Origin: an uncultured Hoeflea sp.
Lineage (GTDB): Bacteria; Pseudomonadota; Alphaproteobacteria; Rhizobiales; Rhizobiaceae
Assembly (NCBI RefSeq): GCF_947501405.1
Contig: NZ_CANMVK010000003.1
Location: forward strand, 124,001 to 188,000
Direction of reading: 5' to 3'
Length of the DNA stretch: 64,000 nt
Made by a program: the position numbers and the translations under genes. The notes below the pieces were generated by a model, which was not told the DNA's origin, made no database searches, and worked only from the letters and a program-made list of their open reading frames with translations. Numbering within the stretch: the first letter of the stretch is position 1; the number at the start of each line of letters is the position of its first letter. Below, piece by piece: positions 1-64,000 of the stretch.

Positions 1-2
1 CT

Positions 3-380
3 GCAGCGGATACGGTGTCCACCTGGCGCGAGCTTCGAGGCCGCGTCTTCGAGGCTCAAAGACAACAGGCGTCTCTGGCCGAGCGGCAACTTGAAGCGGC
101 AAAGATCATTGATCAGACCGCCAAGGCACCTTCACAGTCGTCCGGTATCAATGGAGGGGTTCCGCGAGAAACTGTGCCTGATGTGTCGGGACTGAAGGAC
201 AGTTTGAACAAAGCTCTCAAAATGCTGCCAGACCTGAACGATACACAGGATGCACTGACAGGTCCTGGGGCAGACGCAACGGGGCAGGTGCTCCAGGGGC
301 TGGATATCGATGAGAACCTGTTCGTTCAACCGGAAATTCCGGATGTATCGGAGAGTGTTCTTCCAGTGTTGCCGGAGTAA
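3..380 (+). CDS. Unrecognised protein, C-terminal part (cut by window edge)
   Basis: An open frame enters from the left edge and runs to a TAA at 378-380; a GTG at 15 is in frame but there is no ribosome site before it, so the true start is most likely outside the window. About 125 residues are visible. The first 40 are charged and Gln/Ala/Glu-rich and look helical, possibly coiled coil; the rest is rich in Asp, Pro and Leu, with no Cys and no membrane segment. I recognise no family motif. A hairpin with a T-run lies 33 bases after the stop. Nothing around it suggests a function; it could belong to the preceding gene cluster or to accessory DNA. Confidence 0.5.
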   Translation, partial: AADTVSTWRELRGRVFEAQRQQASLAERQLEAAKIIDQTAKAPSQSSGINGGVPRETVPDVSGLKDSLNKALKMLPDLNDTQDALTGPGADATGQVLQGLDIDENLFVQPEIPDVSESVLPVLPE

Positions 381-412
381 AATCGTTTGCAGTCATTGGC
401 GTAAGACTTACC

Positions 413-437
413 AAAAACGCTGATTTGCGTTTTTTTG
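413..437 (+). terminator. Candidate rho-independent terminator
   Basis: The arms AAAAACGC and GCGTTTTT pair around a six-base loop and the right arm runs on into more T residues. It sits 33 bases after the stop of the first open frame. The stem is short and A/T-rich at its base, so strength is uncertain. Confidence 0.5.
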
Positions 438-959
438 AAGAACTGTTTTCCTTGGATTCGCTCATGCAATTTTCTCAGAACGCATGATGCCAAAGTATAT
501 CTCACCCAAATTCACGTGACTATTTGCTAGCACGTAGAGCTTCAGACATATGAATTCTCCAACCCAACGGTTCATAGCAGACTTCGCCTACCTGCGTTTT
601 TGACAAGAACGCTCTACAAGACGAGCATCTCAAACCACTGAAGAATTGACCGCCTACACAGTCACGAACAATGCCCGCCTTTAGGAGAAGGAGAAGCCGG
701 CTTCAAAGGCTGATCTGAGGGCGCATTTCCGTTCGGCTCGTTAGGGGCCGTAATCTGTCAAGCGGATTACGGGAACGAATCTGGGTAAGCAGAAATTAGG
801 GGTTTTAAGTGAGCGATGCAGCTCCCGGCCCTGAGCTGCCGTTCACGATCAGCTGTGATGCTGCGGCGCACCTTCCCGAAAGCCGACACTGGCGCTGCCT
901 ATGAGCGTCATTCGGCCAAATTTCCGATGTGCGGACGAAGCAGCCGTTCCGTACCGTGC
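438..959. other. Gene-free stretch, AT-richer than the core
   Basis: I see no convincing coding frame here. The base composition is visibly more AT-rich than the core genes to the right. An inverted repeat (CCGTAATC at 748-755 and GATTACGG at 765-772) could form a small hairpin, and a 12-base palindrome centred on GCCGGC lies near 691-702. A 61-codon minus-strand frame at 805-990 has no ribosome site and no recognisable motif. The stretch reads like degraded accessory DNA. Confidence 0.5.
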
Positions 960-1445
960 TCAGATCATCTGAAACACTTGGGTGGCACAATAGTTTTGGT
1001 ACGCACTTATGCTGGCCTTCATGTTTGGCAGCATCTCAGGAAGTTTGCTCAAATCAAACCAATCGAGCGCGAGACTCTCGCCATCCAACATGACCAAATC
1101 TCCTGAGAAGGATTTGGTGAAGAAATTCAGAACAAAAAACTGGCACTGATCACCGTTTGGGAATTCCACGGTCTCGATTTCAGGATTGCATCCGAAGCCA
1201 AAGGGCTTCGCATTTTTGATGGTTAATCCCGTTTCTTCAAAGACTTCTCTTTCAACTACCGAAGTCAAATCCTCACCGGGTTCGGCATTCCCACCGGGTA
1301 GCCCCCAGACACTGAGATCACTCCGTTTTTGGAGAAGTATTTTGCCATCGGGTCGTTCGATCACGATACGAGCACCGGGAACAAGTAAGAGCTGCGAGCC
1401 AACGAGCTGGCGAATCTTGCCAAGATGGCTATCCTCAAAACTCAT
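960..1445 (-). CDS. NUDIX hydrolase
   Basis: This 161-residue protein is a NUDIX-family pyrophosphohydrolase: it should cleave a nucleoside diphosphate linked to another group with Mg2+. The NUDIX box is complete: a Gly-Gly, a Glu six positions later, then REVFEETGL with the catalytic REXXEE glutamates. Before it lies RPDGKILLQKRSD, the usual first strands of the fold, and after it an FVLNFF strand. I chose the ATG at 1445 over the upstream frame start at 1478 because GGGAGA lies 6 bases before it. The substrate cannot be told from sequence. It stands alone in gene-poor DNA between decayed sequence on both sides, so it may be accessory cargo. Confidence 0.82.
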   Translation of the reverse strand: MSFEDSHLGKIRQLVGSQLLLVPGARIVIERPDGKILLQKRSDLSVWGLPGGNAEPGEDLTSVVEREVFEETGLTIKNAKPFGFGCNPEIETVEFPNGDQCQFFVLNFFTKSFSGDLVMLDGESLALDWFDLSKLPEMLPNMKASISAYQNYCATQVFQMI

Positions 1446-1766
1446 TGCAATCTCCCATCCAAAAACAAAATGCGTCAAAGCCCACCGTACATCTAAACCA
1501 CAGAATTACGATGCATAAGGCTGAAACCAAATCTACACCCTGTTGGTAGGTTCGGGCTCTGACCGGACTGCCGCAGTGCAGAAAGGAGACTTGGTTTTGT
1601 TACCCGCTATAGGTCCGCTTCCGGCAGGTCTACCATTCAGGTTCACACCTGCAGCGAATTCACACTTCCCGCCCATCCCGACAATTCGCTGCGTGTTGAT
1701 TGAATGTCCGCTTTCGGGCATCGGCTTTTGACAGCACAGTGTCCGAATCGAGGGCGCTAAGCGGAT
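1446..1766. other. Gene-free stretch before recombinase remnant
   Basis: No supported gene. Short frames on both strands (about 60 codons) overlap each other and lack ribosome sites and motifs. The segment lies between the NUDIX gene promoter side and the recombinase debris and probably includes the promoter of the NUDIX gene, but I could not pick out a clear -35/-10 pair. Confidence 0.4.
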
Positions 1767-2221
1767 TTGGTTTCCTCAACGGGGCCGGTCGCTGAACGTC
1801 CTGCTCTGGATCACAAGCAGCGATGTGCGTCTATCGGACGAGGCCGGAAAAAGTTGCCGGGCCGCCGGATGCAACGGCGAACAAACGACGCGATCATCGT
1901 TGATCTACATCCCGGAAATCGCGGTGACGTTCCGTTCGCACGGATTGCCATCCACTTTATGCTGGCCAATCCTGTTCATGGCGGTCGTATTCGCCATCAT
2001 GCCCTCATCCGCGAGGGCCAGCATCAGATGATCATCGATGCGGAAACCTGGGACAAGGCGCAACTTGATTTCAAGGTAGGCAAGGCCCGCTAAGGCGGCA
2101 ATTTGGGCGGTGGCTCAAGCTTCCCTTTCCGGAAGCCGAGCTGGTGGATGTGATCAAGAATGGTTTGACCGCGAGCCACTCCAACAAGAACAGCAAGCGC
2201 CACTTGTACCGCAAATTCTAA
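1767..2221 (+). pseudogene. Serine recombinase remnant (Recombinase domain), frameshifted
   Basis: From about 1925 the frame reads DVPFARIAIHFMLANPVHGG and goes on through GQHQMIIDAETWDKAQ, matching the Recombinase domain (PF07508) pattern of large serine recombinases, where GxPFxRGxIyxLLxNPxYxGxIxH is followed by GxHxxIIDxxxWxxVQ. That frame stops near 2093. The continuation is in another frame from 2114 to a TAA at 2221 and reads DVIKNGLTASHSNKNSKRHL, like the family stretch before the YRYYVS segment. The N-terminal catalytic resolvase domain (with its serine) is not visible upstream. This is therefore a truncated, frameshifted relic. It lies on the left flank of the arc/V-ATPase block and is a sign of past site-specific integration. 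Confidence 0.72.
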
Positions 2222-2507
2222 GCGAACGAGAACTGGGTGATTGCGAACGCCGCGCTGTCAGAACTCCCTGAGCCCTTGCGCCCTCAGGTGGCATCGGCTT
2301 TGATTGAGGGCCACGTAATCGGGTGTCTGACAACACCGTTTTCGGTATCGGGACAAGCCGCGATATCAGCTGCAAAACTGTCATAAATTTGCGCGCTTAC
2401 GATGGGAATCTGGACGACGAGGCGCTTGTTTCGACCGAGTCGTTCTTCAATTGATGACGTTGAAGAAACAGCCTGATCGAATCTCTGAGACGTGAAGGAG
2501 TCGCAAA
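2222..2507 (+). promoter_or_regulatory. Leader region of the arc/V-ATPase operon
   Basis: This 286-base stretch precedes the twelve-gene operon and should hold its promoter. The first 160 bases are open in one frame without a start codon (it reads ANENWVIANAAL and LRPQVASALIEGHV), perhaps another gene fragment that I do not recognise. I found no standard FNR/ANR box, which would be expected for an oxygen-controlled arginine deiminase operon. A clear ribosome site, GAAGGAG at 2494-2500, lies just before the ATG at 2508. Confidence 0.45.
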
Positions 2508-3914
2508 ATGAAGCTGAAATTCCCCAGTGCCTATACAATACTCTTCGCGCTTATCGCCTTCGTCGCCATCGCGACCCATTTCGTACCAGCCGGCCATTAT
2601 GAGCGTGTCAGCAACGAAGAACTGGGCCGAGACGTTCCGGTGCCCGGCACCTATCAAGTTGTCGAATCCAATCCACAGGGTTTCTTCGATGTCGTAATGG
2701 CTCCGATTGCCGGATTTTATGACCCGGGCAGTTATGAAGCCCGCGCAATCGACGTTGCCCTGTTTGTTCTCATCATTGGCGGTTTTTTGGGGATTGTAAC
2801 CAAAACCGGTGCGATTGATGCGGGCATTGCCCGCGCGATGGTGCGTCTTGAGGGGCATGAAAAGTGGATGATCCCGATTCTGATGGCGCTGTTTGCCGCA
2901 GGCGGAACGATCTACGGAATGGCCGAGGAGTCGCTGGCGTTCTACGCACTCATCATTCCGGTGATGATCGCTGCGCGCTATGACGCGCTGACGGGTGTGG
3001 CAATTATCATGCTTGGCGCCGGCGTGGGGACGCTGGGCTCGACTATCAATCCCTTTGCCACGGTCATCGCCTCGAACGCTGCAGGCGTGCCGTTTACCGA
3101 TGGTATCGTTCTGCGCTTCATCCTGTTGTTCGCGTGTTGGCTTGCCTGCGTGATTTACGTCATGCGCTATGCGGAACGCGTCAGGGCGGACCCCGAGAAG
3201 TCGATTGTAGCTGACCGCCGTGAAAGCAATGCGGCGCATTTTCTCAAAGGTCGGGCCGAGGGAGACGGAGTGCCTGATTTCACCACAAAGCACGGCATTA
3301 TCCTAATCATCTTCGCAGCCAGCTTTGCTGCGATGATCTGGGGCGTTTCAGTCGCTGGATGGTGGATGGCGGAGATGTCGGCGTTGTTCATCGTCGCCTC
3401 ACTTGTGGTCGGCGTAATCGACTGGATGGGCGAAGAGGAATTCACATCCACCTTCGTTGACGGAGCCCGTGATCTTCTTGGTGTTGCCCTGGTGATCGGT
3501 ATTGCCCGCGGTATCGTTGTGGTGATGGATGCCGGCAACATGACCGATACCATCCTGTTCTGGGCCGAAGGCGCTGTCAGTGGTCTGGGCGAGATTGCCT
3601 TCATCAACACCATGTTCGGGTTGCAGGCAGGATTGTCTTTCCTTGTGCCGTCCTCTTCTGGCCTGGCGGTTCTGACAATGCCGATTATGGCGCCGTTGGG
3701 CGATTTTTCGGGCGTGGATCGGTCATTGATTGTGACAGCGTATCAATCCGCCAGCGGCTTGGTGAACCTTATCAACCCGACTTTTGCTGTTGTGATGGGC
3801 GGGCTTGCCTTGGGCCGTGTTCCCTATGAGCGATGGCTGAAGTTCATGGCGCCGCTCATGCTGATCTTGATTGTGATCATCATGGCCGGGCTCAGCATCG
3901 CGACGGTTCTGTAG
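2508..3914 (+). CDS. YfcC/ArcD-family basic amino acid antiporter
   Basis: A 468-residue polytopic membrane protein of the YfcC/DcuC-like superfamily, to which the streptococcal arginine/ornithine antiporter ArcD belongs. Visible family features are the N-terminal helix followed by VPAGHYER, the segment with GGFLGIVTKTGAIDAGI, the loop GGTIYGMAEESLAFY, and the re-entrant-like GTLGSTINPFATVIASNAAG and LSFLVPSSSGLAVLTMPIMAPL stretches. About a dozen hydrophobic segments are present. It starts after a strong GAAGGAG and is first in the operon, 3-9 bases before a second amino acid permease and ahead of arcA. I infer arginine uptake in exchange for ornithine. A citrulline or dicarboxylate substrate cannot be excluded. 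Confidence 0.83.
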   Translation: MKLKFPSAYTILFALIAFVAIATHFVPAGHYERVSNEELGRDVPVPGTYQVVESNPQGFFDVVMAPIAGFYDPGSYEARAIDVALFVLIIGGFLGIVTKTGAIDAGIARAMVRLEGHEKWMIPILMALFAAGGTIYGMAEESLAFYALIIPVMIAARYDALTGVAIIMLGAGVGTLGSTINPFATVIASNAAGVPFTDGIVLRFILLFACWLACVIYVMRYAERVRADPEKSIVADRRESNAAHFLKGRAEGDGVPDFTTKHGIILIIFAASFAAMIWGVSVAGWWMAEMSALFIVASLVVGVIDWMGEEEFTSTFVDGARDLLGVALVIGIARGIVVVMDAGNMTDTILFWAEGAVSGLGEIAFINTMFGLQAGLSFLVPSSSGLAVLTMPIMAPLGDFSGVDRSLIVTAYQSASGLVNLINPTFAVVMGGLALGRVPYERWLKFMAPLMLILIVIIMAGLSIATVL

Positions 3915-3923
3915 ACCGTGGCC

Positions 3924-5276
3924 ATGGCTGACACCACCAGTGCGTCGCGAACCAGCGGCAAGGCCGCTCTTGGCTTGTGGATGTGTACGGCCCTTGTTGT
4001 GGGCAACATGATCGGTTCGGGCATATTTCTGCTGCCCTCGTCGCTTGCGGCCTTCGGGCCGATTTCCCTGGTCGGTTGGGTTGTGACCGCAGGTGGTGCC
4101 ATTGCGCTCGCCCTGATCTTCGGCAGGCTTGCTGCGTTGACGCCAAAAACAGGCGGGCCCTATGCTTATGCGCGCGAGGGATTTGGTGATTTCGCAGGCT
4201 TCTTGATCGCCTGGGGCTACTGGATTGCCCTGTGGTCGGGCAATGCGGCGGTTGCGGTCGCCTTTGCCGGATATCTCAGTTTTCTGGTGCCGTTCATTGG
4301 CGGCAGCCAGATTGCCGGGCTTGTGGCAGCGCTTGGTGCAATATGGCTGCTCACCTGGATGAACATTCGTGGTGTCCAAGAGGCCGGAGTGATCCAACTT
4401 GTCACAACGGTGATGAAGCTTGTCCCGATCCTGCTCCTGATCGTGTTCGGCGTGGCCTATATCGACACGGCCAACTTCACCCCCGTCAATGTCAGCGGCC
4501 AATCCACCATATCCGCGATTTCCGCCTGTGCGGCACTGACGCTCTGGGCCTTCATAGGCCTGGAATCCGCCACGGTCCCGGCCGGGGATGTGGTGGACCC
4601 CGAACGCACCATTCCGCGCGCAACGATCATCGGCACATGTCTGGCCGCCGCCGTCTACATCGGTGTGACCGTTGTTGCGCTGGGTGTGATGCCGTCAGCG
4701 GAGTTGGCGGGCACAAACGCCCCGCTGGCTTTGGTGGCTGGTGTCATGTGGGGCGCCGGCGGAGCTACTTTTATCGCGATCGGCGCCTGCATCTCGACCT
4801 TTGGCACGTTGAACGGGTTTACTATGCTGACCGGCCAGGTCCCGCTGGGTGCTGCGCGCGATGGCATTTTTCCCGAGCCCTTCGCCCGGTTGTCAAAGAC
4901 CGGAACGCCTGCATTCGGACTGGTCGTTTCAAACGTTTTGGCCAGCGGTTTGATAATGATGAACTACTCCGAAAGCCTGTCGGAGCAGTTTGAGTTCATC
5001 ATCCTTCTGGCAACGCTTTCGACATTGATCCCCTATTTGGTGTGCTCTTTGTCTGAGCTGATGATCAGCGTGGCGACGGGGCGGGAAATCGCCACCAATC
5101 AATCCCTCAAAGTTGCCACACTTGCCAGTGTAGGCTTCGTGTATTCCATTTGGGCCATCTACGGCGCAGGCCGCGATGTCGTGTTCTGGGGTTTCTTGCT
5201 GCTGATGACGGGATTGCCGATTTACGTCTGGCTGCGGTGGCAGGCCAGCAAATCAACCTCCGGGGAGACGTTTTAG
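3924..5276 (+). CDS. APC-family amino acid permease (AdiC/ArcD-like)
   Basis: A roughly 450-residue permease of the amino acid-polyamine-organocation family. The first helix carries [15 protein letters not shown], the substrate-backbone-binding GSGIF motif of AdiC/PotE-type antiporters, and TM6 carries [19 protein letters not shown], where AdiC-type carriers have the WSFIGxE motif. About 12 membrane segments are visible. The ATG at 3924 is preferred; an in-frame GTG at 3918 is possible, and neither has a strong ribosome site, suggesting translational coupling with the upstream permease that stops at 3914. Placed directly before arcA, it probably exchanges arginine for ornithine, agmatine or citrulline. 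Having two unrelated antiporter types in one arginine operon is unusual. Confidence 0.83.
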
Positions 5277-5277
5277 C

Positions 5278-6507
5278 ATGACTGGATTTGGAGCCCACTC
5301 GGAAATCGGAAAACTTCGCAAAGTGATGGTCTGCCAGCCGGGGCTGGCACATGCGCGACTAACCCCCGCGAACGCTGCAGAGCTTCTTTATGATGACGTT
5401 CTATGGGTCCATCAGGCGCGCACAGACCATGCTGATTTTCGCATGAAGATGGAAGAACGCGGCGTGGAGGTTTTGGAATTTCATGCCTTGCTTATGGAGA
5501 CCGTCAAAGACGCGGAGGCGCGCAAGTGGATTCTTGATCGGCGGATCACCGAAAACCAGGTCGGCGTTGGCATGCTGGACGAGTTGCGTGGCTGGATGAA
5601 CGAAATGCCCGACGAGGATTTGGCTGTTCATCTGATCGGCGGCATCACTGTACCGGACTTGCCGTTCAAGCCATCGGGAATGTTTGGCGGGTATCTGGGA
5701 AATTCCGGTTTCGTCATCCCTCCCATCCCGAACACGCAATTCACGCGTGACAACAGCTGCTGGATTTACGGTGGCGTTACCGTGAACCCCATGTACTGGC
5801 CTGCGCGACGGCCCGAAACGCTGCTGGTGACGGCGATCTACAAGTTCCACCCGGCTTTCAGGGACGGTGATTTTGAAATCTGGTGGGGTGACCCGGACGA
5901 AGACCACGGCCCCGCGACCGTTGAGGGAGGGGATGTCATGCCCTGGGGCAATGGCACGGTTCTGATCGGCATGGGCGAACGCACCAGTCCGCAAGCGGTG
6001 GGCCAGGTCGCCAAGGCGCTCTTTGCCAAAGGGGCCGCAGAACGTGTGGTCGCATGCCAAATGCCACGCAGCCGCGCCGCGATGCATCTGGACACGGTGT
6101 TTAGCCATTGTGACCGCGAGACGGCTACAGCCTTTGTTGAGGTGTGTGATGAGATCAAATGCATCAGCCTGTACCCCGGCGACAAAGAAGCAACGCTCGA
6201 TTTCCATGAGGAAAAAGATCACCTGTTCAAAGTCGCGGCCGACTGTCTGGGCATCAAAAAGCTCAACATCGTCCAGACCGGTGGCGACGCGTTCAATCAG
6301 GAACGTGAACAATGGGACGACGGCAACAATGTGGTGGCTTTGGAGCCCGGCGTTGTGGTGGCCTATGATCGCAACACCTACACCAATACGCTGCTGCGCA
6401 AGGCCGGCGTTGAGGTGATCACCATCCCAGGGTCTGAGCTGGGCCGTGGACGTGGCGGGGGTCATTGCATGACCTGCCCGATTTGGCGTGATCCGGTCGA
6501 TTATTGA
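5278..6507 (+). CDS. arcA: Arginine deiminase
   Basis: This enzyme hydrolyses L-arginine to L-citrulline and ammonia in the cytoplasm, the first step of the arginine deiminase pathway. At 409 residues it has normal length. All catalytic positions of the guanidino-group-modifying fold can be seen: FTRD (Asp158), EGGD (Glu216), MHLDTVF (His270 and Asp272) and the [13 protein letters not shown] loop with nucleophile Cys397. A GGGGAG ribosome site lies 8 bases before the ATG, which follows the permease stop by one base. It is followed by arcB-type and arcC genes, so the full pathway is encoded. Use for energy under oxygen limitation or acid defence is inferred from the pathway. Confidence 0.96.
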
Positions 6508-6522
6508 GAGGGAGAAAAGGAC

Positions 6523-7524
6523 ATGGCGTTTAACTTGAAAGGCCGCAGCTTCCTGAAACTGCTGGACTTCGACCAGCGCGAATTGCGCTATCTTCTTGAC
6601 CTGTCTCGGGACCTCAAACGTGCGAAATATGCCGGGTCGGAAATACAGCATCTGAAGGGCAAGAACATCTGCCTGATTTTTGAGAAGACCTCGACCCGGA
6701 CCATGTGTGCATTTGAAGTGGCCGCCATGGATCAGGGGGCTGGGGTTACCTATCTGGGGCCATCGGGTTCCCAGATAGGCCACAAGGAAAGCATGAAGGA
6801 TACGGCGCGCGTGCTTGGCCGCATGTATGACGCCATCGAATATCGCGGCTTTGGTCAGGATCTGGTGCAGACGTTGTCTGACAACGCGGGTGTCCCGGTT
6901 TACAATGGCCTCACAGACGAATTTCATCCCACTCAGATGCTGGCTGATTTGCTGACCATGCAGGAGTATGGCGAAAAGCCCCTGCACGACATCAAATACG
7001 CTTATGTTGGTGATGGGCGCTCCAATATGGGTCATTCACTGATGATAGCGGGCTGCATGATGGGCATGGACGTGCGCATCGCCTCACCCAAAGCACTCTG
7101 GCCAGCGGATGAGTTCCGCGGACCTGCGGAAGAAGCTGCCGCCAAGTACGGGGCCACCCTGACAATCACCGAGGATCCTATAGAGGCTGTTGACGGTGTC
7201 GATTTCATCCACACCGATGTTTGGGTGTCGATGGGTGAGGCCAAAGAGGTGTGGGAAAGCCGGATCAAACAGCTGAAACCCTATCAGGTGAACAGCAGGC
7301 TGATGGCAGCCGCGAACAACCCGAATGTCAAATTCATGCACTGCCTGCCCGCGTTCCATAACACCGAAACCGTGGTCGGGCAGGATATCTTTGACAAGTT
7401 CGGCATCACCGAAATGGAAGTGACCGAAGAGGTGTTTGAGGGACCCGCAGCCATTCAGTTTGAACAAGCCGAAAACCGGATGCACACGATCAAAGCCATT
7501 CTTGTCGCCACATTGGGGGTCTGA
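6523..7524 (+). CDS. arcB: Ornithine carbamoyltransferase, catabolic type
   Basis: A 333-residue ornithine carbamoyltransferase that, in this setting, should run citrulline phosphorolysis to ornithine and carbamoyl phosphate. The carbamoyl-phosphate site STRT (residues 57-60, in [15 protein letters not shown]), the HPTQ motif ([12 protein letters not shown]) and the ornithine-side HCLPAFH motif are all present. Length and the conserved segments resemble the catabolic/E. coli ArgF group. It starts 15 bases after arcA behind GAGAGGGAGAAAAGG. Its position between arcA and arcC argues for the catabolic role; a separate anabolic argF is expected elsewhere in the genome but cannot be seen here. Confidence 0.94.
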
Positions 7525-7527
7525 GCG

Positions 7528-8457
7528 ATGCGCATTGTCACAGCCCTTGGCGGCAATGCCTTGCTGCGACGCGGGCAAGCACTGACGGCTGAAAACCAAC
7601 GCGAAAACACCGCTATCGCGGCCGAGGCTCTTGCTCGGATTGCTGTGGATCACCAGCTCATTGTGACCCATGGCAATGGGCCGCAGGTGGGTTTGCTGGC
7701 TTTGCAGGGCAACGCCTACAAGCCTGATGAAGCCTATCCGCTGGATGTGCTCGGGGCGGAGACCGAGGGTATGATCGGTTACATGATCGAGCAGGAACTG
7801 GGCAACCGCTTGCCGAAAGAAACGCCACTCGCAACGCTGCTCACCATGATTGAAGTTGACGCGAAGGATCCGGCCTTTGCCGATCCGACCAAGTTCATCG
7901 GCCCGGTCTATGAAAAGGCCGAAGCAGAACGGTTGGCCGCGGAAAAAGGCTGGGAGATCAGGGCCGATGGCGACAAGTGGCGGCAGGTTGTGGCATCCCC
8001 GTTGCCACAGCGCATCTTTCAAATCAGGCCGATCAAATGGCTGGTCGAAAAGCAGACAGTGGTTATTTGCGCCGGCGGCGGCGGTATCCCCACGGTCTAT
8101 GATGCGGACGGCAATCTGGAAGGGATTGAGGCCGTGATCGACAAGGATCTGGCCTCCGAGCTTCTGGCCCGCGATACGGATGCAGACCTGTTCATATCAG
8201 CGACAGACGCGGAATGCGTCTATCTTGACTGGGGCACCGACAAACAGCGCGGCATCAAATCAGCGACGCCGGACGCCATGGACCAGTTTGAGTTCGCCGC
8301 CGGGTCAATGGGGCCGAAGGTTGATGCAGCCTGCCAGTTTGCGCGCCGCACCGGCAAGAAGGCCGCTATTGGCGCATTGGCTGATTTGAAGGACATCGTT
8401 GCGGGTCGCAAAGGCACGACAATCAGTCCGGACGCGGGCAACACGGTGTTTCATTGA
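7528..8457 (+). CDS. arcC: Carbamate kinase
   Basis: The 309-residue protein makes ATP from carbamoyl phosphate and ADP, releasing CO2 and ammonia. It has the amino acid kinase fold signatures: ALGGNALL at the N-terminus, THGNGPQVG near residue 50, [11 protein letters not shown] with the following VIDKD, and the [10 protein letters not shown] strand with the Asp typical of carbamate kinases. Length is standard. It begins 3 bases after the arcB stop and is followed after 24 bases by the V-ATPase B-subunit gene on the same strand. It is therefore the ATP-producing step that directly precedes an ATP-driven ion pump in one transcription unit. Confidence 0.95.
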
Positions 8458-8481
8458 CGTACGGACCAGGGGACGCAGGAT

Positions 8482-9843
8482 ATGACACGTGATCTGATCA
8501 AATACTCCCGCGTGCTGGAAATCGTCGGCGACACGCTCAAGGTTCATGTACCCGAAAATGCTGGCAAGAACACAGTTGTCCGATTTGGCGATCTGGCCGT
8601 GGTTGAAAGTGTTGATGGCGCAACATCTCTGGCACAGGTGATCAACATCAACCGCGATGTCGTCTCGCTTCAGGTATTCTCCGGAACGAAGGGCATATCG
8701 ACCGGCGCGACTGCGACTTTTCTTGGCCACCCAATGCAGACACCTTACTCCGGCAACATTCTGGGACGTGTGTTTGATGGCGCAGGCACGCCGATTGACG
8801 GCGGCCCCGATGTTTCGTCCGAGCCGCGCTACAATATCGGTGGCCCATCTGTGAACCCGTCCGAGCGGACGGTTCCCAGGAAGATGATCCGCACGGATGT
8901 GCCGATGATCGATATCTTCAACTGCCTGGTTGAGAGTCAGAAAATCCCGATTTTCTCGGTCTCGGGCGAGCCGTTCAACCCGTTCCTTGCACGCATAGGC
9001 ATTCAGGCCGATGCAGATATCGTCGTCTTCGGAGGCATGGGTCTGATCTTTGATGACTACTACATCTTCCGGCAATCATTTGAGGATGCAGGGGTGTTCT
9101 CGCGCACCATCATGTTCGTCAACCAAGCCTCCGACCCGTTGGTGGAACGCTTGCTTGTGCCTGACATGGCATTGGCGGTGGCCGAGAAATTTGCGGTCGA
9201 GGAAGGCAAACGTGTGCTGGTCCTGCTTACTGACATGACCGCCTATGCCGACGCGATGAAGGAGGTCGGGATCAGTCAGGAGCGCGTGCCCTCAAACCGG
9301 GGTTACATGGGCGATCTGTATAGCCAGCTCGCACGTCGCTACGAAAAGGCATGCGACTATGCCAAGGGCGGCTCGGTCACCATTTTATCCGTGACAACCA
9401 TGCCCGGCAACGACGTCACTCATCCGGTGCCCGACAACACGGGATACATCACAGAGGGCCAGTTTTACCTGCATTCCGGCGTGATCGATCCGTTTGGCAG
9501 TCTCTCGCGGCTCAAGCAAAATGTCATTGGCAAGGTCACGCGCGAGGATCACAGCCAGATCATGAACACGATGATCAGGTTCTATTCGGAAGCACGCGAC
9601 GCTGCCCAGAAACAGGCCATGGCATTTGAGTTGTCCGACTATGACATGCAGGTGCTGAAATTCGGGGAGCTGTTCCGGAAACGCTTCATGGATATCAACG
9701 TCTCGATCCCGTTGGAGGAGGCTTTGGACCTTTGTTGGACAACACTTGCCGAGTGCTTTGAACCAGAGCAGCTATTGATGAAGCAGAACCTGGTCGACAC
9801 CTATTTCCCGAAAGGCAGTGATGGCGCGGTTGCAGCTGAATAA
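8482..9843 (+). CDS. ntpB: V/A-type ATPase subunit B
   Basis: A 453-residue non-catalytic nucleotide-binding subunit of a V/A-type rotary ATPase. Typical stretches are [35 protein letters not shown] in place of a canonical P-loop (as expected for subunit B), [19 protein letters not shown], and [16 protein letters not shown]. The arginine-finger region reads [20 protein letters not shown]. Three B subunits should alternate with A in the V1 head. It lies 24 bases after arcC and overlaps the D-subunit gene by 23 bases. Being first in the ATPase block is unusual, since related operons put E, C and A before B. Confidence 0.95.
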
Positions 9844-10417
9844 ATCCTCGCTTGCCCGTGAAATGGGGCAGCTCAAGACCTATCAGAGGTTCTTGCCGTC
9901 TCTGGATCTGAAGCGGCAGCAGCTGATGGCTGAGAAGGCCAAAGCCGTCGCGGCGGTTGCTGAGATGGAGGAAAAGGTCACGGAACTGGCAGCACAGGTC
10001 GGGCGTGATGTGCCGATGCTGGGGAACGCGAGTATTGATCTGGACGGGTTGGTGCGCCTGACTGATTTCCAGATTGGCATCGAAAATGTCGTTGGAACGA
10101 AACTGCCGATCCTGGAGAAGATGGACGTCGAGGTGCGACCGTACTCACCCATGGCCAAACCCCACTGGGTCGATGATGTCGCGCGTCTCTTGCATGACAT
10201 GCTTGAAGCCCGGTTGCGGGTTCAGGTCGCGCGCCAGCGCGTCGAGGCACTGTCGAAGGCCGTTGATGTTATTACGCAGCGGCTGAATCTGTTCGACAAG
10301 GTGCTGATCCCCAATGCGCGCGCCAATATCAAGAGAATCAGGATTTATCTCAGCGATGCCGAAATGGCGTCGGTGGTTCGCTCGAAAATATCCAAACGCA
10401 AACGGGCTTCGGCATGA
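9821..10417 (+). CDS. ntpD: V/A-type ATPase subunit D
   Basis: A 198-residue central-stalk subunit D. The N-terminus ([20 protein letters not shown]) and the long charged helices at both ends form the antiparallel coiled coil that turns inside the A3B3 head; the C-terminal segment with [20 protein letters not shown] is also typical of the family. The ATG at 9821 follows AAAGG and lies inside the end of ntpB, so translation is probably coupled. A GTG three bases earlier is in frame but less likely. The following ntpI overlaps by four bases. No gene for the partner subunit F is visible in the operon. Confidence 0.92.
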
Positions 10418-12207
10418 GTGTCGCGAAACTCAAAAAGCTGTCGCTGGTCGGACGCATAGCGGAAAAGGATGGTGCATTGGCGCGGTTGCAGACGTTGGGC
10501 GCCATGCATCTGGTGCAATTGTCGCCGAAAGAGACGCACCCGGAAAAGATCGTGAGCCGTGAAGCCGAAGAGGCCTACAAAGCCCTGCATTTTCTGTCCG
10601 CCGTTCCCAAACCGCGGCGTCAGGTGCGAAGCGACCCTGCGTTCGATGTTCACGCATTCGTCAAGAAGATTCTTGCCCTAAGGGCAGACTTGCGTACCGC
10701 GCGTGACAAGCGGGACTTTCTGGTGCATCGCATCGCAACCCTTCGGCCATGGGGTGACTTTATCTTTCCGCCCAAGGAGGCGATGGCTGGGCTGCGGCTT
10801 TGGTTCTACCAACTGCCCCACAAACAGCGCGAGAGTCTGCTGACCGTGGAATTGCCCTGGCAGATCGTTGGGGAGGACCACCAGTTTGCCTATGTCGTTC
10901 TGATCGCAAAGGATGAACCGGCCCTAGATGTTCTGCCCGTGCCGCGGCGGCACACGGGTGACAAGCCGATCGAGGTGCTGGAGGTTGAGCTGGATGAAAC
11001 CGAGATCGAGATCGAAAGCCTGCAGGGCGACAGGATGGCCCAAACTCGGTTTTTGGGGCTCTTGCGCGCCAGCCTGTCAGAGGCAGAGACAGCCGCGGAA
11101 TTGTCTTTTGCCCAGACCCAGACGCTGGATGATGATGAATTGTTCGCCGTTCAGGGATGGGTGCCTGAAGACAGGATGACCGAGGTTGAACAGGCCTGCG
11201 ATGACCTTGGCCTGGCCGTGCTGATCGAAGATCCAGGCTGGGACGAGGTCCCGCCCACATTGCTCGAGCAGCCGGAGACCGAGGCTGCGGGCGTCGATCT
11301 GGCGATGTTCTATCAGGTGCCGCATTATCGCGGATGGGACCCGACACTGATGCTGATCGTGTCCTTTGCGATCTTCTTTGCCATGATCATCGCCGACGCG
11401 GGTTACGGCGTTGTCATCTTGTTGGGTCTGCTGGCGTTCTGGAAACGCCTTGGCGGTGATACCCACATGAAGGCCTGGCGGCGATTGGGTCTGATCCTCG
11501 CGGGCTGCACCATTGCCTACGGCGTTATTGTCGGCAGCTGTTTCGGCGCCGCGCCACCGGATGGGTCCTTGTTTTCTAGCTTGGCGATCCTCGACCTCAA
11601 CGATTTTGAGACGATGATGCAGATATCGATCATCGTCGGTGTCGCCCATATCGCATTCGCAAATTTCATGGCCTTCCGTGTCAATCACAAACGCAGCAGG
11701 CACGCCAATCTTGGATGGATTGCGGCCCTGTGCGGCGGTCTGTTGATCTGGCTCAGCGGGCAAATTGGGCACGTCTTCACGGCCGGGATCGCTCTGGCAA
11801 TTGGCGGATTGATCGCCATCGTTGCTTTCACCAGCGAACGCCCGGTCGCGAAGCCCTCGGACTGGGCTTGGCGCATCTTTGATGGCGTCAAACGCCTCAG
11901 CGGTCTGATGGGGGCCTTTGGCGACGTGCTGTCATATATGCGTCTTTTTGCGCTCGGACTGGCATCCGCATCGCTTGCGTTGACGTTCAATGATCTTGCG
12001 ACGGATGTGATGGCGTCGAAGTCGGGCCTCGGCATCCTTGGCGGGCTGCTGATCCTGCTGATCGGGCATGTGCTGAATTTCGGGTTGGGCTTGATGAGCG
12101 GTGTCGTGCATGGACTTAGGCTCAATTATATCGAATTCTTTAAATGGGGATTGCCGGAGGAAGGCGTTGCTTTCCGGGCATTTGCCCGCAAGGAGGTGCA
12201 GGAATGA
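10414..12207 (+). CDS. ntpI: V/A-type ATPase subunit I (a-subunit)
   Basis: A 597-residue membrane subunit that forms the stator half-channels. Residues 1 to about 300 are a hydrophilic, coiled-coil-rich cytoplasmic part; from about residue 305 several membrane helices follow, beginning with MLIVSFAIFFAMIIADAGYG, a family hallmark. The helix GDVLSYMRLFALGLASASLA carries the Arg expected to interact with the rotor carboxylate, equivalent in role to the essential arginine of yeast Vph1. The start overlaps the ntpD stop by four bases and the stop overlaps ntpK by four. Length is slightly below the roughly 650 residues of Enterococcus or Thermus subunit I. Confidence 0.94.
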   Translation: MSVAKLKKLSLVGRIAEKDGALARLQTLGAMHLVQLSPKETHPEKIVSREAEEAYKALHFLSAVPKPRRQVRSDPAFDVHAFVKKILALRADLRTARDKRDFLVHRIATLRPWGDFIFPPKEAMAGLRLWFYQLPHKQRESLLTVELPWQIVGEDHQFAYVVLIAKDEPALDVLPVPRRHTGDKPIEVLEVELDETEIEIESLQGDRMAQTRFLGLLRASLSEAETAAELSFAQTQTLDDDELFAVQGWVPEDRMTEVEQACDDLGLAVLIEDPGWDEVPPTLLEQPETEAAGVDLAMFYQVPHYRGWDPTLMLIVSFAIFFAMIIADAGYGVVILLGLLAFWKRLGGDTHMKAWRRLGLILAGCTIAYGVIVGSCFGAAPPDGSLFSSLAILDLNDFETMMQISIIVGVAHIAFANFMAFRVNHKRSRHANLGWIAALCGGLLIWLSGQIGHVFTAGIALAIGGLIAIVAFTSERPVAKPSDWAWRIFDGVKRLSGLMGAFGDVLSYMRLFALGLASASLALTFNDLATDVMASKSGLGILGGLLILLIGHVLNFGLGLMSGVVHGLRLNYIEFFKWGLPEEGVAFRAFARKEVQE

Positions 12208-12650
12208 CTGAGTTCGTAATCGCGTTGGGGTGGTTGGGAATATTCGCACCAATGGCCTTGGGGGCTGTGGCCAGTTCTATCGGTTGCTCGATCGCGGGAC
12301 AGGCCAGTATTGGTGCGATGCTGGAGACCGAAGGTGGCTATGGCCGGTTTGTCGGCATCTCGGCCTTTCCGTCTACATTTGTGATTTACGGTATTGTCAT
12401 CATGTTCACGCTGAACCGTGATGTAACAGCCCAGAATGCCGGCGGCCTGTTCGGTATCGGGCTACTGGCCGGAATTGCCTTGCTCTATTGCGGGATCTGG
12501 CAGGGCCGCGCCTGTGCAGCCGCAATCAACGCCTCAAAAGAAAAGCCTGAAATCTTCGGTCTGGCCTTGGCGCCCGCGGCGATTATCGAGGGTTTTGGCG
12601 TCTTTGCCTTTGTTTTCGCCCTGGTGGTCAGCGCGGGAATTCCGGCATGA
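12204..12650 (+). CDS. ntpK: V/A-type ATPase rotor subunit K
   Basis: A 148-residue, four-helix (two-hairpin) rotor-ring protein. The start is the ATG at 12204 in an ATGA overlap with ntpI, behind GGAGGTGCAGG. Only the second hairpin has the ion-binding carboxylate, Glu129 in PAAIIEGFGVF, as in Enterococcus hirae NtpK (Glu139). Gln100 in IWQGRA matches Gln110 of that protein, and Thr58 matches Thr64. The position of Gln65, another Na+ ligand, is Phe59 here. The substitution leaves the coupling ion open between Na+ and H+. The gene overlaps ntpE by four bases. Confidence 0.92.
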   Translation: MTEFVIALGWLGIFAPMALGAVASSIGCSIAGQASIGAMLETEGGYGRFVGISAFPSTFVIYGIVIMFTLNRDVTAQNAGGLFGIGLLAGIALLYCGIWQGRACAAAINASKEKPEIFGLALAPAAIIEGFGVFAFVFALVVSAGIPA

Positions 12651-13324
12651 ACGCGCCAGACCAGAATGCCCGCGGCGTTGATGCGCTGATCTCGCAGTTG
12701 CGGGCAGACGGTATCGCTGCCGGCAAGCAGGAAGCAGAGCGCATTGTGGCTGAGGCCAAGGCCGAGGCGGCAAAGGTGCTGGCAACGGCCAAGACCGATG
12801 CGGAAAAGGCGCTCAACGATGCACGCATCGCATCCGAACGCTACGAGAATGCGGGAAAGGAAGCACTCAGCACTGCGATGCGCGATGCCGTCCTGACGAT
12901 GAAGTCCACGTTGATGGCGCGCTTCGAGATCGACGTGCAGCGAATGGTGTCGCAAACCGTGGCCGACCCCGAGATGCTGAAACAGATGGTGCTGGAGCTT
13001 GTCGGTCGCGCCCGAGCGGATACTGGCGCCGGCGACGGGACAGAGGTCATCTTGCCCGCACAAGTCGTCGGTCCTGATGCAATTCGCGAAAATGCCGATG
13101 ACATTCAATCCGGCAAGCTGACCAAATTCGTCTTGGGCCTGAGCCAGAAAATGCTGGAAGACGGGGTTACGCTTCATGCGTCCGATGATCTTCAGGGCGG
13201 TATCAAAGCCAAACTTGCGAAAGACGACATCCTTCTCGATCTGTCTGATGAGGCGATTGCATCGCTTCTGATTCAGCATCTGCAGCCCCGTTTCCGCGCC
13301 GCACTGGAAGGTGTGATCCGGTAA
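12647..13324 (+). CDS. ntpE: V/A-type ATPase subunit E (peripheral stalk)
   Basis: A 225-residue peripheral-stalk protein. Residues about 8-75 are an Ala/Glu/Lys-rich helix (EAERIVAEAKAEAAKVLATA) that would form the stalk coiled coil, and the C-terminal half is the globular domain that binds the head, ending GGIKAKLAKDDILLDLSDEA before a final helix. It overlaps ntpK by four bases and is followed 4 bases later by the subunit C-like gene. No subunit G/H partner, which normally pairs with E, is encoded in the block; either it is elsewhere, or E self-pairs, or a short gene was missed. Confidence 0.85.
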   Translation: MNAPDQNARGVDALISQLRADGIAAGKQEAERIVAEAKAEAAKVLATAKTDAEKALNDARIASERYENAGKEALSTAMRDAVLTMKSTLMARFEIDVQRMVSQTVADPEMLKQMVLELVGRARADTGAGDGTEVILPAQVVGPDAIRENADDIQSGKLTKFVLGLSQKMLEDGVTLHASDDLQGGIKAKLAKDDILLDLSDEAIASLLIQHLQPRFRAALEGVIR

Positions 13325-13328
13325 GCTC

Positions 13329-14021
13329 ATGTCTGATCCCGATCTTTACACCGCGTTGGTCGCGAGCCTGCCCAGCTCAGAACGGCTGTTCTTTGCCAAG
13401 CAACCGCCTTTGTCTCGTCTGAGACTGAACAAACGGCTGGCAGCGCTCAGCAGCGACGACGCACGGACACTTGCCTTGGTGGAACGGCTTCTCAGCTGGG
13501 CCGAATATGGAATGGCCGATGACATCGGCGTCGTTATCGCGCGCACCAGAATCGCGTTGCGCGACATCGCGCAGCCGACACTCCGCGCGATTGTCAAAGA
13601 GCGGATGGAGCTACGTACAGCCATCGCCGCCCTACGCATGCGACAGCGCGGCGACAGTGCGCCAACGGGCATTTGGGGCTACGGGCGATGGACAAAACAC
13701 ATCGTAGGCAACTGGGCCGACCCAACGTTCCGGCTTGATGCATCAATGCCGTGGCTGCGTCAGGCTCAGGTGCTGATGGCGCGCAAAGACCCGCTGGAGT
13801 TGGAACGTCATATTCTTGATGTGACGTTCCAACAGCTACAACGGCACGCAGCCAGACATCAGTTCGATTTCGAAGCCGTTGTGATCTACGTGCTCAAATG
13901 GAACATCTTTGATCGCTGGGCACAGTCCAACAGCGAAGCCGCCGCGCGGCGTTTTTCTGATCTGTCGCTGGACGCCCTTCGCGATTTCCCTGATCTCATT
14001 CTGGAAGGAGGGGCGCAATGA
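13329..14021 (+). CDS. V-ATPase operon protein, DUF2764 type (subunit C-like)
   Basis: A 230-residue soluble, helical protein. The N-terminus, LYTALVASLPSSERLFF followed by PPLSRLRLNKRL, resembles the DUF2764 family (YYxLVASLP followed by PPxS), which sits between subunits E and A in V-ATPase operons of Chlamydiae, Bacteroidetes and spirochaetes. From that position I infer it replaces subunit C, the rotor socket on the membrane ring. It is flanked here by exactly the same neighbours, ntpE and ntpA, and overlaps ntpA by four bases. Family assignment is by eye from the N-terminal motif; the rest is too divergent for me to place. Confidence 0.68.
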   Translation: MSDPDLYTALVASLPSSERLFFAKQPPLSRLRLNKRLAALSSDDARTLALVERLLSWAEYGMADDIGVVIARTRIALRDIAQPTLRAIVKERMELRTAIAALRMRQRGDSAPTGIWGYGRWTKHIVGNWADPTFRLDASMPWLRQAQVLMARKDPLELERHILDVTFQQLQRHAARHQFDFEAVVIYVLKWNIFDRWAQSNSEAAARRFSDLSLDALRDFPDLILEGGAQ

Positions 14022-15847
14022 CCGCTTCATCGCCCGTCACAGCGCGAATCGTCGCTGTTCAAGATGACCTTGTTGAGATCGAATCTCTACCCGGGCCAGA
14101 CGGCACTCCGGGCCCGTTGGTCAAAAATGAGGTGGTCTACATCCTGCCCGGCCTTTTGGGTGCAAACGGTCGACAGGAGCGCCTGAAGGCCGAGGTATTG
14201 CGCGTGAGCGGCAACACCGCCGACGCACAGGTCTACGAAAGCACCCAAGGCGTCGCCGTTGGTGATCCTGTCGAACAGTCAGGGCAACTCCTGTCAGTGG
14301 AACTTGGCCCCGGTTTGCTCGGGCAGGTGTTTGACGGCTTGCAAGCGCCATTGGCAAAAGTCGCCAGCCAATACGGGATATTCCTGCCGCGCGGCGCGGA
14401 TGTGGAGCCCTTGGATGTGGCCGCCAAGTGGTCCTTCACGCCAAAGCTGAAAGTGGGTGATGTCGTCGGTGCTGGTGATGTGATTGGCACCGTTCCCGAG
14501 GGACGATTTGCGCACAAAATCATGGTGCCGTTCAATTGGACGGGCAAATACACCATCATCTGGATTCAGGAAGGGGCTGCCAGACTTCGCGATCCCGTTG
14601 CGCGGGTGTCTGACGAAGCAGGCAACGAGCAAACCATAACCCTGTCCCAGAAATGGCCCGTGCGACGACCCGTTTCGGGCGGTCTGCTGAAAAAGGCCGT
14701 TTCCCGGCGAACATTCCCGGATCAACCCGTTCTGACATCGCAGCGCTTGATCGACACGTTCTTCCCCATTGCGCGAGGCGGGACCGCCTGCATTCCGGGA
14801 CCATTTGGCGCGGGCAAGACCGTGCTGCAAAACCTGATTGCGCGAAATGCAAAAGTCGACATCGTGGTTGTTGTCGCCTGTGGCGAACGCGCGGGCGAGG
14901 TGGTTGAGACAATCAACGAATATCCGGAAATGACCGACCCCACATCAGGCGGCAGTCTGATGGATCGCACGATCATCATCTGCAACACCTCATCCATGCC
15001 TGTCGCGGCACGGGAGGCATCCATCTTTACCGGGATCACCTTGGGCGAATACTATCGCCAGATGGGCCTTGATGTCCTGTTGATCGCTGACAGCACCTCT
15101 CGCTGGGCGCAGGCCATGCGCGAAACCTCCGGGCGTCTTGAGGAAATCCCCGGCGAAGAAGGATTTCCCGCATACCTGGAAAGCTCGATCAAGGGGCTTT
15201 ACGAACGCGCCGGCGTCATCGAGACCAATGATGGCGACAAGGGCAGCCTGACAATGATTGGCACCGTGTCGCCCGCAGGCGGCAATTTCGATGAGCCCGT
15301 GACCCAATCAACCTTGTCAACGGTCAAATGTTTCCTCGGCCTGTCCTCCGAACGGGCCTACAAGCGTTTCTACCCGGCCGTCGACCCGCTGATGTCATGG
15401 TCCCGTTATCTGGATCAGATGTCAGATTGGTACGAAGACAACATGGAACCGGGCTGGATCGCCAAAGTTAAAGAGCTGCAAGGTGTGCTGGCCAAAGGAG
15501 AACAGGTCAGCCAGATGATGCAGGTTACGGGCGAAGAAGGCGTGACCGTGGAAGACTATATCATCCAGCAAAAAGCTCTGTTCATCGACATGATTTATCT
15601 GCAGCAGGACGCATTTGACGACGTGGATTCATGCGTGCCGCTGGACCGGCAAAGACTGACCTTTGGCATCATGTATGATGTTGTGTCCGGCGATCTGGGC
15701 ATGACATCGAAAGCAGAAATCCGGGCGCATTTCACAAAGCTCACAGGGCTGTTCAAGAACTTTCACTATGCGGCCGATGGCACGCCAGACTACGAAAAAC
15801 TCTTGAATTCCATCCACGATACGATCGCATCAAAGATCGAGGCATGA
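14018..15847 (+). CDS. ntpA: V/A-type ATPase catalytic subunit A
   Basis: The 609-residue catalytic subunit. It has the P-loop GPFGAGKT (residues 261-268, Lys267), where most relatives have GPFGSGKT, and the catalytic glutamate in [11 protein letters not shown]. The non-homologous region typical of subunit A lies between the N-terminal barrel and the P-loop (about 110-210). Further A-type segments are [32 protein letters not shown] and [10 protein letters not shown]. The gene is last in the operon, starting in a four-base overlap with the DUF2764-type gene. Related operons have A directly before B, but here B opens the ATPase block and A closes it. Confidence 0.96.
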
Positions 15848-15878
15848 GCTAACAGCTTGGCCACAATATGTTCTGGTC

Positions 15879-15917
15879 CTCTGATTGGATCAGAGCGAAC
15901 TCCAAACTGGATTGGAG
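15879..15917. repeat. Two tandem small stem-loops after ntpA
   Basis: CTCTGAT (15879-15885) pairs with ATCAGAG (15889-15895) around a three-base loop, and CTCCAA (15900-15905) pairs with TTGGAG (15912-15917). They lie 31 bases after the end of ntpA. Neither is followed by a T-run on either strand, so they are weak terminator candidates; they could stabilise the 3' end of the long arc/V-ATPase transcript or mark the island junction next to tRNA-Ser. Confidence 0.45.
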
Positions 15918-15986
15918 CGCGGGAGCAAGGTCCGTATTGCGCTGATCCTGCCAAACGGCTTCTGAGACGCAATCGTTTTATGGAAA

Positions 15987-16076
15987 TGGCGGAGAGAGAG
16001 GGATTCGAACCCTCGAGACGGTTCCCCGCCTACACACTTTCCAGGCGTGCGCCTTCGACCACTCGGCCACCTCTCC
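15987..16076 (-). tRNA. tRNA-Ser (GGA)
   Basis: Read on the minus strand, the gene starts GGAGAGGTGGCCGAGTGG and ends with the acceptor arm CTCTCC, a G discriminator and an encoded CCA. The anticodon loop CTGGAAA gives anticodon GGA. The T arm GAGGGTTCGAATCCCTC and a long variable arm typical of serine tRNAs are present; total length 90 with CCA. The 3' end of the gene faces the arc/V-ATPase block, the usual orientation for islands that insert into tRNA 3' ends. Confidence 0.95.
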
Positions 16077-16190
16077 GCATATCCGTTTTTCAGGCGGGTT
16101 CCGGCACTGCCGGCCGCCATTTTCAGGCGGACGCCCGCGACCGGGAAGACGTGTTAAACCAACACAATTTCCCGGTCCGGATCGGGCGGC

Positions 16191-16218
16191 ACTATAGTCA
16201 AGACGCCTTGCTTGGCAA
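16191..16218 (-). promoter_or_regulatory. Candidate sigma-70 promoter for tRNA-Ser
   Basis: On the minus strand TTGCCA (16213-16218) and TATAGT (16191-16196) are separated by 16 bases and point toward the tRNA-Ser gene. The leader would be about 110 bases, longer than usual for a tRNA, so the assignment is tentative. Confidence 0.35.
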
Positions 16219-16366
16219 CCGCTATTTGTCGATCACCGGCACATTGTCAGGCCCGCCCTGACGCGGTCTGCGATGGCGGCCATTGCAGGATTGGATTTGC
16301 GCCTCTATGTCAGGAGCGCAGCGGGTGCAATTGCTCGTCCCGCTGTGCCGTCAAACGGAGAAATGG

Positions 16367-16684
16367 ATGCGTTTCGTTGCCCGGACCATAAGCCTGATCC
16401 TGCTGGTGATCGCGGTGATCGCCGGTCTGGTCGACGCCATCCAGTCGGTCGCAGCCAACAGGCCGGTGCTGACGCCGCTGCTTGATGCCTGGAGCGCGAC
16501 CAGCCCGGACACGCTGGCGCTGCTTGGGGGCGTGTTCGAAGAGCATCTGCCGGGCTGGGTCTGGGATCCGGGCGCGCTGTGGGTGCTGGCGCAACCGGCT
16601 TTCGCGGTGTTTCTGGCGCTTGCATTCCTGTTTTATATCCTGGGCTATCGCCGCGCCAAACCTGCGGGCCGTTTCGCCGCATAA
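16367..16684 (+). CDS. Small membrane protein of unknown function
   Basis: A 105-residue protein with two predicted membrane segments, one at residues 5-25 (RTISLILLVIAVIAGLVDAI) and one near the C-terminus (about 75-96), separated by a periplasmic-sized loop with LPGWVWDPGALW. The start at 16367 follows GGAG; an earlier in-frame ATG at 16283 has no ribosome site. I know of no function for it. It lies between tRNA-Ser and msrA on the plus strand, is rich in the codons of the core genes, and does not look horizontally acquired. Confidence 0.62.
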   Translation: MRFVARTISLILLVIAVIAGLVDAIQSVAANRPVLTPLLDAWSATSPDTLALLGGVFEEHLPGWVWDPGALWVLAQPAFAVFLALAFLFYILGYRRAKPAGRFAA

Positions 16685-16821
16685 TCCGCCGATGGCGTTG
16701 CGCAAGGAAGCCGGCACTGGTTATCGTCGCGGCGGCTGGCTCCGGGATTATTCCGGATCCGTGCACCTGAGCGGCCAGATGCGCCGATGCAGGGTGGGAG
16801 AGAGCCGTTGAAGGAGCCTTC

Positions 16822-17472
16822 ATGTTCTTGATCGACATGTTCAACCGCAAGACCGCGATGCCGAGCCAGGCCGAACTTCTTCCCGGTCGCGGCGAGCCGA
16901 TTGACACGGCCGCCACCCATGCTGTTTCCGGCAAACCGCTCAAGGGGCCGTTTGCCGACGGCCTCGAGACCGCCTGGTTCGCCATGGGCAAGTTCTGGGG
17001 TGCCGAAAAACTGTTCTGGGCCTTGCCCGGTGTTTATGTGACCGCCGCGGGCTTCGCCGGCGGGTCGACACCCAATCCGACCTTCCAGGAGGTCGTCACC
17101 GGGCTGACCGGGCACGCGCAGACCGTGATGGTCGTCTATGACCCGGGCACAATCGGGTACGCCCGTCTGCTTGAGACCTTCTTTGAACAGCACGACCCGA
17201 CACAAGGCATGCGCCAGGGATCGGACATCGGCACGTTCTACCGCTCGGCGATTTACACATCATCAGAAGACCGGGCCAAAAAAGCACGCGCAGCGATGGC
17301 AACCTATCAATCGGCGCTGGCGGAAGCCGGGCATAGCTCAAAAATGACGACGGAGATCGCGCCGATCCGGGAATTTTACTACGCGGAAGCCCATCACCAG
17401 CAATTGCTGGCAAAAAACCCCGGCGCGCAGTCCGGCCTCAAGCCCACCGGTGTCCTGTTTCCGCGCGATTGA
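16822..17472 (+). CDS. MsrA-family protein lacking all cysteines
   Basis: A 216-residue homologue of peptide methionine (S)-sulfoxide reductase. The fold is clear: GKFWGAEKLFW at residues 56-66 aligns with the MsrA active site GCFWGAE, and VTAAGFAGGSTPNPTF, HDPTQGMRQGSDIGTFYRSA and an FYYAEAHHQQLL segment are family motifs. The nucleophile cysteine is replaced by Lys57, and the C-terminal resolving cysteine region reads SGLKPTGVLFP. The whole protein has no Cys, so normal thiol-based reduction cannot occur. The ATG follows GAAGGAG. It may bind methionine sulfoxide or have another role. Confidence 0.85.
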   Translation: MFLIDMFNRKTAMPSQAELLPGRGEPIDTAATHAVSGKPLKGPFADGLETAWFAMGKFWGAEKLFWALPGVYVTAAGFAGGSTPNPTFQEVVTGLTGHAQTVMVVYDPGTIGYARLLETFFEQHDPTQGMRQGSDIGTFYRSAIYTSSEDRAKKARAAMATYQSALAEAGHSSKMTTEIAPIREFYYAEAHHQQLLAKNPGAQSGLKPTGVLFPRD

Positions 17473-17680
17473 CCGGCGACCCGACCAGCGGCCCGGAGCC
17501 GCCACCGGGCAAGTTGCCCGCCAGGTCGCAGAGCGACAATTTCCGCGTTGGAATTTGCCCAAAGCCATGCAAGGATGCATCTATCCGGCCCAACGTGGCC
17601 GGCACACTCCGCAGTTCCGCCCGGACCCGGGCATGCGGGAGGACAACAAGATCAACAAGTAACCTACAGGGCTGCACATC

Positions 17681-18673
17681 ATGAAACGCACGCTTTTGAG
17701 CATCGTCGCACTGGCCGCCATGTCGGCGTCCGCCTTGGCCGCCGACATCAAGCCGGCCATCATTTACGACCTGGGCGGAAAGTTCGACAAATCCTTCAAT
17801 GAAGCCGCCTATACAGGCGCCGAGAAATTCAAGGCCGAAACCGGCATTGAATATCGCGACTTCGAAATCGCCAACGACGCTCAGCGCGAGCAGGCCCTGC
17901 GCCGCTTCGCAAAGGACGGCAACAACCCGATCGTGATGGCCGGGTTTTCCTGGGCGGCGTCCTTGGAGAAAGTTGCTGAACAATATCCCGACATCGATTT
18001 CGCCATCATCGACATGGTGGTCGACAAGCCCAATGTCCGCTCCGTGGTCTACAAGGAGCAGGAAGGCTCGTTCCTGGTCGGCGTGATGGCCGCCAAGGCA
18101 TCGGAATCAGGGACCGTCAGCTTCATCGGCGGCATGGATATTCCGCTGATCCGCAAATTCGCCTGCGGCTACAAGGGCGGCGTGATGGCAACCAACTCCG
18201 ACGCCAAGGTGCTCGAGGCGATGACCGGCTCGACGCCGGAAGCCTGGAACGACCCGGTCAAGGGCGGCGAGATCGCCAAGTCGCAGATCGATCAGGGATC
18301 CGATGTGGTTTACGCGGCTGCCGGCGGCACGGGCATCGGCGTACTCCAGGCCGCCGCCGACGCCGGCAAGCTCGGCATTGGCGTGGATTCCAACCAGAAC
18401 GGCCTGCAACCCGGCAAGGTGCTGACCTCCATGGTCAAGCGCGTCGATGTAGCTGTTTACAATGCCTTCATGGATGCCAAGAACGATGAATTCAGCTATG
18501 GCTTCAGCTCGCTTGGCCTCGCCGAGGACGGCGTTGACTATGCCATGGATGACAACAACGCACCGCTGGTCAATGACGAGATGAAAGCCGCCGTGGAAGC
18601 CGCCAAGGCTGACATCATTGCCGGCAAGATCACCGTCCACGACTATATGTCGGACAACAACTGCCCCTATTGA
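17681..18673 (+). CDS. BMP-family periplasmic ligand-binding protein
   Basis: A 330-residue substrate-binding protein of the basic membrane protein (BMP/Med/PnrA) family, which in relatives binds nucleosides for ABC uptake. A signal peptide is visible at residues 1-20, ending SASALA before ADIKPA. Family segments include DLGGKFDKSFNEAAYTGAE, KEQEGSFLVGVMAAKAS, SFIGGMDIPLIRKFACGYKG and VVYAAAGGTGIGVLQAA. The ligand is inferred from the family. No permease or ATPase gene lies nearby, so it is an orphan here. A strong hairpin terminator follows 41 bases downstream. Confidence 0.9.
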   Translation: MKRTLLSIVALAAMSASALAADIKPAIIYDLGGKFDKSFNEAAYTGAEKFKAETGIEYRDFEIANDAQREQALRRFAKDGNNPIVMAGFSWAASLEKVAEQYPDIDFAIIDMVVDKPNVRSVVYKEQEGSFLVGVMAAKASESGTVSFIGGMDIPLIRKFACGYKGGVMATNSDAKVLEAMTGSTPEAWNDPVKGGEIAKSQIDQGSDVVYAAAGGTGIGVLQAAADAGKLGIGVDSNQNGLQPGKVLTSMVKRVDVAVYNAFMDAKNDEFSYGFSSLGLAEDGVDYAMDDNNAPLVNDEMKAAVEAAKADIIAGKITVHDYMSDNNCPY

Positions 18674-18714
18674 GGCGGTTTTCCGGCGGTCGCCGCCGGT
18701 AGCGAAGATTTCAG

Positions 18715-18746
18715 CGGCCGGGCGTTTTATCGCCCGGCCGTTTTCT
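18715..18746 (+). terminator. Rho-independent terminator after BMP gene
   Basis: CGGCCGGGCG (18715-18724) pairs perfectly with CGCCCGGCCG (18731-18740) around a six-base loop and is followed by TTTTC. It ends the single-gene BMP transcript before the rnd gene. Confidence 0.85.
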
Positions 18747-18799
18747 TGCGCCGTAGCGCGGGGGCGGCTATAGCCCCTCACACATCAAACAGGGATCCA

Positions 18800-19429
18800 A
18801 TGAACATGGCCGACATCCGCACCCACAAGGGCGACCTTTCCGACGCGGCGATGGAGCACTACACCGGGGACATCGCAATCGATACAGAAACCCTCGGGCT
18901 GGTGCCGCGCCGCGACAGGCTTTGCGTGGTGCAACTGTCGCCGGGCGACGGGTCCGCCGATGTGATCCAGATCGGCGCCGGCCAGGACTCTGCCCCCAAT
19001 CTGACAGCGCTGCTTGAAGATCCGTCGAAGCGCAAGCTGTTTCATTTCGGCCGGTTCGACGTCGCGGTGCTCTACAACGCGTTTGGCGTAACCGCGCAGC
19101 CAGTGTTCTGCACCAAGATCGCCTCACGGCTGACCCGCACCTACACCGACCGTCACGGGCTCAAGGACGTCACCCGGGAACTGCTCGAGATCGATCTCTC
19201 CAAGCAGCAGCAATCGTCTGACTGGGCGGCGGAGACCCTGTCTCAAGCACAGCTCGAATATGCTGCCTCGGATGTGCTGCACCTGCACGCGCTAACCGAA
19301 AAACTCACCGAGCGGCTGAAACGCGACGGCCGCGAAGCTCATGCCGAGGCCTGTTTCAGCTTTCTGCCGACCCGCGCCAAGCTCGACCTGATGGGCTGGG
19401 AAGAAACCGACATTTTTGCGCATAGCTGA
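18800..19429 (+). CDS. rnd: Ribonuclease D (short form)
   Basis: A 209-residue DEDD-family 3'-5' exoribonuclease, expected to trim tRNA and other small RNA 3' ends. The three exonuclease motifs are present: DTETLGL (Asp and Glu), HFGRFDVAVLYN (Asp), and YAASDVLHLHAL (Tyr and Asp of the DEDDy type). It has no HRDC domain, as is usual for the short alphaproteobacterial RNase D. The ATG at 18800 follows AGGGA; a second ATG at 18806 is also possible. A longer frame to 18746 would begin inside the terminator and is rejected. Confidence 0.9.
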   Translation: MNMADIRTHKGDLSDAAMEHYTGDIAIDTETLGLVPRRDRLCVVQLSPGDGSADVIQIGAGQDSAPNLTALLEDPSKRKLFHFGRFDVAVLYNAFGVTAQPVFCTKIASRLTRTYTDRHGLKDVTRELLEIDLSKQQQSSDWAAETLSQAQLEYAASDVLHLHALTEKLTERLKRDGREAHAEACFSFLPTRAKLDLMGWEETDIFAHS

Positions 19430-20097
19430 CCGGAGGCGGTGCTGTACCGGCTGAGATAAGCGGTATGGACCTTCATGTGTCCAATCCGGGTTGCGAAAGA
19501 CTTGGCGTGCAAAAGCGCCGCCGCACGGAAAACCGCCGGGGTTTGAACTCAAACTGTTACTCCGGAGGGCCGCACGCGGGCTGTGCCTTACGGAAAGTGG
19601 GTGGTATGGGTGGCGCAACGCGCGCGCGGCCCGAATTTCGCCGGATGATGTCCGCATCCGACAGGCGGCGCCTCGCATCCCCGGGATGTTACCCCCGTCC
19701 GGATTGCTCCGGCCGCAGCCTGGACAGACTGCGGGAATGGTTTTCGGGAGTCCGGCACGGACCCTGACCGGCCACAGTGAGCCGCTCATGTCCGCCACAG
19801 GCCCGCACCAGTGTTTCATCATACATCCAGCCTTGCGGTTGGCATGACGCGAAACCCGGCCCGGTGGCTGGCTTTGCACGGTCCTCAAGCAGGAACCGGC
19901 CGCCAGCGGAGCTCCGATGGCCTCCGCCTCCTTCCGCAAGCTGCCGCACGTTACCGCAGATCCCGAAAGGCCTTCCCCCCGCCTGAACCGAAGCGTTCGC
20001 GATCCATCCGGCAGCGGGAGTGCAGGCATGATGGCACACGCTTATGGGGGTGTGGATGAAATATCGGGAGGATTTGGACGAATGGCGCTGCGCGCAC
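19430..20097. other. Long intergenic stretch, no supported gene
   Basis: About 670 bases between rnd and a repeat element. Overlapping open frames occur on both strands (for example 19491-19847 plus and 19292-20029 minus), but none has a ribosome site or any family motif, and they look like by-products of high GC. It may be a decayed gene. I see nothing else. Confidence 0.45.
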
Positions 20098-20279
20098 CCT
20101 CTCCCCCTTGGTGGGGGAGAAAGCAAAATCATGAGCTTAGCGTCAGCTAAGTCATAGATTTTGCAAGAGAGGAGGGTCGGATTCGGCACCGGAAACTTCC
20201 CCCTCACCTGAAAAATCCATGGCTTGGCGCTATTGCACCAAGACCATGATTTTTCTTCCTCTCCCACAAGGGGAGAGCG
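20098..20279. repeat. Rhizobial-type intergenic repeat with CCTCTCCC arms
   Basis: ACCCTCTCCCCCTTGGTGGG at the left and CCTCTCCCACAAGGGGAGAG at the right are two copies of a palindromic unit of the kind (CTCTCCCCnTnGnGGGGAGAG) scattered through rhizobial chromosomes. Between them lie ATGATTTT/AAAATCAT-like and CAAGAGAGGAGGGTCG segments, so the element can fold on itself. It sits between the convergent rnd and rpsA genes. Confidence 0.6.
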
Positions 20280-20287
20280 GAGCCGCA

Positions 20288-20321
20288 TCAAAAAACCCGC
20301 CGGATCGCTCCGGCGGGTTTA
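20288..20321 (-). terminator. Terminator of rpsA
   Basis: AACCCGCCGG and CCGGCGGGTT pair around ATCGCT. On the minus strand the stem is followed by a run of T (the AAAAAA at 20290-20295 on the plus strand), 29 bases after the rpsA stop. Confidence 0.85.
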
Positions 20322-20349
20322 GTGTTTTTAACGTCAGATCCGTAAAGGA

Positions 20350-22056
<1,707 letters not shown>

Positions 22057-22195
22057 GAATTCTCCTGGCGACCGCGCGGTTCACGCTTGCGGCCGGATGC
22101 GCCTTGCTTGAGTTAATCGGACCGGCGATGCCTGTCTGCCCCTAACCTTCCGGAGGCGGGGCGATAACGGCGCGGGACAGGCTCGCTGGCTTAGT

Positions 22196-22852
22196 TCAGT
22201 GATCGAGCGCAGCATCCACGAGGGAGCGGGCAGCTTCGAACGCGGCTTCTATACCCATTTCGCTCGTGTCTAGCAAGTGCGCATCGGGCGCAGGTTTGAG
22301 CGGCGAATCGGCGCGCGCGGCGTCGCGGGCATCACGTTTTTCAAGATCGGCGACAATTCCGGCAAGATCGGCCGCGCCACCGCCGGCTATAATTTCCTCG
22401 TAGCGGCGGCGGGCGCGCTCTTGCGGATTGGCCGTCACATAGAATTTGATCAGCGCCTCCGGGCACACAACGGTGCCGATGTCGCGGCCATCCAGCACAG
22501 CACCAGGCGCTGTGGCGGCAAACTCGCGCTGCGCCTCGACCAGTGCCTTTCGAACCTTGGGCATGACCGCGACTTTCGACGCGGCTTCGCCGACTTCATG
22601 CACGGCGAGCACCGCGCGGTCGAGCCGCGACAGATCGAGATTGCGGGCGGTACGGGCGGCCAGATCCTCGTCATCAAGCGGCAGCCCCTCATCCATCAGC
22701 GCCTTCGCCGTGGCGCGGTAGGTCAGACCGGTATCGAGATGGTTGAGGCCGTAGTGGGCGGCCAGGCGCCGCGAAAGCGTGCCTTTGCCCGCAGCTGCAG
22801 GCCCGTCAATGGCGATGATGATGTGCGGCTTGGTCAAGCTTGCCCCCCGCAT
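22196..22852 (-). CDS. cmk: Cytidylate kinase
   Basis: A 218-residue (d)CMP kinase that makes CDP/dCDP for nucleotide supply. The P-loop [19 protein letters not shown] lies near the start, followed by [12 protein letters not shown], and later [20 protein letters not shown] and RARRRYEEI, all standard for Cmk. I chose the ATG at 22852, preceded by AAGGGG; a longer frame to 22891 would overlap the upstream PaiB-like gene, and a TTG at 22837 is also possible. Downstream is rpsA. Confidence 0.93.
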
Positions 22853-22877
22853 CGTCTTGCCCCTTGGCTCTGTTGCT

Positions 22878-23504
22878 TCACACGCCGCCATAGCGCCGCA
22901 CCAGATCGGCCATGCCGGCCTCGCCGGTTTCGGCCAGCCCGGCCTCGACGCCCATTCGGTCGGCTTCGGGCCGGTTTTGGCTGACTTTCCATTTGCCCGT
23001 CAATTCCGAGACCGCGATGTCGAGACCGACAATGCCGCGCAGCTGGGCGGCTACGAACTTCTCGGGTGCATCTGCCACTTTCCAGGGTGTGGGCCGACCG
23101 GCTTCATGATGATCGGTAAGCTCGCGCACCTGGACGCCAAGCCAGTCCGGATTCTGTTCGACTTTGACGTTTCCGCGCGCCTGCACCATGGCGTAGTTCC
23201 AGGTCGGCACCACCTTGCCGTGCTCGGCCTTGGACCGGTACCAGGACGGCGTGACATAGGTGTCGGTGCCCTGAAACACCACCAGCACCGACGCACCGTC
23301 GCGAATGTGCTTCCATTGTTGATTGGCGCGCGCAAGATGGGCGCGAAGCCGGGTCGCTCCATCGTTGACGGAAACCAGAAACGGGATCGGATTGGCCTCG
23401 ATGCCCTCGGGCGACGCGGAAATCAAGAGGCCCAGCGGGTGCGCCGCAATCAGCGCCCGCATGACGTCTTCATCGGTTTCGACGAAACCCGGAGGCTGAT
23501 ACAT
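22878..23504 (-). CDS. PaiB-family FMN-binding protein
   Basis: A 208-residue member of the PaiB family (FMN-binding split barrel), named after the Bacillus PaiB regulator of sporulation and protease genes. Signature segments are [12 protein letters not shown] at the start, [27 protein letters not shown] and [15 protein letters not shown]-binding helix is not obvious, so a flavin-dependent enzyme role is as likely as a regulatory one. It starts 18 bases after the isomerase-like gene ends and is in line with aroA and cmk on the minus strand. Confidence 0.85.
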
Positions 23505-23521
23505 TCCGGATCCTCCTTACG

Positions 23522-25590
<2,069 letters not shown>

Positions 25591-25751
25591 CTATCACAGG
25601 CGCGGGGGCGACGTCATCCGGCTTGCAGCAAAATAACGACCAGAATGGCTTTGACAGCCGCGTTCAACATCATTATGGGGACCGGACCCGCCAAAATGGG
25701 AAGCCGCGCGCGCCAGCGTTCGCCTTCCGCCCAGTTCATGAGGCTTCGACA

Positions 25752-26153
25752 GTGGCAAAACCGGAACTTGGAACAAAACGCGTTTGCCCCGAAACCGGGC
25801 GCAAATTCTACGATCTAAATCGCGATCCCATCGTATCGCCCTATACGGGCACGTCCTATCCACTTTCCTTTTTCGAGGAAACGGCCAAGGTGGTCGTGGT
25901 CGAGAAGAAGGCAACGGAAGAAGTCGCCGAGGTCGATGAGGAAACCGCAGACGTGGAAATCGTCTCGCTGGAAGAGGCGGACGAGGCCACGACCAAAACC
26001 GGCAAGTCCGAAGATCTTCCCGATCTCGACGACGACGACGATGTGGACATCGAAGATGACGATGACACGTTCCTCGCCAATGATGATGACGACGATGATG
26101 ATGATGACGTCAGCGACATAATCGTCGTCAGTGACGACGACGAAGAGCAATAG
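25752..26153 (+). CDS. TIGR02300 (FYDLN acid) family protein
   Basis: A 133-residue protein conserved in Rhizobiales with unknown function. It starts with GTG at 25752, nine bases after GAGG; the much longer frame upstream is not used. Residues 1-42 carry the family core, KPELGTKRVCPETGRKFYDL followed by NRDPIVSPYTG, including one Cys and the FYDLN motif. From residue 90 on the protein is almost entirely acidic, with runs of Asp. The gene is divergent from aroA and followed by tRNA-Ala, the usual rhizobial neighbourhood. A nucleic-acid or metal-related role has been guessed only from composition. Confidence 0.88.
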   Translation: MAKPELGTKRVCPETGRKFYDLNRDPIVSPYTGTSYPLSFFEETAKVVVVEKKATEEVAEVDEETADVEIVSLEEADEATTKTGKSEDLPDLDDDDDVDIEDDDDTFLANDDDDDDDDDVSDIIVVSDDDEEQ

Positions 26154-26228
26154 CCCGATCGCTTCGTCCGGCTCCCGAACCCCATGGTTCAGGAAACCCG
26201 AGAAGGATTGAATTTTCGTCTTGATCTT

Positions 26229-26256
26229 GTGCGGCTTGGTTAGTAAGAAGCCGCAC
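26229..26256. repeat. Perfect stem-loop between FYDLN gene and tRNA-Ala
   Basis: GTGCGGCTT (26229-26237) pairs with AAGCCGCAC (26248-26256) around ten bases. There is no T-run, so it may be a weak terminator or a structure in the tRNA-Ala promoter region. Confidence 0.5.
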
Positions 26257-26321
26257 CTGCCGGCCGCCAATGGCGGACGGATGCTCGCAAAGGCAAGGTT
26301 GGAACCCGCCTTTTGCGTCCT

Positions 26322-26397
26322 GGGGCCATAGCTCAGCTGGGAGAGCGCCTGCATGGCATGCAGGAGGTCAGCGGTTCGATCCCGCTTGGCTCCACCA
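26322..26397 (+). tRNA. tRNA-Ala (GGC)
   Basis: The acceptor arm GGGGCCA pairs with TGGCTCC (one G-T pair), followed by A and an encoded CCA. The D arm GCTCAGCTGGGAGAGC, anticodon stem CCTGC/GCAGG with loop ATGGCAT (anticodon GGC), and T arm GCGGTTCGATCCCGC are all present. Total length 76. Confidence 0.97.
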
Positions 26398-26643
26398 TTT
26401 CCTTCCGATCACTAGCGCACCGCACTGTATCCCCTTCACCGGGCAAAAATCGGCGACGGTTGTTCACCCGGTCCGGACGTTCCAGGATCGCCAGAATCGA
26501 CCACCGCCCTGCAAGATTTTGCTAACCACTCGGATCGAAAGCGTCGTTCCGGGCCGTGGATTTTCGGCCGTGAGGCGCGGATTTACCGGAAAAATAGTGT
26601 TTGTCTGCCATGTCTTGGTGTGAACCGAAGCAGGGAAACCATC

Positions 26644-28086
26644 ATGGACGCCAGAAGCGACAGCCGGCATGTGCCGCTTTGCATCGACCTCGACGGAACG
26701 CTGATTGCAACCGACAGCTTGTGGGAAGGCGTGGTCTCGATCCTGATCCGCCGCCCCTGGCTGATCTTTGCCATGGTGGCCTGGACGCTCTCAGGGAAGG
26801 CGGTGCTCAAGCGGGAAGTCGCCGCCCGGCTGACGCATCAGGGCTGCGACTGGCCCTACCGCGCCGAGGTGATCGAGCGGATCAGGCAGGCGCGCGAAGC
26901 CGGGCAGCCGGTGTGGCTTGTGACCGGCGCGGCGGAAAAGACCGCGACGGCGATTGCCGAGCATCTGGGTCTGTTTGACCGGGTGCTGCATTCGACCGAT
27001 CAGGAAAACCTCACCGCCACGCGCAAACGCGACCGCCTGCTGAGCCTGTGCGGCGACGGCGGGTTCGACTATGCCGGCAACAGCCGTGACGATCTGGCAG
27101 TGTTTGACGCCGCCCGGCAGGCCATCATCGTCGCGCCTGATGCGGCGGCCAAAAACTGGGGCGCGCGCAATGAGGCGGAAGTCCTGCCCTTGGCCAAGAC
27201 CTCTCCGGTGGCGATCCTCAAATCGATCCGGGTGCATCAATGGCTCAAGAATGTGCTGATCGCGGTTCCGCTGGTGCTCAACCATGAATTTGCCAATGCC
27301 GGGCTGATCCTTGCCGGTATCGCCGCATTCTTCTCATTCAGCTTTCTCGCCTCGGCCGTCTATATCGTCAACGATATCGCCGATCTGTCGAATGACCGGC
27401 AGCACCCGCGCAAGCGTTTGCGCCCGCTTGCCAGCGGCGCGGTATCAATCCCGGTGATCAGCGCCGCCGCCGTGGCGCTGCTGCTGGCATCGATCGGGCT
27501 TGCGAGCCTTCTGCCGCCGCTGTTCTGGGCGGTGCTGGCGCTCTACGCGACGATCACCACCGCCTACACCTTCGTGCTCAAACGCAAGCTGCTGGTTGAT
27601 GTGTTCACGCTTGCAGCGCTGTACACGCTGCGCATTATCGCCGGCGCCGCGGCCACGGGCACAGAGCTCTCGTTCTGGCTGCTGGCGTTTTCGATCTTCT
27701 TCTTTCTCAGCCTGGCGCTGGTCAAGCGCTACGTGGAACTTGACGATCTCGCCGAGAAAGCCGGTTCGCAGCTCAAGGGTCGCAGCTATGTCGGTTGCGA
27801 CAAGGACATGATCGGTCAGGCAGGCATCGCCTCGGCCTTTTCCGCAGCCATGGTTCTGGCGCTCTATGTCGACAGCAGCGAGGTCGCCTCGATGTATGCC
27901 CAGCCCTGGATGCTGTGGCCCTTGTGCCCGCTCATTCTCTACATGCAGCTCAGGATCTGGATCCTTGCCCGCCGCGCACAGATGCATGAGGACCCCGTCG
28001 TGTTCATCATGCGCGACTGGCGCAGCCAGGTGACCACCGTGGCCGGTGCAACGCTGGTGATCCTGGCGACACTGCAGGTGGGCTGA
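26644..28086 (+). CDS. HAD phosphatase-UbiA phosphoribosyltransferase fusion
   Basis: A 480-residue two-domain protein. Residues about 10-195 are a HAD-type hydrolase (CIDLDGTLIATDS with the nucleophile Asp; VTGAAEK; FDYAGNSRDDLAVFDAA). Residues about 200-480 are a UbiA-family membrane transferase with about eight helices; the motif YIVNDIADLSNDRQHPRKRL matches the NDxxDxxxDxxHPxKxxRP motif of decaprenyl-phosphate 5-phosphoribosyltransferases such as Rv3806c. It would move phosphoribose to polyprenyl phosphate and then remove the 5-phosphate. The ATG at 26644 follows AGGGAA. The DprE1-like oxidase gene follows after two bases. Confidence 0.85.
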   Translation: MDARSDSRHVPLCIDLDGTLIATDSLWEGVVSILIRRPWLIFAMVAWTLSGKAVLKREVAARLTHQGCDWPYRAEVIERIRQAREAGQPVWLVTGAAEKTATAIAEHLGLFDRVLHSTDQENLTATRKRDRLLSLCGDGGFDYAGNSRDDLAVFDAARQAIIVAPDAAAKNWGARNEAEVLPLAKTSPVAILKSIRVHQWLKNVLIAVPLVLNHEFANAGLILAGIAAFFSFSFLASAVYIVNDIADLSNDRQHPRKRLRPLASGAVSIPVISAAAVALLLASIGLASLLPPLFWAVLALYATITTAYTFVLKRKLLVDVFTLAALYTLRIIAGAAATGTELSFWLLAFSIFFFLSLALVKRYVELDDLAEKAGSQLKGRSYVGCDKDMIGQAGIASAFSAAMVLALYVDSSEVASMYAQPWMLWPLCPLILYMQLRIWILARRAQMHEDPVVFIMRDWRSQVTTVAGATLVILATLQVG

Positions 28087-28088
28087 GC

Positions 28089-29429
28089 GTGGCCGGCAAT
28101 CATGAAAGCTGGGGCCGGGTGGTACGCAGCCGTCGCGAGACTGCCCCGCTGAGCGAACTGAAGACCGGCGCCGGAGGCAGCCTGTTGCCCTTCGGCAATG
28201 GACGATCCTATGGCGACACTTGCCACAATGACCAGGGCCGGCTGATTGCCATGCGGCCGGGCGCCGCAATCCGGGCCTTTGATCCCGAAACCGGCGTGTT
28301 GACGGCGGATGCCGGCGTCCTGTTGTCGGACATTCTCGCAACCACCATGCCGCATGGATTTTTTCTGGAGGTGACCCCGGGCACGGCGCAGGTGACGCTT
28401 GGTGGGGCGATCGCCAACGATGTGCATGGCAAAAACCACCACCGGCGCGGCACCTTTGGCCGCTCGGTGCTGTCAATGATCGTGCTCACCAGCGATGGCC
28501 GCCGCGTCTCCTGTTCGCCCGCCGGCAATCAACCGCTGTTTGCCGCCACCATTGGCGGCATGGGGCTGACCGGGGTGATTGAAGCGGCCAGCATCCGGCT
28601 GATGAAAGTGCCCTCGGCCAATGTGCGGCAGCGCGCATTCCGGTTTTCGTCGATTGACGGCTATTTCGACGCCATCGGCGCCATCGATACCGCGCATGAA
28701 TACTCGGTCGCCTGGATCGACCAGTTGGCCCGCGGCGCAAGGCTTGGCCGCGGCGTGCTGATGGCTGGCGATCACGCCGAGGACGGGGGCACGGCGCGCG
28801 CGCCAAGACCACCCCGGTTGTCGGTTCCGTTCGCACCACCGGTGAATTTGCTGAACCGGTTTACGCTCAAAGCCTTCAACGAGCTTTATTACGGCCGGGC
28901 GCCGAAGACACCCTCCACCGCGATCGTGCCCTGGGCATCCTATTTCCATCCGCTGGATGCGATTTCCGGGTGGAACAGGCTTTACGGCCCGCGCGGCCTG
29001 TTTCAGCATCAAAGCGTGTATCCGGCCGCTTCCGGCCGCGAAACCACCATCCGGCTGATCGAATGCGCCCAGGCCCACGGCGCCGCCTCCTTCCTGACGG
29101 TGCTCAAGCGCTTCGGCGACGTCCCCTCGCCGGCCCTGGTGTCGTTTCCCCGTCCCGGCTTTACCCTGACGCTGGATTTCGCGAATTCCGGCAAGCCGAC
29201 ATTGGCGATGCTCAACGCCCTTGATGACATCGTGCTTGCCGCGGGCGGGGCGCTCAACCCCTATAAGGACCAGCGTATGTCGCCGCAGATGTTTGCTGCA
29301 TCATTTGCGAACTGGCGCGATCTGGAGGCCATGCGCGATCCGGCGCTGATGTCGGATTTCTGGCGGCGTACGGCGATGCGGCTTGAGCCGCTGCACAGCG
29401 CGCCGGCTGTCACACCCCTCGCGGTCTAA
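28089..29429 (+). CDS. DprE1-like FAD-dependent oxidase
   Basis: A 446-residue FAD-binding (VAO/GLO type) oxidoreductase similar to decaprenylphosphoryl-ribose 2-prime oxidase. Shared segments are PFGNGRSYGDTCHNDQG, VTPGTAQVTLGGAIANDVHG with the adjacent KNHHRRGTFG, and GGMGLTGVIEAASIRL. The residue matching Cys387 of the mycobacterial enzyme (target of benzothiazinones) appears to be Thr in GFTLTLDF. It starts with GTG two bases after the UbiA-fusion gene, so both should act in turn on a polyprenyl-phosphate ribose. The ketoreductase partner DprE2 is not in this window. Confidence 0.85.
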   Translation: MAGNHESWGRVVRSRRETAPLSELKTGAGGSLLPFGNGRSYGDTCHNDQGRLIAMRPGAAIRAFDPETGVLTADAGVLLSDILATTMPHGFFLEVTPGTAQVTLGGAIANDVHGKNHHRRGTFGRSVLSMIVLTSDGRRVSCSPAGNQPLFAATIGGMGLTGVIEAASIRLMKVPSANVRQRAFRFSSIDGYFDAIGAIDTAHEYSVAWIDQLARGARLGRGVLMAGDHAEDGGTARAPRPPRLSVPFAPPVNLLNRFTLKAFNELYYGRAPKTPSTAIVPWASYFHPLDAISGWNRLYGPRGLFQHQSVYPAASGRETTIRLIECAQAHGAASFLTVLKRFGDVPSPALVSFPRPGFTLTLDFANSGKPTLAMLNALDDIVLAAGGALNPYKDQRMSPQMFAASFANWRDLEAMRDPALMSDFWRRTAMRLEPLHSAPAVTPLAV

Positions 29430-29546
29430 CCCGCATTCGCAGGCTTGCAACGACTGCAAGCGCTCGGGTATTGAAGGGCGGCTTGCGCCATTGCGAGGCT
29501 TTCCCCGGCTGCCGCCCGGCCCGTCGCGAAACAGAGGTTTGGATCC

Positions 29547-30524
29547 ATGTCCCGCATTGCAATTCTCGGCGCCGGCGCCTGGGGAACGGCGCTTGCCGCG
29601 GCTTTCCTGGGTCAGGGCCACGCCGTCAAGCTCTGGGGGCGCAACCCGGATCTCTGCGCTGAAATTACCCGCGAACACAGCAACCGGACCTACCTTGCCG
29701 GCGCGACATTGCCGGAAGCGCTGACCGCCACATCCGAATTGGGCGAGGCGCTTGCAGATGCCGAGATCGTGCTTTTTGTGGCGCCGGCGCAAACGACCCG
29801 GGAGCTCGCCGGCCGGATTGCGGGTCTGGTGGCCGATGATGCGGCGCTGATCGCCTGCGCCAAGGGCATCGACAACAAAACCGGACAGATGCAGAGCGAG
29901 CTGATCGCCGAGGCCTTGCCCGGACACGATGTCGGCGTGCTGTCGGGGCCGAGTTTCGCCGCTGACGTGGTGCGCGGACTGCCGACTGCGGTGGTGCTGG
30001 CCATGCCGGACATCAAGCAAGCCCGCGCCATGGCGCAGGCATTATCCGGCGGGGCAATCCGCATCTATGCATCCGACGATGTTACCGGTGTGCAGATCGG
30101 CGGGGCCTTGAAGAACGTGATGGCGATCGCCGTGGGCATCTGCCGTGGCGGCGGCATGGGCGCCAGCGCCGAGGCCGCATTGATCACCCGCGGCTATGCG
30201 GAACTGGCGCGGTTGGGCGTGGCAATGGGCGCTCGCACCGAAACCCTGATGGGCCTGTCGGGCCTGGGCGATCTGGTGTTGACCTGCTCGTCGGAGCTTT
30301 CGCGCAACTTCGCCTATGGAATTGCCGTCGGCAGCGGCAGCGATGTTACGGGACTGAAACTGGCCGAGGGCGTCCATACGGTGTCGATCGCCAATGCGCT
30401 CGCAGCCCGGCACCATATCGAATGCCCCGTCATGCACACCGCAGAACTGGTATTGGCAGGCCGGATGTCTGCAAGGGACGCCCGCGCCGCCCTGATGTCG
30501 CGTCCGGTCAAAACCGAAAGCTGA
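29547..30524 (+). CDS. gpsA: Glycerol-3-phosphate dehydrogenase [NAD(P)+]
   Basis: A 325-residue cytoplasmic enzyme that reduces dihydroxyacetone phosphate to sn-glycerol-3-phosphate for phospholipids. The Rossmann motif IAILGAGAWGTALA is at residues 3-16; the catalytic Lys lies in QIGGALKNVMAIAVG, with IACAKGID, LSGPSFAADV and LTCSSELSRNFAYG also as expected. AGAGG precedes the ATG. It lies 117 bases after the DprE1-like gene; its presence among sugar-precursor genes has no obvious metabolic reason. Confidence 0.95.
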   Translation: MSRIAILGAGAWGTALAAAFLGQGHAVKLWGRNPDLCAEITREHSNRTYLAGATLPEALTATSELGEALADAEIVLFVAPAQTTRELAGRIAGLVADDAALIACAKGIDNKTGQMQSELIAEALPGHDVGVLSGPSFAADVVRGLPTAVVLAMPDIKQARAMAQALSGGAIRIYASDDVTGVQIGGALKNVMAIAVGICRGGGMGASAEAALITRGYAELARLGVAMGARTETLMGLSGLGDLVLTCSSELSRNFAYGIAVGSGSDVTGLKLAEGVHTVSIANALAARHHIECPVMHTAELVLAGRMSARDARAALMSRPVKTES

Positions 30525-30738
30525 TTGTAACGGTTCTTGCGCTGTTTGCTTCGGGTCCGCGGTCCCGAAAGTGCAGGATGTTTTTTGATCGAAATCAGCG
30601 GTCTTGCGGCCATCCGATGTGGAGTTCGCGCCAACACCCCAAATTCTTTTGGGTACAGTTGCGATTTTTCAAGAATTTGCGGGTTAAATGTCAAATTCTG
30701 AACGGTCGGCCACCCAGCCGCCTTATGGGGAGCGTTTC

Positions 30739-32988
30739 ATGGGCTTAAGCCACACCATCACGCCCGTCATCCTGTGCGGCGGAGCAGGCTCACGGCTCTG
30801 GCCCATGTCGCGCGATTCCAGGCCCAAGCAGTTTCACAGTCTGATCAATGACAAGAGTTTGCTCACCAACACGCTGGAACGGGTTGGCCATCGGGGTCAG
30901 GGCTTGCGCTATCTGGCGACCCGCATCGTCGGTGGCGTTGGGTTTGAATCGTTGCTGGTCGAGCAAGGCGAGACCTGTTCGGTCGAGGTCGAGCGATATG
31001 TTCTTGAGCCACTGATCCGCGACACCGCGCCGGCCATTGCGGCATCCATCGCCGATCTGGCCGAAACCGACCCGGATCGCATGGTTCTGGTGTTGCCATC
31101 CGACCACCAGATCGAAGACCAGGCAGGGTTTTTTGACGTCATTCGCACTGGTGCCGAGGCGCTGGCGAAGCGCGGCGGCATCATGACCATCGGCATCACG
31201 CCGACCCGGCCCGAAACCCAGTATGGCTATATCGAGCGTGGCGAAGGCGATGGCCCGGTTTACGACGTGTCGCGCTTTCGCGAAAAGCCCGACCGTGAAA
31301 CCGCCGAGAGCTTTTTACAATCCGGACGGTATTTCTGGAATGGCGGCATCTTCATGTTCCGGGCCGGCGAGATGGCTCGTGAAATCGCCCGTCAGCAACC
31401 CGAGGTCTGGGCCCAGGCCCGGCAAGCGGTCGAGCGCGCCGAGGTGGCGGGCAAATGCTACCGCCTCGACCCCAAGGCCTTTGCCGACAGTCCGAAGATC
31501 TCGATCGATTATGCCGTGATGGAGAATGCGCCAAGGATCGGCGTCGTGGCCGCCCGCTTCGACTGGAACGATTTGGGGTCGTGGAATCAGTTGCATGACG
31601 GATCGCCGCTGGATGAAGCGGGCAATGCTCGGTTCGGCGACGTGCTGGCGCTCGATGTCTCCAACAGTTATCTGCGCTCTGAAGACCGGTTGCTGGCAGT
31701 GGCCGGGCTCGACAACATCATCGTTGTGTCGCAGCCTGACGCGTTGCTGATCGCCCATCGCGACAAATCGCATCTGGTCAAGGACATTGCCAACCAGGTC
31801 AAGGCCAGCGGAGAATGGCCGCCGCTGGCGGTTGCGGATTCGGGCCGACCGGTGCCCTCGCCGCGGGTGATCCGAAAATGGCTGTTCGAGATCGCGCTGC
31901 CGCTGTGGGCCAGCGTCGGTGTCGACGATGTCCATGGCGGCGTCCATGAAGCGCTCAATCATGACGGAACGCCCGCCGATCTTGGCTACAAACGGCTCAG
32001 GGTGCTGGCGCGGCAGATCTATTGTTTTGCCAATGCGCGGCTGATGGGATCGGACGCAGGCCCGCCGGAACTGCTCGAACACTGTTTCACAACGCTTGTC
32101 GAGACCGGCTGGCACAAGGATGGCGGCTGGATCCATCTGTGGAACACCGATGGATCGGTCAAGGATCCGCAACGCGACACTTACGACCAGTGTTTCGTGC
32201 TTCTGGCGCTGGCCTGGTTCTGGAAGGCGACACGGTGGCCTGAAGCGCGCCAATGGGCGGAACGCACAATCGCCTACATGGACGCCCATCAGGCCGACAA
32301 GGAGCATGGAGGGTTCTTCGAATCCAGCCTGCGGCTCGATTACCGCCGCGCCAACCCGCATATGCATTATCTCGAAGCCATGCAGGCCTGGTATGAAGTG
32401 ACCGGAGAAAGTGCCTTTCTCGACCGAGCGCAAACCTCGGTCGAATTGTTCAAGACCGTGTTTTTTGATCCTGATAGCTGGAGCGTCACCGAGCATTTCC
32501 AGCGCGACTGGTCGGTACGCACGGACAAGCCGGCACGCGTGGAACCGGGCCATCATTATGAATGGGTCTGGCTGTTGTTGCGTCAGGCGCGCTTTGCCGA
32601 TCAACCGGAGCTCAAGGAGTATTGCCGCAAGCTCTACGCCACCAGCCACGCCTTCGGGCATGCGCGCGGCACGGACGCGGTGTGCGATTCCATGGCACCG
32701 GACGGCTCGGACATGCTCGGCACGGCCCGCCTTTGGTGCCAGACCGAGGCACTGAAGGCCGGTCTGCTTGCGCGCGCGGAAGGATTGCCGGGTGACGAGA
32801 CACTGTTCATCCGCATGCTCGACGTGATCTTCAACCGCTATCTGACGGCGCCCACGCCGGGCGGCTGGTACGACCAGATCGATCCCAAAGGCCGTGTCAT
32901 TTCCAAGGACATGCCGGCCAGCACCTTCTACCATGTGTTTTGTGCGCTGGTGGAGTATCTCAGGCATGACGACATGTTTGTGTCGTAA
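30739..32988 (+). CDS. Mannose-1-phosphate guanylyltransferase / AGE-family isomerase fusion
   Basis: A 749-residue fusion. Residues 1 to about 350 are a GDP-mannose pyrophosphorylase (VILCGGAGSRLWPMSRDSRP, LPSDHQIED, RFREKPD, FDWNDLGSWNQL). Residues about 375-749 are an N-acylglucosamine 2-epimerase (AGE)-fold alpha/alpha barrel (GWHKDGGWIHLWNTDG, HYLEAMQAWYEVTGE, EPGHHYEWVWLLL), a fold also used by mannose-6-phosphate isomerases. Together with the next gene it can take fructose-6-phosphate to GDP-mannose. The usual ManC C-terminal cupin isomerase is replaced by the AGE domain. The ATG at 30739 follows GGGGAG; the frame extends to 30688 without a good ribosome site. Confidence 0.88.
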   Translation: MGLSHTITPVILCGGAGSRLWPMSRDSRPKQFHSLINDKSLLTNTLERVGHRGQGLRYLATRIVGGVGFESLLVEQGETCSVEVERYVLEPLIRDTAPAIAASIADLAETDPDRMVLVLPSDHQIEDQAGFFDVIRTGAEALAKRGGIMTIGITPTRPETQYGYIERGEGDGPVYDVSRFREKPDRETAESFLQSGRYFWNGGIFMFRAGEMAREIARQQPEVWAQARQAVERAEVAGKCYRLDPKAFADSPKISIDYAVMENAPRIGVVAARFDWNDLGSWNQLHDGSPLDEAGNARFGDVLALDVSNSYLRSEDRLLAVAGLDNIIVVSQPDALLIAHRDKSHLVKDIANQVKASGEWPPLAVADSGRPVPSPRVIRKWLFEIALPLWASVGVDDVHGGVHEALNHDGTPADLGYKRLRVLARQIYCFANARLMGSDAGPPELLEHCFTTLVETGWHKDGGWIHLWNTDGSVKDPQRDTYDQCFVLLALAWFWKATRWPEARQWAERTIAYMDAHQADKEHGGFFESSLRLDYRRANPHMHYLEAMQAWYEVTGESAFLDRAQTSVELFKTVFFDPDSWSVTEHFQRDWSVRTDKPARVEPGHHYEWVWLLLRQARFADQPELKEYCRKLYATSHAFGHARGTDAVCDSMAPDGSDMLGTARLWCQTEALKAGLLARAEGLPGDETLFIRMLDVIFNRYLTAPTPGGWYDQIDPKGRVISKDMPASTFYHVFCALVEYLRHDDMFVS

Positions 32989-33049
32989 CCCGCAGCGCGG
33001 GCGGAACCGGTTTCCACCGGTGCATGGATGAACCCGGGAAGGCGATGAC

Positions 33050-34468
33050 ATGGCGGCAAAATTCGGCACCAGCGGTCTGCGCGGTCTGGTTGGCGACCTG
33101 ACCGACGGCACCGCCGCCGCTCACGCGCGCGCCTTTGCCCGCCATCTCAAATCATCGGCGTTGGCCGAAAACGGGTCGCCGGTCTATATCGCCCGTGACA
33201 TGCGCGCCTCCAGCCCCGACATTGCAGCCCAGTGCGCTGCGGCTCTGGCGGCGGAAGACCTGATCCCGGTCGATTGCGGCGTCATTCCGACCCCGGCGCT
33301 CGCCCTTTACGCCATGGGCAAGGGCGCTGCCGCGCTGATGGTCACCGGCTCGCACATCCCGGATGACCGCAATGGGGTGAAATTCTACCGTCCCGACGGA
33401 GAGATCGACAAGAACGACGAAGCCGCAATTTCGGCGCTGGCCGCGCAGCCCAGCGCAACGACCAACCCTTTGCCCAATGCGATTGCCAACGAGGCCGCAC
33501 AGGCGCTTTCCGGTTTTATCGCCCGGTATCGCGGATTTGCGCCGGACCGCGGTTTCTCGGGCTTGCGCATCGGGCTTTACGAACACAGTTCGGCTGCCAG
33601 CGACGCGCTGGCGATGGTCCTTGAGGAGGCCGGGGCGGAGGTCACGCGCCTGGGAAAATCCCAAGCTTTTGTTCCGGTCGACACCGAGGCGGTCTCCGGG
33701 GAAACCCGAAGCCTCGCTTCCGGCTGGGTGCGGGAGCATCGGCTCGACGGGCTGGTGTCCGCCGATGGCGATGGCGACCGGCCGCTGGTAGTTGACGAGA
33801 CCGGATCAGTCATACGCGGTGACGCGCTGGGATTGATGGTTGCCCGGCATCTCAATGCAGATGCCGTGGTGACGCCGGTGACCTCAAATTCCGGTATCGA
33901 GCAACACTGCGACGCCGATGTCACACGAACCCGTGTGGGCTCACCCTTTGTCATCGCGGGCATGCAAGCAGCCCTTAAGGACCGGCGGCGCCGGGTGATC
34001 GGGTTCGAGGCCAATGGCGGTGTTTTGACCGGCAATCCGATCAACTCAGGCGCGGCGATGCTGGAAGCCCTGCCCACGCGCGACAGTGTGCTTCCGATCC
34101 TGTGCGCATTTGCAGCGGCCCGGGCGCAAGGCCAGAGCCTGTCGACACATGTGGCAAGCCTGGACCTGCCGGTTGCGGCCAGCGACCGGATCGAGAATTT
34201 TCCAACATCCCGAAGTCAGGCGCTGGTTGTCCGGCTGTCGGGAGATGAGACCGCCTGCGCGGCGTTCTTCGCCGAAATCGGCGAAGTGGCGTCGATTGAT
34301 CGCACCGACGGGCTGCGGGTGACGCTCGGCGATGGACGGATTGTGCATTTGAGACCATCGGGGAACGCACCGGAGATGCGGGTCTACAGCGAAGCCACCG
34401 ACGAGGCCGCGGCACAAGTCCTTATCGAGGACACAATGGCTCTGATAAAGAGCACCGCCGAGGCCTGA
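33050..34468 (+). CDS. Phosphomannomutase/phosphoglucomutase family
   Basis: A 472-residue alpha-D-phosphohexomutase. FGTSGLRGLVGDLTDG is the N-terminal sugar-phosphate motif, VTGSHIPDDRNGVKFY holds the phosphoserine (Ser in TGSHIP), DGDGDRPLVVD is the metal loop, and GFEANGGV and RPSGNAPEMRVYSEA are the sugar and phosphate loops. It begins 61 bases after the ManC-AGE fusion and most likely converts mannose-6-phosphate to mannose-1-phosphate for it. Some family members use other hexosamines, but the context favours mannose. Confidence 0.9.
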   Translation: MAAKFGTSGLRGLVGDLTDGTAAAHARAFARHLKSSALAENGSPVYIARDMRASSPDIAAQCAAALAAEDLIPVDCGVIPTPALALYAMGKGAAALMVTGSHIPDDRNGVKFYRPDGEIDKNDEAAISALAAQPSATTNPLPNAIANEAAQALSGFIARYRGFAPDRGFSGLRIGLYEHSSAASDALAMVLEEAGAEVTRLGKSQAFVPVDTEAVSGETRSLASGWVREHRLDGLVSADGDGDRPLVVDETGSVIRGDALGLMVARHLNADAVVTPVTSNSGIEQHCDADVTRTRVGSPFVIAGMQAALKDRRRRVIGFEANGGVLTGNPINSGAAMLEALPTRDSVLPILCAFAAARAQGQSLSTHVASLDLPVAASDRIENFPTSRSQALVVRLSGDETACAAFFAEIGEVASIDRTDGLRVTLGDGRIVHLRPSGNAPEMRVYSEATDEAAAQVLIEDTMALIKSTAEA

Positions 34469-34516
34469 ACGCCGGAGCAATCCACGCCGCAACACCCCGT
34501 CCAGGCAGTCACCACC

Positions 34517-35122
34517 TCAAAAAGCCGTGCGAGCGCGAATGGCAGCAGCCAGCGTGCCTTCGTCGAGATAGTCAAGTTCTCCGCCAACCGGCACGCCGTG
34601 GGCAAGCCGGGTGACCTTGAGATCGAATCCGGACAGTTGCTCGGTGATATAATGGGCCGTGGTCTGGCCTTCGACCGTGGCGTTGACCGCAATCAGGATT
34701 TCGCGCACGCCACCACCGGCGACGCGGTCGACAAGACCCGAGATCGACAGATCATCAGGCCCCACGCCATCAAGCGGCGACAGCGTGCCGCCGAGCACGT
34801 GATAGCCGGCATTCATCGCCGCGGCGCGCTCGAGCGCCCAGAGATCGGCGACATCCTCGACCACGATAATCACACCCTGATCGCGACTGGGATCGGTGCA
34901 AACAGCGCAGGGATCAGAGGTGTCGGCATTGCCGCAGGTCGAACAGATGCGCACCTTTTCATGGGCTTCATTGATGGCCAGCGCCAGTGGCCCCATCAAC
35001 TGATCTTTCTTCTTGATCAGGTGCAGCGCGGCGCGGCGCGCAGATCGCGGCCCCAGCCCCGGCACACGGGCAAGCAACTGGATCAGCCGTTCAATTTCCG
35101 GCCCGGTCACGCGCTTTTGCAT
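34517..35122 (-). CDS. recR: Recombination protein RecR
   Basis: A 201-residue DNA-repair protein that works with RecO and RecF to load RecA on gapped DNA. The helix-hairpin-helix [20 protein letters not shown], the zinc finger [16 protein letters not shown], and the Toprim motif [16 protein letters not shown] are present, and the C-terminus ends in the usual [15 protein letters not shown] segment. It is the last gene of the dnaX-ybaB-recR operon, starting 28 bases after ybaB. Confidence 0.96.
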
Positions 35123-35150
35123 TGAATTTCCAGTGTTTCCTGACGGATCT

Positions 35151-35474
35151 TTAGAAGGGAAGCTTCATGCCAGGTGGAATTGGCAAGCCGGCTGTCAGTT
35201 CCTTTGTGCGTTCCGCCATCAGGGTCTCGACCTTGGACTTGGCGTCATTGTGGGCGGCGACAATCAGATCCTCAAGGATTTCGACATCGTCCTCCTTGAA
35301 CATCGACGAATCGATGGACAGGCCCAGCATCTGGCCCTTGCCCGACAGGCGCACCTTGACCATGCCGCCGCCGGAAACGCCCTCGCATTCCAGAGCCGCC
35401 ACTTCCTCCTGCATGCGCTCCATCTTGCCCTGCATGTCCTTGAGTTTACCCATCATGCCCATGATGTCCTTCAT
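35151..35474 (-). CDS. YbaB/EbfC nucleoid-associated protein
   Basis: A 107-residue DNA-binding protein. The N-terminal helix [20 protein letters not shown], then [20 protein letters not shown] and [20 protein letters not shown] are the family pattern; it should form a dimer that binds DNA. It lies between dnaX and recR, the conserved order. The start is preceded by AAAAGGAGA. Confidence 0.95.
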
Positions 35475-35534
35475 CGGCGTCTCCTTTTCGGTTTGTTAAA
35501 GCCCGGTCCGGCCGTATGGCGGCCGATGGCGGGT

Positions 35535-37418
35535 CTAGTCTGATTGGTCGTCCGGATCGAGCTCCGCAGGAAGAATGTCCCCATCTTCGCTGGGCGACAG
35601 TGCCGTCTGTTGAAGCACGTCATCGACAGCGGTGATGCGCACATCGGTAATCCGCGCACCGGGAAACCGCGATAAAATGGCCGCGATATCAGGGTCCTGA
35701 CGGGCGTCGCTGACCAGCGCGTCACGCTTGGCGATCTCCCGTTCAGCCAGCGTCGGCTCACCCTCTTCGCGGCTGAGCGCCACGGTCCATTTGGCGCCGG
35801 TCCAGTCGCCCAGTTTCTTGATCAGTTCGCCGGGAAGGCTGGGGCTGGCGTCGGGTGCAAGATTGATTTCAAGCCGGCCGGGCTCAATCCGCACCAGCCG
35901 GACACCGGTGCGGATTTGTACCTTCATGGCGATATCGCGATGGTTTTCCGCCAAAGCCACCAAGTCCTCGAGCGACCCTACAGCCACGTCGGGCCCGGGC
36001 TCGGATGCCGCTGCGGGCGCCGTCGGTTCAGCAGAATGGGCCAGCCGCATCGAAGGCTTGGCGCCACCGCCCTGGGGCGGCATCCGCTCGCCCACGGCGC
36101 GCGGCATTGCCTGAGATGATCCACCAGAACGGCCACCAGCGGCAGCACCGGAGGGGCCGCCTGAGGGGGTGCCGGGTGCATGACCCTGGGCTGCGGAGGA
36201 CTGATCTGCGGCCGGCGCCGACGTGCCTTCACGGTTTTGCAGCGCCTTAACCGCATCCTCCGGCGAGGGCAGGCTCGCGGCATGGGCGATGCGAATCAAC
36301 GCCATTTCGGCGGCCGCGGCGGGACGCGAAGCACTGTCGGTCTCGGAGATGCCTTTGAGCAGCATCTGCCAGGTCCGTGACAGCACCACGGTCGACAAAC
36401 TGCCAGCGAATTCCGTGCCGCGGCTGCGCTCGGTTTCTGTCAGCGACGGGTCCTGAGCGGCTTCGGGCACGAATTTGAGCCGGGTGACGAGATGGGTGAA
36501 ATCGGCGAGATCGGTGAGCACCACCGGCGGGCTGGCGCCCGAATCATACTGGTCGCGAAATCCGGCGAGCGCGGCGGCGACATCGCCCTGCATCAACGAA
36601 CCGAACAGCTCTACCACGCGCGAGCGATCAGCCAGGCCCAGCATCGACCGCACCGCCTCGGCGTCGACCTCGCCGCCGCCATGGGCGATCGCCTGATCGA
36701 GCAGCGACAGACCATCGCGCACCGAACCTTCCGCGGCGCGGGCGATCATCGACAGCGATTCAGCGTCAATCGCGATGCCTTCCTGCTCGGCGACATGTTT
36801 GAAATGCCCGGCCAACGCGCCGGACTCGATGCGTCTGAGGTCAAAGCGCTGGCAACGCGACAGCACGGTGATCGGCACCTTGCGGATTTCCGTGGTGGCG
36901 AAGATGAATTTCACATGCGCCGGCGGCTCCTCCAGGGTCTTTAGGAGCCCGTTGAAAGCCTGGGTCGACAGCATGTGAACTTCGTCGATGATGTAGACCT
37001 TGTAGCGCGCGGACACCGGGCGGTATCGCACCTGTTCGATGATCTCGCGGATATCATCGATGCCGGTGTGGGAAGCGGCATCCATTTCGATCACATCAAC
37101 ATGGCGGCCTTCCATGATCGCTGGACAATGCTCGCCCGGAGTGGTCAGATCGATGGTCGGCTGGTCTATCTCGGCGGTCTGGTAATTGAGCGCCCGCGCC
37201 AGGATCCGTGCGGTGGTGGTTTTGCCGACACCGCGCACTCCGGTCAGCATCCAGGCCTGGGCGATACGCCCGGTTGCGAATGCGTTGGTTAGAGTCCGGA
37301 CCATCGGCTCCTGGCCGATCAGATCGGTGAAATCCCTGGGCCGGTATTTGCGCGCCAGCACGCGATAGGCGGGTTTTTCCGTGGCCGGAGAGGGAGTGGC
37401 GCCTGTCGTGTCGTCCAT
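35535..37418 (-). CDS. dnaX: DNA polymerase III subunit gamma/tau
   Basis: A 627-residue clamp-loader ATPase. RPRDFTDLIGQEPMVRTL, Walker A GVRGVGKTTTARILA, VYIIDEVHMLSTQAFNGLLK (Walker B and sensor region) and the SRC motif LSRCQRFDLRR are clear. The middle is a low-complexity Pro/Gly/Ala/Ser linker (about 395-470), followed by the tau-specific C-terminus. Only one Cys (GEHC) is left of the four zinc-binding cysteines of E. coli DnaX, as I recall from other rhizobial sequences. It follows the 4.5S RNA gene and precedes ybaB. Confidence 0.95.
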   Translation of the reverse strand: MDDTTGATPSPATEKPAYRVLARKYRPRDFTDLIGQEPMVRTLTNAFATGRIAQAWMLTGVRGVGKTTTARILARALNYQTAEIDQPTIDLTTPGEHCPAIMEGRHVDVIEMDAASHTGIDDIREIIEQVRYRPVSARYKVYIIDEVHMLSTQAFNGLLKTLEEPPAHVKFIFATTEIRKVPITVLSRCQRFDLRRIESGALAGHFKHVAEQEGIAIDAESLSMIARAAEGSVRDGLSLLDQAIAHGGGEVDAEAVRSMLGLADRSRVVELFGSLMQGDVAAALAGFRDQYDSGASPPVVLTDLADFTHLVTRLKFVPEAAQDPSLTETERSRGTEFAGSLSTVVLSRTWQMLLKGISETDSASRPAAAAEMALIRIAHAASLPSPEDAVKALQNREGTSAPAADQSSAAQGHAPGTPSGGPSGAAAGGRSGGSSQAMPRAVGERMPPQGGGAKPSMRLAHSAEPTAPAAASEPGPDVAVGSLEDLVALAENHRDIAMKVQIRTGVRLVRIEPGRLEINLAPDASPSLPGELIKKLGDWTGAKWTVALSREEGEPTLAEREIAKRDALVSDARQDPDIAAILSRFPGARITDVRITAVDDVLQQTALSPSEDGDILPAELDPDDQSD

Positions 37419-37629
37419 GGTTTTCCTGCCGCCCTGGCGCTGGCCCGGTTTGTTTCCCTGCCGCTCCGGTACAGCGGCTCACCCGTCCGGCACGGCGACC
37501 GCGACAGCCTTGCACGGACCTCGCGAACGAACTTCGCACCCTGGCCCGGCCGGGTCAATGACGCGGTCCTTGATCCGGGCCTCAATCCAGGTTGGAGCCG
37601 GATATCAGCCGGGCGCGGGCGAAGAGGGT

Positions 37630-37725
37630 GGGAGGCTGGCACGGTGACCCGTGCCGGGCTCGTTAGGGCTGCTTCCTTCCGGACCTGACCCGGTTGGCGA
37701 GTGGCTCGTCCACCACCAACCTCCC
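37630..37725 (-). ncRNA. ffs: Signal recognition particle RNA, small bacterial type (4.5S)
   Basis: On the minus strand the RNA begins GGGAGGTTGGTGGTGGACG and ends with the pairing CAGCCTCCC. The conserved domain IV is intact: GGTCAGGTCCGGAAGGAAGC with the GGAA tetraloop, then AGCC. The length of about 96 bases is standard. It lies upstream of dnaX on the same strand, the usual order. Confidence 0.93.
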
Positions 37726-37732
37726 GAGGTCA

Positions 37733-37761
37733 CATATCGTCAATCGTCCGTTCAAAAGCAA
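37733..37761 (-). promoter_or_regulatory. Candidate promoter of the 4.5S RNA
   Basis: On the minus strand TTGCTT (37756-37761) and GATATG (37733-37738) are 17 bases apart, and transcription would begin at or just before the first base of the RNA. Boxes are imperfect but position is ideal. Confidence 0.5.
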
Positions 37762-37818
37762 GCCAGAACGGTAAAAAACTGCTAGCATGACCTCCGAACT
37801 TGCGGGACCGGACCAATC

Positions 37819-38223
37819 ATGGCCAATTTCACCCTTGATCCGCGGCTTGCCCGCGACACCACCTTGTTGACGCGGTTGGGGTTGTGTGAACTCAGGCTGA
37901 TGCAGGATTGCCGCTGGCCCTGGATCCTGCTGGTGCCGCAGCGCGATGACATTGTCGAGATTTTCGACATGACGCCGCTGGACCAGACCATGCTGACCTT
38001 TGAAACCGCGATCACCGCCAAGGCGCTCAAGCAGGCAAGCGGCTGCGAGAAGGTCAATGTCGGCGCGCTTGGCAATCAGGTTCGGCAGTTCCACCTGCAC
38101 ATCATTGGGCGCAATTCAGGCGATCCGGCCTGGCCCGGACCTGTCTGGGGTCATGGTCAGGCCGAGAGCTGGAATGAGGCGGATCGCTCGGCATTTACTG
38201 AAAGGCTTTTGGCAGCCCTTTAG
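37819..38223 (+). CDS. HIT-domain protein with modified triad
   Basis: A 134-residue histidine-triad family protein, a class of nucleotidyl hydrolases or transferases. The motif reads Q90-FHLHII, so the first His of HxHxHxx is Gln while the other two (His92, His94) are kept; this form is common in an alphaproteobacterial subgroup that also has DPRLARDT at the start and DPAWPGPVWG near the end, both seen here. The middle His is the nucleophile in the family, so activity is possible. The substrate is unknown. Confidence 0.85.
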   Translation: MANFTLDPRLARDTTLLTRLGLCELRLMQDCRWPWILLVPQRDDIVEIFDMTPLDQTMLTFETAITAKALKQASGCEKVNVGALGNQVRQFHLHIIGRNSGDPAWPGPVWGHGQAESWNEADRSAFTERLLAAL

Positions 38224-38325
38224 ACGGCCGCTGTTTTCTGTATGATGGTGGGACCTTGCTCCCGGCATCCGCCGGCGGGCTTCCCCGCGCCAAAGTCACG
38301 CTCCGAGAAAGCCCTCATTCCGTCC

Positions 38326-39288
38326 ATGCCGTTTTCCCTGTTTGATCACACCGCGCCCCATGCCGAGGCGAGCCGGCTTGTGGCGTTTGCCAACAGCCGG
38401 CTCGACCGCCGCTCGGAGCATCGCAACGAACATGAACTCGGCGATGCGCTGAATGATGAGAACACGAGGTACTTTGCTATTGCCGAGGGCCGGCTTGCCA
38501 TGGGGATTGCCAGCGGGGCGCCGCAAGGCCTGCTTTCCAAGTCCGATCTGGAGGTCATGCAGCCAAATTATGGCGACGCGATCCTGATCGGCTGGACCGA
38601 GGACCAGGCACCGCGGGTGGCGGTTCCCGTGGAGATCTCGGTGGACACGTTGCCACAGACCTACAAGGCAATCGACGCGCGCTCGATCTATCGACAGGTG
38701 CTGATGGACGAAGAGACGCTGGGTGCCTATGCGTTGGCCAACAGTCTCGTCGTCTGGGCTCTGGCCAACCGCTATTGCGGCGCCTGTGGCGGGCCGATGA
38801 CGCCCGAGGCGGGCGGCTACCGGCGAAAATGCCGGGCCTGCGGGCACACCACGTTTCCGCGCACCGACCCGGTGGCGATCATGCTGGCGGTCGACGAGGC
38901 CCGCGACCGCTGCCTGCTGGGGCGCAGCCCGCATTTTCCGCCGGGCATGTATTCCTGCCTGGCCGGCTTTATCGAGCCCGGCGAAACCATGGAGGACGCG
39001 GTGCGGCGCGAAACGCTGGAGGAATCGGGCATTCACATCGGCCGGGTGCGCTATCACGCCAGCCAGCCCTGGCCGATGCCGCATTCGCTGATGATCGGCG
39101 TTTATGCCGAAGCCAAAAGCCTCGAGATCGACCGCGACACCGCGGAACTGGAAGATTGCCGCTGGTTCGACCGCGAGGAGACCGCCAGGATGCTGGCAAC
39201 CGCGCTTGGCGAGGCCGAAGCGCTGGCGCCGCCCGCGGGTGCGATCGCCCACCGGCTGATGCGCGACTGGCTCGACTGGAAGACCTGA
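38326..39288 (+). CDS. nudC: NAD(H) pyrophosphatase NudC
   Basis: A 320-residue NUDIX enzyme that cleaves NAD(H) and can remove NAD caps from RNA. The zinc ribbon is CGACGG with CRACGHTTFPRTDP; the NUDIX box is GFIEPGETMEDAVRRETLEE; and the NudC-specific motif SQPWPMPHSLM follows. I start at the ATG 38326 (MPFSLFDH); the frame runs back to 38242 but that part has no similarity to the family. The ribosome site is weak. Confidence 0.93.
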   Translation: MPFSLFDHTAPHAEASRLVAFANSRLDRRSEHRNEHELGDALNDENTRYFAIAEGRLAMGIASGAPQGLLSKSDLEVMQPNYGDAILIGWTEDQAPRVAVPVEISVDTLPQTYKAIDARSIYRQVLMDEETLGAYALANSLVVWALANRYCGACGGPMTPEAGGYRRKCRACGHTTFPRTDPVAIMLAVDEARDRCLLGRSPHFPPGMYSCLAGFIEPGETMEDAVRRETLEESGIHIGRVRYHASQPWPMPHSLMIGVYAEAKSLEIDRDTAELEDCRWFDREETARMLATALGEAEALAPPAGAIAHRLMRDWLDWKT

Positions 39289-39296
39289 CCCCCGCG

Positions 39297-40172
39297 TCAG
39301 TCGTCGATGATCGAGCCGTTTTGCGACAGCCGGAAGGGGTGGGCCGGATAGACCCCCAGAATCCGCAGTTCCTTTGAGAAAAATCCGAGTTCTTCAAGCG
39401 CGCGGGCGACCGGCGCCTCATCGGGATGACCCTGGATATCAGCGTAAAACTGGGTGGCGAAGAATTTGCCCCCGAGCTGGTAGCTTTCCAGCTTGGTCAT
39501 GTTGACGCCGTTGGTGGCGAAGCCGCCCATCGCCTTGTAGAGCGCTGCAGGAATGTTGCGCACCCGGAACACGAAGGTGGTGACAACCACTTCATCGGCC
39601 ACCGGGCGCGATGGTGTATCCGCCTTGCGCGAAAGAACCACGAACCGGGTGACATTGGTTTCGGTATCCTCGACATTTTCGGCCAGCACTTCGAGCCCGT
39701 AGAGTTCAGCCGCCAGACTGGGCGCGAAGGCCGCCATGGTCACATCACCGCTTTCAGAGACAAGTTTCGCGGCGCCGGCGGTGTCGCCCGCAACCACGGC
39801 CTTCCAGCCGTTGGCACGGACAATCTTGCGGCATTGGCCAAGCGCGTGAATGTGGCTGTGGACGGTCTTGATGCCGGACAGTTTTGCGCCGGGCAGCGCC
39901 ATCAGCTGGAAGTGGATCGGCATGAAATACTCGCCGATGATGTGCAGCTTGGATTCGGGCAACAGATGATGGATATCGGCCACCCGGCCAGCGATGGTGT
40001 TTTCGATCGGGATCATCGCCAGATCCGCCTCGCCCTGGGCCAATGCATTGAATGCATCCTCGAATGTTGCGCAAGGCAGCGGATCCATGTCCGGATACAT
40101 GTCGCGGCAGGCCATGTCGGAGTTGGCGCCAAACTCGCCCTGGAAGGCGATGCGATTGGTGGAATAGGTCAT
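39297..40172 (-). CDS. pheA: Prephenate dehydratase
   Basis: A 291-residue enzyme converting prephenate to phenylpyruvate for phenylalanine. The two-lobed catalytic domain has IAFQGEFGANSD, IPIENTIAGRV, and the TRF motif in ETNVTRFVVLS. An ACT regulatory domain follows (about 200-285); its usual Phe-binding ESRP reads ESYQ, a variant seen in alphaproteobacteria. The ATG at 40172 is preferred over a TTG at 40205 that overlaps kdsB. It follows kdsB on the same strand after 29 bases. Confidence 0.93.
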   Translation of the reverse strand: MTYSTNRIAFQGEFGANSDMACRDMYPDMDPLPCATFEDAFNALAQGEADLAMIPIENTIAGRVADIHHLLPESKLHIIGEYFMPIHFQLMALPGAKLSGIKTVHSHIHALGQCRKIVRANGWKAVVAGDTAGAAKLVSESGDVTMAAFAPSLAAELYGLEVLAENVEDTETNVTRFVVLSRKADTPSRPVADEVVVTTFVFRVRNIPAALYKAMGGFATNGVNMTKLESYQLGGKFFATQFYADIQGHPDEAPVARALEELGFFSKELRILGVYPAHPFRLSQNGSIIDD

Positions 40173-40201
40173 CAGGAGTTCCGTTAGAATGTCGGCGTGG
40201 C

Positions 40202-40948
40202 TCAATCCGCGGCCAGGATCTGGCGGGCGCGCTCAAGGTCGGCCGGAGTATCGACACCCAGCGGAACCGAGTCAACGATGGCCACATCGATGCGCATGCC
40301 ATCTTCGAGCGCACGCAACTGTTCCAGCGACTCCCGCCGTTCCAGCGTGGATGGCGGCAGTGCGACGAACCGCTCAAGTGCGGAACGGCGCCAGGCGTAA
40401 AGGCCGATGTGGTGATAAAGCGGCCCCTCGCCATAAGGCGCTGTGGCGCGGGTGAAATATAGCGCGCGCAGCAATCCCTCGCCGGCAGGAGACCCGACCA
40501 CCTTGACGATGCCGGGATTGCTTTTTTCCGCTTCATCCGCGATCTCGACTGCGACGGTCGCAATGTCCGCGGCAGACCGAGACAGCGGAAGCACCGACCG
40601 GCGGATGGTTTCGGGTTCGATGGCGGGAATGTCGCCCTGGATGTTGAGAATGATTCCGGCCTTGCCGTCGGGATCGAGCTTTGTTGCGGCCTCGAAGACG
40701 CGGTCCGAGCCCGACTGGTGATCGTCCCTTGTCATCACCGCGGTAAAGCCCGCCGCCTCGACCGCGCGGGCGATCTCGGATGAATCAGTGGCGACCGCCA
40801 CCTGGCCGACATCGGCGAGATGAGCCTGGCGGGCAACCCGCACAACCATGGGCACGCCGCCGATATCGGCCAGCGGTTTTCCCGGCAGCCGGGCCGAGGC
40901 CATCCGGGCCGGAATGACAATGAGGGTGTGGTCGCGAGGCGACGCCAT
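40202..40948 (-). CDS. kdsB: 3-deoxy-manno-octulosonate cytidylyltransferase
   Basis: A 248-residue CMP-KDO synthetase that activates KDO for lipopolysaccharide. [20 protein letters not shown] is the CTP-binding start, followed by [23 protein letters not shown] and [12 protein letters not shown], all typical. The ATG at 40948 has CGGAG before it; the frame extends 58 codons upstream without family similarity. It forms a likely operon with pheA and is divergent from the cytochrome gene. Confidence 0.95.
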
Positions 40949-41120
40949 GGCGGCTCCGATTTGCAGTTGTTGCGCGCAAGTGTCAAAAAGTCTCACAGGC
41001 GCGGTCACAATCGGTGTTGCAACAAACTGGCAAAAGACATAGGTTCCGCGCGATTTCAAGACTGGTCCGGCTATTGCGGGAAACTGGGCGGGAAGCCGGG
41101 CCGAAACGGAGCGACGGAAC

Positions 41121-41729
41121 ATGAACTCCTCTTATTTCAATTCGGCCGCGGGTGCGTTTCTGGGCATCGTGTTCATTCTGATGACCCTTTCCATCGTCTC
41201 AGACGGTATTTACCACCCCGCAGCGCCTGAAACTCCGGGCTTTGCCATCGAGGTTGCCGAGGGCGGTTCGGGCGCCAGCGAGCCGGCCGAAGACGCCGCG
41301 CCTGAGCTGATCGAGCCGCTGCTGGCTTCGGCCGATCCCGCCAAGGGCGAAAACGTGTTCAAGAAATGCGCGGCCTGTCACACCGATGATGCAGGCAACG
41401 CCAACAAGGTTGGCCCCGGCCTGTGGAACATCATCAACCGTCCGGTCGCCACCCATGAGGGCTTCAACTACTCCAACGCGCTTGTGGAATACTCCGAAGG
41501 CGGCACGGTCGAGTGGACCTATGAGCGGCTGAGCAATTTCCTCGAGGCGCCGAAGAAATATGTCTCCGGCACATCGATGGGCTTCGCCGGTCTCAGGAAA
41601 ATCGATGAACGCGCCAATCTTCTGGCCTATCTGCGCACAGTGGCTGATTCGCCCGCGCCGCTGCCGGCTGAAGCCGCCCCGGCAGCAGAATCCGATGAAG
41701 CACCCGCTGAAGACGCTCCGTCCGAGTAA
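41121..41729 (+). CDS. Membrane-anchored cytochrome c
   Basis: A 202-residue class I cytochrome c like rhizobial CycM (c552). Residues 9-28 form an uncleaved N-terminal anchor ([18 protein letters not shown]), then an acidic linker, the haem site CAACH (Cys83, Cys86, His87) and the axial Met in SGTSMGF. The C-terminal tail is Ala/Pro/Glu-rich. It should carry electrons between the bc1 complex and a terminal oxidase. A hairpin terminator follows. Confidence 0.92.
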
Positions 41730-41763
41730 GGACACGGTGACGTCACATTGGCGAGAAAACATC

Positions 41764-41792
41764 AAGCCGGGCAATCTGCCCGGCTTTTTGTT
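41764..41792 (+). terminator. Rho-independent terminator after cytochrome c gene
   Basis: AAGCCGGGCA and TGCCCGGCTT pair around ATC and are followed by TTTGTTT, 34 bases after the stop codon. Confidence 0.88.
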
Positions 41793-41938
41793 TGCGCCTC
41801 GTCACACAGGCGTAAACCCTCCTGTCGAGCCGGGCACGATTGGCCGCTCAGGCATTTTCGCGCCCGGCCCCTGCAAGCGGGCGCGAAGTGTCCTATTGTT
41901 GTAGTGTCAAGACATCTGTTGAACGAGGACCCGCGCCC

Positions 41939-43768
41939 ATGATCCACCGCTTCGCTTCCTTCATGCTGGCGCTCGCCGGGCCTATGCTGATCGCGGTGTC
42001 CCCGATTGCCGCGGAACCGCAATGGCGGCATGCCACGGTGTTGAGCGGCGAGCCGAAATATGCCGAAGGCTTCGAGCGGTTCGATTACGTCAATCCGGAT
42101 GCGCCCAAAGGCGGCACGCTTCGGCTGTCAGACGAAGGGACATTCGACAGCTTCAACCCGGTGCTGTCAAAAGGTGAGCAGGCGGCCGGGCTAACACTGG
42201 TGTTCGACACCCTGATGAAACCCACCGAGGATGAAGTATCCACATCCTACGGCCTGATCGCCGAAAGCGTCACCTTCCCCGACGATATCTCCTACGCCAC
42301 TTTCCGGCTGCGCGCGGAAGCGAGATGGGCGGATGGTGAACCGATCACGCCCGAGGACGTGGTGTTCAGTTTTGACAAGGCCAAGGAGCACAACCCCCTG
42401 CAGGCGAACTACTATGGCCATGTGGTCTCCGCCGAGAAAACCGGGGACCGTGACGTGACCTTCCGGTTTGACGAGAACAACAACCGCGAACTGCCGCAGA
42501 TACTGGGTCAGATCCAGGTCTTGCCCAAGCACTGGTGGGAAGGGACGGACAAGGAGGGCAACCAGCGCGACATCGCGCGCACGACACTGGAACCCGTGAT
42601 GGGATCCGGCCCGTACCGGATCGCCTCCTTCACGGCCGGATCGACGATACGCTACGAACTGCGGGAGGATTATTGGGGCAAGGACATCAACGTCAATGTC
42701 GGACAGCACAATTTCGGCGCGATCGAGTATGCCTTTTTTACCGACCGCAATGTGGAATTCGAAGCGTTTCGCGCCGGAGACATCGATTTCAGGCAAGAAA
42801 ACTCCGCAAGCAAATGGGCAACGGCTTACGATTTTCCAGCGGTTGAATCCGGAGACATCAAGCTCGAGGAGATTAAAAATCCTCTTCGGGCGGTCGGCAT
42901 CATGCAGGCGATGGTACCGAACATGCGCCGGGACAAGTTCAAGGACATCCGTGTTCGCAAGGCGCTCAACTACGCCTTCGATTTCGAGAATCTGAACCGC
43001 AACCTCGCTTTCAACGCTTTCGAGCGGATCGACAGCTATTTCTGGGGAACCGAACTCGCTTCTTCAGGACTGCCCGAAGGCCGGGAAAAGGAGATTCTCG
43101 AAAGCCTCGAAAACGAGATCCCGCCGGAAGTGTTCACGACGCGTTTCACCAACCCGGTCGGCGGCGACCCGCAGAAGGCCAGAGCCAATCTGCGTCAGGC
43201 GCTTACCCTGTTCCGTGAAGCCGGCTACGACCTGAAAGGCCGGCAGCTTGTCGACACCCGAACCGGCGAGCCGTTCCAGATCGAGATTCTGCTTTCAAGC
43301 CCCTCATTCGAGCGGTCCGTCCTGCCCTATATCGCCAATTTGAAAAAAATCGGCGTCGACGCCAGCATTCGCACTGTCGATGCTTCGCAGTACACCAACC
43401 GTGTGAGAAGCTTCGATTATGACATGATCTGGAGCGTCTGGGCGCAATCACTGAACCCGGGCAACGAGCAGATGAGCTATTGGGGGTCGGCCTCGGTCGA
43501 CCGGCAAGGGTCGCGCAACTACGCGGGAATTTCCGATCCTGCAATCGACGAGTTGATCCGCATGGTCATCTTCGCGCAAGATCGCGAGGAACGAACGGCC
43601 GCCGTGCAAGCCCTCGACCGGGTGCTTCTGGCCCATCATTTCGTCGTACCGCTGTTTTACAGCGACGCGGTCAAGGTGGCTTACCGCAAGACCCTCGTGC
43701 ATCCGCCGGAACTGCCCTACTACGGTCTGGGTTTTCCCGAGGTGTGGTGGAAGCGCGAAACCGAATAG
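41939..43768 (+). CDS. yejA: YejA-type oligopeptide-binding protein
   Basis: A 609-residue extracellular solute-binding protein family 5 member, the binding part of a YejABEF peptide importer. The N-terminus MIHRFASFMLALAGPMLIAV is a signal peptide with likely cleavage near AAEP. YVNPDAPKGGTLRLSDEGTF, GSGPYRIASFTAGSTIRYEL and VRKALNYAFDFENLNRNLAF are typical of YejA. The start at 41939 follows GAGGA; the frame extends to 41840 without similarity. The permease and ATPase genes follow on the same strand, 161 bases on. Confidence 0.92.
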   Translation: MIHRFASFMLALAGPMLIAVSPIAAEPQWRHATVLSGEPKYAEGFERFDYVNPDAPKGGTLRLSDEGTFDSFNPVLSKGEQAAGLTLVFDTLMKPTEDEVSTSYGLIAESVTFPDDISYATFRLRAEARWADGEPITPEDVVFSFDKAKEHNPLQANYYGHVVSAEKTGDRDVTFRFDENNNRELPQILGQIQVLPKHWWEGTDKEGNQRDIARTTLEPVMGSGPYRIASFTAGSTIRYELREDYWGKDINVNVGQHNFGAIEYAFFTDRNVEFEAFRAGDIDFRQENSASKWATAYDFPAVESGDIKLEEIKNPLRAVGIMQAMVPNMRRDKFKDIRVRKALNYAFDFENLNRNLAFNAFERIDSYFWGTELASSGLPEGREKEILESLENEIPPEVFTTRFTNPVGGDPQKARANLRQALTLFREAGYDLKGRQLVDTRTGEPFQIEILLSSPSFERSVLPYIANLKKIGVDASIRTVDASQYTNRVRSFDYDMIWSVWAQSLNPGNEQMSYWGSASVDRQGSRNYAGISDPAIDELIRMVIFAQDREERTAAVQALDRVLLAHHFVVPLFYSDAVKVAYRKTLVHPPELPYYGLGFPEVWWKRETE

Positions 43769-43929
43769 AGAGCTTTCGGTCTTGCACCCCATTCGACATT
43801 CGATTCTGTATGTGGGCAGGACGAATCAGCCGACTGCCGGTGTTGTTTCGGCTGGAGGTATGCGGAATTGAGCAGGACACCATTGAGCATTCGCGAACCA
43901 GAGGCTGTGATTGACAGGACAGGGGCCTA

Positions 43930-45033
43930 ATGGGCGCCTATATCCTTCGTCGGCTGTTGTTGATGATTCCGACGATTGTCGGGATCATGGCGATATCCTT
44001 CGCGGTGATTCAGTTCGCGCCCGGCGGACCCGTGGAGCAGGTCATCGCGCAACTCACCGGCCAGGGCGATTCGGCAAATGACCGGATCTCAGGCGGTGGA
44101 GACACCATTGGCAGCGTCCAGCAGGATTTCACCGAGGAAGTTTCCTCGCAGTATCGCGGCGCACAAGGCCTCGATCCGGAATTCATTGCCAAGCTCGAAG
44201 CGCAGTTCGGGTTCGACAAGCCGCCGCTCGAGCGGTTCCTTTTGATGATGTGGAATTATATCCGCTTCGATTTCGGAGAAAGCTATTTCCGAAGCATCGA
44301 CGTCATCGACCTGATCGCCGAAAAGCTTCCGGTCTCGATTTCGCTGGGGGTCTGGATCCTGCTTCTGTCCTACGTGATCTCGATCCCGCTGGGCATCAAG
44401 AAGGCTGTTTCCGATGGATCGCGGTTCGATGTGTGGACCTCGGGCGTGATCATTGTCGCCTACGCGGTGCCGGGCTTCCTGGTGGGGATCATGCTGATCG
44501 TGATGTTTGCCGGCGGGTCGTTTTACGACCTGTTTCCCCTGCGCGGCCTGACGTCGGACAACTTCGCCGAGCTAAGCCCCTGGGGCAAGATCGTCGATTA
44601 CTTCTGGCACCTGACGTTGCCGCTGATCGCGCTGTCGTTGTCGGCCTTCGCCACCACGACGCTTTTGACGAAGAACTCGTTCATCGATGAAATCCGCAAG
44701 CAATATGTCACCACTGCGCGCGCCAAGGGGCTGACCGAGCGGCAGGTGCTTTACCGGCACGTCTTCCGCAACGCCATGCTGATCATCATTGCCGGGTTTC
44801 CCGGCGCATTTATCTCGGCCTTTTTCACCGGATCACTGCTGATTGAGCACATCTTCTCGCTTGACGGGCTGGGGCGTCTGGGATTCGATTCGATCATCAA
44901 GCGCGACTATCCGGTGGTGTTTGCGACGTTGTTCATCTTCTCGCTGATCGGCCTCGTGGTCGGACTGATATCGGACCTTGTCTACACCTGGGTCGACCCG
45001 CGGATCGATTTCGAAAAGAGGGACGTGGGATGA
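43930..45033 (+). CDS. yejB: ABC peptide transporter permease YejB
   Basis: A 367-residue inner-membrane permease with six helices. MGAYILRRLLLMIPTIVGIM is the standard DppB-like N-terminus, and the EAA loop YVTTARAKGLTERQVLYRHV contacts the ATPase. A long periplasmic insert after helix 1 (about 35-95) is a YejB feature. It overlaps yejE by four bases. Confidence 0.93.
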   Translation: MGAYILRRLLLMIPTIVGIMAISFAVIQFAPGGPVEQVIAQLTGQGDSANDRISGGGDTIGSVQQDFTEEVSSQYRGAQGLDPEFIAKLEAQFGFDKPPLERFLLMMWNYIRFDFGESYFRSIDVIDLIAEKLPVSISLGVWILLLSYVISIPLGIKKAVSDGSRFDVWTSGVIIVAYAVPGFLVGIMLIVMFAGGSFYDLFPLRGLTSDNFAELSPWGKIVDYFWHLTLPLIALSLSAFATTTLLTKNSFIDEIRKQYVTTARAKGLTERQVLYRHVFRNAMLIIIAGFPGAFISAFFTGSLLIEHIFSLDGLGRLGFDSIIKRDYPVVFATLFIFSLIGLVVGLISDLVYTWVDPRIDFEKRDVG

Positions 45034-46181
45034 GCACCGCGACCTCTCCAAGCCGAACCGGTTTTGACGCGAACGGCCGCCCCACGGGCTGGCTATCGCC
45101 TACCAACCGCCGCCGCTGGGCGAATTTCAAGGCCAACCGGCGGGGCTACTGGTCGTTGTGGATTTTCATGATCCTTTTCATTGCCAGCCTGCTTGGGGAA
45201 TTCCTGGCCAACGACCGGCCGATCCTGGCCTCCTACAAAGGTGAGATCCTTTACCCGGTGCTGGTGGAATACCCTGAAGAAAAATTTGGTGGCTTTCTTG
45301 CGCGAACCGACTACCGGGATCCTTTCATACAGCAGGAAATCGAAGCCAATGGATGGATAATCTGGCCCCCGATCCGCTATTCCTTCACCACCACCAATTC
45401 CTATATCCCGCATTCGGCGCCGACCGCGCCGTTCTGGTTGATGGATGAGGAAATGCGCTGCTCGGCCTATCCGCTCAAGGATGAGGATCCGGGCTGCAAC
45501 TTTGGAAATCTGAACTGGCTGGGCACCGACGATCAGGCCCGTGACGTGACCGCGCGCATGATCTACGGTTTTCGGATTTCAGTGCTGTTCGGTCTGACCC
45601 TGACGATCTTCTCGGCGCTGATCGGCATCGCCGCAGGCGCGGTGCAGGGCTATTTCGGCGGCTGGACCGACCTTTTGATGCAGCGTTTTATCGAGATCTG
45701 GTCATCAATGCCGGTGCTCTACATCCTGCTGATCATCGCCGCGGTGCTGCCGCCGGGCTTCTGGATTCTGCTCGGCATCATGCTGCTGTTTTCCTGGGTG
45801 TCGTTCGTCGGCGTGGTGCGGGCTGAATTTCTGCGCGCCCGCAACTTTGAATATGTGAATGCGGCGCGGGCGCTGGGGGTGGGCAACGGCACCATCATGT
45901 TCCGGCATCTGCTGCCCAATGCGATGGTGGCGACGCTGACCTTCCTGCCGTTCATACTCTCGGGCTCGATTACCACGCTGACCTCGCTGGATTTCCTGGG
46001 TTTCGGCCTGCCGCCGGGATCGGCGTCGCTGGGCGAACTGATCGCCCAGGGCAAGCGCAATCTGGATGCGCCCTGGCTCGGGATGACCGCCTTCTTCACC
46101 ATCTCGATCATGCTGTCGCTGTTGATTTTCATCGGAGAGGCGACGCGTGACGCCTTCGATCCGCGAAAGACCTTCCGATGA
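45030..46181 (+). CDS. yejE: ABC peptide transporter permease YejE
   Basis: A 383-residue permease of the DppC/OppC type. The cytoplasmic start SPTNRRRWANFKANRRGYWS leads into helix 1; a long periplasmic segment (about 65-155) with LNWLGTDDQARDV precedes the core helices, and the EAA loop reads FEYVNAARALGVGNGTIMFR. It starts in an ATGA overlap with yejB and ends overlapping yejF by four bases. Confidence 0.93.
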   Translation: MSTATSPSRTGFDANGRPTGWLSPTNRRRWANFKANRRGYWSLWIFMILFIASLLGEFLANDRPILASYKGEILYPVLVEYPEEKFGGFLARTDYRDPFIQQEIEANGWIIWPPIRYSFTTTNSYIPHSAPTAPFWLMDEEMRCSAYPLKDEDPGCNFGNLNWLGTDDQARDVTARMIYGFRISVLFGLTLTIFSALIGIAAGAVQGYFGGWTDLLMQRFIEIWSSMPVLYILLIIAAVLPPGFWILLGIMLLFSWVSFVGVVRAEFLRARNFEYVNAARALGVGNGTIMFRHLLPNAMVATLTFLPFILSGSITTLTSLDFLGFGLPPGSASLGELIAQGKRNLDAPWLGMTAFFTISIMLSLLIFIGEATRDAFDPRKTFR

Positions 46182-47854
46182 ACCGCGCACGACCGCAGGC
46201 CTCCGCCGGAAACGGCAATGGCAATGGCAACGGACCGATTCTGTCGGTTAGTGATCTGTCGGTGGCGTTTCACCAGAGCGGCGACAGCCAGATCGCCGTC
46301 GACCGGATCTCGTTTGACATCAACCGCGGGGAAACGGTTGCGCTGGTGGGCGAATCCGGATCCGGCAAATCGGTGTCGGCCTTGTCGGTTTTGCGGCTTC
46401 TGCCCTACCCGGCGGCGAGCCATCCCTCGGGAGAAATCCGCTTCAAGGGCGAGGATTTGCTGTCAGCGTCCGACGCCCGGATCCGTGATGTGCGCGGCAA
46501 CGACATCACCATGATCTTTCAGGAACCGATGACCTCGCTCAACCCGTTGCAGACGGTGGAGCAGCAGATCTCGGAAATCCTGCACCTGCATCAGTTGATC
46601 CAGCCCGACGAAGCCCGCAAGCAAGTGCTCGACCTGCTCGATCAGGTGGGTATCCGCGACCCCGGTCAGCGCCTTGCATCCTACCCGCATCAATTGTCGG
46701 GCGGCCAGCGGCAGCGGGTGATGATCGCCATGGCGCTCGCCAACCGGCCGGAATTGCTGATCGCCGATGAGCCGACCACCGCTCTTGATGTCACAGTGCA
46801 GGCGCAGATTCTCGAATTGCTGCGGGATCTGAAAACCCGGCACGGCATGGCGATGTTGTTCATCACCCATGATCTGGGCATCGTGCGCAAATTCGCCGAC
46901 CGCGTCTGTGTGATGACAAAGGGCGAGATTGTGGAAGCCGGCCCGACGGCGGAGATTTTCGACAATCCGCAACACGCCTACACCAAACATCTGCTCGCCG
47001 CCGAGCCCAAGGGCCGGCCGCCAGCACGCGACGACCGTGCGGCGGAAGTGATGCGCGCCAGCGATATCAAGGTCTGGTTTCCGGTCAAGCGCGGGTTCCT
47101 GCGGCGCACTGTCGATCACATCAAGGCGGTCGATGGCCTGTCGCTTCAGCTGAAAGCCGGGCAGACACTCGGTGTCGTCGGAGAATCCGGCTCCGGCAAG
47201 ACAACCCTTGGTCTGGCACTGATGCGGCTGATCCGCAGCGAGGGCCAGATCCATTTTGAGGGCGAGGCACTGCATGCCCGCAGCTTCAAACAGATGAAGC
47301 CGCTTCGAAGCGCTATGCAGGTGGTGTTTCAGGATCCCTTCGGATCGTTGAGCCCGCGGATGTCGATCGCTGACATCGTCGGCGAAGGATTGGCGATTCA
47401 CGCGAAGGATCTCAGCGCCAAGGAGCGCGACCGCCAGGTTGCTGCGGCGCTGGAAGAGGTGGGGCTCGACGCTGCGACGCGCTGGCGCTATCCGCATGAA
47501 TTTTCGGGTGGCCAACGCCAGCGCATCGCGATCGCCCGGGCGATGGTGCTCAAACCACGCTTCGTGATGCTGGACGAGCCGACCTCGGCGCTCGACATGA
47601 GCGTTCAGGCGCAGGTGGTCGATCTTTTGCGTGACCTGCAGGCGAAGCACGATCTCGCCTATCTGTTCATCAGCCATGACCTCAAGGTTGTGCGGGCCCT
47701 GGCCAATGACGTGATCGTCATGCGTGCGGGCAAAGTGGTCGAGCAGGGCACGGCGGACCAGATCTTCGACCAGCCGCGCACCGCCTATACCAAAGCCCTG
47801 ATGGCCGCCGCCTTCAATCTTGAAACGGCGGCCGGCCTGGCAGTCAGCGAATAG
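46178..47854 (+). CDS. yejF: ABC peptide transporter ATPase YejF (two ATPase domains)
   Basis: A 558-residue ATPase with two complete nucleotide-binding domains. Domain 1: Walker A GESGSGKS, signature LSGGQRQRV, Walker [13 protein letters not shown]. Domain 2: Walker A GESGSGKT, signature [14 protein letters not shown], Walker [13 protein letters not shown]. It drives the YejBE permease; in relatives the system imports peptides and peptide antibiotics such as microcin C. ghrA follows after 8 bases. Confidence 0.95.
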
Positions 47855-47862
47855 GAGCGATC

Positions 47863-48828
47863 ATGACGGACGCCTCCCCAAAACGGCGCATCCTGCTGGC
47901 GTTGACGGGCTGGCAGCCCGATGTCTGGCTCAAGGAGCTTGCCGTGGCAGCGCCGGACCGGCCGGTCACACTGGAGCCCGATGGAGCGGCCGATCCCAGC
48001 ATCACCTACGCCGTGGTGTGGAAGCAACGCCCGGCCTTGCTTGCCGGGCTTCCCAATCTCAAGGCGATCTTTTCGCTCGGCGCGGGCGTCGATCATGTGT
48101 TTGCCGACACCGATCTGCCGGATGTGCCGATCGTCCGTGTGGTCTCGCCCGACCTGACGGCGCGGATGAGCGAATATGTGGTTTGGCAAGTGCTCGACCA
48201 TCATCGCCTCGGCCCGCGCTACCGGGCGCAGCAGGCCGAGCGGATCTGGGAAGAAGACCGGTTCCAAAGTGCAGCCTCAGCCATCACGGTGGGCATCATG
48301 GGGCTGGGCGAACTGGGCCGCGATGCCGCCGCGAAACTCAGGGTGCTCGGATTTGAGGTTTCAGGCTGGTCGCGCCGGCCAAAGCAGGTCGAGGGCGTGG
48401 AAACATTTGCCGGAGACGAAGGCCTCGGGCCGTTCCTGGCGTCGGCCGACATCTTTGTGGTGCTGTTGCCGCTGACGTCGGACACGCGGCACATTCTCAA
48501 TCGCGATCTGTTTACGCAAATGCGCAAGCGCGGCCCGCTGGGCGCACCAGTGCTGATCAATGCGGGCCGTGGTGGTCTGCAAAACGAGACCGACATTCTC
48601 ACAGCTCTCGATGAGGGGCACTTGTCGGCGGTAACGCTGGATGTGTTCGAGCAAGAGCCGCTCGATCCCTCCAGCCGCCTGTGGACCCACCCGAAGGTGA
48701 CGATCACGCCGCATGCGGCGGCAACATCGGTGGCCTCCTCGCTGGTCAAGCCGATGGTTGCGCAGATGGACGCGCATGACCGCGGCGCGCCGCTGGTCAA
48801 TCTGGTCGACCGCAGCGCCGGTTACTGA
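47863..48828 (+). CDS. ghrA: Glyoxylate/hydroxypyruvate reductase A
   Basis: A 321-residue D-2-hydroxyacid dehydrogenase that reduces glyoxylate or hydroxypyruvate with NADPH. The Rossmann motif is GIMGLGELGRDAAAKL and the catalytic triad is Arg in NAGRGGLQNE, Glu in DVFEQEPLD and His in TPHAAATS. AGGAG lies before the ATG. It is the last gene in line with yejABEF; the functional link to peptide uptake is not obvious. Confidence 0.92.
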   Translation: MTDASPKRRILLALTGWQPDVWLKELAVAAPDRPVTLEPDGAADPSITYAVVWKQRPALLAGLPNLKAIFSLGAGVDHVFADTDLPDVPIVRVVSPDLTARMSEYVVWQVLDHHRLGPRYRAQQAERIWEEDRFQSAASAITVGIMGLGELGRDAAAKLRVLGFEVSGWSRRPKQVEGVETFAGDEGLGPFLASADIFVVLLPLTSDTRHILNRDLFTQMRKRGPLGAPVLINAGRGGLQNETDILTALDEGHLSAVTLDVFEQEPLDPSSRLWTHPKVTITPHAAATSVASSLVKPMVAQMDAHDRGAPLVNLVDRSAGY

Positions 48829-48844
48829 GGACGCGACACCCGGC

Positions 48845-49705
48845 CTATGGCCGGCGGTAGCCCGTCGGTTCTCCGTAGAGTGTAGCGATCCTGTCGATCG
48901 CCGCTTGCAATGGCTCGCGGGTGACAGACATGGTTCCGCCCGAGGCGTGCAGCAGCGTTTGCTCATCTTCCAGAAAGCCGACATGGCCTTTCCAGAACAC
49001 CAGGTCACCGCGCATCAGGCCATCCCGGGCCGGATCGATTTCTTCACCGAGATGCGCCGCCTGCTGATCGGAATCGCGCGGGGCGGATTTGCCGGTCATC
49101 GCCAGCGCCATCTGCACCAGTCCCGAGCAATCGATGCCGAAGCCTGACCGACCGCCCCACAGATAGGGCGTGTTTAAGAACAGTGCTGCGACCGAGACGG
49201 GATCGTCGTTCGCAATCTCCCCGACCGGCAACAAATGACCGGCGATCATTGCCGATCCATCGTCAAGCAGCGCATATTCGGTGCCACGCGTGAGGGCGGT
49301 GCCGGTGACTTTGACCCGGCTCGCCATCGACAGGGCGTGCTCAGGCGGAAAGCGCAAATCCGCACCGGGATAGACAAAACTGCGCGGCGCGGCGACCACA
49401 TGGGTCGCATCGTTCGGCCCATCAACCAGCACGGTCTCATCCACGTAGCCGACGTAATGGTCGGAGTCGAGCTGCACCCAGGCCCAGCCGTCCATGCGTT
49501 CGAACATGCTCAGGGTTTCGCCAAAAAGGACCTCGGTGTCGATCGAGCTATCGGCTTCCGGCCGCGGCCGGATGGCGGCCACCGGTACGTTGATCCGGGC
49601 CGGCTCGGCCTCGACATAGCGTGGCGCGAACACCTGGTCCTTGAGCCGGATGTCGGCCAGGTCCGGCCTGTAGGCGTTGAGGCGGCGGTCAAGCGGCGGC
49701 GTCAT
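48845..49705 (-). CDS. NlpC/P60-family peptidase with SH3 domains
   Basis: A 286-residue cysteine peptidase that probably cuts peptidoglycan stem peptides. Two SH3-like regions (about 40-95 and 100-155) precede the NlpC/P60 domain, where Cys lies in FGIDCSGLVQMAL and His in WKGHVGFLED. No signal peptide is visible, so action on recycled or imported muropeptides is possible; the family of dipeptidyl-peptidase VI enzymes is cytoplasmic. Its ATG overlaps the MarR gene stop by four bases. Confidence 0.88.
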   Translation of the reverse strand: MTPPLDRRLNAYRPDLADIRLKDQVFAPRYVEAEPARINVPVAAIRPRPEADSSIDTEVLFGETLSMFERMDGWAWVQLDSDHYVGYVDETVLVDGPNDATHVVAAPRSFVYPGADLRFPPEHALSMASRVKVTGTALTRGTEYALLDDGSAMIAGHLLPVGEIANDDPVSVAALFLNTPYLWGGRSGFGIDCSGLVQMALAMTGKSAPRDSDQQAAHLGEEIDPARDGLMRGDLVFWKGHVGFLEDEQTLLHASGGTMSVTREPLQAAIDRIATLYGEPTGYRRP

Positions 49706-50070
49706 GGTCGAAGGGGCTCCCCTGCAATGAGTTTCCTGCCCTCGGCGATGATGAGATCGCCCAGCTTTTCAACGAACAACGCCCCTTCCACCGTTCGTTT
49801 GATGATGACGTTGCGGCGGTCGCGGTCATCGCGGACCCGTCGCACCAGCCCCATATGGCCCATGGTGTCGAGCGCCCGGGTGATCACCGGCTTGGTGACG
49901 CCGAGCATGGCGGCAAGCCCGCGAACGGTGTGCGGCGGCGGCGCCAGATAGATGTGCAGCAGGATCGCCAATTGCCGCATCGTCAGGTCCGGACCGATAA
50001 CGCGAACATGTTCGATGGTTGCCGCATGCCACAGGCCAAGCGCCTCCGATGGCCTGAGATCCAGTGACAT
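49702..50070 (-). CDS. MarR-family transcriptional regulator
   Basis: A 122-residue winged-helix protein. MRQLAILLHIYLAPPPHTVR leads to the helix-turn-helix AAMLGVTKPVITRALDTMG and the wing RRVRDDRDRRNVIIKRT. The ATG at 50070 follows GAGGCGGG; a second ATG at 50088 is less likely. It lies between an aminopeptidase and an NlpC/P60 gene on the same strand, so it may control this peptide/muropeptide set. Confidence 0.85.
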   Translation of the reverse strand: MSLDLRPSEALGLWHAATIEHVRVIGPDLTMRQLAILLHIYLAPPPHTVRGLAAMLGVTKPVITRALDTMGHMGLVRRVRDDRDRRNVIIKRTVEGALFVEKLGDLIIAEGRKLIAGEPLRP

Positions 50071-50146
50071 ACAACCCGCCTCGTTCATTTCGGAACCGAA
50101 TTATCTTGAACGAAACCTGATCACGGCGCAAGGCGGTTGGCCAGTG

Positions 50147-51541
50147 TCAGGCGGGATGCCGGGCGCTGATGGCGCCATAAAGAGCACGGATTGCCTGTGC
50201 TTCACCGCCGATCGGTGCATGCGGCTTTTCCTTTGGCGACCAGGCAAAAATGTCAAAATGAGCCCAACTGGTTTCTGGCTCGACGAAGCGCTTGAGAAAC
50301 AGAGCCGCAGTGATCGACCCGGCAAAGCCGCCCGCGGGCGCATTGGTGAGATCGGCGATCCTGGCCTTGATGTCCGTTTCATAGGGCGCATAAAGCGGCA
50401 TCCGCCAGACCGGATCGGAGACCGTGGCGGAAGCGGCGGCGAGGTCGCCCGCCAGCTTCTCGTCGTCGGTGTAGAAGGGCGGCAGGTCGGGGCCGAGCGC
50501 TACCCGGGCGGCGCCGGTCAGAGTGGCCATGTCGATCAGCAGGTCCGGTTTGTCTTCACAGGCATAAGTCAGCGCGTCGGCGAGCACCAATCGCCCCTCG
50601 GCGTCGGTGTTGTCGATCTGCACGCTCAGACCCTTGCGGCTGGTCAGCACGTCGCCGGGGCGAAAGGCGGAAGCCGAGATCGAGTTCTCGACGGCGGGCA
50701 CCAGCACCCGCAGGTCTACCGCAAGGCCTGCTTCCATGATCATCATCGCCAGGGCCATGACATTGGCGGCGCCGCCCATGTCCTTTTTCATCAGCAGCAT
50801 GGAGGACGCGGGCTTGATGTCGAGGCCGCCGGTGTCGAAACACACGCCCTTGCCGACCAGAGTGAGTTTGGGTGCGCCCTTCCGGCCCCAGCGCATCTCA
50901 AGCAGGCGCGGTGCCTGATGGGCGGCGCGGCCCACGGCGTGGATCATCGGAAACCGCTTGTCCAGGAGCGCCTCACCCGCGACAACTGTCACCTTGGCCT
51001 TGTAGTGTTTGGCCAGCGCGCGGAAGGCCTGTTCCAGCGCGTCGGGGCCCATGTCATTGGCGGGCGTGTTGACCAGATCACGGGCCAGGGTCACTGCCGC
51101 CACGTTGCGGTTGATCTCCGCGTCATCGACATCCGCCGGGATCACCAGGCGCGGGCCGCCCGGCACGGCGGCGGTGTAGGGTTCAAACCGGTAGGCGCCC
51201 ATGCCGAAGGCCAGCGCCATGTCGGTTCCGGAGACCGGCGAAGTTTCAATGTGCCAATCGCCTTCAGGCAGAAGCCGCGCGAGCTTGCCGCCGATGAAAG
51301 GGTGGCACTTGCCTTCATCGCCAAGCCCGAACAGAGCGCCCGCCAGCTTGCCGTGGCGTGTGGGCGCCAGCAAAAGCGCGCCTTCCGCCGCCTTGAAGCC
51401 CGCGCTTTTGGCCCAGGCCAGTGCGGTCTTGTCAAACCGGCCGCGCTCGAGATCGGTACGCGAGACCGCCCAGACCGGCAAGGTGTCGCCGGACATCGGC
51501 GCGAAGGGCGAAGGCCGGTCGTGAAGGGAAAAAGGCGGCAT
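50147..51541 (-). CDS. Leucyl aminopeptidase family (M17)
   Basis: A 464-residue metallo-aminopeptidase that removes N-terminal residues from peptides. The metal and catalytic motifs LVGKGVCFDTGGLDIKPAS, LMKKDMGGAANVMALA and the M17 signature NTDAEGRLVLADAL are all present. The start at 51541 follows AAGGAGAG. It is upstream of the MarR and NlpC/P60 genes and near the yej transporter, consistent with peptide breakdown after uptake. Confidence 0.92.
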   Translation of the reverse strand: MPPFSLHDRPSPFAPMSGDTLPVWAVSRTDLERGRFDKTALAWAKSAGFKAAEGALLLAPTRHGKLAGALFGLGDEGKCHPFIGGKLARLLPEGDWHIETSPVSGTDMALAFGMGAYRFEPYTAAVPGGPRLVIPADVDDAEINRNVAAVTLARDLVNTPANDMGPDALEQAFRALAKHYKAKVTVVAGEALLDKRFPMIHAVGRAAHQAPRLLEMRWGRKGAPKLTLVGKGVCFDTGGLDIKPASSMLLMKKDMGGAANVMALAMMIMEAGLAVDLRVLVPAVENSISASAFRPGDVLTSRKGLSVQIDNTDAEGRLVLADALTYACEDKPDLLIDMATLTGAARVALGPDLPPFYTDDEKLAGDLAAASATVSDPVWRMPLYAPYETDIKARIADLTNAPAGGFAGSITAALFLKRFVEPETSWAHFDIFAWSPKEKPHAPIGGEAQAIRALYGAISARHPA

Positions 51542-51698
51542 GGGCTCTCCTTGCAGATTTTCCGGGCGTTTCACCGACTGAAAGCCTTTGGGGAATCGCC
51601 TGTTAACGGTTGATTAGGGTTAACAGATTATTGCTTGAGCGAGGATTGCGGCGTGCCTTTCAGCATTGCCGCGGCAATTCAACTCCGGGATCAGGCCA

Positions 51699-52514
51699 AT
51701 GTCCGAAGCAGGTTTTCGCAACGTCATTTCCCGCCGGCCGCTGAGCTTAATTTGCATTGTCATGCTTGGCCTGGCGCTGTCGGGCTGCGCCTCCAAGGGG
51801 CGCCTGACCACCGGATCGATCCCTTCGACCAGCAAGCCGCTTGAAAGCATGAACGCTGCTGAGCTTCACTCGGCCGCCGAGAGCATGGGCCGCGCCTATG
51901 ACCGCAACACCAAAGATCCCTCAACCGGCATGAAATACGCCTCGGTGCTGACCATGAGCGGGCGCTCCGAACAGGCGCTGGCAGTGATGCAGCAGGTGGC
52001 GATTCACAATCCCAACAACCGCACGGTGCTCGCTGCCTATGGCAAGGCCCTGGCCGGCGCCGCGCAGTTCGATAAGGCGCTGGGTGCGATCCGGCGCGCC
52101 CAGACTCCGGACCGGCCCGACTGGCAGTTGCTCTCGGCCGAGGGTGCGATCCTTGACCAGATGGACAACCCGAGCGGGGCACGCGAGCGCTACCGCAAGG
52201 CGCTCGATATCAGACCCAACGAGCCATCGATCCTGTCCAATCTGGGCATGTCCTATTTGCTGCAGGGTGATCTAAGGACTGCCGAGACCTATCTTAAATC
52301 AGCGGTCCAGCAACCCGGCGCCGACAGCCGGGTACGGCAAAACCTTGCACTGGTGGTGGGGCTTCAGGGCCGTTTCCAGGAAGCTGAACAAATCGCCGGC
52401 GCGGAACTGTCGCCGAAACAGGCGAAAGCCAATGTCGACTATCTGCGCAGCATGCTGAGCCAGCAAAACGCCTGGAACAAGCTCAAGGATTCGGACAAGA
52501 ACGCCACCAACTAA
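51699..52514 (+). CDS. TPR lipoprotein, TadD-like
   Basis: A 271-residue lipoprotein with a lipobox LGLALSGCASKG near residue 32. Several tetratricopeptide repeats follow (about 70-235), for example PDWQLLSAEGAILDQMDNPS and EPSILSNLGMSYLLQGDLRT. By sequence and place, at the far end of the Tad/Flp pilus locus, it is likely TadD, which helps assemble the secretin or pilus platform. The start 51699 follows CAGG; an ATG at 51666 has no ribosome site. Confidence 0.83.
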   Translation: MSEAGFRNVISRRPLSLICIVMLGLALSGCASKGRLTTGSIPSTSKPLESMNAAELHSAAESMGRAYDRNTKDPSTGMKYASVLTMSGRSEQALAVMQQVAIHNPNNRTVLAAYGKALAGAAQFDKALGAIRRAQTPDRPDWQLLSAEGAILDQMDNPSGARERYRKALDIRPNEPSILSNLGMSYLLQGDLRTAETYLKSAVQQPGADSRVRQNLALVVGLQGRFQEAEQIAGAELSPKQAKANVDYLRSMLSQQNAWNKLKDSDKNATN

Positions 52515-52814
52515 GCGCTTCTGCCGGCCCGGCTGGTTGTCTTCACCCCGGGCTAACCCCCTTGACCACATCTCTAAATCCGGTTGATCAAACCCCGATT
52601 GGGAACAAGGCAGCGGGCATGTCCGCGCCTGCTCATGGATGTCGGGTTTCCGCCCAAACCTTCGCCCGGTTCCGGGTCTTCCCGTGATCAAGGCTGCGGC
52701 AATTTGGGCGAACGCTCTTGTGACGGCTTGATTGACACAGCCGATTCACACCAGTTCTGTTTCCTGTAGCGCCCGGTCCGGAATTCGGGCCAGAGCGCAG
52801 CATGTGCAACGGAG
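52515..52814. other. Intergenic stretch between TPR and cupredoxin genes
   Basis: 300 bases with no supported gene on either strand. It should contain the cupredoxin promoter, with TTGACA at 52731-52736 as a possible -35, but no good -10 at proper spacing was found. Confidence 0.4.
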
Positions 52815-53339
52815 ATGGCAATGGATATGAACGCGGCGAAACGAGAGTGCGAGCGGACGGATCACGGCGCGCTTAAGGGCCTGTCCGTAATGGCGATGAT
52901 CCTATACAGCGTCTGCGCCACGCCGGGCCATTCACAAGAGGCAACGTCCGCCGGGCAGGTGGATCAGATCACCAATCCGCGGGCCGCTTCGGCACAGAAG
53001 ATGTTTTTCTTCGAGCCGAAACTCACCCTGATCGCACCTGGCGAAACGCTCAATATTCTCAACAGCCGCGGCGAGCACACCGTCGATTCCATCGACGGGC
53101 TGTGGCCCAAGGGCGTCGAACCGGTGGCCATCGCCTCCGATCCCCAGGCGCGCGTGACCTTTCCCATACAAGGCTATTACGCGTTTCGCTGCCGGCGGCA
53201 CGGTCAATATGGCATGGTGATGCTGGTGGTTGCCGGGCAGCCGGATAACAAACACGAGCTGATCGCGCAGATTGAGGAGCTTGCCCTGGGCAAGCGCGAG
53301 AAGGCGTCATTGCGCGCGCTGTTTGATCAGGCGCCATAG
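52815..53339 (+). CDS. Pseudoazurin-like cupredoxin
   Basis: A 174-residue exported protein with a signal peptide (about residues 20-41, ending HSQ). The type-1 copper ligands are His88 (GEHTVDS), Cys126, His129 and Met134 (FRCRRHGQYGM); the Cys-2-His-4-Met spacing equals that of pseudoazurin, but the usual CxPH reads CRRH. A C-terminal helical tail (about 145-174) is extra. It would carry electrons or bind copper in the periplasm. It stands alone between pilus genes, and no partner enzyme is near. Confidence 0.8.
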   Translation: MAMDMNAAKRECERTDHGALKGLSVMAMILYSVCATPGHSQEATSAGQVDQITNPRAASAQKMFFFEPKLTLIAPGETLNILNSRGEHTVDSIDGLWPKGVEPVAIASDPQARVTFPIQGYYAFRCRRHGQYGMVMLVVAGQPDNKHELIAQIEELALGKREKASLRALFDQAP

Positions 53340-53394
53340 CGCCAGACCTGGCCTGGTTTCGCGAGGACAGATCTTTTGACGCTCAGACGGCAGG

Positions 53395-54396
53395 TTAGTT
53401 GGAGAAATTGTCCATCACCTGGATCGCGGCCGGCCCAAGGATGACGCCGATCAGCACCGGCAGGAAGAACAGGATCATCGGCACCGTGAGCTTGGGCGGA
53501 AGCGCTGCGGCCTTCTTTTCTGCCTCGGTCATGCGGGTGTCGCGGCTTTCCTGGGCCAACACCCTGAGCGCCTGGGCGATCGGCGTGCCGTAACGCTCGG
53601 ACTGGATCAGCGCCTGGGTCACCGATTTCACGGCATCAAGCCCGGTCCGGCTGCCCAGGTTCTCAAACGCAACCCGGCGATCCTGGAGATAGGACAACTC
53701 GGCCGTGGTCAGGACAAACTCCTCGGCGAGAGCCGTCGATTGCACGGCAATCTCCTCGGCGACGCGCTTCATCGCTGCTTCGATGGAGACCCCGGACTCG
53801 ACACAGATCAGCAACAGGTCGAGAGCATCGGGCCAGGCGAGCTTGATCGACAATTGCCGTTTCTTGGACTGGTTGGAGACAAACAGATTGGGCGTGTAGA
53901 AGCCGGCATAGGCAATGACGACACAGGCCAGAATACGCACGGTCGTGGGTTTGTCCGCCAGATTGTCGAGCACGAACACATAGACGATGGCACCGACAAG
54001 GAAGAAGAACGGCAGCACGAACCTGGCCAGCAGGAACATATTGAGCGCATTCTGGGTGCGGTAACCGGCCGCGCGCAGCTTGGCCACGGTGGCGTCGTCG
54101 GCCAGCGCCTTTTTGAGATTGAGCTGCTCAACGATACCGCGCACCGAGGCGTTATTGTGGGCCCTGAGGCCGGTCGACTTGGAGCCGCCGCGCGCCTGTT
54201 CGGCATTGAGCCGGGCGCGTTCGCGGGCGCGGATTTCATCGCGTTCCAGGGCCGCGGATTTCATACGCGCATCAAGATCCCCGCGCTCGAAATAGGGCGC
54301 CATGATGGTAAACAGCGTCGCAAAGACCGCGACCGACACCAGGATCGGAACCAGAATTGCCGGGTCGGTGAGGGAGGAGGCGATTTCGGAAAGCAT
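53395..54396 (-). CDS. tadC: Tad pilus inner-membrane platform protein TadC
   Basis: A 333-residue type II secretion F-domain protein. Four membrane segments are visible: one at the N-terminus (AILVPILVSVAVFATLFTIM), two near 130-180, and one at the C-terminus (PMILFFLPVLIGVILGPAAI). The F domain has WPDALDLLLICVESGVSIEA and SERYGTPIAQALRVLAQESR. It should pair with TadB under the CpaF ATPase. It is the last gene of the minus-strand pilus operon. Confidence 0.93.
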   Translation of the reverse strand: MLSEIASSLTDPAILVPILVSVAVFATLFTIMAPYFERGDLDARMKSAALERDEIRARERARLNAEQARGGSKSTGLRAHNNASVRGIVEQLNLKKALADDATVAKLRAAGYRTQNALNMFLLARFVLPFFFLVGAIVYVFVLDNLADKPTTVRILACVVIAYAGFYTPNLFVSNQSKKRQLSIKLAWPDALDLLLICVESGVSIEAAMKRVAEEIAVQSTALAEEFVLTTAELSYLQDRRVAFENLGSRTGLDAVKSVTQALIQSERYGTPIAQALRVLAQESRDTRMTEAEKKAAALPPKLTVPMILFFLPVLIGVILGPAAIQVMDNFSN

Positions 54397-54409
54397 GGTG
54401 AAGCCGCCC

Positions 54410-55420
54410 CTAGATATCGAAGTTGATCATGTTGCGCATCACCAGGACGCCGATCGACATCCAGATCGCTGATGCGCCGAGAATGAGATGCCCGCGGCTG
54501 TCGGTGAAGAGGATCATGATGTATTCGGGCGAGGTCAGATAAACCAAGAATGCGACGATGAATGGCAGCGCACCGATGATGACAGCGGAGGCCTTGGCTT
54601 CCATTGAAAGGGCGTTGATCTTCGCCTTCATCTTCTTGCGATCGCGCAGCACCCGCGAAAGATTGCCCAGAGCCTCGGACAGATTGCCGCCCGCCTGGGC
54701 CTGAATGGCGATGACGATGGCGAAGAAATTTGCTTCCGGCAGCGGAATCCGGCTGTAGAGCCGCCCGCAGGCTTCAGGCACATTCATTCCCATCTGCTGG
54801 GCTTCGACGATGCGCTTGAATTCGGTGCGCACCGGCTCCTGGCCCTCTGCGGAGATCATCCGGATGGCGTCATTGAGCGGCAGGCCCGATTTGATTGAGC
54901 GGACCATGATATCGAGCGCATTGGGAAACTCGGTCAAAAACGCCTTCAGACGCCGGCCGCGCAGGAAACCGATAATCCATCGCGGCATGCCAGCGCCGAA
55001 CACAATCAGCGCGCCCGCGGCGACATAGAGGCTGCCATAGGCGACAAAGGCCAGGAACCCCACGAGAAGACCGAGAATGGCCGAAAGAAAGTAGAACTGC
55101 TTGACCGATATGCCAAGCCCGGCCTGGGCGAGCCGGTCCTTGAGCGGAGGCGAGGCGCGGCGGTCATTTTCCTTGTTTTTTTCTTCGAGCGTCTTGAGCG
55201 AGTCCTGGACCGACTTACGCCGCTTGTTGGCTTCGGCCAACCGGTCGCGGGCAGCCGAGGCCTTGGACCGGTCCGTCTCGGCCGCCTTGACGCGCTTGAC
55301 CCGGTTTTCGGTCTTGCGGTCGCCCTCGATGCGGCTGTAAAGCACGCCATAACCCAGCGCCCCCGCAGAGAGTGCGGCCAGGCCGATAATGGCGACGACG
55401 ACTGTATCCAGTCCAAACAC
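54410..55420 (-). CDS. tadB: Tad pilus inner-membrane platform protein TadB
   Basis: A 336-residue F-domain membrane protein. The F domain carries FPNALDIMVRSIKSGLPLND and IQAQAGGNLSEALGNLSRVL; membrane helices occur at about 4-24, in the middle (105-145) and at the C-terminus. A charged Lys/Arg/Glu-rich segment (35-90) follows helix 1. It lies 13 bases upstream of tadC and 12 bases downstream of cpaF. Confidence 0.93.
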   Translation of the reverse strand: MFGLDTVVVAIIGLAALSAGALGYGVLYSRIEGDRKTENRVKRVKAAETDRSKASAARDRLAEANKRRKSVQDSLKTLEEKNKENDRRASPPLKDRLAQAGLGISVKQFYFLSAILGLLVGFLAFVAYGSLYVAAGALIVFGAGMPRWIIGFLRGRRLKAFLTEFPNALDIMVRSIKSGLPLNDAIRMISAEGQEPVRTEFKRIVEAQQMGMNVPEACGRLYSRIPLPEANFFAIVIAIQAQAGGNLSEALGNLSRVLRDRKKMKAKINALSMEAKASAVIIGALPFIVAFLVYLTSPEYIMILFTDSRGHLILGASAIWMSIGVLVMRNMINFDI

Positions 55421-55432
55421 GCTGTTCGCCCC

Positions 55433-56950
55433 CTAAGCGTTCATCTTTTCCATGGCGTCGAGCGACGCGGCCAACCGCTTGTCCTCGCCGTAGTAACGCG
55501 CACGGTCCCAGAAGTTGGGACGTCCGATGCCCGTCGAGCGGTGCTCGCCGATGATATTGCCCTTGGCGTCTTCACCGACCATCTCGTACTTCATCAGATC
55601 CTGGGTGATGATCACGTCGCCCTCCATTCCCACCACTTCGGTGATGTGGGTAATACGGCGCGAACCGTCACGCAGGCGCGCAGCCTGAATGATCACGTCG
55701 ATCGAGCCGGCGATGATCTCGCGAACGGTTTTCGCCGGAAGCGAAAACCCGCCCATCGCGATCATCGATTCCATACGGCTGAGACACTCACGCGGACTGT
55801 TGGAGTGGATGGTGCCCATCGATCCGTCATGGCCCGTGTTCATGGCCTGCAGCAGATCGAACACCTCGGGTCCGCGAACCTCACCGACGATGATGCGTTC
55901 GGGCCGCATGCGCAGGCAGTTCTTGACCAGATCGCGCATGGTAATCTCGCCCTCGCCCTCGATGTTGGGCGGGCGGGTTTCAAGCCGCACCACATGCGGT
56001 TGCTGAAGTTGCAGTTCGGCTGAATCTTCGCAGGTGATGACCCGCTCATCGGTGTCGATATAGGCGGTCAGACAGTTAAGCAGCGTGGTCTTGCCCGAAC
56101 CCGTACCGCCGGAGATGACCGTGTTGCACCGTACCCGGCCGATGATCTGCAGGATCGCAGCGCCTTCCGGGGTAATGGCACCGAAGCGGACCAGCTGATC
56201 GAGCGTCAGCTTGTCCTTTTTGAATTTACGAATGGTCAGCGCGGTGCCGTCGATCGCCAGCGGTGGGGCAATCACATTGACGCGCGAGCCGTCAGGAAGC
56301 CGGGCGTCGCAGATCGGGCTTGATTCATCGACCCGGCGGCCGACCTGGCTGACAATGCGCTGGCAGATCGACAGCAACTGGCTGTTGTCGCGGAACCGGA
56401 CATCCGTCTCCTGCACCTTGCCGGACACCTCAATGTAGGTCTTGCCGGCGCCGTTGACCATGATGTCGGCGATGTCGTCACGGGCCAGCAGCGGCTCCAG
56501 CGGGCCATAGCCGAGCACATCGTTGCAGATATCGTCGAGCAGTTCCTCCTGCTCGGCGATGGACAGGGCGAAGTTCTTGATGGTGATGATATCATTGACG
56601 ATATCGCGAATTTCCTCGCGCGCACTCTCAGCATCGAGCTTGGCGAGCTGCGACAGGTCGATGGTGTCGATCAGCGCCGAAAATACCTGGCCCTTGGTGT
56701 CGTAATAGGCCTCGTTGCGGGTCGTCTTGCGCTTGGGCTGCGGCGCCTCCTGACGCGGTGGCGTGGCAACCTGCGCCGGCGGCACAGCGAGCGCAGGCGC
56801 ATCTGCGGGTGCAGGTGCGGGCTCCGCGGCAACCGCGGGCGGCGGTTCAACCGGCGCGGCGGCAGGCGCCGTCTCGGCTGCGGCAAGCGGTTTTGCTGCC
56901 GGAGCTAGAGGCGGCCGTGCCGTTCCATCGTTGCTGCGTTTGCCGAACAT
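55433..56950 (-). CDS. cpaF: Tad pilus secretion ATPase CpaF/TadA
   Basis: A 505-residue hexameric ATPase of the type II/IV secretion superfamily. After an Ala/Pro-rich N-terminus (about 10-70) come DDIADIMVNGAGKTYIEVSG, the Walker A GGTGSGKTTLLN, the Asp box and LRMRPERIIVGEVRGPEVFD (Walker B), and the His box TGHDGSMGTIHSN. It powers Flp pilin assembly. Confidence 0.95.
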   Translation of the reverse strand: MFGKRSNDGTARPPLAPAAKPLAAAETAPAAAPVEPPPAVAAEPAPAPADAPALAVPPAQVATPPRQEAPQPKRKTTRNEAYYDTKGQVFSALIDTIDLSQLAKLDAESAREEIRDIVNDIITIKNFALSIAEQEELLDDICNDVLGYGPLEPLLARDDIADIMVNGAGKTYIEVSGKVQETDVRFRDNSQLLSICQRIVSQVGRRVDESSPICDARLPDGSRVNVIAPPLAIDGTALTIRKFKKDKLTLDQLVRFGAITPEGAAILQIIGRVRCNTVISGGTGSGKTTLLNCLTAYIDTDERVITCEDSAELQLQQPHVVRLETRPPNIEGEGEITMRDLVKNCLRMRPERIIVGEVRGPEVFDLLQAMNTGHDGSMGTIHSNSPRECLSRMESMIAMGGFSLPAKTVREIIAGSIDVIIQAARLRDGSRRITHITEVVGMEGDVIITQDLMKYEMVGEDAKGNIIGEHRSTGIGRPNFWDRARYYGEDKRLAASLDAMEKMNA

Positions 56951-56975
56951 AATGCGTCCACTTCACTAAGACTGT

Positions 56976-58262
56976 TTACTTGCGACCCAACAGGCCCATC
57001 AATGATGCAAGACCCGCCCGCTTGCGCTTCTTCATCTCGGCCCGCCCGGTGACCACATGGGCAATCTGGGCAAGCGATTCCGCAACAGGGGATTTGGCCG
57101 AGGATTCAGCAATCATCAGGCCGGAGTTCGCGGCTTCGCCAAACAACGGCGCATCAAACGGGATGATGGCGAGCGGCTCGATTTCCAGAGGATCGCAAAA
57201 CACGTCCGGGGCGATTTCCGGGCGCTTGGCCATGCCCACCTGGTTGAGAATGAGAAGCGGCGGATGATCATTGGGCCGCAATTTGCGCAAGACATCGAAC
57301 ATGTTCTTGGTGTTGCGCAGATTGGCCAGGTCCGGCGTTGCGGTGATGACGATCTCATCGGCGGTGGACAACACCCTCCGGGTCCACTCGGTCCACGCAT
57401 GCGGCACATCAAGCACCGAAATCGGCGCGTTGCGCTGAATGATATCCAGCACCGGCTGGAACGCCTCACCGGAAAAATCATAGGTCCGGTCGAGCATTGA
57501 CGGCGCAGCGAGCATCGACAGATGCTCCGAGCATTTGGCGAGCAACCGGTCCAGGAACACCTCATCCAGACGGTCTGGCGAATAGACCGCTTCGGCAATG
57601 CCCTGGGTCGGGTCATTGTCGAAATTGAGATTGGCGGTTCCGAAAGCCAGATCGAGATCAGCCAGGATGACTTCGCTCGAAAACAGGCTGGAAATACTCC
57701 AGGCGCAATTGTGGGCCAGGGTGGAGGAACCCACTCCGCCCTTGGCGCCGATGAAGGCGATTGATTTGCCGAGCGGGGCTGCATCCGGATCGACAAAGAT
57801 CATAGAGATGACGCCGATGACGTCGGCCATCGACACCGGCGCTACGATGTATTCGGAGACGCCGTTGCGCATCAGATCGCGATAGAGCGCGACATCATTG
57901 ACATGTCCGACAATGACGACGCGGGTGTCGGGATCGCAGACATCGGCCAGTTCGCCAAGCTCTGCAAGCAGGGTCTGGGCATCGGCGCGGGTTTCAAGGA
58001 TCAGCAGATTGGGCGTTGGGGAGCCCGAGAACATGTTGGTCGCCGCCGAGACACCGCCGGAATTGACCCGCAGATTGACCTTGCCCATGCGCCGGTCGTC
58101 GCTGCTGCGCTCCATGGTCTTGGCCAGGCCCTCGGTCTCGTAAAACACGTGAACCGAAATCCGCGGCAACGGGCGAATACGTTCAATATCACCGCGCGCC
58201 GGCGCGTCCGCCACCTGATCGGGCTGGCTTTCCTGTTCAATCGCATAGTCGAGATTGGTCAT
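56976..58262 (-). CDS. cpaE: Tad pilus localisation protein CpaE/TadZ
   Basis: A 428-residue ParA/MinD-like ATPase with an atypical receiver-like N-terminal domain (about 35-150). The P-loop FIGAKGGVGSSTLAHN is the deviant form common to TadZ, with Ser in place of the usual Lys/Thr pair; ILADLDLAFGTANLNFDNDP follows. It places the pilus machine in the cell. It is upstream of cpaF by 25 bases. Confidence 0.92.
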   Translation of the reverse strand: MTNLDYAIEQESQPDQVADAPARGDIERIRPLPRISVHVFYETEGLAKTMERSSDDRRMGKVNLRVNSGGVSAATNMFSGSPTPNLLILETRADAQTLLAELGELADVCDPDTRVVIVGHVNDVALYRDLMRNGVSEYIVAPVSMADVIGVISMIFVDPDAAPLGKSIAFIGAKGGVGSSTLAHNCAWSISSLFSSEVILADLDLAFGTANLNFDNDPTQGIAEAVYSPDRLDEVFLDRLLAKCSEHLSMLAAPSMLDRTYDFSGEAFQPVLDIIQRNAPISVLDVPHAWTEWTRRVLSTADEIVITATPDLANLRNTKNMFDVLRKLRPNDHPPLLILNQVGMAKRPEIAPDVFCDPLEIEPLAIIPFDAPLFGEAANSGLMIAESSAKSPVAESLAQIAHVVTGRAEMKKRKRAGLASLMGLLGRK

Positions 58263-58305
58263 GTCGGTTGTCCTGATTCATGGGGCGCGCTGGGTGGCGT
58301 CTGCA

Positions 58306-59007
58306 TCACGGGGTTCCAAGCGAGGCGCCGTTTTCCCGGTAACTCTCGATCACCACGGAACGGCGCTCGGCATCGATTGCGCTCATGCCGCGGGGCGCGA
58401 TCAGATCACCGGGATTGGCAATCTGCGCAGCCAGATTGCTTTGACTGGCGCAGCCGAAATTGGCCCAGTGCTTGTTCTCCGACGTGTTGCCCACCAGATC
58501 ATCCGGCCAGCGGCCGCATTTGCCGGTCGAGGCTGTGATCGCCAGGAAGGCGATGCGGATCGGGGCCGCGTCCTCGGCGGATGTCACATGATAGGGCGAC
58601 GAAAGAATGCGGCCGCGCGGTACGCCTTGCTTTTCGAGCAACTTGGCGACTTCGGCGGAAATTACCGAAGCGGCGCCGGCATTGGCTGATCCCGACGGCA
58701 CCATGATGCGGATCGCACCGGACGCGCTGGACTTGTAGTCATTGGCAGCACCGCGGACGATCTCACGCATGGAGACCGTGAGCCTGCGATCACCGGTGGC
58801 AACCGGGATATCCACGGTGCGCTCTTTTTCGGCGACGATGATCGGGTGGTTGGTGCGGTAATCGTCGGGCACCGCGCCGACGACGACACTTTGCCCTCCC
58901 CATCCCGCGCAGCCCGAAAGCAGCGTGGCTGCGATCAACAGCGGCCATGCCGACAATCCGGTGCGGCGGAGATCAGGATTTGCGGGAACTGAGATCTTGC
59001 TCGTCAT
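58306..59007 (-). CDS. cpaD: Tad pilus lipoprotein CpaD
   Basis: A 233-residue lipoprotein with lipobox ATLLSGCAGWGG near residue 33. The family segment PDDYRTNHPIIVAEKERTVD and the later NFGCASQSNLAAQIANPGDL, ending RGMSAIDAERR, mark it as CpaD (DUF/TIGR02522 type). It should aid secretin assembly. The ATG at 59007 follows AGGA by 8 bases; an ATG at 59025 overlaps the cpaC stop. Confidence 0.9.
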   Translation of the reverse strand: MTSKISVPANPDLRRTGLSAWPLLIAATLLSGCAGWGGQSVVVGAVPDDYRTNHPIIVAEKERTVDIPVATGDRRLTVSMREIVRGAANDYKSSASGAIRIMVPSGSANAGAASVISAEVAKLLEKQGVPRGRILSSPYHVTSAEDAAPIRIAFLAITASTGKCGRWPDDLVGNTSENKHWANFGCASQSNLAAQIANPGDLIAPRGMSAIDAERRSVVIESYRENGASLGTP

Positions 59008-59021
59008 GGTGAGGATCCTGA

Positions 59022-60536
59022 TCATTTGTAGATAAAGCCAACCGCGCCGTGATAGCGGCCGGGGGGCAAATCGGTTTCCATCTGGCCGTAAACCCGGTTG
59101 ACGCGACCGAGGAAAAAGCCTGCGCCGTCGCTCGGCGCGTTGAAATTGTCGTCCGGCCGGGCGAGCTGATTGCGGGCCACCGGCTTGACCAGATAGGGCG
59201 TGGCGATGATGACCAGCTCTGTTTCATTGCGCATGAATTCCTTGGACCGGAACAGGGTGCCCAGAACCGGAATCTTCGACGCACCCGGCATGCCGGAAAG
59301 CGTTTGCCGGTAGCTGTCGCGAACCAGGCCAGCCAGAACCATCGAGCCGCCGGAGGGAAGTTCGACCGAGGTTTCCGCCTCGCGTTTCTGGATCGACGGC
59401 AGCGGGCTCTGGCCCTCAAAGGTCGGTTCCGAAACTTCTGTCTTGATGCGCAGCGAAATCCGGCCCGGGGACAGAACCACCGGCGTGAATTCGAGTTTGA
59501 TCCCGTATTCGGTTTCGGCGAAGGTGGTGGTGCTTCTGGTCACACCGTTGACGACTTCAAAGCCGCGTTCGTCCTCAACGTTGAACGTTCCGCCAACGCT
59601 GAAGCGGGCCACCTCGCCCGAGATTGCGGTCAAGCTCGGTTCCGCCAAGGTACGCAGCACGCCTGCGCGCTCAAGCGCGTTGATATCGGTTGAGATCGCG
59701 GAGCCGGAAATCGACCCTGCTACCCGCCCGATTTGCGATGCGCCGGGAACGCCAAGAAATCCTGTTGTGCTGTTGCCGAACGCCGAGCCGTTGGTGCCGG
59801 TCAAGCTGGTGTTGAAACCAAGCTGTTTGAGAACCTGGCGGCTGACCTCGGCAATGGTGACCTTGAGGGTCACCTGATCTTCGCCGTCAATCTTGAGCAG
59901 GTTGACGATCTGCGATTTTTGGCGGCCTTCCAGCGCGATATCGGCATCGCCATTGTTGCCTTGCGCAACAATGGTACGCGTTGTCGCTTCACCACCGGTC
60001 AGGAAGATTTCCGCCAGTCTGGCAGCCTGGGCGGCATCCTGCGGCGTCCTGACCGAGCCGGTCAGCACGATGTTGTCGGAGATAATCTCTACATCAATGT
60101 CGGAATCGGGCAGGAACCGGGCCAGATGAACCTCAAGTCCCGCAACATCGCGCTCGATTTCGAGTTCGATGGCTACGATTTCTTCACCACCCGGTCCGAA
60201 CACAAAGATATTGGTCTGACCCACGGTCTTGCCGAACAGATAGAGCCGGCGCGAACTGCGCGTGACGGCATCGGCCAGTTCCGGGTCGGCGACCAGAATA
60301 TCATGGGCATCGGTGGGCAGATCCACGACGATCGCCTTTTTGAGACCGAGCTTGACGCGCTTGGAGACGCCGGGCCCCGACTTCTTGATCTTGATAATGG
60401 ACTGCGTCGCATGGGCGGCCGGAACCAGACTGCCGGTGACCGGGTCCAGCGACAGGCCGGCGACCAACATGGTTGCGGCCAATGCGGCGCGGGCCATGGA
60501 CGACGAAAGCGATTTTGAAATATGACGCACGTTCAT
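59022..60536 (-). CDS. cpaC: Tad pilus outer-membrane secretin CpaC/RcpA
   Basis: A 504-residue secretin. A signal peptide covers about residues 1-43; a BON-like/pilus-domain region (about 60-220) is followed by the secretin core with VKVTIAEVSRQVLKQLG (LKVTIAEVSRQVLKQLGFNT in full) and SVELPSGGSMVLAGLVRDSY, PVLGTLFRSKEF and VIIATPYLVKPV. It forms the outer-membrane channel for the Flp pilus. cpaB ends 8 bases before it. Confidence 0.95.
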   Translation of the reverse strand: MNVRHISKSLSSSMARAALAATMLVAGLSLDPVTGSLVPAAHATQSIIKIKKSGPGVSKRVKLGLKKAIVVDLPTDAHDILVADPELADAVTRSSRRLYLFGKTVGQTNIFVFGPGGEEIVAIELEIERDVAGLEVHLARFLPDSDIDVEIISDNIVLTGSVRTPQDAAQAARLAEIFLTGGEATTRTIVAQGNNGDADIALEGRQKSQIVNLLKIDGEDQVTLKVTIAEVSRQVLKQLGFNTSLTGTNGSAFGNSTTGFLGVPGASQIGRVAGSISGSAISTDINALERAGVLRTLAEPSLTAISGEVARFSVGGTFNVEDERGFEVVNGVTRSTTTFAETEYGIKLEFTPVVLSPGRISLRIKTEVSEPTFEGQSPLPSIQKREAETSVELPSGGSMVLAGLVRDSYRQTLSGMPGASKIPVLGTLFRSKEFMRNETELVIIATPYLVKPVARNQLARPDDNFNAPSDGAGFFLGRVNRVYGQMETDLPPGRYHGAVGFIYK

Positions 60537-60544
60537 TCTCCGCT

Positions 60545-61351
60545 TCAGTTGGTGGCGCCAACGTTTGTGATCGCGCCGGAGCGGATCAGCTGGATGGCCG
60601 ATGTGCCGTCTTCGCCGCTCAAAAGGTGTTTTGCTCCGTCGGTGTCAGATTCCTGAACATCGGCGACGCTGCGCAGTGCAAGTGTCAGCCGGTCAGCCAT
60701 CTGCTGCGCAACGGTGATGATTTTCGACTGGTCCGGGGTCAGCTCCAGGGTCGCGGTGGTTCCGACCGCTGTGCGGTTGCCATCGGCGTCCTCTTCGATG
60801 CGCTGGTCGATGGCCAGCACCCGGATGTTGGACAGGATAACTTCGGTAACGAAGCCTTCCTCCGCGGTCTTGCGGCGCACCATGATGACATCGACACGAT
60901 CATTGGGCAGGATGAAACCGCCGGCGCCGGTGGCCACGGAAATCTCTGTGGCAATGGCGCGTTTGCCGGCCGGCAGCAGCGACGACATGATGCGTGAAGA
61001 GGAATCGACAATTTTTTCAGGCCGCAGCGGTTCACCCGCAAACAGCGGCAGGCGAACCACCGCGCCGGTGAGTTCGGTGACCGCTTCGGGGCGGGCGTCA
61101 CGGCGGATCAGCCCTTCGACGACCGCGTCCTCGGGCCAACCCTTCCACTCCATGGTTTCCTCGTTGAGCCGCGCGCCCACCGGCAGGCTGGCGCTTACGA
61201 CCAGAACTTCCGGCATCGGCATCTTCTCGACCACGGTGTTGGCGATCTCATTGACCTGAACCGTGGGCGAGGTCAGATTCATGGCCAGAATTCCGGCCAG
61301 ACCTGCTGCAACGACAGCCACTGCGATGATAACGACGCGGGCGGGTTTCAT
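60545..61351 (-). CDS. cpaB: Tad pilus assembly protein CpaB/RcpC
   Basis: A 268-residue periplasmic protein with an N-terminal signal/anchor (VVIIAVAVVAAGLAGILAMN). An SAF/antifreeze-like domain lies at about 45-110 (EVLVVSASLPVGARLNEETM), and GAGGFILPNDRVDVIMVRR is the family signature. It is needed for secretin function. It leads the main minus-strand tad operon; the leader is 61352-61722. Confidence 0.93.
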   Translation of the reverse strand: MKPARVVIIAVAVVAAGLAGILAMNLTSPTVQVNEIANTVVEKMPMPEVLVVSASLPVGARLNEETMEWKGWPEDAVVEGLIRRDARPEAVTELTGAVVRLPLFAGEPLRPEKIVDSSSRIMSSLLPAGKRAIATEISVATGAGGFILPNDRVDVIMVRRKTAEEGFVTEVILSNIRVLAIDQRIEEDADGNRTAVGTTATLELTPDQSKIITVAQQMADRLTLALRSVADVQESDTDGAKHLLSGEDGTSAIQLIRSGAITNVGATN

Positions 61352-61722
61352 GCTGTTTCCTCAACGAGTGTTGGATACGCTCGCCGCAGAATGCATTTGC
61401 AATCGTGTAATTATGGTTAATGACCCGATAGCAAACAGGGTTAACAGCCGGTTGTCGCACCCGAACACTCGCACCGCGGGAGCTTCGCCCAGCCGGAGAC
61501 TGTCGAAGACACCGGGTTGCGCGCTCTGCCGCACGCCAAACACTGCGCGCCAAATGAGCTCTCGCGCATCCCGGTTGAGCACCAAGGATTAAGCGGGACC
61601 TCACCTGAATGTGTGGGGGTTTTGGACAGAAGCTGACGCGATGCGCAAGTCGCTTGGCGTCTGGCGGGCACGCGCCAAATGGCCCGCAGTCGGCCTACAT
61701 CATTATGGTAGCCTGATTGCGC
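61352..61722 (-). promoter_or_regulatory. Intergenic region upstream of cpaB
   Basis: About 370 bases between cpaA and cpaB without a supported gene. The 100 bases next to cpaB are AT-rich on the minus strand (CATTAACCATAATTACACG), a likely promoter or regulator-binding segment. GAGGAA lies before the cpaB start. This suggests cpaB-tadC can be transcribed apart from cpaA and the pilin genes. Confidence 0.45.
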
Positions 61723-62238
61723 CTAGCCGAAGCTGTTAAGCGCACCCACAAAGATCTGTGAGTCGGGATAGGTGGAAAACGCCGCGACGCCGATGGCGAC
61801 GCCGTAGGGAATGCCCGCCCGATCCTTGAAGAAATGCATCGGAATCGGAATCGGCGAGACCAGAAGGGTGTTCTGGTTGGCACGGATCATAAGCACGATT
61901 AGAGCGAGGAAACCGCCATAGATCCCGGTGAAGCCCAGGAAAGCGACGAGATCGATGTTGAAGCCGTACCACAGCGCCGCAGCACTTAAGATCTTGGCGT
62001 CACCACCGCCCATCACATTAAGGGCGAACAGGGCGAAACACCCCGAAAACACGATCAGGGAGGCTGCGATCGACCATCCGAAGGTCGCCAAGTCCATGCC
62101 GGAAAACGGAGCAACCACAAAGAACGACACCGCGAGAATGATGGATACGCGGTTGGGAATGGTCATCGTCAGGATGTCGGAAAACGCCGCCATCGCCAGG
62201 CAAAGCGGTAAAATGACAAATATCGCGGCCTCGACCAT
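61723..62238 (-). CDS. cpaA: Prepilin peptidase CpaA
   Basis: A 171-residue type IV prepilin peptidase (A24) of the short form without the methylase domain. The two catalytic Asp motifs are AAFSDILTMTIPNRVS and VMGGGDAKILSAAALW (GGGD). Five or six membrane helices are visible. The ATG at 62238 follows AAGGAG by 8 bases and is preferred over the ATG at 62265. It should cleave the two Flp prepilins upstream. Confidence 0.93.
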   Translation of the reverse strand: MVEAAIFVILPLCLAMAAFSDILTMTIPNRVSIILAVSFFVVAPFSGMDLATFGWSIAASLIVFSGCFALFALNVMGGGDAKILSAAALWYGFNIDLVAFLGFTGIYGGFLALIVLMIRANQNTLLVSPIPIPMHFFKDRAGIPYGVAIGVAAFSTYPDSQIFVGALNSFG

Positions 62239-62317
62239 CTGTTCTGCTCCTTGGCTCAGGCTCACATTAGCGTCAAAACCTTAAGAAACCGCGACGGTTA
62301 ACCGGCCTCAACAACGC

Positions 62318-62344
62318 CAAAAAGCCGCCCGGAAAGGCGGCTTT
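62318..62344 (-). terminator. Terminator downstream of first Flp pilin gene
   Basis: AAGCCGCC (62322-62329) pairs with GGCGGCTT (62336-62343); on the minus strand the stem is followed by TTTTT. It lies 31 bases after the pilin stop and would make the pilin RNA the main product, with less read-through into cpaA. Confidence 0.8.
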
Positions 62345-62374
62345 CAGGTTGTCCATCTGGACGCGAATCCCGCT

Positions 62375-62557
62375 TTAGTGCGTGTTGGCAGCGGTGTTCA
62401 TCTTGTTCGACAGGCCCTGGAACTGGGTGTTCAGGGTGTTGCCGAGTGTGGTTGCGCCGGTGATCAGGGCAACCGAAATCAGAGCGGCGATCAGGCCATA
62501 TTCAATGGCTGTGGCGCCGGATTCGTCTTTGACGAAACGATCGATAAGAATCTTCAT
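62375..62557 (-). CDS. Flp pilin (copy 1)
   Basis: A 60-residue Flp/Fap pilin. The leader ends at Gly14 (KDESG) and the mature protein begins ATAIEYGLIAALISVALI, with Glu5 and Tyr6 of the Flp motif GXXXXEY. It is the pilus subunit and is cut by CpaA. It shares 54 of 60 residues with the second pilin. GAAGGAAC precedes the ATG, and a leader element is shared with copy 2. Confidence 0.95.
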   Translation of the reverse strand: MKILIDRFVKDESGATAIEYGLIAALISVALITGATTLGNTLNTQFQGLSNKMNTAANTH

Positions 62558-62583
62558 GGTTCTGTTCCTTCATCCACTTGGGT

Positions 62584-62601
62584 TTTCAGCACTCCGCCAA
62601 C
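62584..62601 (-). repeat. Pilin leader element, copy 1
   Basis: On the minus strand GTTGGCGGAGTGCTGAAA lies 27 bases before the pilin ATG and matches the element at 63021-63038 in 17 of 18 bases. It may be duplicated promoter or leader sequence. Confidence 0.65.
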
Positions 62602-62750
62602 TGCTTCGGCTGGTCGGATACGAAGATCATAGGAGCTGTCGTTTTCGAACCGCTTAACAAATGAGGTTACCGAATTCTTGAAGTGCGCGATTTCGCGCTA
62701 TGGTGAACAAAACATTTAGAATTGCTGCCTGTTTCGGTGTTGTAGACACA

Positions 62751-62779
62751 GCAAAGCCGCCCGGAACGAGCGGCTTTGC
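62751..62779 (-). terminator. Hairpin downstream of second Flp pilin gene
   Basis: GCAAAGCCGC (62751-62760) pairs with GCGGCTTTGC (62770-62779) around nine bases. It lies 36 bases after the pilin stop. No real T-run follows on the minus strand, so it may be a weak terminator or a 3' stabiliser. Confidence 0.6.
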
Positions 62780-62814
62780 GTTGTATCCAACTGGCTAAGG
62801 GTCTTGCCCCGACC

Positions 62815-62997
62815 TTAGTGGTTGTTTGCAGCTGAGTTCATCTTGTTCGACAAGCCCTGGAACTGGGTGTTCAGCGTATTGCCGAGCGTGGTTGCGCCGG
62901 TGATCAGAGCAACCGAGATCAGCGCGGCGATCAGGCCGTATTCGATTGCCGTGGCGCCGGATTCGTCTTTGACGAAGCGTTCAAAAATGGTCTTCAT
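62815..62997 (-). CDS. Flp pilin (copy 2)
   Basis: A 60-residue Flp pilin differing from copy 1 at six positions: residues 3-6 of the leader and residues 55 and 59 near the C-terminus. The processing site KDESG/ATAIEYG is intact. AAGGAG precedes the ATG. It heads the whole pilus locus, followed by the second pilin, cpaA, and then the main operon. Confidence 0.95.
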   Translation of the reverse strand: MKTIFERFVKDESGATAIEYGLIAALISVALITGATTLGNTLNTQFQGLSNKMNSAANNH

Positions 62998-63020
62998 GGG
63001 ATACTCCTTATCCGCAATGG

Positions 63021-63038
63021 TTTCAGCACTCCGTCAAC
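63021..63038 (-). repeat. Pilin leader element, copy 2
   Basis: On the minus strand GTTGACGGAGTGCTGAAA lies 24 bases before the second pilin ATG. Beyond it the two leaders remain similar (a TGRTCRGAT-like segment on the plus strand), which suggests the gene was duplicated with its leader. Confidence 0.65.
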
Positions 63039-63193
63039 CGTTCCCGTTGATCAGATGCCCTCAAATTACAGGGTGAAGTTTTCGATCCGCTTAAACGATA
63101 TGGTTAGCAAAACCTTTGTTTTGGCCGCGGTTGCGAGGGCATCCGATCCTGAGCGCGAGAGTGGATTTTTCAGCCCGGACCAGCGCCCACAGC

Positions 63194-63226
63194 AAAACGC
63201 CCAGCGGACAACAAGTCCGCTGAGCG
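63194..63226 (-). terminator. Terminator of secB
   Basis: CGCCCAGCGGAC and GTCCGCTGAGCG pair with one mismatch or wobble around five bases; on the minus strand the stem is followed by TTTT. It lies 30 bases after the secB stop. Confidence 0.8.
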
Positions 63227-63255
63227 TCAATGCAACTCGATCCAGGCAGATGCGT

Positions 63256-63768
63256 TTAGTTGACCGGGTTGGTCACCTTCGCCTTGGTTTGCTCTTCGGC
63301 CATGCGCTGCTGGAACATCTGGGCAAAGTCGATCGGATCGATCAGCAGCGGCGGGAATCCGCCATTGCGGGTCGCGTCGGCAACGATCTGGCGGGCGAAG
63401 GGAAACAGGATCCGCGGGCATTCGATGAACAGCAGCGGCAGCATGTGTTCCTGCGGGAAGTTGGCCACGCGGAAGACGCCGCCATAGACAAGCTCGACAT
63501 TAAACACCACCGTCTCGCCATTCTTGGCTTCCGCATTCATTGTCAGCAAGACATCAAACTCCGTCTCGCCGAGTGGATTGGCATTGACGTTGACGTTGAT
63601 GTTGATCGCCGGGGCCTTCTCGCGAGGTCCGAGTGACTTCGGCGCGCCGGGATTTTCAAAAGAAAGATCTTTCACATATTGCGCCAGCACGTTGAGCGTC
63701 GGCGATTCGCCATTTCCCTTTGACTCGGTCGCGGCCGCTTCGTTCTTGCCGGTGGTATCCTTTGCCAT
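63256..63768 (-). CDS. secB: Protein-export chaperone SecB
   Basis: A 170-residue cytoplasmic chaperone that keeps preproteins unfolded and hands them to Sec[35 protein letters not shown] and [20 protein letters not shown], then [12 protein letters not shown], follow the SecB pattern. GGAAGAG lies before the ATG. The fxsA-like gene ends 95 bases upstream on the same strand. Confidence 0.96.
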
Positions 63769-63863
63769 GTGGCTCTTCCCTGTTCTTGTCCGCCAATGCG
63801 GTCGTCCGGTAAATTGTTCGGGCTTGGGCTAGCATTTCACCACCTGCGTTACAACCCGCTTGC

Positions 63864-64000
63864 TCAGCTCCCGTCCCGCTTGCCGTCAGCCTTTCCATCG
63901 GCCCCACCATCGCCGGGAAGCCGGGTCTCATCGCCGGACCAGGGCGACGAGGGATCGGGGTTGCGCACATATTCACCCTCGTCGAGGTCGACCACACCAT
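63864..64000 (-). CDS. FxsA-like membrane protein, C-terminal part (cut by window edge)
   Basis: An open frame enters from the right edge and ends with TGA at 63864-63866. The 45 visible residues read GVVDLDEGEYVRNPDPSSPW and end in a Gly/Asp/Lys-rich tail. The VxDLDxxxY...NPDSPW pattern and position next to secB recall rhizobial FxsA, a membrane protein linked to phage exclusion, but the membrane domain lies outside the window. Confidence 0.5.
   Translation of the reverse strand, partial: GVVDLDEGEYVRNPDPSSPWSGDETRLPGDGGADGKADGKRDGS

Follow-up and report, generated by a model that had tools for sequence, protein, structure and literature searches.

The locus described here raises the question of why the genes of the arginine deiminase (ADI) pathway and those of a V-type ATPase stand in one run in an uncultured Hoeflea sp., and whether the two systems work together. 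In the window, that is, the whole stretch of 64,000 nucleotides analysed, twelve genes lie on the plus strand from 2508 to 15847, in the order ArcE/YfcC-like permease, ArcD/APC-like permease, arcA, arcB, arcC and V-ATPase B-D-I-K-E-X-A (Table 1). The first-pass annotation had placed the same twelve genes on this strand, and all of them were found there. Its description of the 11 junctions held in part: no gap exceeds 24 nt (the gaps are 3, 1, 15, 3, 24 and 4 nt), but "mostly four-base overlaps" was overstated, because only four junctions are of this kind; one further overlap spans 23 nt. The widest gap, 24 nt, separates arcC from B. A promoter or terminator at this point had been named as evidence against a single unit, and a pattern scan of 8458-8481 gave no terminator-like or promoter-like match. 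We predict one operon from the first permease to subunit A.

Table 1. Positions in the window of the operon genes and the two neighbouring features, with the matches on which each assignment rests.
Feature	Coordinates	Strand	Evidence
YfcC/ArcE-like basic amino acid antiporter (DcuC Pfam family)	2508..3914	+	PF03606 E 1.5e-122; NCBIfam YfcC 297.6 bits, below cut-off 500
APC-type basic amino acid/polyamine antiporter (ArcD/AdiC-like)	3918..5276	+	PF13520 E 5.2e-55; TIGR00905 359 bits, below cut-off 409
arcA, arginine deiminase	5278..6507	+	PF02274 E 1.4e-129; TIGR01078 490.1, above cut-off 489.1
arcB, ornithine carbamoyltransferase	6523..7524	+	TIGR00658 415, above cut-off 281
arcC, carbamate kinase	7528..8457	+	TIGR00746 388, above cut-off 358
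V-ATPase subunit B	8482..9843	+	PF00006, PF22919
V-ATPase subunit D (central stalk)	9821..10417; alternative GTG start 9818	+	PF01813 E 4.8e-34
V-ATPase subunit I (a)	10414..12207	+	PF01496 E 4.1e-13; NCBIfam subunit I family E 4.4e-67, below cut-off
V-ATPase subunit K (c), two hairpins, single carboxylate Glu129	12204..12650	+	NF007200 171, above cut-off 108; alignment with E. hirae NtpK 2bl2 E 4e-06
V-ATPase subunit E (peripheral stalk)	12647..13324	+	NF002424 E 3.4e-21, NF002170 E 6.1e-18, both below cut-off
Subunit X, DUF2764-like, all-helical	13329..14021	+	PF10962 E 7.1e-05, 23.0 bits, below cut-off 24.1
V-ATPase subunit A, catalytic	14018..15847	+	NF003220 748, above cut-off 470; A-type ATPase subunit A 1vdz E 2e-140
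Large-serine-recombinase-like fragment (Recombinase domain), upstream of operon	1767..2093	+	PF07508 E 0.00097, 19.8 bits, below cut-off 21.1
tRNA-Ser(GGA), 3' end = right edge of acquired segment	15987..16076	-	ARAGORN; genus-relative flank alignments

The three enzymes of an ADI operon, ArcA, ArcB and ArcC, are all encoded, as are the V/A-type ATPase subunits A, B, D, I, K and E, the last recognised by fold and by a sub-threshold sequence match. Both permeases, the candidate arginine/ornithine exchangers, match at the family level, with scores below their respective NCBIfam cut-offs. The motifs are intact, namely the arginine deiminase Cys motif with the arcA-arcB-arcC set, GPFGAGKT in a V-ATPase subunit, SYMRLFALGLA in subunit I and Glu129 in subunit K. 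For subunit K the mechanical reading frame begins at 12144, and the ATG at 12204 is favoured by a Shine-Dalgarno-like AAGGAGG near 12191 and by the relatives.

With arcA, arcB, arcC and exchanger-type permeases in one run, the locus resembles ADI operons of the arcDABC/arcABCE kind. It differs from them in the V-ATPase cluster that follows and in having ArcE-like and ArcD-like permeases together, YfcC presumably belonging to ArcE's family. Among 124 clusters, the combination of ArcE and ArcD is given for only 3, all of Lactobacillales (PMC5300872). Tn6097 of Paracoccus is likewise a mobile arc operon (arcABCD) in Alphaproteobacteria, but no ATPase is described in it; neither "ATPase" nor "ATP synthase" appears anywhere in the main text of its report (PMC3281130). 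Clostridium sticklandii has both arginine deiminase and a V-ATPase, which the relevant passages of its source do not describe as joined in one operon. The first-pass annotation knew of no described joined arc-V-ATPase operon, and we found none in the literature searched.

As to the kind of V-ATPase, subunits C (PF01992, AC39) and F (PF01990) of the Thermus/Enterococcus type gave no match in the whole genome; among 14 control genomes, PF01992 matched in 7 and PF01990 in 6. The AlphaFold model of subunit E (pLDDT 71.6, pTM 0.41) had yeast V-ATPase E as its best PDB match (4dl0, E 6.5e-05), and that of subunit X (pLDDT 83.8), considered as a possible stand-in for subunit C, had no PDB match at E <=0.001. 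Subunit X lies next to E, a position that fits a DUF2764 protein; its PF10962 score lies just under the cut-off and no NCBIfam family matched. Judged from its sequences, the V-ATPase is probably of the minimal seven-subunit type with a DUF2764-like protein. Neither this type nor the DUF2764-like protein figured in the first-pass annotation. Chlamydia and spirochaetes have this kind of enzyme; its gene order is E-X-A-B-D-I-K, of which the window order is a permutation. The window shares with the minimal enzyme of Bacteroides the seven genes, the DUF2764-like gene beside E, the duplicated K and a genome in which no C or F was found (PMC10197588, on B. fragilis), and differs from it in the order B-D-I-K-E-X-A, in the arc genes in front and in an X just below the Pfam cut-off.

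The right end of the block abuts the 3' end of tRNA-Ser, and the flank alignment starts at window 15979-15987 in 11 of 12 genus relatives (at 15986 or 15987 in ten). Conserved chromosome begins at the tRNA 3' end and the segment is missing in the relatives: the operon block was not found in the 17 other genus genomes, and the V-ATPase A subunit occurs in 1 of 18. The left flanks of the relatives do not match the operon, three loci (L127, L128, L129) being matched at the tRNA side only. Two relatives (G309, G299) match the host up to about 102.85 kb on C3, 37 kb left of the tRNA; between this point and the tRNA lie also HSP70, DnaJ and OMP-decarboxylase family genes, so that only the right edge is firm. 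Over 56 kb of upstream sequence no att repeat of the tRNA 3' end was found, whether as an exact copy of 15 nt or more or as a 20-30 nt copy with 3-4 substitutions, and the subset of upstream ORFs scanned held a recombinase fragment and no intact integrase, so the att direct repeat and intact integrase of a tRNA island were not seen. A Rhodobacteraceae MAG (L028) shows 86-98% identity over the eleven genes covered (all but YfcC), and since the host belongs to a different order, these eleven genes moved together. Because it abuts the tRNA-Ser 3' end, was not found in 17 other genus genomes and has its nearest copies in Rhodobacteraceae, the block is, on sequence grounds, a horizontally acquired cassette in this host. 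The first-pass annotation had made no mention of an island.

That annotation had proposed a search for conserved arcC-ntpB adjacency, and had held that adjacency in this strain only would speak against its reading. From at least 548 candidate stretches we kept 80. Upstream sequence of 2 kb or more before B was available for 65 related V-ATPase loci, and in 12 of these arcC is the gene immediately preceding B, in the same orientation. The adjacency recurs elsewhere, and within the genus the V-ATPase is confined to the one genome. In 10 of the 12 loci arcC lies at -11 to 210 nt from B. Three loci show an overlap of the two genes: it measures 4 nt in L030, and 11 nt in both L018 and L032 (Tateyamaria omphalii KCTC 12333), a pair of conspecific strains. 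The holders are labelled Rhodobacteraceae, Rhodovibrionaceae, Kiloniellales and gammaproteobacteria; further cases occur in the host's order (G024) and in its class (G498, arcC match about 0.7 kb upstream). Placement of the arc genes varies among relatives: upstream, downstream, divergent, or arcC alone.

For co-occurrence, 50 genomes with this V-ATPase were chosen out of 79, and the choice took in every locus with linked arc genes. ADI (E 1e-50) was present in 24 and absent from 26 of them, a rate that is overstated because the 29 omitted genomes have no arc genes in their V-ATPase flanks. In 13 of the 24 genomes with V-ATPase and a strong ADI match, no more than about 12 kb separates the arc genes from the V-ATPase, against about 0.13 genomes expected if placement were random; the fraction is biased upward by the same choice, and the calculated P of 7e-24 cannot be read as a real probability because the loci are related by descent. 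The fetched flanks, some of them short, held no arc gene in 66 of 82 loci. Since so many loci lack linked arc genes and 26 of the 50 genomes lack ADI, the V-ATPase does not need arginine; it also works without linked arc genes. In the host's order, PF01813 (E 0.001) was found in 12 and ADI (E 1e-50) in 33 of 249 genomes, and both in four, against 1.6 expected. The two systems are adjacent in G000 and G024 and on different large contigs in G099; in G072 they sit on two small contigs, so that adjacency cannot be judged. Across the class, 5 of 385 genomes surveyed hold this V-ATPase.

In 14 hand-picked copies, all linked and compared without an unlinked control, the distances of B correlate with those of arcC (r 0.91) and arcB (r 0.89), and B correlates with A at r 0.87 (13 copies). 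The correlation of arcA with B is lower (r 0.50), and in L062, L064, L068 and L069 it has diverged further (61-66%) than arcB and arcC (72-81%), so parts have been exchanged. That arc and V-ATPase genes have long been transcribed as one unit is suggested by the arcC-B overlaps of 4-11 nt and by arcB and arcC diverging in step with B. These two observations also weigh against the explanation that both are accessory stress modules, mobile neighbours co-inherited for shared habitats and not energetically coupled. This explanation draws on the occurrence of arc operons and V-ATPase on plasmids, and here beside a tRNA, on the varying order and orientation among relatives and on the behaviour of arcA just described. 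We consider it rather unlikely; by our reasoning, a shared ATP pool would make some coupling hard to avoid if both are expressed.

With only one carboxylate for every two hairpins, fewer ions are moved per ATP, an arrangement typically found in pumps, NtpK of Enterococcus hirae among them. All 75 K subunits have one ion-binding carboxylate per duplicated hairpin, with Glu in the second hairpin and Ser, not a carboxylate, at the first-hairpin site. This pump-type subunit supports the earlier suggestion of ATP-driven ion export, and the V-ATPase would work in that direction. The window K is homologous to that of the Na+ V-ATPase of E. hirae and keeps the equivalents of Glu139, Gln110 and Thr64, but the ligands L61, T64, Q65, Q110 and E139 become F, T, F, Q and E, and the full Na+ ligand set is not present; the genome also differs in the C and F genes, of which none was found. 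Because L61 of NtpK binds the ion via its main chain, Q65 is the telling loss. The ion pumped is probably H+ rather than Na+.

The same residues bear on the idea that the enzyme makes ATP, driven by Na+ or H+, so that the cell would have two parallel ATP sources, arginine and the ion gradient. Gln stands at the Q110 position in all 75 K subunits and at the Q65 position in 18 of 75, which keeps Na+ possible, above all in some relatives. The DUF2764-type enzyme of Bacteroides fragilis has been suggested to make ATP at the expense of a Na+ gradient, in an article that calls the function of this V-ATPase type in Bacteroides unknown (PMC10197588). With a single carboxylate throughout, Phe at the Q65 site of the window K and a host that already has an F-type gamma subunit, a synthase seems to us quite improbable.

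Usually it is a reversible F-type enzyme that connects substrate-level ATP with ion gradients. The host has the gamma subunit, the only F-type subunit searched, and the zeta inhibitor. Since the F-type enzyme of Paracoccus denitrificans shows negligible ATP hydrolysis rates (PMC5795051), a separate pump would have room in a host with gamma and zeta. This argument is weakened because zeta may not inhibit in Rhizobiales: that of Sinorhizobium is reported to be unable to exert homologous inhibition (PMC10469736).

Regulation was also considered, with TTGAT-N4-ATCAA as the FNR/Anr box consensus. Of 69 regions preceding B, 3 held an FNR-like box with no more than one mismatch (no chance rate computed), and no conserved box was found. 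A box with two mismatches precedes the first permease gene at 2451; among three other operons examined upstream of the permease, L050 has one with two mismatches, and L037 and L019 have none. We make no claim of FNR/Anr-type regulation.

The ADI pathway makes ammonia, which counts for an acid-resistance unit in which this ammonia and H+ export defend cytoplasmic pH and anoxic energy conservation is secondary. Also in its favour are a V-ATPase proposed as proton pump in an acid-soil methanotroph (PMC6119699) and the 327 bits that the APC permease scores with the arginine/agmatine antiporter family, below the cut-off of 574. We hold this reading to be very unlikely.

On balance we favour the explanation that a transferred operon couples the ADI pathway to a minimal V-type ATPase acting as an ATP-driven ion exporter. 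Against it count the many loci of this V-ATPase that lack linked arc genes, the 26 genomes without an ADI match, the changing placement of the arc genes, the missing conserved FNR-like box and the ATP synthesis suggested for the B. fragilis enzyme. The two antiporters would bring arginine in and carry ornithine (or citrulline) out, these being their presumptive substrates. ArcA, ArcB and ArcC would convert arginine, with no redox step, to ornithine, ammonia, CO2 and one ATP. This arginine-derived ATP would be hydrolysed by the V-ATPase (A, B, D, E, I, K and the DUF2764-like X) to export ions, H+ being likelier than Na+. In this way a cell unable to respire might maintain its membrane potential and internal pH; anoxia or acid stress, which the first-pass annotation had suggested, would be the putative trigger.

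Genes of possible other ATP-making modules were seen near this V-ATPase. In the 82 loci, L018 included, tblastn with L018-derived queries gave 4 matches to acetate kinase, 2 to enoyl-CoA hydratase/Pta, 5 to FabI-like and 2 to DUF3141 genes; by Pfam, DUF3141 directly follows A in L035 and an acetate kinase domain occurs in L059. Of 20 neighbouring genes that were scanned at other loci, most were unrelated. We regard this link, which comes without a background rate, as a lead.

More tentatively, the operon could be a transferable, self-contained, non-respiratory energiser that unites uptake, substrate-level ATP and a dedicated rotary pump, and enables a respiring bacterium whose ATP synthase scarcely reverses to keep up its membrane potential with arginine as sole fuel; this V-ATPase clade may carry the arc half as one among several ATP-making modules that can replace each other. 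If the coupling is true, nature would have provided, in a mobile operon that combines a one-way pump with a source of ATP, a clean experiment on energy coupling. The joined operon could explain the second rotary ATPase in a sparse set of Alphaproteobacteria, and the role of the DUF2764-type V-ATPase would become testable with a single substrate, arginine.

Twelve open reading frames lie in a run on one strand of the window, and Pfam and NCBIfam assignments gave the order DcuC/YfcC-type permease, APC-type permease, arginine deiminase (ArcA), ornithine carbamoyltransferase (ArcB), carbamate kinase (ArcC) and then the V-ATPase genes B, D, I, K, E, X (DUF2764-like protein) and A. The widest gap between neighbours was the 24 nt between arcC and B, and overlaps of 4 nt were seen at four junctions and of 23 nt at one. 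The one-strand block with gaps of at most 24 nt described in the first-pass annotation was thus borne out. A terminator or promoter dividing arcC from ntpB (that is, B) was also looked for, and a pattern scan of the gap, which cannot prove one transcript, matched neither.

The NCBIfam search covered 10 of the 12 proteins, B and D being left out. At least one curated cut-off was passed by ArcA, ArcB, ArcC, K and A; the matches of both permeases, I and E fell below the cut-offs, and X gave a sub-threshold Pfam match (DUF2764) and no NCBIfam match. The P-loop in A, the conserved Arg segment in I and the Cys motif in ArcA were present. The coordinates are collected in the table.

Coordinates of the features discussed in the window, the host genome G000 and plasmid locus L018
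Feature	Record	Coordinates	Strand
Twelve-gene block	window	2508-15847	+
X	window	13329-14021	+
tRNA-Ser	window	15987-16076	
PF02274 gene	G000, contig C1	819786-820832	
PF02274 gene	G000, contig C2	803707-804360	
FabI-like, DUF3141, Pta-like or acetate kinase genes near V-ATPase	L018	5469-10529	

The V-ATPase looks intact but minimal. Pfam searches of the whole host genome found neither an AC39-type C subunit nor an F subunit; the C and F searches gave matches in 7/14 and 6/14 control genomes. E was weak by sequence, and its AlphaFold model (mean pLDDT 71.6, pTM 0.41) had V-ATPase E chains as top PDB matches (best E 6.5e-05). For X the model was all-helical and confident (pLDDT 83.8), and nothing in the PDB matched it at E ≤0.001; X may take the place of subunit C, F or G. 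Bacteroides is already known to carry a V-ATPase of seven genes that include DUF2764; mutants in it almost disappeared in deoxycholate, and its function was termed unknown (PMC10197588).

The species-genome scan retained 80 loci, all having close A subunits, of at least 548, and two plasmid records contributed L018 and L019, giving 82 loci. The order B-D-I-K-E-X-A was identical in all 69 loci with all seven genes recovered as open reading frames. The arcC-ntpB adjacency, which the first-pass annotation had named as something to check in other genomes, extends beyond this strain: a same-strand arcC lay directly upstream of B in 12 of the 65 loci for which B was recovered together with 2 kb or more of upstream sequence. 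The spacing was -11 to 210 nt in ten, 719 nt in L070 and 1767 nt in L062; arcC runs 4 nt into B in L030, and the overlap is 11 nt in L018 and L032, which both come from Tateyamaria omphalii. L018 has neither arcA nor arcB nearby. The arc operon was downstream of A in the Ruegeria loci L037 and L050 and divergent from the V-ATPase in Qingshengfaniella L019. The same succession of genes is present in genome G024, which belongs to the host's order; it extends from YfcC as far as X, at which the contig stops. An arc gene lay in the fetched flank of 16/82 loci, counting L035 (arcC remnant). The Rhodobacteraceae MAG 200-G has two V-ATPase clusters, L029 and L035 (A 93% and 78% identical to the window's), one with arcABC and the other with only the remnant. 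Close to the V-ATPase of L018, L035, L037, L050 and L059 are FabI-like, DUF3141, Pta-like or acetate kinase genes, a possible second ATP-making partner.

Arginine deiminase (ADI) was searched in 50 of the 79 genomes behind the loci, every linked one included, which is not a neutral sample; it was found at E 1e-50 in 24, and in 13 of these, L070 being counted by matching contig coordinates, it sits at the V-ATPase. The host has two more, weaker PF02274 genes. In a class survey, 5/385 genomes, the host among them, had B at E 1e-120; with 1.5 kb upstream covered in the other four, one (G498) had an arcC match about 0.7 kb upstream.

When 72 B subunits were placed on a quick tree, the arc-adjacent label, carried by 14 rows, required 8 changes, of which starred branches force at least 4; the mean after shuffling was 13.0 (0/500 as low as 8); just 17/69 inner branches were starred, and near-copies inflate the clustering. 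Among 14 hand-picked linked copies, a set that excluded L018, L029, L035 and L070, the distances for B correlated with those of arcC (r 0.91), arcB (r 0.89) and A (r 0.87, 13 copies), as common species history would also yield. The correlation with arcA was only 0.50, and arcA was therefore perhaps exchanged in some lineages. In L062, L064, L068 and L069, arcA is 61-66% and arcB 80-81% identical to the window's, and the fetched flank showed no match to an APC permease; arcA was perhaps replaced in these lineages. The V-ATPase of L034, on a contig labelled Saprospiraceae (Bacteroidota), groups among alphaproteobacterial ones, through either transfer or MAG contamination.

The window copy looks foreign to its host. 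The nearest arc and V-ATPase proteins found were those of the Rhodobacteraceae MAG L028 (86-98% identity over its eleven covered genes). L058 is a Hyphomicrobiales MAG in the host's order, with the same ADI coordinates as G072. The host alone had the A subunit among 18 genus genomes examined. The right flank aligned from 15979-15987 onward in 11 of 12 genus relatives, and in ten from 15986/15987, the 3' end of tRNA-Ser; the twelfth, the fragmented G306, gave short matches only. The left flanks of five relatives had no match to the operon. Upstream of the operon there is a recombinase-like fragment. The G+C content is about 0.52-0.60 to the left of tRNA-Ser versus 0.59-0.66 to its right, and no att repeat was found.

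A single carboxylate per two hairpins is a hallmark of ATP-driven pumps. The window K could be aligned with Enterococcus hirae NtpK, and in all 75 K proteins surveyed (the window and 74 loci) we found the E139-equivalent Glu in the second hairpin, the Q110-equivalent Gln, and Ser at the possible second-carboxylate site of the first hairpin. At the Q65 site, 26 of these proteins have Phe, 25 Met, 18 Gln and 6 another residue. Because the window K has Phe there, the residues lean towards H+ as the ion, without settling it.

Several points stand against an arginine-fuelled pump. No arc gene was nearby in 66/82 loci, some with short flanks, strong ADI was absent from 26/50 chosen genomes, and no shared regulatory box was found. 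ATP synthesis, proposed for the Bacteroides enzyme (PMC10197588), also counts against it. The arc and V-ATPase halves are each of known kinds; no description of the joined operon was found in the collection of open-access papers searched.

The host genome has an F-type gamma subunit and the inhibitor zeta. The F-type enzyme of Paracoccus denitrificans is reported to hydrolyse negligible ATP even without zeta (PMC5795051), whereas Sinorhizobium zeta is unable to inhibit its own enzyme (PMC10469736); a need of the host for a second pump is thus only plausible. In the arginine-fuelled scheme, which is the likeliest way for the operon to work, the antiporters would swap arginine for ornithine without spending energy; with ArcD1 and ArcE from other bacteria such exchange has been shown to be electroneutral (PMC5300872). 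ArcABC would yield one ATP per arginine, and the V-ATPase would use this ATP for ion export.
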